Shown: one piece after another, positions 1 to 38,664 of the stretch
Numbering within the stretch: the stretch's first letter is position 1
Layout of the letters: every line of letters starts with the position of its first letter
Virus record (IMG/VR): IMGVR_UViG_3300020390_000076
Coordinates: 1-38,664 of that record
Direction: 5' to 3' (one strand)
Source: a virus
Length of the DNA: 38,664 bases
Program-made: the position numbers and the translations under genes
The notes under the pieces: model-generated
Told to the model about the DNA's origin: nothing
Database searches by the model: none
What the model saw: only the letters and a program-made list of their open reading frames with translations

Positions 1-200
1 CCATCAACAATCGAATCTTTTAAACCTGTTTCTTCACCACCAAGCCCTGGGTGGTAATATGCTTTTTGTAACTCCCCAATACCATCTTTTTTTGCTAGAG
101 CATGGTAAAGCTTTACAACATTTGTGGGTGCCGGTATGCCGTTATCTTCTTGACTTGGGTTATTCCAGGTTCCGTCACAACAAATAATTAAATTAGCCAT
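1..200 (-). CDS. DUF2235 domain protein (N-terminal part)
   Basis: This host gene starts with ATG at 200 and runs leftward out of the window, so only about 66 residues are visible. The N-terminus reads MANLIICCDGTWNNPSQ, which is the signature start of DUF2235 (T6SS phospholipase effector Tle1-like alpha/beta hydrolase) proteins. The later part contains YYHPGLGG, also typical of the family. DUF2235 proteins are predicted alpha/beta hydrolases; some are type VI secretion lipase effectors and others are stand-alone proteins of unknown role. The gene lies just downstream of the original tmRNA terminator, so it was the neighbour of ssrA before the phage entered. The family call is good; the specific function is unknown. 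Confidence 0.8.
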   Translation of the reverse strand, partial: MANLIICCDGTWNNPSQEDNGIPAPTNVVKLYHALAKKDGIGELQKAYYHPGLGGEETGLKDSIVD

Positions 201-373
201 AAGTACATCCTTGTATGTTCATTTGTCTAACTTATCTAGGCAACGGCCTCTATAAAGTCAAAATTTAACCACTTCAATAATGTAATTTAGGAATTTTCTG
301 AGAAGGTACTTTTATGAGGAAACAGTTTCACATTCTTAGTTCAACTGTTGTAACCGATTGTTTTTTTTGAAAT

Positions 374-403
374 AAAAAAGGCCGCTCAGAGAGCAGCCTT
401 TTT
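374..403 (-). terminator. Original tmRNA terminator, now separated from ssrA
   Basis: A hairpin GGC-C-GCTC / GAGC-A-GCC (80-87 and 91-98 of the 300s, with one mismatch and loop AGA) is flanked by A and T runs. It could therefore work on both strands. It lies just beyond the 27-bp copy of the tmRNA 3' end, where the ssrA terminator would be before integration. In the lysogen it would instead stop transcripts leaving the left end of the phage late operon. Confidence 0.7.
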
Positions 404-409
404 CATATT

Positions 410-436
410 TGGTGGAGCTGGGGGGATTTGAACCCC
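410..436. repeat. attL core (27-bp duplicate of tmRNA 3' end)
   Basis: The 27 bases match 38588..38614 exactly, and both flanks diverge at once (T/A on the left, T/C on the right). The shared part covers the acceptor stem, CCA and T-arm of tmRNA. This copy lacks the rest of the tmRNA, so it marks the far phage boundary rather than a functional gene. tmRNA 3' ends are well-known targets of tyrosine integrases. Confidence 0.93.
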
Positions 437-450
437 TGATAGGATAAGAG

Positions 451-502
451 CAGACTACATGAGGGTATTATTAACTGTAGCTTTATGGTCTGCTGTAGTC
501 TG
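451..502. repeat. Inverted repeat beside attL
   Basis: CAGACTACA (451..459) and TGTAGTCTG (494..502) form a perfect 9-bp inverted repeat with a 34-nt spacer. The sequence GTCTGC at 488..493 adds a second partial match to GCAGAC at 450..455. It lies on the phage side of the attL core with no gene over it. A role in integration (Int or Xis binding) is possible but not shown. Confidence 0.5.
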
Positions 503-518
503 TTTTAACTATCAATAA

Positions 519-536
519 GATCCAAATATGATCCAA
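519..536. promoter_or_regulatory. Candidate integrase arm-type sites, left arm
   Basis: Two direct copies of GATCCAA start at 519 and 530, exactly 11 bp apart, about one helical turn. The same arrangement occurs at the other phage end (38523 and 38534). Paired short direct repeats on both sides of the core are what arm-type integrase sites look like. The integrase here has a DUF3596-type arm-binding N-terminus, which fits. Confidence 0.5.
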
Positions 537-537
537 T

Positions 538-870
538 TTATAAGAAAAAGCTTATCGCCTTTCTCTCCCACAAGTAAGCACGTTTACAGTGTTCTTCACC
601 GTCAAATGGTTTAGCTAGCAAATCAATAAAATGCATTTGGTATAAATAGCGCTTATCGTTTCGTAGTCTGTAACTTCTTGCTGAAATGGATTCAAGCCTT
701 GTACCATGACAAATACTGCAAATAAGCACATCTAAACTATACAAACAGTTAAAGGCCCATTTACTGCCAAGTAAAGCCCATGCGGCAAGCACTGCAAAAG
801 GCAAAATAAATAGCAAGCCACTCAACAAGTAGCATACCAAGGTTCTTAGCGTTTTAAGTATGGTTAACAT
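538..870 (-). CDS. Small membrane protein, end of late operon
   Basis: A protein of 110 residues starts with ATG at 870, preceded by GGAG with 6-nt spacing. A TTG start at 900 would also be open but lacks such a site. Residues about 5 to 36 are hydrophobic and could form one long or two short membrane segments. A CSICHGTRLE motif follows, then a soluble, basic C-terminal half. It is the last gene of the leftward late transcript, next to attL, and its stop codon abuts the candidate arm sites. I do not recognise the family. Its place after the tail-fibre genes would suit a lysogenic-conversion or accessory role, but this is only inferred from position. Confidence 0.6.
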   Translation of the reverse strand: MLTILKTLRTLVCYLLSGLLFILPFAVLAAWALLGSKWAFNCLYSLDVLICSICHGTRLESISARSYRLRNDKRYLYQMHFIDLLAKPFDGEEHCKRAYLWERKAISFFL

Positions 871-908
871 GGGTTTCTCCAATAAAAAAGAGGCTATCAA
901 GCCCCTTG

Positions 909-1205
909 TTAATCAACCTCAAGCATGGGCACCGTTTTACCCGCCAATGCATGAGTGCAGTCGTTTAAAAATTGCCAATGGCCATTGCGAATAAAACTAT
1001 GACACACAAAATCTTGCCCTTTGTAGTGGCCCTTAACCAGTAAAGAGGGGCTAAAAGTCGGGCTTTTAACATCGTTGTTAAAAGCCCACTTTGGCTGGTT
1101 TGGGGTGGGGCAATTTTGGGTATAAATAGCATGCAACATATCACAGCCCGGGCATTGCATTAAAAATACGCCAGGTTGATTGGCCACAGGGTTAATTAGT
1201 GCCAC
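909..1205 (-). CDS. DUF6527 family phage protein
   Basis: A protein of 98 residues with a GTG start at 1205, overlapping the end of the preceding gene by 14 nt. It contains CPGC near residue 18 and the closing motif CHSFIRNGHWQFLNDCTHAL followed by AGKTVPMLE. This pattern is characteristic of the small DUF6527 proteins often encoded next to phage tail-fibre genes. Cys and His residues suggest metal binding. The function of the family is not known. Its placement directly after the fibre-associated gene is the usual one. Confidence 0.75.
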   Translation of the reverse strand: MALINPVANQPGVFLMQCPGCDMLHAIYTQNCPTPNQPKWAFNNDVKSPTFSPSLLVKGHYKGQDFVCHSFIRNGHWQFLNDCTHALAGKTVPMLEVD

Positions 1206-1854
1206 TGTCTATACCCCATGTTGTAGCAAAGTGATCGGTTGCAAGACCGTGCGCTTCGACAATTTCGGCCTTTGTGCATTCAACCATCACCCCTGTGGCC
1301 ACATCTGCCGTTGACCACGGAATAATGTCATTTTCGGCAAGCTGCCAATGTTTAATGAGCGCGTTAGCCATGCGGGTAATGCTTAGCTCGTCGGCATCAA
1401 ACTTTTTACCTGTTGAAATTTGTACCACTGCATTATTAATCTGGTTTTGTCTTTGCAGTTTAAAAATAGTAACTTTGTACGGTTCAAGTATGTCATCCGC
1501 CGTTCTTACTGCAGGGCGGGTGGGTGCAACAGGTAATGGCTTAGGTTCAACCTCTGTAACACTGCCATCTTCATTTGCTACTGGCGCGGGCAAGTTTTCG
1601 TTGTATTCCTTGACGTTGTTTAGTTCGACTAAATAGTCAAAGTACTCTTTAGCCCAAACGTACTGCTCACGCTTTGATTGCAGTTCAGCAAATAGGGTTA
1701 AGTTATCAATTTTGCCCTTGGCGATTAGTTCGGGTATGTCTTTAACGCTCACCGGCCCTTGTAGCAAAGTCGGTAAACCTTGCTCGTCAACTACAGGGTT
1801 TTGTTCGGCGTCGAGTTCGATGAACTCTAAAATAGGGTTTAGTTTATTTGTCAT
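1192..1854 (-). CDS. Tail-fibre-associated protein with DUF4376-like region
   Basis: A protein of 220 residues. The N-terminal half is acidic and contains a proline-rich linker near residues 88 to 116. The later part holds KKFDADELSITRMANALI, which resembles the DUF4376 domain (FDADE...RMA.AI) found on phage tail-fibre accessory or assembly proteins. It overlaps the 3' end of nothing but its start lies 11 nt inside the end of the tail-fibre gene, so the two are translationally coupled. The likely role is fibre assembly or a small tip adaptor. DUF4376 itself has no settled function, so only the association with fibres is firm. Confidence 0.65.
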   Translation of the reverse strand: MTNKLNPILEFIELDAEQNPVVDEQGLPTLLQGPVSVKDIPELIAKGKIDNLTLFAELQSKREQYVWAKEYFDYLVELNNVKEYNENLPAPVANEDGSVTEVEPKPLPVAPTRPAVRTADDILEPYKVTIFKLQRQNQINNAVVQISTGKKFDADELSITRMANALIKHWQLAENDIIPWSTADVATGVMVECTKAEIVEAHGLATDHFATTWGIDSGTN

Positions 1855-4750
1855 TTTTAATCCATCCTAGTGGTTCTACGCAACGGGCCGTGCCAACTAA
1901 AACAGTGTGACCATTCTCGTCTGGCATTGTTGTTTGCTTATCTGCGATATGAATTTTGCTATCATCACCCCAATCACCCGCCGTTGCATCGTAATGAAGC
2001 TCGGCGTAAGCGTAATTAATGAAGCCTTGTTGGTTATCTTTCGTGTTGTAATTCAATGCCTTAAAAGCAGGGCTGTTGTTGCTCGGCGCATCTAATCTCA
2101 GGGGTGAGTGCCTTAATTCACCGGCAGACTTATTAAGACCCCAAAGTCTTGCTGTTGCGGGTATTGCGGGTAAGCTATTCAAGAAAAGAGTCTCAACACC
2201 TATTTTGTCAGCATTAGCTAAATGAGTTTGTATTAGCCCAGTAAGCGAGTAATTTAGAGCTCTCCCTTTACTGTCAGATGCATCCATTGAAGTGAATAGG
2301 CAATCAACATCAGTAACACGACCATGTACATCTGTTACAGCATAGGGAACTGTCATCTTAGCTTTTGTTTTGTAGTCAATGATCCTGATCTGACCAAGTG
2401 GAAAGTTTTGAGAAATCTCGCCTTTTATTGCATCAAAGGTAATACCTGAAACTCCCCAACTAGCACCTTTGTTATCTGAAAAAATATGTTTATTAGTTGA
2501 AATGTATGGTTTAGAGCTCCTGTAAGACTTTATTGTTCCATCGGGTATTTCAGGATTCCAACTACCAACCCATCCCTCTTTTAGTGCGTCACAAAGTAAA
2601 ATATCAGCGGGTGCGCCAAAAACTTCTGTATGGTCGTATTCATCTGAAATTGATATATTTTCGTCCTTTGAAACAACCACATAAGCAATTGATTCTAAAT
2701 TTTCTAGTGTCTCATTAGATATAAAACCAGTCACACCAACAGTGCCAACTATTGATGATTGCACCACCCCATCACTGGAAACCACATAGAATCTTGTGCC
2801 CTCTGTTACCAAAGAACCTAGGGTAGAGTCTGCTATATATATGTTTCTAGATGAACCTGTGGCCGTCAATGAGCCCTGTACTATGCATGTCCTTAATAGC
2901 TTCTCCATGCCTCGATATTTACCGGACTTAATTTTTAGATCTGCTTCAGCAAAGTCTTCAGCTGTTAAGCCCCAAGAAGAATAACGCATATCACGACAAA
3001 CGCCGCCTTGACCACTGACACAGATACCATCGTGATAACGACCATCTGGTCTGCCAGATCTACTACCAACAATATTGCCCCTAGGATCTGAAAGTACAAA
3101 GCAAGATGCAGGATTATTTGCTAAACCTGACTCGAACGGATTTGTTCCATAAGCTCCTCCTGAACTATACCAAAATGAATCATTGCCGTTACTGTTACCA
3201 TTAGCGTCCAACAAAGATATTCTGGCACTGCCTAAATGATTGAAGCCGGGGTGGTAACTACCTTTATTTAGTCGAAGATCTGTACCGAAAATATACAGGT
3301 AGCATTGATTATCAATTGCTTTGTCAGTATTTGTGGGGTGATCTCGTAAAACCCTTATGCCGCGATCAACACTTCTATTCAATCCTGCGAAGTCCACATT
3401 AGGATCAACGAATACTTGCGCATACTCTGTACCATTATCATTATTATAAGCGGCATCATTATTACTAACTCCTTGCGCTCTTATACGTGTATTATTACTT
3501 TTTGATGCCGCAAATTGAGGGCCTGAAGAGGAAGGTGTTAAGTCAAGCACCGCCCAATCCCCATTACCCTTACCGGCGAAACTACGCCCACGAATACACC
3601 ACTGGTAGAACTTACCCGTTTCATCATTAAAATAAATATGGTTCTTACGATCACTTGCTATTGCAATACGTTGTGCTTCTGTTGCTGTTTGCCAATTTAC
3701 ACCTTTACCCCGACTATTTTTGTCACCCGAATACCAAGCAAAATATTCGACAGGTCGCGTGTTATCAGTAATTGTGGGTACACCACTGATATTTGTAGCC
3801 AAAGATTGAATGATACCGTTTTTATAAATAAAGGGGTCATCATCATTAATTTCACGCAAAAAACCCTCAAAAGTGCGAATATCCACACGAGCTGTAACGA
3901 CTTTATTAGTCGCTGTCTCACTGGCGAAAGCTAAAGTGGGAGTAGCATGTGTTCTAGATTCACCTGTGGCGCTATCATAGGTTCGTGTTCCATCTTCGGC
4001 AGGTGGTAATTTGATTTTATTTAACAAGTCTTTATTGGAGCTTGAAAGATATTCGAGTTCAGTCTCAACACCTGCTATTACTATCCTAGGGGTTCCCTGT
4101 TTAGAATTTCCAATAGCACTACTGTTCAATGATCCGATAAATAAATTGTTAGCGGCTTCACTAGAGCCCAAATTTGGCGAAAATAGTGAATCAATATATC
4201 CATTATTCCAGTTATCAGTATATCGCTTGCCTTTATATACAAAGCCACTCGCTGCAAACTTTTCATTATTTGCTGCTCGCATGGCCTCAAATTCAGCCTT
4301 GCGCATGGCCCATGGATACGGGTGATACGCGTTCATCTGGGCTTGGTTATCGGCTTCAATTTGCTTGAGGGTTTTGACTGTTGTAGTAGTACCATCTGAT
4401 TTTTTAAATGTTACTGTTCCTAGGTTGTTTTGATAATCCTGCAGGGCTTGCTGATTATCGTTAACAAGAATATTGGCATCTTGAAGCGCTTTAACCGCAG
4501 CACGAAATTCGCCGCTTGTCGGAATAACAATCGCCGGTTGGTTATTTTGGGTTGTTAGCTCCCACGCTTTAGTAAGTTGTATAAACTTTTGGCCTTGGCC
4601 ATTCTTATAAGCTTGTTTAATTTCAACCAGTGGAAAACTGCCGATTTGTAAAAAATCACCGGCTTTGATGTTCTCGATACTTTCGGCGCTATTTACATCA
4701 ACAACATCTTGGCCGTTTAGTACGCTGACTGACTGTGCAGTAAATGCCAT
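1844..4750 (-). CDS. Tail fibre / receptor-binding protein
   Basis: A protein of 968 residues. The N-terminus (about 1 to 180) is globular followed by a helical stretch, including a Tyr/Pro-rich YHPYPWAMRKAEFEAMR motif common in phage fibre proteins that hang from a tip. The middle contains a YFAWYSGDKNSRGKGVNWQT-type segment and a FYQWCIRGRSFAGKGNGDWA patch. The remainder is rich in Gly, Asn, Ser and aromatic residues, as in trimeric beta-structured fibres. It follows the tip attachment gene by 17 nt and precedes the DUF4376-like gene. Role as the main host-range determinant is inferred from size, composition and position; no enzymatic motif was recognised. No reverse transcriptase or template repeat suggests a diversity-generating system. 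Confidence 0.75.
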   Translation of the reverse strand: MAFTAQSVSVLNGQDVVDVNSAESIENIKAGDFLQIGSFPLVEIKQAYKNGQGQKFIQLTKAWELTTQNNQPAIVIPTSGEFRAAVKALQDANILVNDNQQALQDYQNNLGTVTFKKSDGTTTTVKTLKQIEADNQAQMNAYHPYPWAMRKAEFEAMRAANNEKFAASGFVYKGKRYTDNWNNGYIDSLFSPNLGSSEAANNLFIGSLNSSAIGNSKQGTPRIVIAGVETELEYLSSSNKDLLNKIKLPPAEDGTRTYDSATGESRTHATPTLAFASETATNKVVTARVDIRTFEGFLREINDDDPFIYKNGIIQSLATNISGVPTITDNTRPVEYFAWYSGDKNSRGKGVNWQTATEAQRIAIASDRKNHIYFNDETGKFYQWCIRGRSFAGKGNGDWAVLDLTPSSSGPQFAASKSNNTRIRAQGVSNNDAAYNNDNGTEYAQVFVDPNVDFAGLNRSVDRGIRVLRDHPTNTDKAIDNQCYLYIFGTDLRLNKGSYHPGFNHLGSARISLLDANGNSNGNDSFWYSSGGAYGTNPFESGLANNPASCFVLSDPRGNIVGSRSGRPDGRYHDGICVSGQGGVCRDMRYSSWGLTAEDFAEADLKIKSGKYRGMEKLLRTCIVQGSLTATGSSRNIYIADSTLGSLVTEGTRFYVVSSDGVVQSSIVGTVGVTGFISNETLENLESIAYVVVSKDENISISDEYDHTEVFGAPADILLCDALKEGWVGSWNPEIPDGTIKSYRSSKPYISTNKHIFSDNKGASWGVSGITFDAIKGEISQNFPLGQIRIIDYKTKAKMTVPYAVTDVHGRVTDVDCLFTSMDASDSKGRALNYSLTGLIQTHLANADKIGVETLFLNSLPAIPATARLWGLNKSAGELRHSPLRLDAPSNNSPAFKALNYNTKDNQQGFINYAYAELHYDATAGDWGDDSKIHIADKQTTMPDENGHTVLVGTARCVEPLGWIKNDK

Positions 4751-4767
4751 TTTGTATACCTCTTTGT

Positions 4768-7700
4768 TTAGCCGCGTAAGTAAATAACGGCCACTTGTTT
4801 AATTTGGGTTGGGGAATCAAAACTAACTGAATGCCTAGCTTGTGCGATGGTGTAGGGCTTTTCTTGGTCTTGCTCTGGTTGTTTCATGCCTTTGCCGCGC
4901 ATTGAGCTTGAGCAAATGTAATCACCTGTTTCAAGGTTGCCACCTTCGCCACACACATTCATGACGCCTTCGCCTATTGCGTTAATCACTGCAAGGTCAT
5001 GGGTTTGTTTATAATCTTGGTATCGCTGAAAACCTCTAAAGCCTTTTAATGCGGCGGGGATTGAGCCTGATTCTGCTGTATGCCTTTTGACGAATACGCC
5101 GCGCACACTGCGCTGTTTAGATTGGGTTGAGGGTACAGCGGTGCAAATGGCATTCGACACGTCGGCTATATTCACAAGTTCTAAATCACAAACAATATCG
5201 CCAGGGGCTAACTCAATTGATTTTTCAATGAGTGCATCGTGTGAGCCCGTAAATGGGCCGTACCCCCCACCTTCAGCGTAAAATGCATAAACACTACCCC
5301 ATCCCTTTACGCCATGGTGCTGACCACTTATCGTCGCACCTACAGAGCGTTCAGGTCGGACGTTTAATTCTGCAATACTTATTCCGGCTGACAATCTGCT
5401 GTAACCATTCCCAGACAAGAATGAGGTAATTGATCCGTTGGTGCTAAATCGCAAGCCGCCATATTCGTAAGAAAGCGTGACGCCATCACCAGCATCGAAT
5501 AAAACCTTACCAGCTGCAAACGTCATAATATTTGGTGTTATATTTAGGCCCGTCACTTTGCCGTTTACGTCTATCTGTAACGCAGCACGCGCATACAATT
5601 GACCTAAATCGTTTGTATGCGATTGTAATGTTAAGTTTGCACTAGCTTGTTGTTGCTCCGTGTTTTGAACGCGATTTGTAAGCTGTGAAATTGACGAGGC
5701 TGCGCCATCTGCAGTGGTTTTTACTTCTGATACACGTTGCGAAAGCGCGGATTGACCAGACTCTAGATCTTCTGCTGTTTGCACAAGCGCGTTAATAGAG
5801 GTTGTGTTGCCATTTGTTTTAGCTTCAACAGAATCAATACGCTGAGTTTGCGCTGAAAATGCATTATCAACATTCACACTGTATGAGCTTATGGCCTGTG
5901 ATATGGCTTGGTTTGTTTTTACTGCCGTGTAATAGTCCATCTGCAAGCTTGAAGACACCGATAAAATACTGGTTTCTAGCTGTTGCCTAGCACTTGCTAT
6001 TGCACTATTTGTTTGAGCTGATGTGTAATAGCTAGCATTTAAAGTGGAATAAACCCCGTTAATGCTTGCTTGCAATTGTTGCTTAGCACTTGCTATTGCA
6101 CTGTTTGTTTGAACTAAGGTGTAATAATCGTTTGAAAGAGAGCTGCTAACTGCACCAATTGATGACTCAAGTTGCTCAAAGCGCGATGCTGAGGCTTCTG
6201 CTTCCGAGGCGCGCGCTTGTTCAATTGTTTCTATCTTGCTGTTACTTTCACCCAAGTTTGTTTCGAGTGATTGAAAACGTGTTGCTGTTGCTTCTGCTTC
6301 AGTAGCGCGCGCTTGTTCAATCAATTCTATCTTGCTGTTACTTTCACCTAAGTTTGCTTCAATGGTTTGGGCTCGTTCGGCAACGGCTTCAAATTCATCA
6401 GCAACAAACTTCTCGTACTCCGTTAGTTTTGCTTGATTGTTTTTAAACTGCGCTTGTACTTCACGCTGATTAATCACCTGGGCTTGGTATTGGTTTGATA
6501 CAACTTTATTGACAGACTGAAGGGCCGCAAAGCTCGATTCATACACAGCTACAAGTTGCTTAGATTGCTCTGACAAGCTTTGAATGTCATCAACTTGGGC
6601 TTTTAGCTGTTCTTGTGCATACGCAACTTGTACACCAACCTCTGCGAGTTCTTTGTTTTTAATTAGCTCGTTGTATGCTTCTAAGACATCATTAATAGAC
6701 GCGTCTTTTAGGTCTAAATCGAACCCTTGAATTTGTGCTATTTGGCTTTCAATAAGGCCCGCTTGGGCATCTAAGCGCTGGTTTACTAGGCTAAACTTTT
6801 CGTCGGTACCATCTGGCTTTGCATTAAAGCTAACAATTTGTTGCTCAATGTAAGCTTCTGCGCCATCAATAAACAACTGCGCATTATTGGCTTTAGTGAG
6901 TATGTCGTTATCAGTAAATTCTTGCAGGGTGGCGGTAATGCTATACGTTGTGTTAAACGTATCAATAATGGTGTTAACATCACTTTCTTTTTGATATCCA
7001 TTAGCTAATACCCATGCTGTACTTGCATATTGCGCCATGATACCCGTTCGGGCATTAATGTCGGTTTCAAGGGTTGTGGTACGTGCAACAATGTCTTCCA
7101 ATGCTAAGTCGTTTGCGCCACGTTTACCGACTTCAATCGAGTCAATATCACATGCGCCTAAATCAAATTTCAGGCTTGTCACTTCGCCAGTGTAACCCGC
7201 AAGTCCATGCGCATTAACTTGCAATGTTTCCCAGCTATCTGTAACCGGCGTAGGTAGTTTTAATGTAATGCTGTCATTAATAATTACGTTGCCGCGCCAC
7301 GTTGCACCTTCATGCAAGCGTACACGCACCCTAAACATTGGGTTGTCATCGGCTATATAGCTAATAGCAGGGCTCGTAACCGCATTAACCGCAACAATAT
7401 AGCCCTCTGCATTGTGACTTGATACGCCTGTGAACCCTTCATCTGAGCTATTAAACTGCCAGCTGTATGCGGGGGTTAGCGCCTGAATAGCGCCCGCAAT
7501 TTCTGATTGCACCTCGGTGTACGTTGCACGGCTATTAATTTGCCCAGCTTGTAGCGCAAGGGTTGATTCTGCCTTTGTTAAACGCGTGGCTGTTTGTGTT
7601 ACTTGCTGAGTAGATAGCTCAACCAGTGCATTTACAGCGTCAATTTTTGTGTAGGCTTCTTGTAGCGCTTCGCCGGTTGCCTCGTACGCTTTATTGATGA

Positions 7701-10011
7701 TAACGCCCGATTCAGGATCAATATACGCAACGGCATCAACTAAGCGCTCTGATTGCTCTGTTCGCTGCTCATAGGTTGTACGCCAGTTTAAATAATCAAC
7801 TGTCATATCAAACACGACTTTTTCAAAGTTCGTTCGTTCAGCAATCTTGGCATCGAGTGTGTTTAGGTCGTAATTAAAGCCCAGCTCAATGTTCGTGATA
7901 TCGTCGCGAATATCATCTAGGTTTTGATCGATGTTGTCTTTAATATCGTCAAGTTGATCATCAATATTGTTGTCGGTGTTCTCACGTAAGCGATCAACCA
8001 ACTCATTCATTTCATTTAAATAGTCTTGTGCTTCTTGGTCTAGTTGCTCACGTGAAATATTCTTAATATATTTTTCTAAATTTGCCGCAGTCGTTTCTGC
8101 AGACACAGTTACCCAAGAGCTCACACCTGCTATATTTTTTGTTCTTACTTTAATTTGGTATTCAGACTCAGGAACTAAACCTGTATAAGTTACTGTAAAG
8201 CCTGTTTGCTCGGTAGGAACTGGCTGCGGGCTGCTAGATAAGCCATAAAATTGCCACTCAAATGTTGTACCAAGACTTGCTCCTGTAACACGAGCAGTTA
8301 AAACAATTGTGTTATATGTCGCTGAATCAACAGTTACTAATGGTTCAGCAGGTATATGCACATCAAACGCAAGAGTAACAAACTGGCTGGTGAAGCCCAT
8401 ATTTGAACGTGCACGCACATCTATTTCATAACTTCCTGCATCGAGTTCACTAATAATTAATTCAGGCACCGATGTTGTTATACGTTTTAATAACTTTTCA
8501 GGGGCTTCTGACTCTCCCACGCCCGAGTCATCGGCTATGGTTTTGTATATTTGCACATCAAAGTTGTTATATGCAGATACCCAACTGATCTTTACATGCC
8601 CATCATTTTGAGCAGTGGCCATAAGCTCAGTTGGCGCAATTACTTCGCGTGGGTTTGGTAAGCTTGTATCTGGGATCGGCGGACGAACATTACCTGTTAG
8701 CCAGTTATAAATGTAAGGTTGATGTTCTTTAAATGTAAGTTTGTAGTCACCATTTGGCTGCAAAATACTTTTTATTAAGCGAAAAGGTTTTTCTGACCAG
8801 CCGAGTTTTTCAATATTTATAGGTACAACATCACCCACGGTGTATTGCAAAGCAATTGGTGCAGCCATCACAGTGAAGTTGAGTGATTCGCGACTAAGCA
8901 TTGCAATAACGCGTGCCATTTGGCGTGCTTCGTAATAATTAGTACACCCAGGCACTTTAAAGCGATGTTCAAGCACTACGCCGTTATCTTCATCAAGCCA
9001 TTGTTGCTCTAATGCGCTTCCTGGTTCTGGGTAAATTGCGTCTTGCTCTGAGTAAAGCGCGTCTTGATCTGCATATTCAACAATCACACGATTATAACGT
9101 TTGCTTTTCCCACCGCTTGTATATTGTATCTTTGACTTAAAATCACGTTCGCTAAGACTTTCTGTTGTTGGGGCATCGTCTTGCTCAACTTTTAAGTGCA
9201 ATTGGCCGCTTTCAATAGGCACTAATGCGCGCATTGACTTGGCTATTGTTACCGCGTTATCAATGAGTCTTTGCTCTGTATCAATAACTATATTGCAAGT
9301 AAATAACGGCTTTGTTTCTGTTGAACCTTGATATGTGGGCACGCGCGTGTCACATATTTGTGCAGCGGAAATAAAAGAAGGTAGGTAAAGATCATGCTCT
9401 TCTAGCCCTTTACCATAAATTTTTGACGTTAAATAGTCATGCAATATGTAAGCAGGGTTTTCGCTATACTCGATTGCGCCAGTGTTAAGATTTTTTACAC
9501 GTTTACCTCTGAGAACTGCGGTAAGATCGGGCACTCCTGAAAACGGCGCATCTTCAGCAATACTCCACTCCAAGCGCACATAAGAGCAAGCCAAACCATT
9601 TAGCTTGTGATTTTTTGTTGCAGCATCCCAGCCTGCTTCTTTAAGGTATGGATCAGTGTAGCTACCCATTCCATTTTTAAAGTGCGCAGCATGAGCCCAG
9701 CGGCCTTTTTCGGCATCAAATTTAGAATCATTTATTGATATTTTATTAAGCCATAAGTCTTCGATACCATCTATTCCGCCCTCGGCCCATACGACAATGA
9801 TGTGCAATAGGTCATTTTTAACATCGTCACCATCATTCGGGTTTGTCGTATTCATAAATACGATTGTGCCTGGTACTTCGCGGGTACCATACACAACAGG
9901 AAAATGGTTTTCTGAGCTAGCTTTAGTAACGTTTGTGCCTCGCTGGCCCATATCTTGATCTGGCATTAGCCAGCCAAAAAGAAAATTACCTATTTTTGAT
10001 AGAAAACTCAT
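4768..10011 (-). CDS. Tip attachment protein J-like, central tail fibre
   Basis: At 1747 residues this is the largest protein of the phage. The N-terminal 430 residues match the lambda gpJ type of tail-tip protein (FPVVYGTREVPGTIVF; YILHDYLTSKIYGKGL). Two fibronectin-III-like segments follow at about 455 to 650. Then comes a long coiled-coil region of DUF1983 type (about 650 to 1450) with repeated 32-residue units. A compact C-terminal domain ends NVCGEGGNLETGDYICSSSM...QVAVIYLRG, a form I associate with the C-termini of some phage fibres. It forms the trimeric hub and spike of the siphovirus tail and contacts the host. Its ATG overlaps the stop of the preceding gene (ATGA). Confidence 0.9.
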   Translation of the reverse strand: MSFLSKIGNFLFGWLMPDQDMGQRGTNVTKASSENHFPVVYGTREVPGTIVFMNTTNPNDGDDVKNDLLHIIVVWAEGGIDGIEDLWLNKISINDSKFDAEKGRWAHAAHFKNGMGSYTDPYLKEAGWDAATKNHKLNGLACSYVRLEWSIAEDAPFSGVPDLTAVLRGKRVKNLNTGAIEYSENPAYILHDYLTSKIYGKGLEEHDLYLPSFISAAQICDTRVPTYQGSTETKPLFTCNIVIDTEQRLIDNAVTIAKSMRALVPIESGQLHLKVEQDDAPTTESLSERDFKSKIQYTSGGKSKRYNRVIVEYADQDALYSEQDAIYPEPGSALEQQWLDEDNGVVLEHRFKVPGCTNYYEARQMARVIAMLSRESLNFTVMAAPIALQYTVGDVVPINIEKLGWSEKPFRLIKSILQPNGDYKLTFKEHQPYIYNWLTGNVRPPIPDTSLPNPREVIAPTELMATAQNDGHVKISWVSAYNNFDVQIYKTIADDSGVGESEAPEKLLKRITTSVPELIISELDAGSYEIDVRARSNMGFTSQFVTLAFDVHIPAEPLVTVDSATYNTIVLTARVTGASLGTTFEWQFYGLSSSPQPVPTEQTGFTVTYTGLVPESEYQIKVRTKNIAGVSSWVTVSAETTAANLEKYIKNISREQLDQEAQDYLNEMNELVDRLRENTDNNIDDQLDDIKDNIDQNLDDIRDDITNIELGFNYDLNTLDAKIAERTNFEKVVFDMTVDYLNWRTTYEQRTEQSERLVDAVAYIDPESGVIINKAYEATGEALQEAYTKIDAVNALVELSTQQVTQTATRLTKAESTLALQAGQINSRATYTEVQSEIAGAIQALTPAYSWQFNSSDEGFTGVSSHNAEGYIVAVNAVTSPAISYIADDNPMFRVRVRLHEGATWRGNVIINDSITLKLPTPVTDSWETLQVNAHGLAGYTGEVTSLKFDLGACDIDSIEVGKRGANDLALEDIVARTTTLETDINARTGIMAQYASTAWVLANGYQKESDVNTIIDTFNTTYSITATLQEFTDNDILTKANNAQLFIDGAEAYIEQQIVSFNAKPDGTDEKFSLVNQRLDAQAGLIESQIAQIQGFDLDLKDASINDVLEAYNELIKNKELAEVGVQVAYAQEQLKAQVDDIQSLSEQSKQLVAVYESSFAALQSVNKVVSNQYQAQVINQREVQAQFKNNQAKLTEYEKFVADEFEAVAERAQTIEANLGESNSKIELIEQARATEAEATATRFQSLETNLGESNSKIETIEQARASEAEASASRFEQLESSIGAVSSSLSNDYYTLVQTNSAIASAKQQLQASINGVYSTLNASYYTSAQTNSAIASARQQLETSILSVSSSLQMDYYTAVKTNQAISQAISSYSVNVDNAFSAQTQRIDSVEAKTNGNTTSINALVQTAEDLESGQSALSQRVSEVKTTADGAASSISQLTNRVQNTEQQQASANLTLQSHTNDLGQLYARAALQIDVNGKVTGLNITPNIMTFAAGKVLFDAGDGVTLSYEYGGLRFSTNGSITSFLSGNGYSRLSAGISIAELNVRPERSVGATISGQHHGVKGWGSVYAFYAEGGGYGPFTGSHDALIEKSIELAPGDIVCDLELVNIADVSNAICTAVPSTQSKQRSVRGVFVKRHTAESGSIPAALKGFRGFQRYQDYKQTHDLAVINAIGEGVMNVCGEGGNLETGDYICSSSMRGKGMKQPEQDQEKPYTIAQARHSVSFDSPTQIKQVAVIYLRG
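5991..6355. repeat. 96-bp repeats inside the J-like gene
   Basis: Near-identical segments recur every 96 bp. TAGCACTTGCTATTGCACT occurs ending around 6006 and again 96 bp later. GCGCGCTTGTTCAAT occurs at 6211 and 6307. Each unit encodes 32 residues of predicted coiled coil (versions of NSAIASAKQQLQ and SKIETIEQARASEAEA). This looks like in-frame tandem duplication in a rod-like part of the tail fibre. Confidence 0.85.
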
Positions 10012-10622
10012 TTTTGTACCTGTGTTTGAGTGCTACCGCGACTTCCACGGCTTGCTGATAATACGGCGGGGGATTTACCTTCACGCCCCCAAGGGATATC
10101 AGTAATGACCATGCCTGAAAACTCTAACCCCATATCACCCGGGTAATGAAGTTGTTGCGATTCGTGTGTTGCCTTTCGGCCTCTTGAAGCTTCAAAGTCA
10201 GCCCAAATTGATGCTGATTTGAGTGTCAGCTTGGCGGTGGTGGTAGATTCTTCTCCGCTTTTTTCTGCAAGCAATCCTTTGTAGATAACTTCTGCATAAA
10301 CGACTTTCCCAGCACTGTTTAGCCATACTTTTTCGATGGTGACGCGAGTATTTAGCCAATTTTGAGTAAAAAAAAGCGCCGATATGGCGCTGTCTATTGC
10401 ATTTAATGTTATTGGGACTTCACCTATTTTGGGGGTTCCTTGCTGTTCGATGCTGATACCTTCTGTTGACCAATAGCCAGCGATAAACTTAGCCCCATTG
10501 TGAGTTATACTTGCACCACTATTAGTGGCTCTAAAGGGCGTTGGAAAGTGAACGGTAAGCAAAAGCGCGGTTGTATGCGGCTCGCGCAAAACCTTTTTAA
10601 ATTCAGCGCTCAAACTAATCAT
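10008..10622 (-). CDS. Tail tip assembly protein
   Basis: A protein of 204 residues when started at the ATG at 10622, which overlaps the preceding gene by 8 nt (ATGATTAG) and has CGAGGAA upstream; a TTG at 10643 would add 7 residues. It contains FIAGYWSTEGISIEQQGTPK and a C-terminal ASRGRKATHESQQLHYPGD motif. These resemble phage tip proteins of the DUF2163/BR0599 group that sit between tape measure and J. Its exact family is not certain. Position among tape measure, a second tail gene and J gives the role of a hub or distal tail component. Confidence 0.6.
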   Translation of the reverse strand: MISLSAEFKKVLREPHTTALLLTVHFPTPFRATNSGASITHNGAKFIAGYWSTEGISIEQQGTPKIGEVPITLNAIDSAISALFFTQNWLNTRVTIEKVWLNSAGKVVYAEVIYKGLLAEKSGEESTTTAKLTLKSASIWADFEASRGRKATHESQQLHYPGDMGLEFSGMVITDIPWGREGKSPAVLSASRGSRGSTQTQVQK

Positions 10623-11229
10623 TAATATATTCCTCGAACTCAATTTTTATAGGTACTTCGCGCTCACTGTCTGCGCGGTGCAATATATCTTGCTCATCGC
10701 TTTTAAGCTCAAGACTAAAATGCACATTTTCACCTGAGTTCATTTCAGTACCGAATGGAACGTCCACTCTTAAATTGGGTGTAAAGCTTACTGTGCCCTG
10801 CCCTAGTCCGTTTGTGTTTAAAATAGCTGTTACCATGTATGCTTTTGTGTGATTAGCAAATTGAATGTAATCACCTGGCTTTAATGCGGCTGTTACGTTA
10901 CCTGTCATTGCATAGAGCGGCGCCGAGGTGTCACCTTGGCTAATGTTTTCTCTAACTAAGGCGTTTTCAATGCCTGCGCCAAGCATAGGGAGCGGGTTTT
11001 TCATCAAGCAAACACCAAAGCGGCCACCCAAAGAGCAAATAAACGAATATAACGCCATTGCCTTTTCGTAATTCAACTTTGGGGTTGTCATATCGAACCC
11101 CCATCGATGCATATACCCAAGGCGATTTTTATGGGTAATACCGCCCCATGATGACTCGCTTTGTGTTTGATCAACGCTTCGGACTCGTAGTTTTTGCGGT
11201 AATATAAATTCGTTGGGAAATATGGCCAT
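10615..11229 (-). CDS. Minor tail protein
   Basis: A protein of 204 residues located between the tape measure gene and the tail tip gene. The sequence includes HRWGFDMTTPKLNYEKAMAL and a later beta-rich part with LKPGDYIQFANHTKAYMV. That second part resembles a small OB- or galectin-like fold found in distal-tail proteins. There are no catalytic motifs. In siphoviruses the genes between tape measure and J encode distal tail and hub proteins, so that is the inferred role. It overlaps the following gene by 8 nt. Confidence 0.6.
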   Translation of the reverse strand: MAIFPNEFILPQKLRVRSVDQTQSESSWGGITHKNRLGYMHRWGFDMTTPKLNYEKAMALYSFICSLGGRFGVCLMKNPLPMLGAGIENALVRENISQGDTSAPLYAMTGNVTAALKPGDYIQFANHTKAYMVTAILNTNGLGQGTVSFTPNLRVDVPFGTEMNSGENVHFSLELKSDEQDILHRADSEREVPIKIEFEEYIND

Positions 11230-11238
11230 TTAGCTGCC

Positions 11239-13353
11239 TTACAGTGGCTGATCTATTAACTCTTGCATATCTGTGGCTATGCGGTTTCTATTTGCTTGGT
11301 ACCAATCTTCAAATCCTGAAGTGTCCATAGCGCTTATGTTGAATTGAGGGGAAATATGAACTTCGCGTGGTGTAGTCTTTTGTCCAGCGCTTCCATTTAC
11401 AAGTATGTTTGGACTTAAGCTTTGCCCTTTAGTGTGATCTATGACAGTCTCCTGAGGGTGAAGCATGGCTAACTGTCCGCCTTTACCATCTAAACCGCCA
11501 GTTCTCGGCCCATCCCATGTATAACCACCGCCATCAAAAGATGCTAAGCCTGTTACTTTTCCCGCATACATAGTACCCGCGGCAATAACTACACCTGCAG
11601 CAGCTGCACCAAGCACAGGACCAACATAAGGAATACTTGCCAATGCGTTATAAGCTTTCATTGCTGTATCGTAGGTATTCGTCCAGATGCTTTGCAATGA
11701 GTTTCGTTTTTCTTCATCCAGCATAGTCTCCCCAAGTGATATTGCCGTCTTTGCATAGCTCGCGTTTTTTCCTTCCATGCCATCAAAGTACCCACCCATC
11801 ACATCAAGCAGGCTTGAATATCCTTTCTGCATTGTCTTATTCCGCTCAGACTCAGCAAGAGCTAACTTATCTTGATGCTCTTTTTCTTTCTGTTCTCTAA
11901 GCGCTAATTGCTCATCTTTTATCTCGGTAATTCGTTGCTCATGTTGTGATACGGCAAGTTCCTTTGCCTCTGTATATTCAGCCTCGATTTCAGCTGTTAT
12001 AAGGTTCTTCTCTCGCAAAAGCTGAAACTCACGCTCCATTTCAGCTTGCTTACGTTCAAATCGCTGATTTTCAAGTTCAACCTCTTTGCCATCAGCTTCT
12101 AACTGAGCATCAAATATTTGCTGATACTGGTTACGTGCTGACTCAATTAAGCGCTGCGCTTTTTCATCCACCACGGCAGGATCACTTTTAAGTAATAAAT
12201 CGCTTAAATCTTTCTTATTCGGATTATTTACTTGCTCTTGCGCTGCTGCTTCAAACTTAGTTTGTACATCAGCAATCCATGTTTTTATTTTTTCTGATGG
12301 CATTGGCTCCATGGCCAAGTCGCCCAGCTCTTTCGCCAAGCTATCGGTTGTTTGCGATACAGACTCAGCAAATAAGTTTATTTCGTCGAGTGTATCTGTA
12401 TCAAAGCCGAGTGCATCACCAATTTTCCCACCGATTTTTGAACCTACAGTGCCTATTTGAACAATACCATTCACTAATTCGGCCATCGCCTGGCGAACTA
12501 ATAAAAATGTTACTTGTAGGCCTCGTCCCATATCAGATAAAAATCCAATTCCTGACGCTACTTTTGTGACAACTTGCTGCGCTATTGAACCAAAACCACC
12601 GGCTTCTTTGGCTGAGTCTGTCCACATATCTGAAATAGCACCGATAATCGGCGCTGTTTCTATCGCCAATGTTTGACCAAAGCTGTGTGTTGTTTTTTGC
12701 GCCTTGTCGAATGCATCATTCGCCATTTCAACTTTAGCTGCATCGATGCGATCAAATGTCATGCCTAAGTCTTCAGCTTCTTGCATCATGGCATTGATGC
12801 CATCAGCGCCAAGTTCTAGGGTGTTAAGTAGTTTTACCCCCTCAGAGTCAAATAATTTTTGTGTTGCCGCTACTTTTTTGCCCTGGTCGTCAATATCCTT
12901 CATTTTGTCGGCAATTAACGCAAACTGCTGATCTGGGCTTTTCCCTTCAAGTTCATCAAAGGTAAGGCCAAGCATATCAAGGCCTTTCTTAGCCTCTGCG
13001 CTTTGTTCGCCTATTCGACGGGTCATACGCTGTAAACCCATATTCAAAACTTCTGTACTAGCCCCAGTTTGTTCTGCTGCGTGTTGTAAGCCCCCAAGTG
13101 CTTGCGTTGTGATGCCTAACCTGTCAGCTGTTTTTGCCTGCATATCAATAAATTCAGCATTTTTAGCATAAATTGAGGCATACGCAGCAACACCGGCAGC
13201 ACCAAAGCCCACTAACGTTTTGGTACTAGTGCCCACTAACTTGCGGGTTTTGTCAGCCCACGACTTAGTGTTTTTATTGGCTTTTTTCAATTCAGCCGAC
13301 AACTTGCCACTTTTACCGATCAAGTCGATAGTGAGTGTTGCAATTGATGACAT
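11239..13353 (-). CDS. Tape measure protein
   Basis: A protein of 704 residues. The N-terminus has SAELKKANKNTKSWADKTRK and a hydrophobic Gly/Ala-rich segment, followed by DMQAKTADRLGITTQALGGL, which is typical of phage tape measure proteins. A long coiled coil spans about 395 to 500, and a small Gly/Ala-rich membrane-like segment (about 575 to 605) follows. At roughly 0.15 nm per residue it would set a tail of about 105 nm. It lies directly after the frameshifted chaperone genes, as is usual. Its ATG starts 2 nt after the stop of the -1 frame extension. Confidence 0.92.
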   Translation of the reverse strand: MSSIATLTIDLIGKSGKLSAELKKANKNTKSWADKTRKLVGTSTKTLVGFGAAGVAAYASIYAKNAEFIDMQAKTADRLGITTQALGGLQHAAEQTGASTEVLNMGLQRMTRRIGEQSAEAKKGLDMLGLTFDELEGKSPDQQFALIADKMKDIDDQGKKVAATQKLFDSEGVKLLNTLELGADGINAMMQEAEDLGMTFDRIDAAKVEMANDAFDKAQKTTHSFGQTLAIETAPIIGAISDMWTDSAKEAGGFGSIAQQVVTKVASGIGFLSDMGRGLQVTFLLVRQAMAELVNGIVQIGTVGSKIGGKIGDALGFDTDTLDEINLFAESVSQTTDSLAKELGDLAMEPMPSEKIKTWIADVQTKFEAAAQEQVNNPNKKDLSDLLLKSDPAVVDEKAQRLIESARNQYQQIFDAQLEADGKEVELENQRFERKQAEMEREFQLLREKNLITAEIEAEYTEAKELAVSQHEQRITEIKDEQLALREQKEKEHQDKLALAESERNKTMQKGYSSLLDVMGGYFDGMEGKNASYAKTAISLGETMLDEEKRNSLQSIWTNTYDTAMKAYNALASIPYVGPVLGAAAAGVVIAAGTMYAGKVTGLASFDGGGYTWDGPRTGGLDGKGGQLAMLHPQETVIDHTKGQSLSPNILVNGSAGQKTTPREVHISPQFNISAMDTSGFEDWYQANRNRIATDMQELIDQPL

Positions 13354-13355
13354 AG

Positions 13356-13930
13356 TTAAGCTCTCTTACGTTGGCGCCAAGGGCAAGTGTTTAAAAATGC
13401 TTCTGTTTCACGTTGCTTCTTGTTTTGTTCGATTTTGCGCTGCTCTGAACGGTCGAACGTTAGCCCCATATTTAGCCCTTGGTGGACTAAACGGAGCTCT
13501 AGTTCTTCTGCCGGCAAACGTGAATGTAATTCGTAGATAGAGCAACCTAAGTTATCTGCTAAATTGCAGAGCGCATGTAACTCAGGTTGCTTTTTTAGTT
13601 TTTTTCAATAGTTTCAAGGTTATCTTGCGATAGGTTTGTGAAGAACAAACCGGTTGTGTGGATCATACCAAGCTGATCAACATCCATTAATTGCGGAAGT
13701 TTTGCAGCTTCTTTGTCATCATACTTACCATGGAGCATGTAATAGGTGTTTCGTTGAGCTATTTTTTCTAACTTTTTAGGGTCTGCGTCTTTATCGGTAA
13801 ATAACTCTCTTGCTTTAAACTCATCGTTTGCCGGCAATCGATGTAATTCAATCTTACCGACCCCTTTTACGTCAAATACACGGGTAGACGTAGCAAGCCT
13901 ACCCGCCATAATATCTGCGGCTGTAATCAT
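13356..13930 (-). CDS. Tail assembly chaperone GT-type frameshift product
   Basis: This is the -1 frame fusion of the 111-residue G-like protein with an extension of about 80 residues ending at 13356. Read after the slip at AAAAAAC, the frame goes CTA AAA AAG CAA CCT GAG and stays open to TAA, ending CPWRQRKRA. The extension has no start codon of its own that makes sense, and it stops 2 nt before the tape measure ATG. In lambda and many siphoviruses the G and GT proteins load on the tape measure and recruit tail tube protein. The extension is too short to be noticed as a stand-alone gene. Confidence 0.88.
13542..13604 (-). promoter_or_regulatory. Programmed -1 frameshift element
   Basis: The slippery heptamer A AAA AAC is in the zero frame at 13604..13598, directly before the G stop codon TAA. 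Seven nt later a 13-bp stem begins (13590..13578 with 13554..13542), perfect except for one G-U pair. A 5-bp hairpin TCTGC/GCAGA is nested in its loop (13555..13570). Heptamer, spacing and stem are a textbook -1 signal. Confidence 0.92.
13595..13930 (-). CDS. Tail assembly chaperone G-like protein
   Basis: A protein of 111 residues that ends EKN at a TAA immediately after the slippery site. It contains VKGVGKIELHRLPANDEFKA and resembles the small proteins encoded just after the tail tube gene in siphoviruses. It is the major translation product; a fraction of ribosomes shifts to -1 and makes the longer GT form. The start ATG overlaps the stop of the tail tube gene (TAATG-type overlap). The role in tape measure folding and tube polymerisation is known from lambda and is inferred here from position and the frameshift. 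Confidence 0.85.
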   Translation of the reverse strand: MITAADIMAGRLATSTRVFDVKGVGKIELHRLPANDEFKARELFTDKDADPKKLEKIAQRNTYYMLHGKYDDKEAAKLPQLMDVDQLGMIHTTGLFFTNLSQDNLETIEKN

Positions 13931-14394
13931 TAGGCACCTGCACTCACTGAAGTGAAGTTAACATTTTGGAGCTTGCCAATACACGCAAACATTTGTTTCC
14001 CTGTTTCTTTGCCTGACTCACCCGAGAAGTAATCTTGAGGGACCAGCACAAACTCAATCACTCGACCACTGGCGCGGGTAATTTTCATATTGATGTTTGT
14101 GCCAGCTACAACCTGATCGGTAAATGCTTTTTGGTCTGCATTACCAGGTATATCACGCATAACTAACTCAAAGTCTTGGTCTTCAGGAAGTGCTTTTTCG
14201 TAGTATGAACGACGAGTCATACCTATATCTGTGTCATCTTCAAACTGCTTTCCTGAGTTCACTTGTGGGATAACATCAATACCTGGTAAAAACTTATCAA
14301 CGGCCTCTTCGCCCGTTGAACAAAATTGTAATGTTGAACCATGTGAGTCAACGGTATCGGTTGCAAGCTCTGTTGCTGGAGTTGGATCTGGCAT
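13930..14394 (-). CDS. Major tail tube protein
   Basis: A protein of 154 residues. It has the size and place of a siphovirus tail tube protein, between the tail terminator and the chaperone genes. The segment DQKAFTDQVVAGTNINMKITRASGR and a C-terminal beta strand FTSVSAGA fit the fold of polymerising tube proteins (Phage_tail_3-like group). It would form stacked hexameric rings around the tape measure. One base overlaps the next gene. Family assignment is from pattern and context; the role is well supported. Confidence 0.8.
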   Translation of the reverse strand: MPDPTPATELATDTVDSHGSTLQFCSTGEEAVDKFLPGIDVIPQVNSGKQFEDDTDIGMTRRSYYEKALPEDQDFELVMRDIPGNADQKAFTDQVVAGTNINMKITRASGRVIEFVLVPQDYFSGESGKETGKQMFACIGKLQNVNFTSVSAGA

Positions 14395-14395
14395 T

Positions 14396-14794
14396 TCACA
14401 CCTCGTTATTTATGTTGTGGTAATAAAAAATATACTCGTATGACTCACGATATAGTTTTGAGTCGGTATCAAAGTCGGGTATACGGCGCTGTTTAAGTGC
14501 TAACTGCACATTCACATGCGTATCGGTAAACCCTTTTTTGTTGAAAGTAACTTCAATTTGCTTTGCTATTGCCTTAGCGTTAGCGGGTAATTTGCTGTAA
14601 CAATCAAATTGCACAAATGCTTCGCTTTGATTATCTTCCATGTGAATTTCTATTGGTGTTTCATCATCAATTACAGTCAGAAAGATGTAGTTATCTTTGC
14701 TGTTATGATTTTCTGTCAGATGAAAGTTATCCCCAATGAGCGCCATCAAAGCTTGTGATGCTAAAGCTTTTTTTCTTATGCTATTTTCTATCAT
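14396..14794 (-). CDS. Tail terminator / completion protein
   Basis: A protein of 132 residues placed between the HK97 gp10-like gene and the tail tube gene. N-terminal SIRKKALASQALMALIGD and the sequence IFLTVIDDETPIEIH resemble the DUF3168/gpU-like tail terminators. These proteins cap the finished tube as a hexameric ring and join it to the head. The start overlaps the previous stop by 4 nt, which indicates translational coupling. Direct recognition is moderate; the context is strong. Confidence 0.7.
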   Translation of the reverse strand: MIENSIRKKALASQALMALIGDNFHLTENHNSKDNYIFLTVIDDETPIEIHMEDNQSEAFVQFDCYSKLPANAKAIAKQIEVTFNKKGFTDTHVNVQLALKQRRIPDFDTDSKLYRESYEYIFYYHNINNEV

Positions 14795-15297
14795 TTTGCT
14801 TTGTTCTTTTTAGCTATGCGGCGTTGTGCCATTTGAATTCGTTTAGCTAAGCGATGATTAATAACCACCACAACTTGATTCGTGCGCTTTTTAAATGAGT
14901 TGCGAATAAACGGTTGGGCTTTTTGCCGTGTGGTACCGTACTCAACTTGTACAATGTAAGGCACTTTAAATACCCCAACTTTTACAAGTGATACCACACC
15001 TTTACCAAAGCGCTTCGTTTCTGCACCTGTGCGATTTGTGCTGGCGCGAATTTTAATGCGAGACTTTAAAAAGCCCGGGCGTATTTCTACTTTTTGACCA
15101 CTTTTAGTTTTAACTATGCGGGCAAGTTCAGATTCAGGTGCATTACGTTGCATACCTTGCTGATATTTCACAGCACCTTCACGGATAGCGCTTGTCATAA
15201 TGCCTGTCGCTTTTTTCGCACCTATCTCTTTAGAAATATCCTGTAATGCTTGTTCCATTTGCTTTAAACCCGAGATATCAATTCCTGCATCAAGCAT
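14791..15297 (-). CDS. HK97 gp10-like tail completion protein
   Basis: A protein of 168 residues with GLKQMEQALQDISKEIGAKKA near the start and VEYGTTRQKAQPFIRNSFKK in the second half. The EYGT...QPF-R motif is the hallmark of the HK97-gp10-like family. Members sit at the head-tail junction and help tail attachment or completion. The C-terminus is strongly basic. It overlaps its upstream neighbour by 8 nt. Confidence 0.87.
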   Translation of the reverse strand: MLDAGIDISGLKQMEQALQDISKEIGAKKATGIMTSAIREGAVKYQQGMQRNAPESELARIVKTKSGQKVEIRPGFLKSRIKIRASTNRTGAETKRFGKGVVSLVKVGVFKVPYIVQVEYGTTRQKAQPFIRNSFKKRTNQVVVVINHRLAKRIQMAQRRIAKKNKAK

Positions 15298-15619
15298 TGG
15301 TGGTCTCCTTTACAGCAATAATGGTTTGAATATTTTCGAAATCTTGATTTATTGGTTCACCAATAATTTCAAATTGGCGCTGCTTAAATGTGATTTGGTG
15401 GGTTGCTTTAATTTTACTGCTATAACGACAGGTTATTGTATGGGTAACCTCCCCCGTTAACTGGCCGCTTTGCTCTAGTTCTTTAGACGCTCCAGTATGA
15501 ATGTTCACCCATTTAAAAAATTCATGCGCGAAAGAGTCCGTATTGTAGCCGTCATCTGACTTGGTATTTTTACCAAAGCTTACTTTGCAATTGTATTTAG
15601 CGGCTGGCATTGTTTTCAT
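15290..15619 (-). CDS. Head closure (head-tail adaptor) protein
   Basis: A protein of 109 residues of the SPP1 gp16-like head closure family. Typical features are the hydrophobic-polar beta pattern FFKWVNIHTGASKELEQSGQ, then THTITCRYSSKI and a KQRQFEIIGEPINQD segment. It would form a ring below the connector that seals packaged DNA. It overlaps both neighbours by a few bases within the head-tail joining cluster. Confidence 0.83.
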   Translation of the reverse strand: MKTMPAAKYNCKVSFGKNTKSDDGYNTDSFAHEFFKWVNIHTGASKELEQSGQLTGEVTHTITCRYSSKIKATHQITFKQRQFEIIGEPINQDFENIQTIIAVKETTNA

Positions 15620-16224
15620 AATAGTTCTACCGCTAATTCGTTTGCGATTGCTTTAAATGCATTTGGCATGTCATAAAGCTGCACGGGTGCGGTGTCTTCA
15701 CGGTTTCTAAACCAATCTGCTACTAAAATTAAAATGGCTTGTTTAGCAAGGTCGTATTTGTCTTTGTCAATTAACGTATTTACGTCAATTGCATCATTCA
15801 CCACAGCTGTATGACCCATGATGCATTCTATTTGTACTGCATCAGCTACTTTAAAGCCGACAGCTGGCCAATTTCCGCCTAATTTAGGTGTAATGGTGGC
15901 TGTTAAGCCATGTTCTACAACGCGATACTCTGTTGGCTCAAGCGTTACATATTGGCCCAATGTATTTATGTATTTAATTGATGTGATGCTCCTAAGCGGC
16001 GCGGTTGGTAAAACAATTTCCTTACAGAATTTAGGCATAGCAAATTGCCATATTTGTTCTACGAGTAAACGGCCTGTGCGTTGTTCAAACCGTTTTCGCG
16101 CTCTCGGTACCAAAGTTTGCAAATAATCATGGTGATCATCATCTGCATGAGTATGTGATGCCAATTCTTCTACGGTGAATGGCTCAATCAAAGGTGCCTG
16201 GATTAGCTTTCGGAGCATTTTCAT
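15616..16224 (-). CDS. Head-tail connector protein (gp6-like)
   Basis: A protein of 202 residues that begins with LIEPFTVEELASHTHADDDHHDYLQTL and continues with ARKRFEQRTGRLLVEQ. This is the usual start of the HK97 gp6-like connector family (Phage_gp6/gp15 group). A C-terminal helix, YDLAKQAILILVADWFRNRED, also fits. It attaches beneath the portal. It lies 5 nt after a small acidic protein gene and overlaps the head closure gene by 4 nt. Confidence 0.85.
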   Translation of the reverse strand: MKMLRKLIQAPLIEPFTVEELASHTHADDDHHDYLQTLVPRARKRFEQRTGRLLVEQIWQFAMPKFCKEIVLPTAPLRSITSIKYINTLGQYVTLEPTEYRVVEHGLTATITPKLGGNWPAVGFKVADAVQIECIMGHTAVVNDAIDVNTLIDKDKYDLAKQAILILVADWFRNREDTAPVQLYDMPNAFKAIANELAVELL

Positions 16225-16229
16225 TGTTG

Positions 16230-16484
16230 TTACTCTTCGCCGTCAGGATTGTCGTCAGTGTCACTCTTTGCGTCTTCACCTGTCGCATTAAGATCAACAA
16301 CTTCAACTTCTAGCTCTTTGCTGCAATACTCTACCGCTGCTTTGTCACTCGATAACTCACCAACCTTTATAAGGGGTTCAAGTAACTCAGCATCACCTTT
16401 TACAAGTGCGTTTGGCTCAAAAGGTTGACCAGCAATCACGCATGCAACCAGTACACGTGCAGTAATTTGTTTTTTAGCTGCCAT
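16230..16484 (-). CDS. Small acidic protein between capsid and connector
   Basis: A protein of 84 residues. The N-terminal 50 residues include ARVLVACVIAGQPFEPNALV, a pattern seen in small proteins found between capsid and connector genes in HK97-like phages. The C-terminus is very acidic (EDAKSDTDDNPDGEE). A role in head decoration or scaffolding can be imagined but is not shown. The gene follows the terminator after the capsid gene, so it depends on read-through or antitermination. Confidence 0.65.
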   Translation of the reverse strand: MAAKKQITARVLVACVIAGQPFEPNALVKGDAELLEPLIKVGELSSDKAAVEYCSKELEVEVVDLNATGEDAKSDTDDNPDGEE

Positions 16485-16504
16485 GGTTAAGTCCTTACTT
16501 AAAT

Positions 16505-16526
16505 AAAAAAGCCCCTTTTCAGGGGC
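16505..16526 (-). terminator. Terminator after the capsid gene
   Basis: On the minus strand GCCCC-TGAAAA-GGGGC is followed by six T. It lies between the capsid stop codon and the next gene. Because all later genes depend on the same transcript, it probably attenuates rather than stops late transcription, or it stabilises the capsid mRNA 3' end. Confidence 0.85.
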
Positions 16527-16540
16527 AATTGGAGCATCAA

Positions 16541-17788
16541 TTAAGCGGCTGCATTTTGGTAGTACTTAACAGCACCACCTACATCGATGCAGCGGCCACC
16601 TGTACGCATAAACGCTAAGAAACCAACTTGGCCTTTGCGGCTATACGCACTGTCTGTGAAACGGAAGAACAGCATTTGTGATACATCACGCACAATGTAT
16701 TTAGAGAAATCACCAAACAACACAGATTTAGCATTTGCTGCCATAGCAGGGATGTGTTGGTTCGTGGCATATGGCTTGCCCAAAATTGTATTTGGTTCAG
16801 CTGACTCAATACCCGGTAACCAAAGTGGGCGGCCTTGACTGTCTTTAAGCTTCTTAACAATTTTGATTGATGAGTCATTCATCATGTAACCGCACTTCAT
16901 GCTACGGCGATAAGCAGGATCAACGCTGTGTTCTAGGTCAATAAGGTCATCTACAGTAATTGTGGCAATTTGGCCTGAACCGCCCACTTTACCTGCAGTG
17001 ATATCTGCCAGAATACCGTGTGGCTTACCCGTACCATCACCATTAATAAATGCATCTTCTGATGTGCGGCCAATACGCTGGCCGATTAAGTTGTTAATGT
17101 AACCCTCAAGGTCAAATTGAGTGTCTTGCAACAATTGGAATGGCACTGCAATGACTTTTGAGCTGATCATATGCGTATCAATGTTACGCACACCGAATGA
17201 AGTATCTTCGTCATCTGCTGTGGCATTTTCTGCTAACCATTCACCTTGCTCAGCGGTTGCGTTTGCTGTAGGCCAAGGAATTGTAGAACCTGTTTGTGTA
17301 GGTACCACAGTGGCAAGTTCGCGCATGCCACCATAAGCTTTTAATGCCTGTGAAATACCAGGTGCAATTTCATCAGCAGTGAGGTAACCACCCTCTGAAC
17401 CTTGGCCAGTGCTCATCGTATTTTTAGGGCTATCAATACGAGCTTGTACTGCAGCGCGTTGTTCTTCATTAAGCGCCGACATACCACCACGTAGCCATGT
17501 TGCGTACGCTGCTTTTTCTTGCTGAATTTGGTGCTCAGCTTCATCAGTAGAAATGCCGTTTTGGTCTGCGCGATCTTGAATGGTTTGCTTTGACTTAGCC
17601 TGTAAATCGAGCACTTTTTGATGACGGTCAAGCTCACCGTCTAATGCATCGATTTTATTAACCAGATCATCATATTTTTTCTGCTTATCATCAGTCCACG
17701 CTTCATCTTTTGGATGATCTGTGACTAATTGGTTTAGGGTGACAGCTAAACCTTTGCGCTGCTCCCGCTTATCTTGAATGCTAGGCAT
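16541..17788 (-). CDS. Major capsid protein, HK97 family
   Basis: A protein of 415 residues. Residues 1 to about 122 form a charged, helical delta domain that acts as internal scaffold and is normally removed by the prohead protease. The mature part starts near residue 123 to 130 (TMSTGQGSEGGYL), the usual HK97 boundary. Later elements such as TIPWPTANATAEQGEWLAEN and INGDGTGKPHGIL are typical of the family. GAGGAAT lies upstream of the ATG. The gene is bracketed by hairpin terminators on both sides. Confidence 0.95.
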   Translation of the reverse strand: MPSIQDKREQRKGLAVTLNQLVTDHPKDEAWTDDKQKKYDDLVNKIDALDGELDRHQKVLDLQAKSKQTIQDRADQNGISTDEAEHQIQQEKAAYATWLRGGMSALNEEQRAAVQARIDSPKNTMSTGQGSEGGYLTADEIAPGISQALKAYGGMRELATVVPTQTGSTIPWPTANATAEQGEWLAENATADDEDTSFGVRNIDTHMISSKVIAVPFQLLQDTQFDLEGYINNLIGQRIGRTSEDAFINGDGTGKPHGILADITAGKVGGSGQIATITVDDLIDLEHSVDPAYRRSMKCGYMMNDSSIKIVKKLKDSQGRPLWLPGIESAEPNTILGKPYATNQHIPAMAANAKSVLFGDFSKYIVRDVSQMLFFRFTDSAYSRKGQVGFLAFMRTGGRCIDVGGAVKYYQNAAA

Positions 17789-17812
17789 AATGTATTCCTC
17801 AATTTTAAGTAT

Positions 17813-17836
17813 AAAAAAAGCACCTTTCGGTGCTTT
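17813..17836 (-). terminator. Terminator between protease and capsid genes
   Basis: On the minus strand AAAGCACC-GAAA-GGTGCTTT runs into seven T. The GAAA tetraloop makes it a strong hairpin. It lies about 25 nt before the capsid ATG. Capsid expression must pass it by antitermination, or the hairpin protects a processed capsid transcript at its 5' end. Confidence 0.85.
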
Positions 17837-17856
17837 CGATAGTGGTGCCAGCGGAG

Positions 17857-18600
17857 CTAGCTAGTTGCCAGCAACATGTTGGCAAATCGTTCTAGCCTTT
17901 CACGCTGCGGAAATATATTTTCAGGGGCTTCGGGTTCAGGTGCGTTTTGATACGTTGTTAAATCCCAAGCTTTATTGGTAGTTTTATCTGTGCTTTCATC
18001 TTGCATAATGCTATCAACAAAGCCGTGTTCTAAGGCTTCTTGTGCGGTAAACCATGTTTCTGCTTGCATCCAGTTACGAACTTGTTCTTCACCAGCTTCT
18101 GTACGCTTTTCGTAGTCATTTACAATGGTGTTATCAACTTTATCGAGCATGTCTGCTGTATCACGAATTTCTTGTGCATTACCCAAAGCAAGTGTCCAGG
18201 CGTAATGGATCATATAAAAGCCTGAATCAGCAATCTCAATTGTATCGCCGGCTAATGCAATACGTGTTGCAGCGCTTGCAGCAATACCATCAATATGAAC
18301 ATGAATTTTTGCAGGATGCGCTTTTAAACTTGAATAAATTGCCGTCGCTTCAAATACATCACCACCTGGACTATTTATGTAAACATCGATGTCCGTGGCA
18401 TCACTTACTGTGAGCAAATCACGTTTAATCATTTCTGCAGATACGCCCCACCAAGAGTCAATTACATCGTAAATTAAAAATGCGGGGCGGTTTTCACCTG
18501 CATTAGCTAACGGTGACTGTTGTTTAATTTGATAGCCAACTTGTTCACGGTTTTGGCAGTTGTTTTTAATCAACTGCATTAGTTTTCGGCTGTTTCTCAT
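17857..18600 (-). CDS. Prohead protease, ClpP/SppA-type
   Basis: A protein of 247 residues with the ClpP-fold phage protease pattern. It shows INSPGGDV at 75 to 82, the nucleophile Ser109 in DGIAASAATRIAL, His132 in YMIHYAW, and an acidic partner at Asp153 or Asp156 in MLDKVDNTIV. It cleaves the delta domain of the capsid protein during head maturation. The position between portal and capsid is canonical. The start ATG lies 2 nt after the portal stop codon. Confidence 0.93.
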   Translation of the reverse strand: MRNSRKLMQLIKNNCQNREQVGYQIKQQSPLANAGENRPAFLIYDVIDSWWGVSAEMIKRDLLTVSDATDIDVYINSPGGDVFEATAIYSSLKAHPAKIHVHIDGIAASAATRIALAGDTIEIADSGFYMIHYAWTLALGNAQEIRDTADMLDKVDNTIVNDYEKRTEAGEEQVRNWMQAETWFTAQEALEHGFVDSIMQDESTDKTTNKAWDLTTYQNAPEPEAPENIFPQRERLERFANMLLATS

Positions 18601-18602
18601 AG

Positions 18603-19847
18603 TTAAATGTCCGTTTGTTGGTTGTTTGAAGCAGTTGCATCGTAAGGTAACGCGTAACGGCCACCCAGTTCTGGTAGATTTTCAAGCTTTCTCACTTCAT
18701 CAATACTCATCCAGCCCGGTCCTTGCGAGCCCCCAATCGCTTGACGGTATGCTTCATTGCGATCTTTTAAGGTTAAACGCATTAAATTAGCTGCGATAAA
18801 TTCAGCAAACATGGGCTTTTTCAAAAAGAGTTTACGGTTTACTTCTTGTTCAAAGCGATTAAGGTGGGGTCCTAGCGTAAAACGCAAGAACGATAAGCCA
18901 ATCTCACCAATGCCACTGCCCCAAGATGTTGTCTTTTGTTCTTGATTTACCATAAAGCTAGGCAGGCCAAAAGCGCGTGCTATGTCTGTAATTTGAAATT
19001 CACGCGACTCAAGCAACTGTGAGTCTTTAGCTGACACACTCAGTTGCTTTACATCAGTACTGTTATCAAGAACCAGTGGGAACTTAGAGTTTTCAATACC
19101 GCCATAAGCTTTAACCCACGCGTTTCTGAATGACTCTTTTTGTGTTTCATCCCACTTCCCTTGTTTAACAACTGCTACACGTTGCGTTGAACCAGATTTA
19201 AAAAACTCACCACTGTGTTGCTCCATGGCAAGCTCAAGGCCAATACTGTTAAATGCGCCCCATTGAATAACCGACATAGACTTAAGGCCATTAAAACCAA
19301 AGCCAGGAAAATGCAAAATATCATCCTGGTCAAAGCCTCGGGGAGTACCATCAAGTGTAAAAAAGTAATTTAAACGCCCATTGTTATTAACTACATTCAT
19401 ACCTACAGGGCTGATTGGTAGTATTTCTTCTACATCACCGTTTCTATCTCTCAGTAAGACAGCAAACCCATCACCATGAAGCAGCATGCTCGATACGATA
19501 AACTCCCAAAATGCAGCTGCACTCCACGCGGGTGTTGGCTGTAAGTTAAATAAGTTAGCTAAACTATGGTTTGGGACTCTTTGTTTATCGTTTTTTTCAC
19601 TTTGTTCAAAGATATGAACGGGCATCTGAGCAATAGCGCCGGCAATTAAACGCACACACGCAAAAACGATAGATACTTTCATGGATGTTTTTGGAGTAAC
19701 AGCCGGACCTGCTAATGAAGGCATTACCCCAAATAGATCAGCCAAGGAATTAATATCTTGTACTGATATGTCGTTTTGCTCAGCTGTATTGCTGACTTGT
19801 GTCGTGCTTTTGCTGCTTGAACGACTTAAAAAAGGGATTTTAAACAT
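18603..19847 (-). CDS. Portal protein, HK97 family
   Basis: A protein of 414 residues. It has typical portal features: VFACVRLIAGAIAQMPVHIF near residue 60, then a LHGDGFAVLLRDRNG segment and DILHFPGFGFNGLKSMSVIQ. It would form the dodecameric ring at the capsid vertex through which DNA is packaged. A C-terminal polar tail follows GRYALPYDA. Its ATG overlaps the terminase stop codon by one base. Confidence 0.93.
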   Translation of the reverse strand: MFKIPFLSRSSSKSTTQVSNTAEQNDISVQDINSLADLFGVMPSLAGPAVTPKTSMKVSIVFACVRLIAGAIAQMPVHIFEQSEKNDKQRVPNHSLANLFNLQPTPAWSAAAFWEFIVSSMLLHGDGFAVLLRDRNGDVEEILPISPVGMNVVNNNGRLNYFFTLDGTPRGFDQDDILHFPGFGFNGLKSMSVIQWGAFNSIGLELAMEQHSGEFFKSGSTQRVAVVKQGKWDETQKESFRNAWVKAYGGIENSKFPLVLDNSTDVKQLSVSAKDSQLLESREFQITDIARAFGLPSFMVNQEQKTTSWGSGIGEIGLSFLRFTLGPHLNRFEQEVNRKLFLKKPMFAEFIAANLMRLTLKDRNEAYRQAIGGSQGPGWMSIDEVRKLENLPELGGRYALPYDATASNNQQTDI

Positions 19848-21556
19848 TAGAATTCCAAAAACTCTTGGTTAGAACCATCATCTTCTTCAGGCTGCCATGA
19901 GCCTATAAAGGCAAGTAACATAGCAACCGCGGTATCAATCTTATTGTCTTTATGCTCTTTGACAGGCCTAATATATTTGCCGTCCATGGTTTCTTTCGCG
20001 ATTACGTTCCCTAAACACCAGGCAAGAACAGGATCACCATTGTGGTGAATGCGGCCCTGCCTGAGTAAGGTTTCAAACTCACGCATAGCCGGTGAAAAAT
20101 TTGTGTAGTTTTGCGCGACTTTTATTGGCTCAATGCCAGTGTTGTTTTGGACACGCTGTGCGATAGGTGCCGCACCTGCAGGGTCGTAAAACAAGCCTGT
20201 AATTTGATAATTTTCGTTATCAGTTTCAATCGCTCGTTCGACTTCATCGTAATCAATGCTTGTTCCATCGCACTCTAAAAGGTCACCTTGATCAACCCAG
20301 TCTCGGTAAATATCAATTTCGCTTGCTTTCGCTGCAGTGACATAGGTTTTAGCAAACAAATAGTAGTGAAGTTTGCCATCAATTGTGCGGGTAAAGCAGG
20401 TTACATCGGCTGTTAAGTCATCCGATTCAGATAAATCGACGCCTTTTGTGCCCTCATCTCCCAAGAACTCATCCATGGTAATAGAGTGATCAGCAGCTGC
20501 TTTCCAATCTTCCATGTTAAGCCAGCTTTCTTTCGCACCCACCCATAAATTTAAGTGTTTTGTTTTAAATGCATTTTGCTTACGTGCTGATTGCTTAGCT
20601 TTGTTGAGTTGGTTTTTTAAACCATCAACATCAACCGAAATACCATAGTTAGGATTGGCTTTTATTAATGTATTTTCATCTTGCCAATCATCATCCTTAT
20701 CTGCTGCGTAGATGATACAGAATGTTGTTTCATCAACCCGAGTGCCCTCTAGTATTTCTTGGCATTCTTTCCAATGTTGACCACATGGGCCGAACCAATT
20801 AGAACCGGCTGTTGATATTATAAATTCGAGTGGTTGTTCCCTAGCCCCCATCCCTGTGACCATGGTGTCTCGTTGCCTGTCATCAGGGTGTTCGTGATAT
20901 TCATCACAGAGGTAACAACTCGGCGAGCCACCATCACCAGGATCACCTATCAAACGTTCAAACTTACCGCCGTCTGATGTACTAGAAATTTGCTGAGCTA
21001 ATAATTCGACCTTAAATTGCCGACGATAAGCAGGTTGCCTAGTGGCCATTTTATGGGCTGGTTGAAATACCTCATTCGCTTGCTTCTGGTTGGTTGCACC
21101 ACAATAAACTTCAGCGCCTGGCTCATTGTCGTTCGACAACATGTACAGCCCAATGGGTGCAATCCACGTTGACTTGCCATTTTTCCTTGGAACATATACC
21201 GCTGCAGATCTAAAACGTCTGCGCTTAGTGATGATATGCTTCCAACCAAATACCTGGCCTGTTATCCACTTCTGCCAAGGGCTTAAAGCAATCAAAGCGT
21301 CCTGCCCTTTCGCCCTTGCCCACTTTCCCTTTACATGACTAAAGGTTTCAATAAACCTTATGGCTTTAAGTGCAGCCTCTACATCAAAATAATATGGAAA
21401 ATCTTTTGTACCAGCACGTTCTAAATCTCGGCTTTCACGCTCAACAGCTAGTTTCTCATAGCGATTAGCAAGGCGCTTACCACTTAGAACATCATTAGCG
21501 TATTGCTCTATATCAGCAAGGTGATCACGCTGAAACGTTGGGTAGTTTTTCCGCAT
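19847..21556 (-). CDS. Terminase large subunit
   Basis: A protein of 569 residues. Walker A VPRKNGKST is at 122 to 130, Walker B CYLCDEY at 214 to 220 and the coupling motif FIISTAGSN at 245 to 253. The nuclease domain begins around GVDLSESDDLTADV, which supplies acidic metal ligands. It packages DNA into proheads and cuts concatemers. This is the HK97/P27-associated type, usually with cos cleavage. It starts directly at the stop of the small subunit gene. Confidence 0.96.
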   Translation of the reverse strand: MRKNYPTFQRDHLADIEQYANDVLSGKRLANRYEKLAVERESRDLERAGTKDFPYYFDVEAALKAIRFIETFSHVKGKWARAKGQDALIALSPWQKWITGQVFGWKHIITKRRRFRSAAVYVPRKNGKSTWIAPIGLYMLSNDNEPGAEVYCGATNQKQANEVFQPAHKMATRQPAYRRQFKVELLAQQISSTSDGGKFERLIGDPGDGGSPSCYLCDEYHEHPDDRQRDTMVTGMGAREQPLEFIISTAGSNWFGPCGQHWKECQEILEGTRVDETTFCIIYAADKDDDWQDENTLIKANPNYGISVDVDGLKNQLNKAKQSARKQNAFKTKHLNLWVGAKESWLNMEDWKAAADHSITMDEFLGDEGTKGVDLSESDDLTADVTCFTRTIDGKLHYYLFAKTYVTAAKASEIDIYRDWVDQGDLLECDGTSIDYDEVERAIETDNENYQITGLFYDPAGAAPIAQRVQNNTGIEPIKVAQNYTNFSPAMREFETLLRQGRIHHNGDPVLAWCLGNVIAKETMDGKYIRPVKEHKDNKIDTAVAMLLAFIGSWQPEEDDGSNQEFLEF

Positions 21557-22024
21557 CTAATACAAGTCATCAAACAGACCAGGTTGTAAATTGTTAAACC
21601 TTTGGTCCGTTGCTGGACTACCACCAATCTGATTAATTAAGCTGTTTAGTTTTCGCCAATCATCGTTGTACTGAGCCACCTCAGGACGATTCTTATGCTG
21701 TGCGCCATTGCGGCCAACTGTTGTATAGGTCCAACCAACATTTTCTTGGTCTAAGAACGCTTTTGTTTCTTCCATGCGAGCGATAACAACACAGTACTCT
21801 CTAAAGAACCGTGTGAAGTGCGGTTTAAAGCGATTAATTTTCACATAAGCCGGAACATCCATTTCCCACACTTTTTGTTCAGGTTTTGACATACCACGCG
21901 GACGCGATTGGATCGCGATTTTTTTCGCTTCCTTATCGCTCATTTCCGCTTTTTCTTCGGTACCAGGAAACTGAACGACCTTATCGTCATTCTTTTCTGC
22001 TACTGATGGGTATCTACCTGACAT
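21557..22024 (-). CDS. Terminase small subunit, P27 family
   Basis: A protein of 155 residues. The segment PRGMSKPEQKVWEMDVPAYV and the helical middle FFREYCVVIARMEETKAFL are as in P27-type small terminases, as is the PEVAQYNDDWRKLNSLINQIG region before the C-terminus. It recognises the packaging site and hands DNA to the large subunit. It directly follows the presumed cos region. Confidence 0.87.
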   Translation of the reverse strand: MSGRYPSVAEKNDDKVVQFPGTEEKAEMSDKEAKKIAIQSRPRGMSKPEQKVWEMDVPAYVKINRFKPHFTRFFREYCVVIARMEETKAFLDQENVGWTYTTVGRNGAQHKNRPEVAQYNDDWRKLNSLINQIGGSPATDQRFNNLQPGLFDDLY

Positions 22025-22116
22025 AAACTAGCTAACTCTCTATAAAGTGGGCTTTTTCATTTCATTTATAGCCCGCATAAAAATCTCATTAGGGCGGCGG
22101 TGTACAGAGCAACCCC
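22025..22116. other. Probable cos region
   Basis: This 92-bp gap separates the HNH gene from the small terminase gene, which is where HK97-like phages carry cos. It contains GGGCGGCGGTGTACAGAG (from 22092), whose first eight bases equal the start of the lambda cohesive end (GGGCGGCGACCT). Overlapping inverted repeats CTATAAA/TTTATAG and GGGC/GCCC lie at 22040..22074. The exact cut is not determined. Confidence 0.5.
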
Positions 22117-22494
22117 CTAGACTTTTGATGCCCCCGGGTGAGTGCTGTGTCTTGACTCACTTGCCGTCTTTTCTTTATCACAAGACTGGCAAATGGTCTG
22201 AAGGTTTTCTATTTTGTCATCGCCGCCTTGAGACAAGGGAACGATATGATCACATACCCCATGATAAGGGCCATGCAGCTCAACTGATGTTAGTACCCCT
22301 TTGCTCTTACATATCTGGCAAAGGAAGTTATCGCGATGAAATATATATTCTCTTGTTCGTTGCCACACACGACCACCACGACCTGATTGCTGATGACTAT
22401 CACGCTTACGACCAAATGCTTTACGGTGTGGGCAAGGCTCGTCATGATGTACCTTGCGACACTTACTACACCAGCTACCAGGTTTGTTAGCCAT
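22117..22494 (-). CDS. HNH endonuclease beside cos
   Basis: A protein of 125 residues with a zinc-binding, HNH-type core. Cys59 and Cys62 (CQIC), Asp82-His83 (CDHIVPLSQGG), Asn97 (ENLQTIC) and Cys102/Cys105 (CQSC) can be seen. The last catalytic His of the usual C..CH..K pattern is Asp106 here. HNH proteins next to the terminase in HK97-like phages assist terminase-dependent cos cleavage. An additional N-terminal CSKC...CPH site may bind zinc. It overlaps the holin gene by 8 nt. Confidence 0.9.
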   Translation of the reverse strand: MANKPGSWCSKCRKVHHDEPCPHRKAFGRKRDSHQQSGRGGRVWQRTREYIFHRDNFLCQICKSKGVLTSVELHGPYHGVCDHIVPLSQGGDDKIENLQTICQSCDKEKTASESRHSTHPGASKV

Positions 22495-22780
22495 CTATGT
22501 TGTCCTGGCATAACAGCTGTGCATGATCGCTTTGTTGTAGCGCTTCCATTCTTGCACGATGGAACTCTCTATCATCTTCATGCTTACGCGCTTCACGTTC
22601 ATCACGCTTATGTTGAAACCACGCATTAACTAAGAATGTTAATGCTGCGAATATAATCCCCAGTAATATAGCCCACTCATTCAAGCTAAATATCCCTCCA
22701 GCTGCAGTGCCTAAGCTTGCGCTGTAGGTCGTTACACTGACGGCCTTTTGCACAGCTATATCACTTGTTTCTATTCGCAT
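22487..22780 (-). CDS. Holin
   Basis: A protein of 97 residues with one clear membrane helix (about 34 to 56, EWAILLGIIFAALTFLVNAW) and a weaker hydrophobic stretch before it. It ends in a long charged tail rich in Lys, Arg, Asp and Glu. The pattern resembles the HP1-type (Phage_holin_2_3) holins. Holins form the membrane holes that time lysis. The gene overlaps the outer spanin by 20 nt in a compact lysis cassette. The order lysozyme-spanins-holin is unusual compared with lambda but common elsewhere. Confidence 0.75.
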   Translation of the reverse strand: MRIETSDIAVQKAVSVTTYSASLGTAAGGIFSLNEWAILLGIIFAALTFLVNAWFQHKRDEREARKHEDDREFHRARMEALQQSDHAQLLCQDNIDG

Positions 22781-23045
22781 TGTTCCACTCTCGCGCTCTT
22801 AATAGCTGCTCATTGCAGGTATCAATAACGGTCTCTAAATACACTGTGTACTGACTGTGGGAAGTATTATCTCCAACAGCTTGAATACTAACCTCACAAG
22901 GTTTAATGAACTCGTTAGGCATCTGCACAAACTCATACTCAGTTTGTACGACTGTTTTGATTACAGGCTCTAGCGTTGGCGTACTTGAACACGCTGATAA
23001 CAGCGCTAGGCACACAGTCATTAGCCCAGTTCTTAGTTGTTTCAT
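22761..23045 (-). CDS. Outer-membrane spanin, Rz1-like lipoprotein
   Basis: A protein of 94 residues with a lipoprotein signal: a basic start, a hydrophobic core, and the lipobox LSAC at residues 16 to 19, giving a mature Cys19. The rest is short and soluble. It overlaps the end of the inner spanin gene by 107 nt in a different frame, the embedded/overlapping arrangement of Rz/Rz1 pairs. It would anchor in the outer membrane and join the inner spanin to fuse the membranes during lysis. Confidence 0.82.
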   Translation of the reverse strand: MKQLRTGLMTVCLALLSACSSTPTLEPVIKTVVQTEYEFVQMPNEFIKPCEVSIQAVGDNTSHSQYTVYLETVIDTCNEQLLRAREWNNANRNK

Positions 23046-23367
23046 TAGTCGATAGCCTTAATGCATCAAGTTGTGAGTTAGTTGTTTGAAGCTTATTTTC
23101 GATAGAGGTAAGTTGTGCTAAGTGCTTTGCACGAATTTGTTCCAGTAAAGTGCGCTCTTTTAGTAATCGCTTATTTTGCTTCTCAGCATTAACTAAGTTG
23201 TTAGCCAGCATCTCAACCTGATTCTTATAACTTTGAATAGTGCTGAGTAGCTGTTCGTTACTATCACGCGCTTCATCAAGCTCAGCACTAACGCCCAAAT
23301 ATCGAAACACTGATATCGCAAGCATTACACCCAAGCCTGTAAATAATACCTTGTTTAAACTAAACAT
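22939..23367 (-). CDS. Inner-membrane spanin, Rz-like
   Basis: A protein of 142 residues with one N-terminal membrane segment (about 5 to 25) and a long coiled-coil periplasmic part (about 28 to 100). This is the usual inner spanin layout. It starts 8 nt inside the end of the lysozyme gene. With the overlapping lipoprotein gene it forms a two-component spanin. Sequence identity to known Rz proteins was not recognised; the call rests on architecture and context. Confidence 0.82.
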   Translation of the reverse strand: MFSLNKVLFTGLGVMLAISVFRYLGVSAELDEARDSNEQLLSTIQSYKNQVEMLANNLVNAEKQNKRLLKERTLLEQIRAKHLAQLTSIENKLQTTNSQLDALRLSTNETTKNWANDCVPSAVISVFKYANARACNQNSRTN

Positions 23368-23833
23368 CCCTAAGCTCGCTTAAGCATAACTGGCGCTCTG
23401 CTTCACGACGCTTAATTAAGCCTGGTAATTTCTGGCCATCAGCGTAAACCCAACGCGATAACTCATTACACGCTTTCACTCGTTGGTCATTGTTCAAAAG
23501 TTTTAATAACGTGCTACTACGAAAGTTCCCAGCACCCACGTTGTAATGAAATGACAAGTAAGCAGCATGTTCGCTTGCTGACATTGATACGCTAACTGCT
23601 CTTAGCAGCTGCTTGTTATGTTCGCCTAAGTCTTTAGCAAACAAACTTAAACATTCGTTCTCTGTGTAGTTCTTGCCAAGCTCAGCTGTCGCTGTGTGAC
23701 CAAAGCAAGCTGTAACCACACCAACAGGATCGACATAGCCCGTTCTTACCTCACCTTCAAACTGGGCAATTGTAACGCCTGCAAGCGCAAGTACACCGGT
23801 AACACCCGCGGCTAATAGCTTGTTTACTTTCAT
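23360..23833 (-). CDS. Endolysin, GH24 lysozyme with SAR-type N-terminus
   Basis: A protein of 157 residues from the ATG at 23833, which has TTGAGG upstream; an earlier in-frame start would run into the terminator hairpin. The catalytic triad has the exact E-8-D-5-T spacing of T4-type lysozymes: Glu26, Asp35, Thr41. The N-terminal 24 residues are Ala/Gly/Val-rich and only weakly hydrophobic (LAAGVTGVLALAGVTIAQ), as in signal-anchor-release endolysins exported by Sec. It degrades peptidoglycan. It is the first gene after the late promoter and its terminators. Confidence 0.92.
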   Translation of the reverse strand: MKVNKLLAAGVTGVLALAGVTIAQFEGEVRTGYVDPVGVVTACFGHTATAELGKNYTENECLSLFAKDLGEHNKQLLRAVSVSMSASEHAAYLSFHYNVGAGNFRSSTLLKLLNNDQRVKACNELSRWVYADGQKLPGLIKRREAERQLCLSELRDV

Positions 23834-23847
23834 AAGGGCCTCAAACG

Positions 23848-23879
23848 AAAAAACCCGCTCAGGCAAAGCCAAAGCGGGT
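23848..23879 (-). terminator. Second terminator after the late promoter
   Basis: On the minus strand ACCCGCT and AGCGGGT pair, with a small GGC/GCC stem inside, followed by six T. It lies just upstream of the lysozyme ATG. Late transcripts must pass it, which suits control by the Q-like protein. Confidence 0.85.
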
Positions 23880-23912
23880 CAACAACAGGAACGTGAGCTA
23901 AAAAGCAGAAAC

Positions 23913-23943
23913 AAAAAAGCCCAAGGTGTTAACCTCGGGCTTT
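23913..23943 (-). terminator. First terminator after the late promoter
   Basis: On the minus strand AAAGCCC-G-AGG / CCT-T-GGGCTTT (one mismatch, loop TTAACA) is followed by a run of T. It begins about 25 nt after the predicted transcript start, the position of lambda tR'. Together with the next hairpin it would end late transcription unless antiterminated. Confidence 0.85.
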
Positions 23944-23974
23944 ATGTTGTAGCTTTGCTAAGCTTACCTGAATC

Positions 23975-24002
23975 AGTATAGTTTCTGTTCGGACAAAAGC
24001 AA
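23975..24002 (-). promoter_or_regulatory. Late promoter, pR'-like
   Basis: On the minus strand TTGCTT (24002..23997), a 16-nt spacer and TATACT (23980..23975) make a good sigma-70 promoter. It lies 20 nt after the Q-like gene and upstream of two terminators and the lysis, head and tail genes. This is the lambda pR' layout. Confidence 0.75.
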
Positions 24003-24021
24003 TAGTTTTTGAAAAAAAGAT

Positions 24022-24381
24022 CTAGGCCGCTTTAATAAGATCGCTAGCAACCCAGCTAACTATCTCACCCACTATTGAAGAAACCTTAGTTTTTCCAATT
24101 TTACTGTCTTGGGCAATGATTCTGCAGCTCAAACCCAAGCTAAAGTACTGGCGAGCAATAAGCGGGTAAGTAGGATCTAAATGCCGCATTCTCGCAATAC
24201 TGGCATCGAGTACTTGCGCATAGTCATCTTTTATCACTAAAGGGCAACCGTTGATGTCTAGCTTAACAGAACGTGATGTAACGAGGTTCTGGGACTTAAG
24301 CGTTGGTAGGTTCTTCTCTCTCGCCCAAAGCCCCCATTGTGCTAAATCATTCTCAGCTTGTTCTCTCAGATCTAATTGCAT
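24022..24381 (-). CDS. Antitermination protein Q-like
   Basis: A protein of 119 residues from ATG 24381; further upstream starts would run into the repeat array. The N-terminal pattern MQLDLREQAENDLAQWGLWARE and the C-terminal helix-turn-helix-like DSKIGKTKVSSIVGEIVSWVASDL match the Phage_antitermQ group. Q proteins load on RNA polymerase at the late promoter and let it ignore terminators. The gene is followed within 80 nt by just such a promoter and two terminators. It is the last gene of the leftward early operon. Confidence 0.82.
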   Translation of the reverse strand: MQLDLREQAENDLAQWGLWAREKNLPTLKSQNLVTSRSVKLDINGCPLVIKDDYAQVLDASIARMRHLDPTYPLIARQYFSLGLSCRIIAQDSKIGKTKVSSIVGEIVSWVASDLIKAA

Positions 24382-24423
24382 CTTACATCCCCGCCGTATT
24401 GCTAATAACTTTAAAACTGTTTT

Positions 24424-24684
24424 GGTCACCCTGTTTTTTACCGTGACCACCCACCGTGACCGCTACAACCCTTATAAATACTACTATGGTCATACTGGTC
24501 ATAGTGGTCATAGTGTTTTTACATACATTAGGAAGTAACATTATTAAATAGAATATAGATATCAGATGCGTCCGCTCGCACGCGCGCGCGTATGTGTGCG
24601 TGAAAACACCGTGACCACCGTGACCACCATGACCAATCCAGTAAACACGCGGCTTGCAGAGGTCACCCCCTGCGGTCATGGTCA
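24424..24684. repeat. TGACC/GGTCA array, candidate replication origin
   Basis: Twelve copies of TGACC or GGTCA occur here. Three lie 9 bp apart at 24488..24510 (TGGTCATAG units) and three 9 bp apart at 24612..24634 (ACCGTGACC units). The two triplets form an imperfect 33-bp inverted repeat (24487..24519 and 24603..24635). Between them are an AT-rich stretch (24520..24565) and an alternating purine-pyrimidine tract CGCACGCGCGCGCG. There is no gene in 24382..24695. The array directly follows the replication genes, which supports an iteron origin. Confidence 0.7.
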
Positions 24685-24695
24685 TAGTAAAAACA

Positions 24696-26054
24696 CTATC
24701 TAGCATCCCAAAAGCCCTCCGGCGGGTAATAAAAGGCAGGTCGTTTGCCATTTACGCGCTTTTTCTTTTTCTCAAAACCAAGCCGATGCATAATTTGGCC
24801 AACACGTTTTTGTTCAGGTGGCCGCATAGCATGTGGGTCCATACTCAATGCTTCCCCCATAATGTCAGCGATTGAATAATCAACACGTCTGTTCTTTTGT
24901 AGCCAGTCATAAATAAGCCCCTCCCATACATCGGAGTCGAATCTATCCTCTTGCTGCTCTTCAAATAGGTGTTTGTATTCATCAGTAGGCCACCAAGGTG
25001 TCCCCTCATTTAATAGGTGAACCGCCTCTGCCCATAACTGATCCCTATCTCGCTTTATGGCCTCTTGGCATATCTTTGTACACATCACAGGCCAATAGCG
25101 CCGGTTACCCGTTGAGTCTTTTAAATATCTATCTTGGTTTGTGGTACCAATAAAAACACATTGCCTCGGGAATTCTTGCACCATGCGCCCATAACTGGGG
25201 CGATACCTATCAACCTGCGAACCAAAGAACTGTTTAGCTTTGGTGTTCTCTGCCTTATTAAACGCATCAAGCTCTGCAAGTTCAATTCCCCACATCCCCT
25301 GCATTTGTTGAAACGTATCTTTTTCACCTAAAGCCATCGGGGTATCAGTGAACCAATCACCAAATAGGTTGTGGCACATTGTCGATTTACCCAACCCCTG
25401 CAAGCCCTCCAAAATCAACACCGAGTCAACTTTTACAGGTGGCCGCATTACCCGAACTACAGCAGAAACCAAAAAGAATGTGCCAACCATAGCCGCATAA
25501 TCAGAGTCTTCTACACCTAAGTAATTATGTAACCACATAGCCACTCGCGGCTTACCATCCCACTTTATTGACGTTAAATAGTCCTGTACGGGATGAAAGG
25601 CATGCTCTTCTGAATGAACCAAAATAGCACCAAGTACATCACTGGGTTTAGGTGTAAAACCATAGCTTTCAGATAAGTAAATACGTAAGCGCTCGGTATC
25701 GGCATCAGTCCATTCACCAAGCTTTGCCATTTTAAACGGTGGCAACTTACGCTTAATGATCCGATAGCTAAAATTGCAATAACCTAAAACTCCATCAAAA
25801 GCAGGATCGTGTTCTAAAACCAGCTTCGTATTACTAATATTTGCTTGCGGATTGCCAGCATTGGTTCTTTGGAAAAGCCGTTGCCACGGCTCATCCCCCA
25901 GTGAACGCTCCCGCGCGTCAGCGTTTTTCGGCGGCGGGTTATCACCATCATTAGCGCTTGGCTTATCAACAACAGCAGATAGCTGTTTTTTGACCTCAGC
26001 TAAACCAGCACTTACATGTAAGTCATTCCAATCTGTTAAAGAACGTGAGGCCAT
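24696..26054 (-). CDS. VapE/D5-like replicative helicase
   Basis: A protein of 452 residues from ATG 26054, overlapping the primase stop. The Walker A motif EGLQGLGKST lies at about 216 to 225, the Walker B-like GIELAELDAF at about 256 to 265, and the sensor/arginine-finger part GTTNQDRYLKDSTGNRRYWP at about 303 to 322. These identify the virulence-associated E / D5-type AAA+ helicase family used by many phages and satellites for replication. A small winged-helix-like C-terminus ends the protein. It forms a replication pair with the upstream primase and precedes the repeat array. Confidence 0.92.
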   Translation of the reverse strand: MASRSLTDWNDLHVSAGLAEVKKQLSAVVDKPSANDGDNPPPKNADARERSLGDEPWQRLFQRTNAGNPQANISNTKLVLEHDPAFDGVLGYCNFSYRIIKRKLPPFKMAKLGEWTDADTERLRIYLSESYGFTPKPSDVLGAILVHSEEHAFHPVQDYLTSIKWDGKPRVAMWLHNYLGVEDSDYAAMVGTFFLVSAVVRVMRPPVKVDSVLILEGLQGLGKSTMCHNLFGDWFTDTPMALGEKDTFQQMQGMWGIELAELDAFNKAENTKAKQFFGSQVDRYRPSYGRMVQEFPRQCVFIGTTNQDRYLKDSTGNRRYWPVMCTKICQEAIKRDRDQLWAEAVHLLNEGTPWWPTDEYKHLFEEQQEDRFDSDVWEGLIYDWLQKNRRVDYSIADIMGEALSMDPHAMRPPEQKRVGQIMHRLGFEKKKKRVNGKRPAFYYPPEGFWDAR

Positions 26055-27103
26055 CAAGCAGCCTCCTTATTTAAAATACCAGAAAAATCTGGTGCAGCAA
26101 CAAGGCCATTAACCGCAGCTGCTGCTTCATTCGCTTTTGTTATACCAGGATTGCCCTTTGTATTAACGTCGTTATCTGCACAAAACAAAAAGGTCTTATC
26201 TTTTAGCTTTTCTGCAAATGCCAAAGCCACAGGTAACAAATTACCCGCATCAAGCGCCACCGCACACGGCCAACCAGTCGCCATATGAATGCTCGCGCCC
26301 GTTGCATACCCTTCACAAACAGCCAAAATATTACAGCTATTTGCTTTACCAATAAAATGAAACAGCCCTGATTTACGGCCATGCTTTAAAAATAACTTGG
26401 TACCAGTATTGTTGATTACTTGGATGTTCCAAATCTGCTTATTAATATCAATGAGGGGAATGGCCAGACTGCCACGTTTGATATGTAAAAACGAAAAGTC
26501 CCGACCTTCATCTTCGCTAGGTAAAGTATCAAAGAAGGCTTTTATCTCTTTACCACCTTCAACTAACTCAGTAGTAAAGTTATCGCGAATAATCAAAATA
26601 AACGACTTTTTAAAACCTAAAACCCCATAGGCATTTACTTTTTTATCGCTTAAGTACTTATTTGATTTTATCGGTATAGTGAAGTTTTCAATGATGTATT
26701 TGGAAAAATCACTAATTACCCCATGCCAACGCTGGCGCGCGGCTTCATCCTCTGCTTCTTTCGCTTCGCGCTCTTTTGCTCGTTTAGCGTAATCAGCTTT
26801 GAGTTTGGCTTGTTGCTCAGCCGTCATAGGTTCTCGGCTAAATGTAAAGCCCTTATCTTTAGCCATGCCGATTACAGTACCAATCGTAACACCGCCACCC
26901 GCTTTTACGCTGCGCCACATGCTTTTAACATCGCTTGGCTTATAACGTTCACCGCCAGCGCTCCACGAATCAAAAATATCAAAGCCCGCATCAGCAAACT
27001 CATTTTTAATGCCCATGGCAATTCTAACCCAGGTATCACGATCTAAATTTGGGTCAAGATACTGCAAAGCATCTTGTACATCTTGTAGCGTTGCCTGCTG
27101 CAT
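26054..27103 (-). CDS. Primase: PriCT-2 plus Toprim domains
   Basis: A protein of 349 residues from the ATG at 27103, which has AACAGGAA upstream; an earlier in-frame start would add 18 unlikely residues. The N-terminal region (about 10 to 85) has LDPNLDRDTWVRIAMGIK and FDSWSAGGERYKPSDV, typical of PriCT-2. A charged helical linker follows. The Toprim part shows Glu264 in CEGYATG and the pair Asp310/Asp312 in CADND. It would make RNA primers for phage replication. The ATGA-type overlap with the helicase gene shows coupled translation. Confidence 0.9.
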   Translation of the reverse strand: MQQATLQDVQDALQYLDPNLDRDTWVRIAMGIKNEFADAGFDIFDSWSAGGERYKPSDVKSMWRSVKAGGGVTIGTVIGMAKDKGFTFSREPMTAEQQAKLKADYAKRAKEREAKEAEDEAARQRWHGVISDFSKYIIENFTIPIKSNKYLSDKKVNAYGVLGFKKSFILIIRDNFTTELVEGGKEIKAFFDTLPSEDEGRDFSFLHIKRGSLAIPLIDINKQIWNIQVINNTGTKLFLKHGRKSGLFHFIGKANSCNILAVCEGYATGASIHMATGWPCAVALDAGNLLPVALAFAEKLKDKTFLFCADNDVNTKGNPGITKANEAAAAVNGLVAAPDFSGILNKEAA

Positions 27104-27187
27104 AATTAAAATTCCTGTTAAAAAACGCTTCCCTAAATTAGTATGTTTAGCGACCAAACCAACAAACTAAAATAAGGAAGCAAGTCT

Positions 27188-27397
27188 ATGAAACCTGATA
27201 ACCCGTTTGATAAACACCTAGCTGTAGCTCAATCAAAAATGCCTGAACATCTAAAAAATGTTGCTTGCGACTTAGTTGACCAAATGGACCTAGCCAAAAA
27301 AATTACAGATACCGTTTTCGAAGATGCATCAACACCCGAGTTAACCATTCAAGTTTATGATCGACTAATCAAAGAGCTTGCGCGCGAAACTGATTAA
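27188..27397 (+). CDS. Small protein divergent from the primase gene
   Basis: A protein of 69 residues with AAGGAAG before the ATG. It is rich in charged residues and predicted helical, with no recognised motif. It is the only gene on the plus strand within the leftward early operon, and its end overlaps the next minus-strand gene by 29 nt. It may therefore be expressed when the leftward operon is off, or it may act partly through antisense transcription. Function unknown. Confidence 0.6.
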   Translation: MKPDNPFDKHLAVAQSKMPEHLKNVACDLVDQMDLAKKITDTVFEDASTPELTIQVYDRLIKELARETD

Positions 27398-27572
27398 ATA
27401 GCTCATCACAGCAAATTAATTCGGATGTATATGGGGGTCTCAAAATAACCCCCTTGTAATTTGCGTCACATTCTTTAGCGCCTTGCTCAGCTGATTCTTT
27501 TATGTGAATTAGCAACTGATCTTTATCTGTAATCACATCTAAAACTGTCTTATTTGTTTTCTTTGTTTGCAT
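27369..27572 (-). CDS. Small early protein, unknown
   Basis: A protein of 67 residues with a perfect AAGGAG site and 9-nt spacing before the ATG, which is the main reason to accept it. It has a lysine-rich start and two Cys at ELICCDELF. No family was recognised. It lies between the Cro-like gene and the primase gene in the leftward early operon. Confidence 0.65.
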   Translation of the reverse strand: MQTKKTNKTVLDVITDKDQLLIHIKESAEQGAKECDANYKGVILRPPYTSELICCDELFNQFRAQAL

Positions 27573-27596
27573 CTTATTAGCTCCTTGGGTTCCTGC

Positions 27597-27905
27597 TTAT
27601 TCTATTTCAGGTGGTGAAAGGCTTTGAGGTAAAAGCGCTTCATAATTTTTAGAAAACACAGCTTGCGCAATGCCTAACAACCCCTCACTTGGATAAAGAC
27701 AAATCTCGCTATTCATATCGTCTTTATTGAAATGAGTTACCAGAACAACCAAATTATCCTTACGCAGCAGCTCATCAATATTATTGCGCACTAGATTAGC
27801 CACATGCGGGTCTAATTTTTTAAGTGCAGAGCGTAAACGATCAAAGAGTGGGGTTACTGCCGAAGTATCAACAATAAAACTAAGCCCAATTCCGCCAACA
27901 GCCAT
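27597..27905 (-). CDS. Small early protein, unknown
   Basis: A protein of 102 residues with AGGTGATTT before the ATG. It begins with a small hydrophobic Gly-rich stretch and continues as a mixed helical sequence. I do not recognise the family. It follows the Cro-like gene by about 108 nt and belongs to the leftward early transcript. Proteins in this place are often replication accessory or host take-over factors; that is inference only. Confidence 0.65.
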   Translation of the reverse strand: MAVGGIGLSFIVDTSAVTPLFDRLRSALKKLDPHVANLVRNNIDELLRKDNLVVLVTHFNKDDMNSEICLYPSEGLLGIAQAVFSKNYEALLPQSLSPPEIE

Positions 27906-28013
27906 AAATCACCTGTACAAAAAAACATATATTCGTTTAGCTAAATTCCCAGTTATTGATTGGATAATCTAAAAGCTCAACAACACAGGAACCAAACCAT
28001 GAAAACAATCCAA

Positions 28014-28238
28014 TCAAGCAGCTTGTTTTGTATCCTCTGGCGGATAAATGTCAGGCCTCAACTCATGACGAGAAACACCCGTCACTCTCTCAATCAAAAT
28101 AACTTTGTCTGGGGCAACTTTGCCAGTTCTTAACCAATAAGAAATATTTTGTTGAGAACTACCAATGGCCTGGGAAAGCTTTGTTTGAGCGCCGGCTATT
28201 TTTATAGCTTTTTCAAGAGCAGGATTTTTTGAGTTCAT
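28014..28238 (-). CDS. Cro-like HTH regulator (YdaS type)
   Basis: A protein of 74 residues with a helix-turn-helix at about 18 to 38 (TKLSQAIGSSQQNISYWLRTG) and the ending VTGVSRHELRPDIYP. This is the YdaS/Cro-like pattern. It is transcribed divergently from the CI-like repressor across a shared operator region and is the first gene of the leftward early operon. It probably competes with the repressor for those operators and commits the phage to lytic growth. Related YdaS proteins are toxic to some hosts. Confidence 0.87.
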   Translation of the reverse strand: MNSKNPALEKAIKIAGAQTKLSQAIGSSQQNISYWLRTGKVAPDKVILIERVTGVSRHELRPDIYPPEDTKQAA

Positions 28239-28270
28239 ACTCTACCTCTAAAAGAAAATAGTAGAGCACA

Positions 28271-28338
28271 AGAGTACAAAGGTATTTGTTTTGTTGCAAC
28301 TAATATTTTTGTAGATACACCCTACAAATTATTTTGTA
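28271..28338. promoter_or_regulatory. Repressor operators O1-O3 and early promoter
   Basis: ACAAA-GGTA-TTTGT (28276..28289), AACTAA-TATT-TTTGTA (28298..28313) and TACAAA-TTAT-TTTGTA (28323..28338) share the form TACAAA-N4-TTTGTA. Their centres are 23 and 25 bp apart, like lambda OR. A minus-strand promoter TTGCAA-17-TACTCT (28299..28271) spans O1. A -10 TATAAT for the repressor (28343..28348) has no good -35, which suggests activation by bound repressor. Confidence 0.7.
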
Positions 28339-28372
28339 ACATTATAATTATAAGAATAACGTTAGGTTTATC

Positions 28373-28999
28373 ATGAGTGATTTAGGCAACAGGTTAAAAC
28401 AAGCTCTAGCATCTAGAGGTATAACTCAAAGTAAATTAGCTAAAGAGATTGGGGTTAGCCAACAATCTATTCAGTATTTATCATCAGGTAAAGCTCGCAA
28501 ATCAGGGCATACAGCCTCGATAGCAAGGGCCTTAAATATTTCTGTTGATTGGCTAGAAAAAGGGATTGGTCAAATGGAGGTTGATATTGACAATGCTTTA
28601 CCTACATACAAAGTTTTATCGAGCATCCCATTGATTAGCTGGGTGCAAGCTGGCCAGTGGGCAGATATCCAGCTTGGAGAAATTGAGCAGTTTTATCCAT
28701 GCCCTGAGAATCATAGTCAGTACACTTATGCCTTAGAAGTTAAAGGCGAATCTATGTCACCTGATTACATCAACGGTGAAATAATATTTGTTGATCCTGA
28801 AGTTGAAGCAAGAAACGGTTCATGTGTAGTAGTTAGACAAAACGGCAATTCTGAAGCAACATTTAAACAACTTATCATTGATGGAAGTCAAAAATATTTA
28901 AAAGCACTAAATCCAAACTGGCCTTCACCTATAATAGAAATGTTACCAGATGCAACTATTTGCGGTGTCGTAATTGGTAGTTACAGAAAAAGAAACTAA
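28373..28999 (+). CDS. CI/LexA-type phage repressor
   Basis: A protein of 208 residues. The N-terminal HTH (about 17 to 38, ITQSKLAKEIGVSQQSIQYLS) binds the operators. The C-terminal S24 peptidase part has the Ala93-Gly94 cleavage pair, nucleophile Ser127 in GESMSP and general base Lys165 in ATFKQL. Such repressors keep the prophage silent and cleave themselves when RecA is activated by DNA damage. All key residues are present, so the prophage is probably SOS-inducible. Confidence 0.95.
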   Translation: MSDLGNRLKQALASRGITQSKLAKEIGVSQQSIQYLSSGKARKSGHTASIARALNISVDWLEKGIGQMEVDIDNALPTYKVLSSIPLISWVQAGQWADIQLGEIEQFYPCPENHSQYTYALEVKGESMSPDYINGEIIFVDPEVEARNGSCVVVRQNGNSEATFKQLIIDGSQKYLKALNPNWPSPIIEMLPDATICGVVIGSYRKRN

Positions 29000-29034
29000 G
29001 TTATAACCCATTAAAAACATACATAGGAAATGAT

Positions 29035-29778
29035 ATGGCACTAATAAAATGTAAGGAATGTGGTCACCAAATAAGTAAAAAGGCAGAAAGCTGCCCTAAC
29101 TGTGGTGCTGTACTTAAGAAAAAAAGAGGTAATATTGGCTGTGGTGGTTTAATCGTTGTATTAATCGTATTGTTTTATTTCTACTCTACTATCCAAGACT
29201 CACGTGAAGAGTCAGCCAAGCAGCAAGTTCGTTCTTCCCAACTAGCCCAATACAATCAAAATAAGGCTAAACTACTCGAGCAAATGAAACAGCTAATTGA
29301 TCAAGGTGAATACCTAAAAGCAAAAAGATTAGCTGGCGCATATAACACCGTTACAGACCCCGAATTAGTCAAACTAAAAAATAAAGCTACTGAGCTCGAA
29401 TTGGTAGAAAAAGTTGCGAAAATACCAACCGCTGAAACAAAAAAGAACTTTGAAATTTATGAACAGCTTATAAAGTTAGCGCCGGAAAATAAGACTTATA
29501 AAGACAAGTACACGTTTTATAATGAAAAAATGGAACGGGTTCGCTCTATAGAAAAGCAATTTAGTCAATTTGATGGTTCACATACTTTGCTAGAAAAAAT
29601 GATCAAGAGAAGTTTAAAGAACCCCGATAGTTATGAGCACGTTAAAACAGTTTACTGGGACAAGGGAAATTACATATTAGTAAAAACGACATATAGAGGG
29701 ACTAATAGCTTCAACGCGGTGGTAACAGATTCAGTAGAGCAAGCTTTTACAATCCAAGGTGATGTATACAATAAATAA
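29035..29778 (+). CDS. Zinc-ribbon membrane protein expressed with the repressor
   Basis: A protein of 247 residues. The N-terminus has a zinc ribbon (Cys6, Cys9, Cys20, Cys23). One membrane helix follows at about 33 to 52. The rest is a helical/coiled region with a TPR-like stretch and a beta-rich C-terminus (NPDSYEHVKTVYWDKGNYIL). It begins 35 nt after the repressor gene with no terminator between them and ends at one, so it is probably made in the lysogen. Superinfection exclusion or another lysogenic-conversion role is likely from location; the sequence does not show the mechanism. Confidence 0.75.
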   Translation: MALIKCKECGHQISKKAESCPNCGAVLKKKRGNIGCGGLIVVLIVLFYFYSTIQDSREESAKQQVRSSQLAQYNQNKAKLLEQMKQLIDQGEYLKAKRLAGAYNTVTDPELVKLKNKATELELVEKVAKIPTAETKKNFEIYEQLIKLAPENKTYKDKYTFYNEKMERVRSIEKQFSQFDGSHTLLEKMIKRSLKNPDSYEHVKTVYWDKGNYILVKTTYRGTNSFNAVVTDSVEQAFTIQGDVYNK

Positions 29779-29801
29779 TTAGATAACTTAACAACCCTCT
29801 T

Positions 29802-29828
29802 AAACCGCCTTCAAAAGGCGGTTTTTTT
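29802..29828 (+). terminator. Terminator of the repressor operon
   Basis: AAACCGCCTT pairs with AAGGCGGTTT (loop CAA), followed by seven T. It ends the repressor and zinc-ribbon transcript just before the next operator region. Confidence 0.93.
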
Positions 29829-29857
29829 ATGTCTACAAATAAGTCAAAAAACAAAAT

Positions 29858-29935
29858 AACAAATATTTTTGTTTTTATGTGTTGACTAAAAACAAATGTA
29901 TGCGTAATTTAAATAACAAATAAATTTGTTATTTA
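29858..29935 (+). promoter_or_regulatory. Second repressor-type operator pair with early promoter
   Basis: AACAAA-TATT-TTTGTT (29858..29873) and AACAAA-TAAA-TTTGTT (29915..29930) have the same half-sites and N4 spacing as the cI-cro operators. The second lies within a longer 12-bp inverted repeat (29910..29935). Between them a weak plus-strand promoter TTGACT-17-TAATTT (29882..29910) can be proposed. Repressor bound here would silence the rightward early genes. Confidence 0.65.
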
Positions 29936-29940
29936 CTGCT

Positions 29941-30345
29941 ATGAACCCATTACGCACAGAAACTGGATACCAGCTTGACGATATGCACGTAAGTGCAAAG
30001 CCCCATTCTCGCTTACCTGCACAGCAAGCACGTACGCTGCTGCTCGTAGCAAAAGGCCTAACACAGAAGTCTATTGCTGAATCATTGGGTGTAAAACCCA
30101 CAACAGTTCGACAAGCCTGTAATGAGCTCAGCTTCAAATTTAACACCCATTCAATGCGCCAAACGGTACACCAAGCAATTAAGCAAGGTGTGTTGCGTTA
30201 CACCATGTGCCTAGTGCTTGTGTTGTTAAGTGCAACCAATAGTGACGTTGAGCGCAGTTTTAGAACGATTCGAGTAACCCGAACTGTTCGCACCACCCGT
30301 TTACGCCGACTGCGTGAACTGCAAAACGACTTACTAGCAGCCTAA
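29941..30345 (+). CDS. LuxR-type HTH protein, first rightward early gene
   Basis: A protein of 134 residues from ATG 29941. The HTH lies at about 24 to 84 (LPAQQARTLLLVAKGLTQKS, then IAESLGVKPTTVRQACNELS), like the GerE/LuxR C-terminal domain, without any sensor domain. A short hydrophobic stretch (89 to 98) and an Arg-rich tail (107 to 126) follow. No clear ribosome-binding site precedes the ATG. As the first gene after the operator-controlled promoter it is likely an early regulator. Its target is unknown. Confidence 0.8.
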   Translation: MNPLRTETGYQLDDMHVSAKPHSRLPAQQARTLLLVAKGLTQKSIAESLGVKPTTVRQACNELSFKFNTHSMRQTVHQAIKQGVLRYTMCLVLVLLSATNSDVERSFRTIRVTRTVRTTRLRRLRELQNDLLAA

Positions 30346-30362
30346 GGCCAAGGAGAGTGAAT

Positions 30363-30527
30363 ATGACCAAAGTATTTATATTCCCAACAGCACGCAATAA
30401 CGCAGCAACAGCCCCGTTATTACACAAGCTAAAACAAGCTCAGCGCATTAGCCCTTTTGAATTAGTGGTGCCAGAGCTAAAAGCGGCAAACAACCCGCCG
30501 CCAGAGCCACCGCCACAAGCGGCCTAA
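30363..30527 (+). CDS. Small early protein, Pro-rich tail
   Basis: A protein of 54 residues with AAGGAG upstream. It starts MTKVFIFPTARNNAATAPLL, has a short helix LLHKLKQAQ and ends with a proline-rich NNPPPEPPPQAA. No family was recognised. It directly follows the LuxR-type gene. The 100 nt behind it (30528..30627) hold no gene, only a small GTTGC/GCAAC inverted repeat. Confidence 0.7.
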   Translation: MTKVFIFPTARNNAATAPLLHKLKQAQRISPFELVVPELKAANNPPPEPPPQAA

Positions 30528-30627
30528 AGCAAGGTTTCACAGTTCGCTGGTACGCACTTGCCCAACCAAACCAGCCGAGTGGTTGCCGTAAGCAACTAAA
30601 ACAACACAACAGGAAAAGGAAAAAGCT

Positions 30628-30891
30628 ATGTTAAACGTATTCACTTCACTGGTGATCAACCAGCTCAAACAACGCATTAACTTCATGAACCAACGTATGC
30701 AAGGCGAAGAGCTACGCATTTACGAGTCTGGTACCAAATACTGCTTAATCATTTTATTTGATATCAACAACCAAGTAGTGCTTGGCTCAATTGCTTTAAA
30801 CGCTAGCGCCCGCCGTGATTTGTGCATGACTAAAGCCTTTTTAAGCCTGATTGAAAACACACGCATCCCAAAAGCAGTTTTGGCAGCATGA
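30628..30891 (+). CDS. Small early protein, unknown
   Basis: A protein of 87 residues with ACAGGAAAAGG before the ATG. It has a helical N-terminus and a beta-rich middle (TKYCLIILFDINNQVVLGSI). No family was recognised. It overlaps the next gene by 4 nt (ATGA). It is part of the rightward early operon, probably for host take-over or recombination support. Confidence 0.65.
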   Translation: MLNVFTSLVINQLKQRINFMNQRMQGEELRIYESGTKYCLIILFDINNQVVLGSIALNASARRDLCMTKAFLSLIENTRIPKAVLAA

Positions 30892-30983
30892 AACCCCTTA
30901 AGAAAGCCCTATCAGCAATGCTATTCATCACGTTATTAATCGCATTGCTGATTTTTGAACAGAACCTAGAAAGCTGGGTTTAA
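30888..30983 (+). CDS. 31-residue membrane microprotein
   Basis: A protein of 31 residues that starts with the ATGA overlap of the preceding gene. It has a basic start (MKPLKKALSA) and then one hydrophobic segment, followed by FEQNLESWV. This is a single membrane helix with an acidic outside tail. The overlap makes translation likely. Small membrane proteins in early phage operons often interfere with superinfection or host functions; nothing more can be said. Confidence 0.6.
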   Translation: MKPLKKALSAMLFITLLIALLIFEQNLESWV

Positions 30984-31001
30984 CAACACAGGAACAAACC
31001 A

Positions 31002-31703
31002 ATGCAAGAATTACACGCACTAGTTGACAAGAAAGTCGCTGACTTGATTCAAAGTGGCGAGATTGAGAAGTCAATTGAATTAGGAATCGAGAAATCAATT
31101 AACGAATCAATCCGTCGCCAATTTGAGTCATATGGCAACATCACCAAACAGTTAGATAAACTGCTTGATGAAAAGCTAAAAATTGACCCATCACAATTAG
31201 ATATACCTACTTACAACGACGTAATGCTAAAAGCCATTGAACAAAAAATTGGTGAGTTTTTTGAAAGTAAAGCTGCCGCCAAACTCATGGAAGGCATGAA
31301 CAAGCTATTCGCTCCACTGCCTGAATCAATGGATATTCACGAATTTATAAACAAAATAGTAGCGCACTGGAAAGCAGAAGATCACTACGACATAGATAAC
31401 ACCGATGAATATGCCACAGTTGAACTTAAAGAGAATGACAGCCTACTTGGTGGTTACAATTTGCAAATTTGGAAACAGCTTGAATCTGGTTATTACTCAA
31501 AATCAAAAAACCCCTCTGAAGTAAGTTTGTACATCGGTGAGGGCGGTGATATCAGACTTCGACACACATGGAACCCTACCATTCTTCATGGCGAAGATAG
31601 CCTAATTATTAAAGCTTACGCTTCCTCAATGGTCATTACTGGTTTAGCTGACTTTGATGAAGACCTCTTAGAACTTCGCTTACACCCAGATACTGATTGG
31701 TAA
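31002..31703 (+). CDS. Early protein, unknown
   Basis: A protein of 233 residues with ACAGGAACAAACC before the ATG. The N-terminal 130 residues are helical and charged (IEKSIELGIEKSINESIRRQ). The C-terminal part looks globular and beta-rich, with LGGYNLQIWKQLESGYYS and SLYIGEGGDIRLRHTW. No known family was recognised. It follows the microprotein gene by 18 nt. A two-domain layout of coiled coil plus globular end might suit a DNA- or protein-binding adaptor. Confidence 0.65.
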   Translation: MQELHALVDKKVADLIQSGEIEKSIELGIEKSINESIRRQFESYGNITKQLDKLLDEKLKIDPSQLDIPTYNDVMLKAIEQKIGEFFESKAAAKLMEGMNKLFAPLPESMDIHEFINKIVAHWKAEDHYDIDNTDEYATVELKENDSLLGGYNLQIWKQLESGYYSKSKNPSEVSLYIGEGGDIRLRHTWNPTILHGEDSLIIKAYASSMVITGLADFDEDLLELRLHPDTDW

Positions 31704-31773
31704 GCAGTAGTTTCTGACAGCTCATTTAAAAAGTGGGCTGAATTGAAGTTATTACAACACCAGGATAAATACC

Positions 31774-32538
31774 ATGAGTAATCACCCTTTATCAGTCGTA
31801 GATGCAATCGATAACTTAGTTGCGGCTTATAACCAAGAGGTTGCTGAGTTTGACCAAATGGTTGAAAACGAACAGCAGCTACAAATACAAAATGACAAGC
31901 TTACTGCTTTGGTAAAAGACTATGAGCAAGGTGCTGCTGTTGTTCTTAAAAATGCAAAAAATGCCGATCAACAGCTGGCGCAAGCACAAAGAGAACGCGA
32001 TCAAGCATTAGCTAAAGTAAAAGACTTAACAATTACGCTAACCGCGTATAAAGAAATAGCCGGCACACCTAAAAAGCTACGCGACAGAATAAAAAGCTAC
32101 AAAGATAAGCTAGAAAGCCAGCGCTTAGCGACTGAGCAACAAAAGCGCCTTTATCAAAGCGAACGCAAAACAATAGCCCAACTTAAAACCGAAATAAGCG
32201 AACTTAAGAATCGTTTAGCTGCCGCTGACATAGTGCAAATCTACCGAGGCGATACTGACATTGTACAAACCTACCCGTATCACATTGGTGGCATGGTTGA
32301 GGGCCATGATGCTAGGCAAACCCCACTACTCTACCTACACCAAAGCGGCCGTGGAGGTTTAATCATCCTCAACAAAGATGATGAAGCCGAATTAGTCGAA
32401 GCCCCCAAAGGCGGCTTACGCCCTAAAAAAGACACCTTAGAACTCTGTGGTAACTGGTTACGCCGTGTTAAAGCCAACAACTGGGAACTAACAGCCACAG
32501 ATCTACTTACTTTAAGCAATGAAGATGAACAGCTTTGA
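31774..32538 (+). CDS. Coiled-coil early protein
   Basis: A protein of 254 residues. Residues about 20 to 150 are a long coiled coil (EQQLQIQNDKLTALVKDYEQ, then repeated charged heptads to EISELKNRLAAAD). A globular C-terminal region contains a YHIGGMVEGHDARQTPLLYL segment and a Gly-rich QSGRGGLIIL loop. No family was recognised. CCAGGATAAATACC lies before the ATG. The end overlaps the next small gene by 20 nt. Confidence 0.65.
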   Translation: MSNHPLSVVDAIDNLVAAYNQEVAEFDQMVENEQQLQIQNDKLTALVKDYEQGAAVVLKNAKNADQQLAQAQRERDQALAKVKDLTITLTAYKEIAGTPKKLRDRIKSYKDKLESQRLATEQQKRLYQSERKTIAQLKTEISELKNRLAAADIVQIYRGDTDIVQTYPYHIGGMVEGHDARQTPLLYLHQSGRGGLIILNKDDEAELVEAPKGGLRPKKDTLELCGNWLRRVKANNWELTATDLLTLSNEDEQL

Positions 32539-32695
32539 GCGAGCCACACTTGAAACCCTGGTCAGCTTTAAAGCTAAAGACCAAAAAGAGATCAGCCGCT
32601 TACTAACTAGCAAAAAGCTTCAAAAAGAAGCCTGCCAACTGGTTAAAAAGTGGAACGATAAACGTCAACAACTGGGCTTAGTCCCTTGGACATAA
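32519..32695 (+). CDS. Small basic early protein
   Basis: A protein of 58 residues from ATG 32519 (a second in-frame ATG at 32525 is possible). It is helical and Lys-rich and ends QQLGLVPWT. It begins inside the previous gene, and its stop lies 11 nt before the exonuclease ATG, so it forms part of a tight operon. No family was recognised; a small DNA-binding role is possible. Confidence 0.6.
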   Translation: MKMNSFERATLETLVSFKAKDQKEISRLLTSKKLQKEACQLVKKWNDKRQQLGLVPWT

Positions 32696-32706
32696 CAGGA
32701 AACACC

Positions 32707-33294
32707 ATGAATACAGAACTCAACGATGTCATGCTCGACCTAGAGACTATTGGCCAACATTCAAATGCGGTGATTGTATCAATAGGTGCCGTATTCTTTA
32801 ACCCACTTACAGGCAATATTGGTGCAGAATTTTACCAAGTCATCGACATAGAAGATGCCATGAAATACGGCGAGGTAGATGGCTCAACACTTAAATGGTG
32901 GATGAAAAAAAGCGATGAAGCCCGCTCTGTCTTTAATGTAAACGACAGCATGCCACTTAAAGATGCCCTTCTCGAATTCAACGAATGGATGTACCAAATC
33001 GAAGGGTTTAGAAATCGTGTTGTTTGGGGTAATGGCGCCACATTCGACAACACCATTCTAACCAATGCCTACAAAGCCACCAATATGACAAAGCCATGGC
33101 ACTTTAGAAATGATCGTGATGTTCGCACCATGGTTGATGTTGGCCGTCGAGTACTCGGTATTGATCCTAAAAAATCTAATGAATTTAAAGGTAACCCACA
33201 CAACGCATTAGATGATGCCAAGCACCAGGCTAAATACATTAGCGATATCTACAAACAGATATCACATTGCCATTCAATCTATTTGAAACAGTAA
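32707..33294 (+). CDS. 3'-5' exonuclease, DEDDh type
   Basis: A protein of 195 residues from ATG 32707, which has AACAGGAAACACC upstream. The first exonuclease motif is MLDLETIG (Asp11, Glu13), the second GNGATFDNTIL (Asp114), and the third NPHNALDDA (His165, Asp169/Asp170). These make a complete DEDDh site. The sequence resembles phage-encoded exonucleases of the T4 DexA / Rv2179c-like type. It may degrade host DNA or help recombination. It is the only clear enzyme of the rightward early operon apart from the integrase. Confidence 0.9.
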   Translation: MNTELNDVMLDLETIGQHSNAVIVSIGAVFFNPLTGNIGAEFYQVIDIEDAMKYGEVDGSTLKWWMKKSDEARSVFNVNDSMPLKDALLEFNEWMYQIEGFRNRVVWGNGATFDNTILTNAYKATNMTKPWHFRNDRDVRTMVDVGRRVLGIDPKKSNEFKGNPHNALDDAKHQAKYISDIYKQISHCHSIYLKQ

Positions 33295-33297
33295 CTT

Positions 33298-33420
33298 ATG
33301 CACAAATTTAAACGCAACTGCGTGGCCCAGCAACGGGCCCGTATACGTCAATATTATCAACGTAAAAACCAAACTGAGAAACAAAAGGAGGCATCATGGC
33401 CAAAAGCAAAATACAAATAA
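33298..33420 (+). CDS. Small basic protein, 40 residues
   Basis: A protein of 40 residues starting 3 nt after the exonuclease stop codon. It is very basic (RNCVAQQRARIRQYYQRK), which suggests nucleic-acid binding. It overlaps the next gene by 25 nt. The close packing favours real translation, though coding evidence in such a short gene is limited. Confidence 0.5.
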   Translation: MHKFKRNCVAQQRARIRQYYQRKNQTEKQKEASWPKAKYK

Positions 33421-33767
33421 CAGCCGGCGATGTATTTAACAATTGGACAGTGATATCTGAAGAAGCTTGTGGGCAATACTTTTTATGTCGCTGTATTTGT
33501 GGCACTGAGCGTTCAGTTAAGAAAGGTAACTTAGGCAGAGTACTTGGTTGTGGCTGTGTTCGTAAGCCTTATAAAAAACGAAGCGCTACACCTAAAACCA
33601 AAAACAAACCAATCACGGTGAGTATCGCAAAGCAAACTTCACCTAAGAAAGACGCTCCACAAGCAGTTCCTTATAGCGAACGTCAAAAATCAGCACGAGA
33701 AAAGTTAGAAGAACGTTTAGACGATTACCGACTAGAGCGGGAGCTTAGTGAGCTTTGGGCTGCATAA
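33396..33767 (+). CDS. Cys-rich AP2/HNH-associated-type early protein
   Basis: A protein of 123 residues with a strong AAAGGAGG site. The N-terminal half has FNNWTVISEEACGQYFLCRC-ICG and ends in LGCGC, the pattern (LCRC-CG...SCGC) of a small zinc-binding domain found in phage HNH/AP2-type proteins. No HNH catalytic part follows; the C-terminus is charged and helical. It may bind DNA. It ends in a TAATG overlap with the next gene. Confidence 0.6.
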   Translation: MAKSKIQITAGDVFNNWTVISEEACGQYFLCRCICGTERSVKKGNLGRVLGCGCVRKPYKKRSATPKTKNKPITVSIAKQTSPKKDAPQAVPYSERQKSAREKLEERLDDYRLERELSELWAA

Positions 33768-34036
33768 TGGGTAATTTAATCACCATGCCAAAGGCCTGTA
33801 TTAGCTGTCAGGCCTATAAGCACATCGGTAAGGCAGACGATAAACACTGCCCTCACATAGATAGATACGGCCAGCAGCAAACTAAAACTCGCTATGGCCA
33901 ATGCCAAGTACACAAAACCCAAGTGTTCATCACAGAGCTTTGTAACCAATATCAGCAAGAGCCATTTATAGAAGTGGTTGATGCTGATAATAGGCCTGAG
34001 GCTAAACAGCCAAGGCAAGAACGACTCTTATTTTGA
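33767..34036 (+). CDS. Cys/His-rich small protein
   Basis: A protein of 89 residues from the ATG of a TAATG overlap. It contains MPKACISCQAYK, KHCPHIDRYG and YGQCQVHK, with enough Cys and His for one zinc site. This looks like the short phage proteins that carry a CxxC...CPH...C-H pattern; their function is not known. It lies in the operon leading to excisionase and integrase. Confidence 0.65.
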   Translation: MGNLITMPKACISCQAYKHIGKADDKHCPHIDRYGQQQTKTRYGQCQVHKTQVFITELCNQYQQEPFIEVVDADNRPEAKQPRQERLLF

Positions 34037-34045
34037 GGTAAAACT

Positions 34046-34198
34046 ATGGCTAAGAAAGTAATCACTATTTTAGAAGAGGCCGATGGTGTAGTTATTGAAA
34101 TTCGCACCAATGGCCGTCGCGTTAAATATGAGTGTGAAGACCTCGACGAAGCATTCGAAGTACTTCCCCATTTAGACGAACTGCAAGCTGGAGAATAA
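34046..34198 (+). CDS. Small acidic early protein
   Basis: A protein of 50 residues with TTGAGG upstream. It is acidic, with alternating hydrophobic and charged residues (MAKKVITILEEADGVVIEIR), suggesting a small beta-beta-alpha fold. It stops 2 nt before the excisionase ATG. No family was recognised. Confidence 0.7.
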   Translation: MAKKVITILEEADGVVIEIRTNGRRVKYECEDLDEAFEVLPHLDELQAGE

Positions 34199-34200
34199 CC

Positions 34201-34404
34201 ATGACCGTTACATATGTAAAACTTGGCTGGGTGAAAGCCAAGATCATCGAACAGCACAAAGGCTTTACCGATGATGCACTCAATAGAATGCGCCAAACAG
34301 GTAAAATCATAGAGGGTGTGCACTGGAAAAAAGTGCGCGGTGTTGTTGTGTATAACTATGAAAAATTAGACGAGTATTTTGATAATGACGGCATCGCTGC
34401 TTGA
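34201..34404 (+). CDS. xis: Excisionase-like protein
   Basis: A protein of 67 residues. LGWVKAKIIEQHKGFTDDAL followed by EGVHWKKVRGVVVYNYEKLDEYF is the winged-helix pattern of small phage excisionases. It immediately precedes and overlaps the integrase gene by 20 nt, as Xis usually does. It would bend DNA at the attachment sites and favour excision. Confidence 0.82.
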   Translation: MTVTYVKLGWVKAKIIEQHKGFTDDALNRMRQTGKIIEGVHWKKVRGVVVYNYEKLDEYFDNDGIAA

Positions 34405-35644
34405 GTTTTGTAAAAAGTATGAGGGTGTCACCATCCACGGTAAAAACATACGTATTATGTTCAGTTACCGTGGTGTGCGCTGCATAGAGCCACTTAAAGG
34501 CATTTTGATATCTAAGTCAAATATCAAGTTTGCATCGAATAAACGCACCGCCATATTACATGAGATTGCAACCAACCAATTTAACTACGCTAAACATTTT
34601 CCTGACTCAGCAAAGGTAAGATTGTTTGAGGGGAAAGGTGCAGTACCAACAGTGAACACAGCTTTAGACAAATGGCTAGAAAGAAACAAAGCCAACACCC
34701 GGGCAGATAACTACAAGCACAATTTAGCCAGGTGCAAATTATACATTCGCCCTCAATTTGGAGAGTTAAAGTTAGACAAAGTCACCTTAACCATGATCCG
34801 AGACTGGCGCGACTTAACACTCACCACGTTTTTATCGAATAAAACAATTAACGATGTTTTTATTCCCCTACGTGGCATATTCAAAGATGCAATGGCAGAT
34901 AGGTTAATAGACTTTAATCCACTTGACCATTTACCAAATTTAAAAAGAAGCCGTTCAGAAAACTGTGACCCGTTCACCTTAGAAGAACTGCAGTTGATAG
35001 AGTCGCAGCCAACCGCTGATCAAAGTGAGCTTAATGGGTTTTTATTTGCTTGTTGGACAGGTTTACGCGCATCTGAGTGCTACGCGCTTGCGTGGGAAGA
35101 CATTGATTTTGTAAAACGACAAATAAAAATTAGACGTGGTGTTACCAAAGGCGATTATGCCTACACAAAAAATGACGGCAGTTATAGAACCATCGACCTA
35201 CTAGACCAGGCATACGACATATTAATTCGTCAAAAGACACTTTCATTTGCAATGCCGGCAATCAAGGTCGATGTGTTAAAAGATGACAACCGCAGCTATG
35301 AAAAAGCAGAGCTTAGATTTGTGTTTATTAACACCCTAAACCAAAAGCCGCATACAGATGGTCAAAACGTTAATAAACGATTTTTACAAAAGCATTTAAA
35401 AAAGTGTGGTATTCGCTACCGTGCTATAAACCAAGCTCGCCACACATTTGCAAGCCAGCTGCTTACCAAAGGCGTAGCCGAACGTTGGATAGCTCGCCAA
35501 ATGGGTCACACATCCATCACCATGTTAGAAAAACATTACGGTAAATGGATGAACGAAGAAATACCCGATATGGCCGCGAGAGTTTCAAAGATATTTTCAA
35601 GCCAAAGTCACCAACGAAAAACGGGTATCCGGATTAACGTGTAG
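34385..35644 (+). CDS. int: Tyrosine integrase, C-terminus altered by an IS
   Basis: A protein of 419 residues from ATG 34385; the earlier TTG at 34379 is less likely. The N-terminus resembles the DUF3596 arm-binding domain. The catalytic set is Arg228 (TGLRASE), Lys262, Arg352 (QARHTF), His375 (MGH) and Tyr385 (KHY). The usual first His of HxxR is Asn, as in many relatives. The protein would insert the phage at the tmRNA gene. Its last six residues (GIRINV) are encoded by the left inverted repeat of an IS. The ancestral end, KPANP and TAA, is still present at 37817..37835. Confidence 0.94.
   Translation: MTASLLEFCKKYEGVTIHGKNIRIMFSYRGVRCIEPLKGILISKSNIKFASNKRTAILHEIATNQFNYAKHFPDSAKVRLFEGKGAVPTVNTALDKWLERNKANTRADNYKHNLARCKLYIRPQFGELKLDKVTLTMIRDWRDLTLTTFLSNKTINDVFIPLRGIFKDAMADRLIDFNPLDHLPNLKRSRSENCDPFTLEELQLIESQPTADQSELNGFLFACWTGLRASECYALAWEDIDFVKRQIKIRRGVTKGDYAYTKNDGSYRTIDLLDQAYDILIRQKTLSFAMPAIKVDVLKDDNRSYEKAELRFVFINTLNQKPHTDGQNVNKRFLQKHLKKCGIRYRAINQARHTFASQLLTKGVAERWIARQMGHTSITMLEKHYGKWMNEEIPDMAARVSKIFSSQSHQRKTGIRINV
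35615..35622. repeat. IS target duplication, left copy
   Basis: CGAAAAAC here is repeated exactly at 37809..37816 and flanks the inverted repeats. Eight bp is the usual target duplication of the ISL3 family. Confidence 0.93.
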
Positions 35645-35646
35645 AA
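35623..35646 (+). repeat. IS left terminal inverted repeat
   Basis: This end overlaps the end of the integrase gene and supplies its new stop codon TAG (35642..35644). It differs from the right end at positions 7, 15 and 16. Confidence 0.92.
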
Positions 35647-35648
35647 AC

Positions 35649-36983
35649 CTACTCTTTTGACTTAGCTGCATCAATAGCATCCTGTGTAGAATAGTTTGAA
35701 ATGTACTCACTAAAAATTGCTTGGACTCTTGGTAAACAACTTGGACAAATGGCTATTGGATTCTTGGTGGTGTATTTCATTTCATCCAAGCTGAATATGC
35801 CACTACATGATGAGCATCTGTAAGAGTATTCGACACCTCTACCAAACAGCATTCTTGCTCTGATCATGTCAAATGAATACCCTCTACCAATTCGGTTATC
35901 GAGCCTGGTTAAGTTGTTCATTGATTCAGTAAATGCGTTGGTTACATTGGTATCAATCAAAGCAAAGATTTCATCACGCCAGTTATCGGTTGCCTTTACC
36001 AATGAAGCAAAAGCCTTAGCAACAACACCTGTTAATCCAGATTTCCATTCATCATATGCCGCTTCTGCGTCTGCACGCACTTCATGTTCAAATATCGCGT
36101 AGTAGGATTCTTTAGCATTATAAGCTTGCTCTATAGTTGGTTCGTTTTTAAGCCAGCCATCCAATGCTAGCCACTGCTTATCACTAAGGTTGTGGTTGCG
36201 CTTTCTGAGGATGTAAGCGCCACGTTTATAGCTAATCCTTCCTCGTTTGTTTAGTTTGCTTTGTTGTTGCTTTCGGACGGTATCCACGGCCTGATTAGCC
36301 ATTCTTACAACGTGAAACTTATCTATGACTACTTGTGCATCTGGGAGTATGGCATTAACTGCTGTCTTATATCCGCGCCACATATCAATGGCAACGTACT
36401 TCACATGTTCTTTGTGTGGAAGATTGCTAAGCCACTGCTTAACAAGCTCTACGTTTCGATTTGGAAGCATATCAATAAGCTTCTTGCGGCCAATGTCTGT
36501 AAATACCGCTCTAGGCTGCTTAATCAGATGAATCTCGTCAATTCCTAAGATGTCTGGCGCTACTATTCTGTACGTGTTGCTTACTCGCTCCAAATGCTCA
36601 CCTACAATCAATCGAACGGTTTTTTCGTCAATACCTATTGAATCCGCTATGCTAGTGAATGTCTGACGTAATGCTTGCTTTTCAATGTAATCAACACACC
36701 GCTTTGTAATGCGTCGTTTAGGATCTATGTCAGGATTAGGCTGGATAAATGTCTTTTTGCACGCACGACACTGATAGCGTTTCTGAATAAGCCTAATTAT
36801 AGTCGGAACCATCCTTAGCGGGAGATCTACCACATCTATTGTCTTTGTACCATGGCGATACAATTCCCCAACAACACCGCACTTAGTACAATGATCTGGC
36901 TCTACAATATAGGATGCCTCTACTTCGCAATGATCAACACTCTCTGAAAACTTAGATACGGTCCAGCTTTCACCGAAAAACAT
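35649..36983 (-). CDS. tnpA: ISL3-family transposase
   Basis: A protein of 444 residues from ATG 36983; a TTG at 36995 would add 4. It has the N-terminal zinc finger CTKC...CRAC (Cys32, 35, 72, 75), a helix-turn-helix (about 110 to 125) and a DDE catalytic set: Asp149 (GIDEIHL), Asp200 (AIDMWRGY) and Glu353 (NAFTESMNN). This is the ISL3 layout. An unusual extra zinc ribbon (Cys390, 393, 413, 416) closes the protein. The gene is intact and probably active. It ends 4 nt from the integrase stop codon. Confidence 0.95.
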   Translation of the reverse strand: MFFGESWTVSKFSESVDHCEVEASYIVEPDHCTKCGVVGELYRHGTKTIDVVDLPLRMVPTIIRLIQKRYQCRACKKTFIQPNPDIDPKRRITKRCVDYIEKQALRQTFTSIADSIGIDEKTVRLIVGEHLERVSNTYRIVAPDILGIDEIHLIKQPRAVFTDIGRKKLIDMLPNRNVELVKQWLSNLPHKEHVKYVAIDMWRGYKTAVNAILPDAQVVIDKFHVVRMANQAVDTVRKQQQSKLNKRGRISYKRGAYILRKRNHNLSDKQWLALDGWLKNEPTIEQAYNAKESYYAIFEHEVRADAEAAYDEWKSGLTGVVAKAFASLVKATDNWRDEIFALIDTNVTNAFTESMNNLTRLDNRIGRGYSFDMIRARMLFGRGVEYSYRCSSCSGIFSLDEMKYTTKNPIAICPSCLPRVQAIFSEYISNYSTQDAIDAAKSKE

Positions 36984-36999
36984 ACTGCTACTCAACCGC

Positions 37000-37203
37000 C
37001 TACCTCATGTATTCAATAAAATCAGCGTCGTATTGGTCATCTTCAATACACCAACCACACTTTTCACACCTATGTTTCTTATCATCTCCTTTCATAACTC
37101 TGAACCTGCCACAGTTTGGGCAACCATTCTCAGGGTTGTCGTAATCTCCATTTTTTGAGTGCTGCTTTGCAAACCACTCATCTTCCTGCTCATAGTTAAA
37201 CAT
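37000..37203 (-). CDS. IS passenger: small zinc-ribbon protein
   Basis: A protein of 67 residues from ATG 37203, with AAAGGA upstream. It has CPNCGRF and CEKCGW, a rubredoxin-like zinc ribbon, with acidic ends (YEQEDEW; EDDQYDADFIEY). It ends just before the transposase start and overlaps the preceding gene by 8 nt, so it is made from the same transcript. It may help the transposase or act on its own; function unknown. Confidence 0.75.
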   Translation of the reverse strand: MFNYEQEDEWFAKQHSKNGDYDNPENGCPNCGRFRVMKGDDKKHRCEKCGWCIEDDQYDADFIEYMR

Positions 37204-37393
37204 TTTGGTTAAATCCTTTCCCGCGCAATTTAATTCCAAATATTTTAGCTATTTTTACATCTAACTTTCTGCATTCTTCTCGTAAGCGCTTCATCCTTAC
37301 TCCTTGAGATTGGGAGTTGATGCAAACAACCTTAAAGGGTTTCCACTTACTTCTATCGTTCAATTGACCGTCTTCACCGTGTTGTGGGTTCAT
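37196..37393 (-). CDS. IS passenger: small basic protein
   Basis: A protein of 65 residues starting 3 nt after the stop of the preceding gene. It is basic in its second half (RMKRLREECRKLDVKIAKIF), suggesting DNA or RNA binding. No family was recognised. It belongs to the passenger operon of the IS. Confidence 0.6.
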   Translation of the reverse strand: MNPQHGEDGQLNDRSKWKPFKVVCINSQSQGVRMKRLREECRKLDVKIAKIFGIKLRGKGFNQNV

Positions 37394-37396
37394 AAT

Positions 37397-37729
37397 TTAA
37401 GAATACCTGCTCAACACCCATTCTTGCCAGTCAAAACCGCACTCGCACACAGTACCGTGGCCAACAATAGACATCGTTCCGTGTTCATTCGTTTCGCATT
37501 CATCAGACCTTGGGTCACCACACTCTGGACAGCACGGATATTCAACTTTGATTATTGCGCCAGGTGGTAAATCCGACAGTTTTATAACGATGTCCTCAGT
37601 ATGAGTATCAGAGTCCATGTCACCTTCACAGTAAGTTTCAAATGTTTTAGTGACCTGATCGCAGGAATCACCACCATAACAATCTGCCACCACCTCTGAT
37701 CTCATTATAACGTCAGTATCATAGTTCAT
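37397..37729 (-). CDS. IS passenger: Cys-rich acidic protein
   Basis: A protein of 110 residues with AGAAAGG before the ATG. It is acidic and contains a zinc-binding pattern: CCPECGDPRSDEC in the middle and CECGFDWQEW near the end. It is the first gene of the IS operon, directly behind the right-end repeats. No family was recognised. Confidence 0.72.
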   Translation of the reverse strand: MNYDTDVIMRSEVVADCYGGDSCDQVTKTFETYCEGDMDSDTHTEDIVIKLSDLPPGAIIKVEYPCCPECGDPRSDECETNEHGTMSIVGHGTVCECGFDWQEWVLSRYS

Positions 37730-37740
37730 AAGCCAACCTT

Positions 37741-37757
37741 TCTACATAATAATCCGA
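37741..37757 (-). repeat. Subterminal repeat of the IS right end
   Basis: These 17 bp repeat the inner part of the right terminal repeat with one mismatch, 45 bp further in. The left end has a matching GTGTAGAA (35684..35691) 45 bp inside its own repeat. Such subterminal copies may be extra transposase binding sites. Here the repeat also sits just before the first passenger gene. Confidence 0.72.
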
Positions 37758-37784
37758 TTTAACAAAGCATATACCATCACAGCA

Positions 37785-37808
37785 TTCTACACAATAATCC
37801 GAATACCC
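37785..37808 (-). repeat. IS right terminal inverted repeat
   Basis: Read on the minus strand it matches the left end at 21 of 24 bases. It is followed by the second copy of CGAAAAAC (37809..37816). Confidence 0.92.
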
Positions 37809-37835
37809 CGAAAAACTAAGCCGGCTAATCCATAA
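37809..37835 (+). pseudogene. Severed 3' end of the integrase gene
   Basis: Joined to 35622 without the IS and one target copy, this reads in frame CGA AAA ACT AAG CCG GCT AAT CCA TAA. The ancestral integrase therefore ended RKTKPANP, giving 418 residues. The fragment lies directly before the old integrase terminator. Confidence 0.9.
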
Positions 37836-37847
37836 ATACTAAGGCAC

Positions 37848-37875
37848 AAAAAAACCCGCTAATTAAGCGGGTTTT
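37848..37875. terminator. Bidirectional terminator, ancestral int and toxin gene
   Basis: AAAACCCGCT pairs with AGCGGGTTTT across the loop AATTA. It has seven T on the minus strand and four on the plus strand. It lies 15 nt after the ancestral integrase stop and directly after the toxin-like gene. Confidence 0.9.
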
Positions 37876-38274
37876 CTATTTAAGAATAATCAATGACCTT
37901 TCGCCTGGTAAGTAAAAGTTACCGTCGTTATCATAGTGGTGGTACAAATCAACAACATTTATATTGTCGCCTTTATCAAACCATTGAAAATGAAGAACCC
38001 AATCAGAGGTTTTATATTTACCGTGGTTTTCTTCATATTCTGGAATACCTATGTGGTAATGCCACAAATGGTTATTCATTGCAAAATTATAGTCATCCTG
38101 ATCCATATAATTACCACTCCATGAACAAGCAATTTTACCCTCATAAAGGCTGAAATCACTTAACCCATGTGCAGTAAACAGATGTAAAAAATCGACTACT
38201 TTATCTTGCTGGTCTTCGGGGAAATAATTAAATTGATTAGCGAAGTCGTCACTAAACGTCCATGTATACGTCAA
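37876..38274 (-). CDS. Probable type II toxin, YafO-like
   Basis: A protein of 132 residues with a TTG start at 38274, 2 nt after the preceding small gene. It contains LSDFSLYEGKIACSW, then LWHYHIGIPEY, SDWVLHFQW and a YLPGERSLI ending. This resembles RelE-fold ribosome-dependent mRNA interferases of the YafO group, though I cannot run a comparison. It would inhibit translation when its partner is lost and so keep the prophage. The alternative is an unrelated small phage protein. Confidence 0.6.
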   Translation of the reverse strand: MTYTWTFSDDFANQFNYFPEDQQDKVVDFLHLFTAHGLSDFSLYEGKIACSWSGNYMDQDDYNFAMNNHLWHYHIGIPEYEENHGKYKTSDWVLHFQWFDKGDNINVVDLYHHYDNDGNFYLPGERSLIILK

Positions 38275-38276
38275 TA

Positions 38277-38423
38277 CTACTTCGCTCTTGATAAGATCAA
38301 TTGTCTTGTTTGCTCGCGAGATAAACCAGCCGGAACAGTATTAACCTTGCTGTTAATAGCTTTTTCCATTCTTTCGCGATTAAAAACTTTGTTTTCTTGT
38401 TTAGGCTGTACTTTAGCTAACAT
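38277..38423 (-). CDS. Probable small antitoxin
   Basis: A protein of 48 residues with AAGGAG before the ATG. It is basic and helical (NRERMEKAINSKVNTVPAGL) and contains no recognised domain. It is upstream of and nearly joined to the toxin-like gene, the usual antitoxin-toxin order. A palindromic operator lies just before it, so it may regulate its own operon. The role is inferred from the pairing. Confidence 0.55.
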   Translation of the reverse strand: MLAKVQPKQENKVFNRERMEKAINSKVNTVPAGLSREQTRQLILSRAK

Positions 38424-38438
38424 TATAAACTCCTTAAA

Positions 38439-38492
38439 GTACCCATGGGTACCTGATACCATGATCGTAGGATATCGAAATAAGGATGTCTA
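38439..38492 (-). promoter_or_regulatory. Promoter and operator of the toxin-antitoxin operon
   Basis: GTACCCATGGGTAC (38439..38452) is a perfect 14-bp palindrome, with a second GGTA...TACC repeat beside it (38449..38461). Upstream on the minus strand is TAGACA-17-TACGAT (38492..38464), a fair sigma-70 promoter. The arrangement suits autorepression by the antitoxin complex. Confidence 0.7.
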
Positions 38493-38522
38493 GTATTATT
38501 TTTAAGCTACAATGGTGAAATT

Positions 38523-38539
38523 GATCCAATACGGATCCA
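38523..38539. promoter_or_regulatory. Candidate integrase arm-type sites, right arm
   Basis: GATCCAATACGGATCCA holds two GATCCA units 11 bp apart, in the same orientation and spacing as those at 519..536. In the circular phage the two pairs would flank the core. Confidence 0.5.
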
Positions 38540-38550
38540 TTAGAAAGGGA

Positions 38551-38585
38551 AAACCCTTGTAACTCATTGAATTACAAGGGTTTTT
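38551..38585. terminator. Phage-supplied tmRNA terminator
   Basis: AAACCCTTGTAA pairs with TTACAAGGGTTT (12 bp, loop CTCATTGAA). On the minus strand it is followed by TTTT, and on the plus strand by TTTTT. It begins 3 nt after the tmRNA 3' end, replacing the terminator left behind at 374..403. Confidence 0.85.
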
Positions 38586-38587
38586 AA

Positions 38588-38614
38588 TGGTGGAGCTGGG
38601 GGGATTTGAACCCC
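38588..38614. repeat. attR core within ssrA
   Basis: These 27 bases equal 410..436. Here the repeat continues into the full tmRNA sequence, so integration restored the gene exactly. Confidence 0.93.
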
Positions 38615-38664
38615 CGTCCGAAAAGCCTCGACCTTTGGTACTACATGCTTAGTATCGTCTTTTA
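38588..38664 (-). ncRNA. ssrA: tmRNA, 3' part
   Basis: Read on the minus strand the last 77 bases contain GACTAAGCATGTAGTACC-like sequence (here ACTAAGCATGTAGTACCAAA), then a GGACGGGGGTTCAAATCC T-arm and an acceptor ending in CCA at 38588. This matches the 3' end of gammaproteobacterial tmRNA. The remainder lies beyond the window. tmRNA rescues stalled ribosomes. Confidence 0.95.

Follow-up and report, generated by a model that had tools for sequence, protein, structure and literature searches.

A very probable programmed -1 ribosomal frameshift of the lambda G/GT type in a Pseudoalteromonas-type prophage

In the stretch of viral DNA analysed here (the window; 38,664 nt of IMGVR_UViG_3300020390_000076), the junction of the tail genes G and T on the minus strand carries a signal that is very probably a programmed -1 ribosomal frameshift of the lambda G/GT type, its occurrence and rate being inferred. 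That shifting occurs, and that it is ribosomal, we infer from the anatomy of the junction, its conservation, covariation in a downstream stem, coding selection on T and a link between T and gpT proteins. A reading made from the sequence alone had proposed a -1 shift joining a tail-chaperone pair, and this proposal is strongly backed by relatives that keep heptamer, T frame and stem, and by a T start that resembles the gpT domain; its term "textbook" suits the layout and, to a lesser degree, the heptamer, A_AAA_AAC.

These phages are a new set in which the well-known lambda G/GT arrangement occurs; its evolutionary support is unusually good, and it brings no new principle. The pair is a divergent G/GT pair that escapes Pfam and PHROGs, and its frameshift stem is clearly supported at the sequence level by covariation, strand-specific G-U pairs and synonymous constraint. 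The junction provides a clean test bed for the behaviour of A_AAA_AAC in bacteria, and enables annotators to join G and T in such phages.

The provirus and its G/T junction

The window is a siphophage provirus that has an integrase and, in the customary order, genes for HK97-type capsid, portal, ClpP-like protease, terminase, tail terminator, major tail protein, tape measure, distal tail and tip. Viral contigs are its closest relatives; the one that bears an organism name lies in Pseudoalteromonas prydzensis, and the window is a prophage of a kind present in this marine bacterial genus. An ISL3-family transposase (35649-36995, minus strand) adjoins the integrase end and is possibly host flank or an insertion, and a 968-aa protein beside the tail tip gene (1844-4750, minus strand) has as its sole match phrog_14489, of unknown function (E 1.3e-139).

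G lies between the major tail protein gene and the tape measure gene, and T, read in the -1 frame, immediately precedes the latter, whose 704-aa product (11239..13353, minus strand) matches phrog_9483, tail length tape measure protein (E 2.3e-77). All features of the junction are on the minus strand. Gene G, assigned as a tail assembly chaperone by its position and its conservation in relatives, runs from ATG to TAA at 13595..13930 and has a 0-frame product of 111 aa. The slippery heptamer A_AAA_AAC occupies 13598..13604, in phase with G (GAA AAA AAC TAA), and is directly followed by the 0-frame stop TAA of G at 13597..13595, as had been described; directly 5' of it, translation of the -1 frame gives a TGA stop at 13605..13607. 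Because these two stops flank the heptamer, a switch of frame in this genome is possible only on the heptamer itself.

The -1 extension T (13356..13604) comprises 82 codons from the start of the heptamer, 80 of them after the shift, and stops at TAA 13358..13356; the ATG of the tape measure gene follows 2 nt later, at 13353. The frame of about 80 codons and its end point were thus correctly described from the sequence. The GT fusion is predicted to have 191 aa, with NLETIEKN joined to LKKQPELHALCNLADNLGCSIYELHSR (LKKQPELH) at the predicted junction, and the heptamer's final base doubles as the opening base of a T codon (Leu/Ile). A second run, A_AAA_AAG at 13596..13590, is in phase for another slip in the -1 frame; it is not conserved in relatives and was dropped as a candidate second slip site.

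Downstream of the heptamer, a 7-nt spacer (TAAAAAA, 13591..13597), the last A of which can pair with U 13541, leads to a main stem of 13 bp with one G-U pair and a possible additional A-U at its base, formed by the 5' arm GCAACCUGAGUUA (13578..13590) and the 3' arm UAACUUAGGUUGC (13542..13554). A 7-nt bulge on the 5' side (13571..13577) separates the 5' arm from a nested hairpin, UCUGC-AAUUUA-GCAGA (13555..13570), which stacks directly on the main stem. The stem and nested hairpin reported earlier, 7 nt after the heptamer, are thus present, with a minimum free energy of -25.6 kcal/mol. No match near any gathering score was found in Rfam, and a search for a pseudoknot between the bulge or loop and downstream sequence gave scattered short complements and no consistent partner.

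Equal stability is reached in only 2 of 3861 60-nt windows of the minus strand. Moreover, the listed minus-strand genes contain 62 in-phase X_XXY_YYZ heptamers, and at none of the others is the downstream fold as strong as at the G/T site, or the -1 frame as long where the fold is strong. Synonymous recodings of the region average -11.7 +/- 3.5 kcal/mol, with 1 in 1000 as stable as the real sequence (z -4.0), and the stems of seven relatives score z -1.8 to -4.7 against their own synonymous recodings. The combination of heptamer, stem and -1 frame is not due to chance.

Conservation and covariation in relatives

Relatives were collected by scans with G and with T, yielding 17 distinct junction sequences (20 rows) in which T ranges from near identity down to 33% identity; the annotated phage collection yielded none, whether searched with GT or with the T of one relative (L052). 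All 17 distinct sequences have an in-phase A_AAA_AAC or A_AAA_AAA, an open T frame and a stem at the same place, although the stems of L042 and L052 are weaker; loss of stem or heptamer in close relatives, which the sequence-only reading had named, together with lack of a fusion peptide, as what would speak against it, was seen in none of these sequences. Several relatives, L048, L051, L052 and L053 among them, were found by the T protein alone, so that in the distant members the phase of the G frame, the upstream signal and the base pairing amounted to a blind prediction, which held. In L051 and L052, G reads on for several codons to a different stop, and a G stop adjoining the heptamer is therefore not essential.

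The conserved run of A residues also bears on RNA polymerase slippage, by which an A added on A7 in some transcripts would join G and T through transcription. The run has 7 A (8 in L048 and L053), and one inserted A would produce the same fusion frame. However, slippage by bacterial polymerase is described on runs of 9 A or T, and the stimulatory stem described in the nascent RNA is 5' of the run (PMC5009743), whereas the run here is shorter and its stem lies 3', where it is still untranscribed while polymerase is on the run but can be met by a ribosome. Runs of A7 are, furthermore, common in the window, and slippage is very unlikely to account for the junction.

For covariation, the structure of the window was imposed on an ungapped alignment that is fixed by the T codons and not fitted to structure. 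Standard pairs fill 95.4% of the alignment cells, and six of the 19 pairs are altered on both sides, compensatory changes of the kind that an alignment with relatives had been proposed to reveal; at the pair in columns 18-60, A-U, G-U, G-C and U-A all occur. Sliding the partners lowers pairing to 28-45%, RNAalifold alone predicts nearly the same structure, and 0 of 500 shuffles reach any of five covariation measures, a count that is not a probability because the sequences are related. As the stem lies within conserved coding sequence, its invariant pairs prove nothing, and the weight is carried by variable pairs and synonymous tests. Synonymous change is depressed in the stem codons (pS 0.42-0.45, vs 0.62-0.78 in windows beyond the stem). 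Covariation, recodings and depressed synonymous change together indicate an RNA structure a few nt 3' of the heptamer that is kept by selection.

The strand on which this structure acts can be read from the pairing, since the sense strand pairs in 308 of 323 cells vs 269 of 323 for the antisense strand, and 42 cells hold a sense G-U vs 3 that hold A-C, which is G-U on the other strand. By this measure the stem folds and has evolved as sense RNA. The same asymmetry argues against an intrinsic terminator for antisense transcription, suggested by the + strand, on which the inverted repeat is followed by a T-rich tract (stem, then TTTTTTAGTTTTTTT). That tract is the complement of heptamer and spacer, the spacer part of which is not conserved, and no + strand gene is evident there; the terminator scan does not list the repeat, but with a loop limit of 8 it could not have reported this stem. 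A terminator is hence a highly improbable source of the repeat.

T itself evolves under protein selection (pN/pS about 0.2). Separate T-like ORFs are annotated in some phage genomes, e.g. those of Vibrio phages, and T could in principle be made alone from its own start codon, with no fusion; yet its frame has no ORF of at least 60 aa beginning with ATG, GTG or TTG, its first Met lies mid-T, and the conserved heptamer and stem would be left unexplained, which makes independent expression hardly credible. A sequencing error that removed a base from a single G-T gene, as commonly happens at homopolymer runs, has negligible probability, given that the same break, phase and heptamer recur in relatives from independent assemblies and that G in L051 and L052 ends at another stop.

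Family links of G and T

Neither G alone nor T alone matches a Pfam or PHROG family, and a PDB sequence search with G gave no match. The predicted structure of G is too poor for comparing folds (pLDDT 54) and that of T better (pLDDT 80), and fold searches with both models returned nothing significant. With three T proteins, Pfam Phage_TAC_11 gave matches short of the threshold (E 0.02-0.12), which were not used; a search of 114 genomes of the class did not find the family.

The T profile of this family aligns with the gpT proteins of L076 (viral contig IMGVR_UViG_3300020045_002380) and L059 at 97.1% probability over 41 columns that cover only T residues 1-41. The T proteins of both match PF06223 Phage_tail_T (1.1e-12 and 6.5e-16), and for the G proteins of both the match is phrog_344, tail assembly chaperone. 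L076 was detected with the T profile; it additionally has a phrog_337 match in T and resembles the window in its T N-terminus, its downstream structure and a junction that reads A_AAA_AAC directly before the stop (TAG); it differs in the full Phage_tail_T domain of its T and in its phrog_344 G, for which no similarity to the G of the window was detected. The G of the window is clearly homologous to that of L052 (99.4%) and only marginally so to that of L053 (67%). From these comparisons the N-terminus of T and the shift site appear to be common to more phages than G is.

Compared with the window over 13356-13604, L053 and L076 look as if G on one side, and T plus the shift site on the other, had been exchanged separately. 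L059, a relative with a full Phage_tail_T domain, has at its G/T junction (about 1498-1510) a run of nine A and then a G (AAAAAAAAAG), with a weaker downstream fold, and polymerase slippage could contribute there.

Proposed mechanism, efficiency and known systems

Under programmed ribosomal frameshifting, the majority of ribosomes would stop at the TAA of G and release the 111-aa chaperone, while the stem 7 nt downstream would slow a minority at the moment when AAA occupies the P site and AAC the A site. These slowed ribosomes would move back by one base on A_AAA_AAC and translate 80 further codons, producing a GT fusion of 191 aa. If lambda is a guide, the tape measure protein would be bound both by G and by the G part of GT, the T part would recruit the major tail protein, and the ratio of G to GT would matter; a lambda-like assembly role for both products is the most likely one here.

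The likeness to lambda G/GT lies in the order of major tail gene, G, T and tape measure, in T occupying the -1 frame, and in a -1 shift near the end of G. The lambda heptamer is G_GGA_AAG and so ends in AAG, whereas the heptamer here is A_AAA_AAC and is followed by a long covarying stem. Moreover, T is short here and has only its first ~41 residues in common with gpT-type proteins.

The high efficiency that had been expected from the length and regularity of the stem is not supported, because stem length alone does not set the rate and A_AAA_AAC performs weakly in E. coli, where it shifts much less than A_AAA_AAG (PMC5009743); bacterial ribosomes tolerate re-pairing from AAC to AAA less readily (PMC4066793). 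Signals of the lambda and HK97 types operate at a few percent: the ratio of G to GT product in lambda is near 30:1 (PMC5009743), and two HK97-like tail chaperone frameshifts were measured at 6-7% (PMC3711429). The group keeps the weak A_AAA_AAC or A_AAA_AAA, with A_AAA_AAG in none of the 17 distinct sequences. A doubtful suggestion is that an unusually strong stem on this weak heptamer sets the G:GT ratio, or that the ribosomes and tRNA-Asn of the marine hosts shift on AAC more readily than their E. coli counterparts. A simpler reason would be that the last base of the heptamer is kept by protein constraint on T, as part of its Leu/Ile codon.

The HK97-like chaperone frameshifts (PMC3711429) involve the same kind of gene pair in HK97-type siphophages, but G here has no detectable sequence link to PHROG or Pfam chaperone families. 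A_AAA_AAC has been annotated at the tail chaperone G/T junctions of phiCbK (gp93/gp94; PMC3556154) and HCTV-2 (PMC5009743), and possibly of Dragolir (PMC6003738); phiCbK and HCTV-2 belong to other virus lineages, and their likeness to the present phages is one of heptamer and junction.

Some Vibrio phages have the N-terminus of the tape measure in common with the window but another G/T pair, without this unit of heptamer and stem. In two of them, PhiPS02 and K303 (L056 and L057), the G/T pair is annotated as two hypothetical proteins, and the G of PhiPS02 has a AAAAAAAG run at its end.

Follow-up and report, generated by a model that had tools for sequence, protein, structure and literature searches.

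Passenger genes are already known in ISL3 elements. The passages of the ISPpu12a report cited here place a regulator gene, tnpR, beside tnpA (PMC4133298), and those on ISPst2, also of the ISL3 family, give ends GGGTATCCGGAATTTCTGGTTGAT and GGGTATACGGATTTAATGGTTGAT, 8-bp duplications and two passenger genes (PMC6305408). We found no report in the literature of a fixed cargo slot, a phased double end or phage cargo in ISL3.

We analyzed a window of 38,664 nucleotides (the IMG/VR virus record IMGVR_UViG_3300020390_000076), in which a prophage carries an ISL3 element of 2186 bp at 35623–37808. It falls in a branch of ISL3 whose members bear cargo and which is related to ISPpu12 and ISPst2. Its end sequence, GGGTATCCGGATTAACGTGTAGAA, is of the GGGTA..CGGATT type when compared with three relatives (L062, L065 and L066) and the printed ISPst2 ends. 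Counted by eye, 17 of 24 bases of its right end agree with ISPst2 as printed, whereas the ISPst2 passengers named in those passages are a permease and an ArsR-type regulator. By our reading, the three relatives carry the ISPpu12 gene set. The ISPpu12 type resembles the window element in having the ISL3 transposase last, ends of the same type, passenger genes upstream, an inner end copy (at 56 bp) and an 8-bp duplication (L062 and L066). It differs in its transposase, 38–41% identical to that of the window, and in its cargo of MerR-type regulator, cation-efflux (CzcD-like) and signal-peptidase (LspA) genes, which are bacterial and not phage-type. None of the tnpR, lspA and czcD families occurs in the window element, which is not ISPpu12 proper. 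Classical ISL3 loci (L037–L059, 22–29% identity) share the transposase family and, in L040, L042 and L046, exact 8-bp duplications. An end pair was found in 10 of these 23 loci, and in nine of the ten the distance from left end to transposase frame is only 46–176 bp. In the tenth, L058, the duplication is exact and the upstream distance is 823 bp, but the transposase gene has a broken frame.

Our main reading, with a probability of roughly 85%, is that the window holds a complete cargo-bearing ISL3 transposon, recently inserted, with a fixed left-end block, a single slot for cargo and, at the end of an operon-like row, the transposase gene. Cargo genes would ride along and be kept when useful to the DNA housing them.

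Boundaries and empty site of the element

The features of the element are as follows.
35615–35622, no strand: target-site duplication CGAAAAAC, copy at the transposase end; single copy in the empty sites of L007 and L008
35623–35646, plus: right end, inverted repeat at the 3' end of the transposase gene; 21 of 24 bases match the other end
35649–36983, minus: ISL3-family transposase, 444 aa from the ATG at 36983 (448 aa from an upstream TTG); PF01610 6.5e-61, NF033550 278 bits
35736–35828, minus: C-terminal zinc-ribbon-like segment of the transposase; PF09723 at residues 385–415, below cut-off
37000–37203, minus: cargo gene 3, small zinc-ribbon protein, 67 aa from ATG (79 aa from TTG); phrog_24897
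37196–37393, minus: cargo gene 2, small basic protein, 65 aa; no match
37397–37729, minus: cargo gene 1 (P4), acidic Cys-rich protein, 110 aa; phage family phrog_24515
37740–37763, minus: inner left-end copy, 45 bp in from the outer end; 16 of 17 core bases match
37785–37808, minus: left end, inverted repeat on the cargo side; 21 of 24 bases match the right end
37809–37816, no strand: target-site duplication CGAAAAAC, copy at the cargo end; exact, single copy in L007 and L008

The first-pass annotation had read this region as an ISL3 element with three passenger genes inside a prophage, and that reading is correct. The 24-bp inverted ends and the exact 8-bp duplication are as it described them, and the terminal repeats start with GG, as in ISL3. 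It had proposed looking for an empty site in related phages. Two viral contigs, L007 and L008, whose integrases are 100% and 99% identical to that of the window prophage, lack the element and read ...CACCAACGAAAAACTAAGCCGGC... with one CGAAAAAC. The insertion is recent enough for the exact duplication to have survived. It also altered the C-terminus of the integrase, where the last five residues, KPANP, became GIRINV. Among the DNA matches listed (plasmids and phages, with 20 of 58 plasmid records), 6% of the element is covered. On the sequence evidence, the ends, duplication, empty site and layout of this element are in place, together with a conserved inner copy of the left end.

That the small genes are ordinary prophage genes between ends that match by accident has a negligible probability. 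The relatives of P4 are indeed phage genes, but the duplication is exact, ends of the same type border cargo in dozens of elements, and chance ends are rejected on the empty site in the two contigs.

Transposase and left-end block

The transposase, annotated as intact, is a full-length ISL3 enzyme without internal stop. It scores above the cut-offs for PF01610, PF14690, PF13542 and NF033550 (cut-off 180 bits) and contains the GIDE, DMW, DKFHV and TES-type motifs of an ISL3-type DDE enzyme. Its nearest relative is about 44% identical, with no close one in the census, and single-protein scans of viral_contigs and genome_contigs returned no relatives. The extra C-terminal zinc ribbon noted earlier is visible but weak by HMM (PF09723, 23.3 bits against a cut-off of 34.4). 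It is typical of part of the group, since 30 of the 87 transposases in the set, the window's included, have at least two CxxC pairs in the C-terminal tail. In one of ten relatives scanned, L078, this segment passes the HNH model PF01844.

An inner copy of the end motif is present in 64 of 68 elements, compared with 2 of 204 controls. The leftmost inner copy lies 44–46, 55–57 or 67 bp inward of the left end, and these spacing counts are not independent because the sister elements are related by descent (six transposase lineages at 45% identity). The right end has no comparable inner copy. In the window, the inner copy at 37740–37763 had been overlooked in the first reading. Only the 45-bp group shows a clear -10-like motif between the end copies (at one position in 14 of 23); the 56-bp group scores like shuffled sequence, and a search of the minus strand at the left end in the window yielded no consensus promoter.

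In the main reading, the fixed left-end block consists of the outer end and, about four helical turns further in, the inner copy. The transposase may bind both copies on one face of the helix. Such binding is predicted to limit expression of both cargo and transposase, because the promoter is presumed to lie at these end copies.

The three cargo genes and their phage relatives

All three passenger genes are on the minus strand, nearly without gaps as first described (gaps or overlaps of 3–16 bases), and occupy about 825 bp between the left end and the transposase. None had been recognized from the sequence. This holds for the basic protein, which matches nothing in PHROGs, Pfam or NCBIfam, but not for the acidic and zinc-ribbon proteins, which match PHROGs of unknown function (phrog_24515 at 1.3e-10 and phrog_24897 at 5e-14, respectively). 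P4 belongs to the phrog_24515 family, with which it shares the motifs GDM, P.G, CP and C.FDW in alignments. Scans of viral_contigs with the second and third proteins returned no relatives. A similarity of P4 to TniQ (E 0.018 over 25 residues) was not counted as evidence, and a fold assignment was dropped (predicted structure pLDDT 74, pTM 0.49; best PDB match E 1.0).

The P4 family comprises 16 loci including the window; these are not all independent, since L018 and L027 encode the same protein. Weak matches in three records of Aeromonas phage 65 (E 0.03) and in three from plasmids (E 2–6) were left uncounted. Fourteen of the 16 have no transposase in the DNA examined, and an ISL3 transposase lies near the gene only in the window and in Vibrio phage vB_Va_Val-yong3. 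The element of this phage (L019:3631-5687) shares with the window element an ISL3 transposase, the ends, a P4-family cargo gene, an exact 8-bp duplication (AGTAATAA) and an inner end copy, at 57 bp. It differs in that its transposase is 34% identical, its second cargo gene is unrelated, and P4 adjoins the transposase, whereas in the window P4 heads the row. An end motif above 16/24 is absent from 13 of the 14 other, transposase-free P4 loci. In L012, the left end and a P4 copy 95% identical to the window's are present, cargo gene 2 survives as a decayed remnant of its first codons, and the transposase side is gone. Small genes without IS ends, named in the first-pass annotation as evidence against its reading, thus do occur for the acidic gene, but the ends, duplication and empty site still stand. 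Judged by sequence, P4-family genes without IS ends point to the origin of the cargo and not against the element.

Cargo exchange and movement across the branch

At 1e-30, matches turned up in no more than 28 of the 50,697 phage records. The best 80 of 143 relatives were taken further. Across 96 related loci, 58 have paired ends flanked by a duplication matching at 7/8 or better, compared with 1 of 288 controls in which right ends were paired with the upstream regions of other loci, so the pairing of ends and duplication exceeds chance. The script found no end pair in 34 of the 96; four were then placed by hand (L004, L014, L015 and L065), of which L014, L015 and L065 have no duplication. After removal of duplicate insertions (L105, L138 and L143), and with L064 (transposase cut by the contig end) outside the census, 63 non-redundant elements were resolved, 55 with an exact 8-bp duplication. 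Their distance from left end to transposase is 370–5463 bp (median 910); the longest, in L062 and L066, are on visual inspection probably lengthened by nested insertions. Also outside the 63 are L158 (Enterococcus, no end pair), L159 and L160 (ends without exact duplication) and L161 (ends with exact duplication). The earlier remark that a few ISL3 elements carry passengers was therefore an understatement, as every resolved element of the branch sampled has DNA for them.

Ten transposase pairs are at least 90% identical, and seven of these have no cargo in common; transposase identity in such pairs reaches 97% (L084/L085), 96% (L106/L113), 94% (L080/L085) and 93% (L103/L109). In the seven exchanged pairs, DNA similarity stops 67–82 bp from the left end and restarts 1–43 bp before the estimated transposase start. 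Judged from these comparisons, the branch keeps its ends and transposase and swaps the genes between, often for phage-type genes. A site-specific cassette system is unsupported: in the pair L091/L096, common DNA extends about 465 bp into the first cargo gene.

For cargo type, the largest plus-strand cargo protein was scanned singly against PHROGs in 40 of the 51 non-redundant viral-contig elements (two of the 11 outside the scan have no plus-strand cargo ORF). Matches at 1e-5 were found for 23 of the 40 and none for 17, as raw, uncontrolled counts. The Pfam scan took 25 of 38 cargo proteins from other loci. Many cargo genes of phage elements are accessory genes of phages, and several of these are of the DNA-modification or anti-restriction type; plasmid elements carry toxin-antitoxin, metal-export and efflux genes. 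It is improbable that the window cargo serves the transposon itself by making its loss costly, as an addiction or silencing module would. Plasmid-borne sisters do have MNT/HepT and AbiEii toxin-antitoxin type genes, but the three window proteins match no toxin or antitoxin family in Pfam, NCBIfam or PADLOC.

The first-pass annotation left two roles for the small genes, transposition helpers or cargo. Proteins that help or regulate the transposase, like TnpR of ISPpu12, would fit genes that are co-oriented and tightly packed with it, and a P4-family gene is cargo in two elements with only 34% identical transposases. We nevertheless consider helpers very improbable and reject them as the main reading: the P4 family is a phage family mostly without a nearby transposase, which favours cargo, and near-identical sisters often have no cargo in common. 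Helpers are further unsupported because the three genes have no match among the cargo ORFs of 66 elements with ends (phmmer, 1e-3), P4 in L019 excepted. The three genes look like cargo. Purely by analogy, we favour a small phage accessory function for them, most likely counter-defence or host-takeover tuning.

Cargo might also be gained through an alternative left end, a route compatible with the main reading, when insertion takes place downstream of a relic left end plus its gene and the element's next transposition, from the outer left end, takes the intervening genes along. The element of Vibrio phage Seahorse, which has two complete left-end blocks with different genes after each, and the transposase-free L012 are what such a route could leave behind. 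We regard it as unlikely. An internal second left block, found in 1 of 71 elements, is rejected as a general feature, and the common DNA of L091/L096 continues into the first cargo gene. Left-block similarity in the exchanged pairs is close to that of the transposase gene or slightly lower, and replacement within the slot accounts for this at least as well.

It is unclear how phages acquire the lone accessory genes ('morons') that they often carry. Small transposons with such genes as cargo offer one concrete route, on the basis that elements occur unchanged in different phages and that cargo varies while ends and transposase are kept. Beyond the main reading, we tentatively propose, at slightly less than even odds, that the branch acts as a one-slot shuttle for phage genes. 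The left end would act as a control block that limits itself through two transposase sites in helical phase at the promoter, and the transposase would be the operon's last gene. The slot would be refilled repeatedly with phage accessory genes, many of them for DNA modification or anti-restriction, elements would move from one phage to another and thereby spread these genes, and relic left ends (L012, Seahorse) would seed the next cargo. This predicts paired transposase sites on one helical face, cargo expression coupled to transposition, and cargo that acts in phage–host conflict. Such elements are rare in the phage collection searched, which counts against assuming a broad role for this gene-delivery route. 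A branch ISL3 transposase with its left end also gives a search rule for new phage accessory genes.

Evidence for mobility of the branch comes from natural insertions and empty sites. Sequence comparison shows different cargo in near-identical sisters, and it also shows one sister element that is the same over all 2484 bp in two distinct Vibrio phages, K256 and K251 g2. The duplications of the two copies differ, their flanks are non-homologous, and the neighbourhood of the element is not common to both phages. Whole-record comparison reveals that the two phages have a further stretch in common, a tail region of about 6.9 kb that is 80% identical, with 110 bases beside it. The sibling phage K245 has the exact empty site for this element.

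The window element and its insertion site

The first-pass annotation described a recent ISL3 element with three passenger genes upstream of its transposase, and the structure is borne out by our analysis. The inverted ends are flanked on either side by an exact duplicate of CGAAAAAC, and three small genes, encoding a 67-aa zinc-ribbon protein (P2), a 65-aa basic protein (P3) and a 110-aa acidic Cys-rich protein (P4), lie 5' of the transposase on the same strand.

Mobile element features in the window
35623-37808: ISL3 element, inverted ends alike at 21 of 24 bases
36983-35649 (reverse strand): transposase, 444 aa, a clear ISL3 enzyme

The proposed check for an empty site in related phages gave the same answer. 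The viral contigs L007 and L008, with integrases 100% and 99% identical, lack the element and carry a single CGAAAAAC each at the corresponding place. In the window, the insertion disrupts the integrase gene at its 3' end, changing the final five residues from KPANP to GIRINV. We conclude that the window element is a member of a cargo-bearing branch of ISL3.

The stretch from the integrase terminator to the prophage end (window 37876-38462) is an accessory hot spot whose gene content differs among the window, L007 and L008; in the window it encodes two proteins, one of 132 aa (phrog_5954) and one of 61 aa (phrog_17259). By eye, the last positions of the window, 38590-38664, resemble a tmRNA gene in its 3' part, and integration of the prophage in ssrA is accordingly probable. 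ARAGORN reported no gene over the window.

Cargo room and a double left end across the branch

No close relatives of the window transposase were found, the best being ~44% identical. An alignment scan of viral contigs retrieved 143 transposase relatives, and the census of 96 loci comprises the best 80 of these 143, 15 plasmid, genome or phage loci, and the window. At 58 of the 96 loci, the ends pair up and are flanked by a duplication that agrees at 7 or more of 8 bases, compared with 1 of 288 when right ends were matched against the upstream regions of other loci. At four others the duplication beside the end pair is weaker, and a further four were placed by hand; the script found no end pair at 34 of the 96. 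Removal of three duplicates left 63 elements of 1743-6764 bp (median 2273), 55 of them with an exact 8-bp duplication. The A+T content is 80% in the duplications and 50% in the left flanks. Since 370-5463 bp (median 910) lie upstream of the transposase in all 63, every resolved member of the branch has room for cargo. The classical ISL3 loci (22-29% identity) that the same genome search yielded contrast with this. An end pair was found in 10 of 23, and in nine of the ten the transposase frame is preceded by 46-176 bp (with an exact duplication in three of the nine); in the tenth, L058, the upstream stretch is 823 bp and the transposase frame is broken.

Just inside the left, cargo-side end, the end motif recurs as an inner copy, matching at 12 or more of 17 core bases, in 64 of 68 elements, namely the 63 census elements and five from isolated phages, and in 2 of 204 interior control windows. 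The right end has no comparable motif excess. The leftmost inner copy lies at 44-46 bp in 41 elements, at 55-57 bp in 22 and at 67 bp in one, although the elements are related by descent, which makes these counts non-independent; all three spacings occur within the largest transposase lineage. The steps of 10-11 bp correspond to about one helical turn, and 11 elements have an additional copy beyond the first. Between the copies, a -10-like hexamer occurs at one position in 14 of 23 elements of the 45-bp group; the 56-bp group has no such excess at that position, and the left end of the window element has no consensus promoter on the correct strand. The transposase may bind both left-end copies on one helical face, and double binding would thereby limit expression.

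Change of cargo within the branch, and elements in isolated phages

From 66 elements, three duplicates among them, come 130 plus-strand cargo ORFs, which form 105 clusters. Ten non-redundant pairs have transposases at least 90% identical, and seven of these have no common cargo (phmmer, 1e-3), including L128/L130, whose distantly related cargo proteins both match phrog_1245. These seven pairs are alike in DNA over the first 67-82 bp, then diverge, and similarity returns 1-43 bp before the estimated transposase start. In three cases the same cargo family accompanies transposases only 34-36% identical.

Cargo families found with divergent transposases
PAPS reductase-like: L085, L094, L146
Queuine tRNA-ribosyltransferase-like: L080, L114
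P4: window, L019 (Vibrio phage Val-yong3)

In the seven pairs with near-identical transposases, by contrast, the ends stay and the cargo changes.

Transposase matches at 1e-30 occur in 28 of 50,697 phage records, 20 of the 28 from Vibrio. Of nine matching records inspected besides Val-yong3, six (Seahorse, Fraca, K256, K251 g2, DMCA and BSP9) yielded an element with both ends and an exact duplication; ends were not resolved in vB_LspM-01, HB2107-3I and LIBA6276. The Vibrio phages K256 and K251 g2 carry one common element, identical across 2484 bases, with unlike duplications. Outside the element they share a ~6.9-kb tail region at 80% and an adjoining 110-base piece, with nothing further at 1e-5. 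Two siblings of K251 g2, K245 and K280, are shorter by 2492 bp, equal to the element plus one 8-bp copy, and K245 has the exact empty site; the insertion point in K251 g2 is the start of a regulator gene. Seahorse and Val-yong3 have transposases 84% identical and cargo without similarity. The Seahorse element (L148:2229-4863) contains two complete left-end blocks, the second inside the cargo, with different small genes after each, possibly a snapshot of cargo gain.

Pseudomonas phage HB2107-3I (L153:225-4231) has two neighbouring ISL3-type transposase genes, with a hypothetical gene in front of each. In L107, a second left end (24/24, with inner copy) lies 4215 bp from the first, downstream of the resolved element, which suggests a second element copy nearby. 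The C-terminal tail of the L078 transposase (5920-7320) passes the HNH endonuclease model PF01844, one of ten scanned to do so; the zinc ribbon of the window transposase occupies the corresponding place.

Cargo content and the three window genes

Passenger genes are described for ISPpu12a (tnpA, tnpR, a lipoprotein signal peptidase and a heavy-metal antiporter; PMC4133298), whose czc module gave no metal resistance on testing (PMC4447125), and for ISPst2, with its ends and two passenger genes (PMC6305408). Searches of one open-access library, at the level of listings and abstract openings, turned up no paper on ISL3 elements with phage cargo, with exchanged cargo or with a phased double left end. 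The novelty of the branch rests on the fixed slot, the double left end and the phage cargo.

For 40 viral-contig elements the largest cargo protein was compared with PHROGs, and 23 of the 40 have a match at 1e-5 (4, 6, 7 and 6 per ten), a figure that describes the cargo and is not a measure of excess. Among the PHROGs with a name are PAPS reductase, queuine tRNA-ribosyltransferase, DNA methyltransferase and antirepressor. Pfam matches among 86 viral-contig cargo proteins include Lar restriction alleviation (4), YopX (3), PAPS reductase (2), DNA methylases, BRO and Fic; those among 25 proteins of other loci include HepT-like (2), nucleotidyltransferase (2), AbiEii, cation efflux, MerR and D12 methyltransferase. 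In L160 the annotated cargo includes an SMR efflux gene. Because IMG/VR contigs are viral by prediction, host DNA may be among them, and the cargo of L097 and L125, which is of bacterial type, points that way.

In the window, P4 matches phrog_24515 and P2 matches phrog_24897, neither with an assigned function; P3 has no match in Pfam, NCBIfam, PHROGs or PADLOC. The P4 family comprises 16 loci: the window, ten viral contigs (L012, L021-L029), one Vibrio genome, two Vibrio plasmids and two phage records. Within the available flanking DNA, which ends early on one side at several loci, an ISL3 transposase match is present at only 2 of the 16, the window and Val-yong3. At the other 14, the end motif reaches at most 16 of 24 bases in 13 and 22 of 24 in L012. 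The latter aligns with the window over 403 bases (95.8% identity), from the inner end copy through P4 into the start of P3. It retains a left end, the acidic gene and a decayed P3 start (4967-5375), beyond which P3 decays and there is no transposase; by its sequence, we read L012 as the remnant, in another phage, of a related element. The annotation had left open whether the three genes are transposition helpers or cargo; the results support cargo and do not support helpers. Purely by analogy, we favour a small phage accessory role for them, possibly against host defence.
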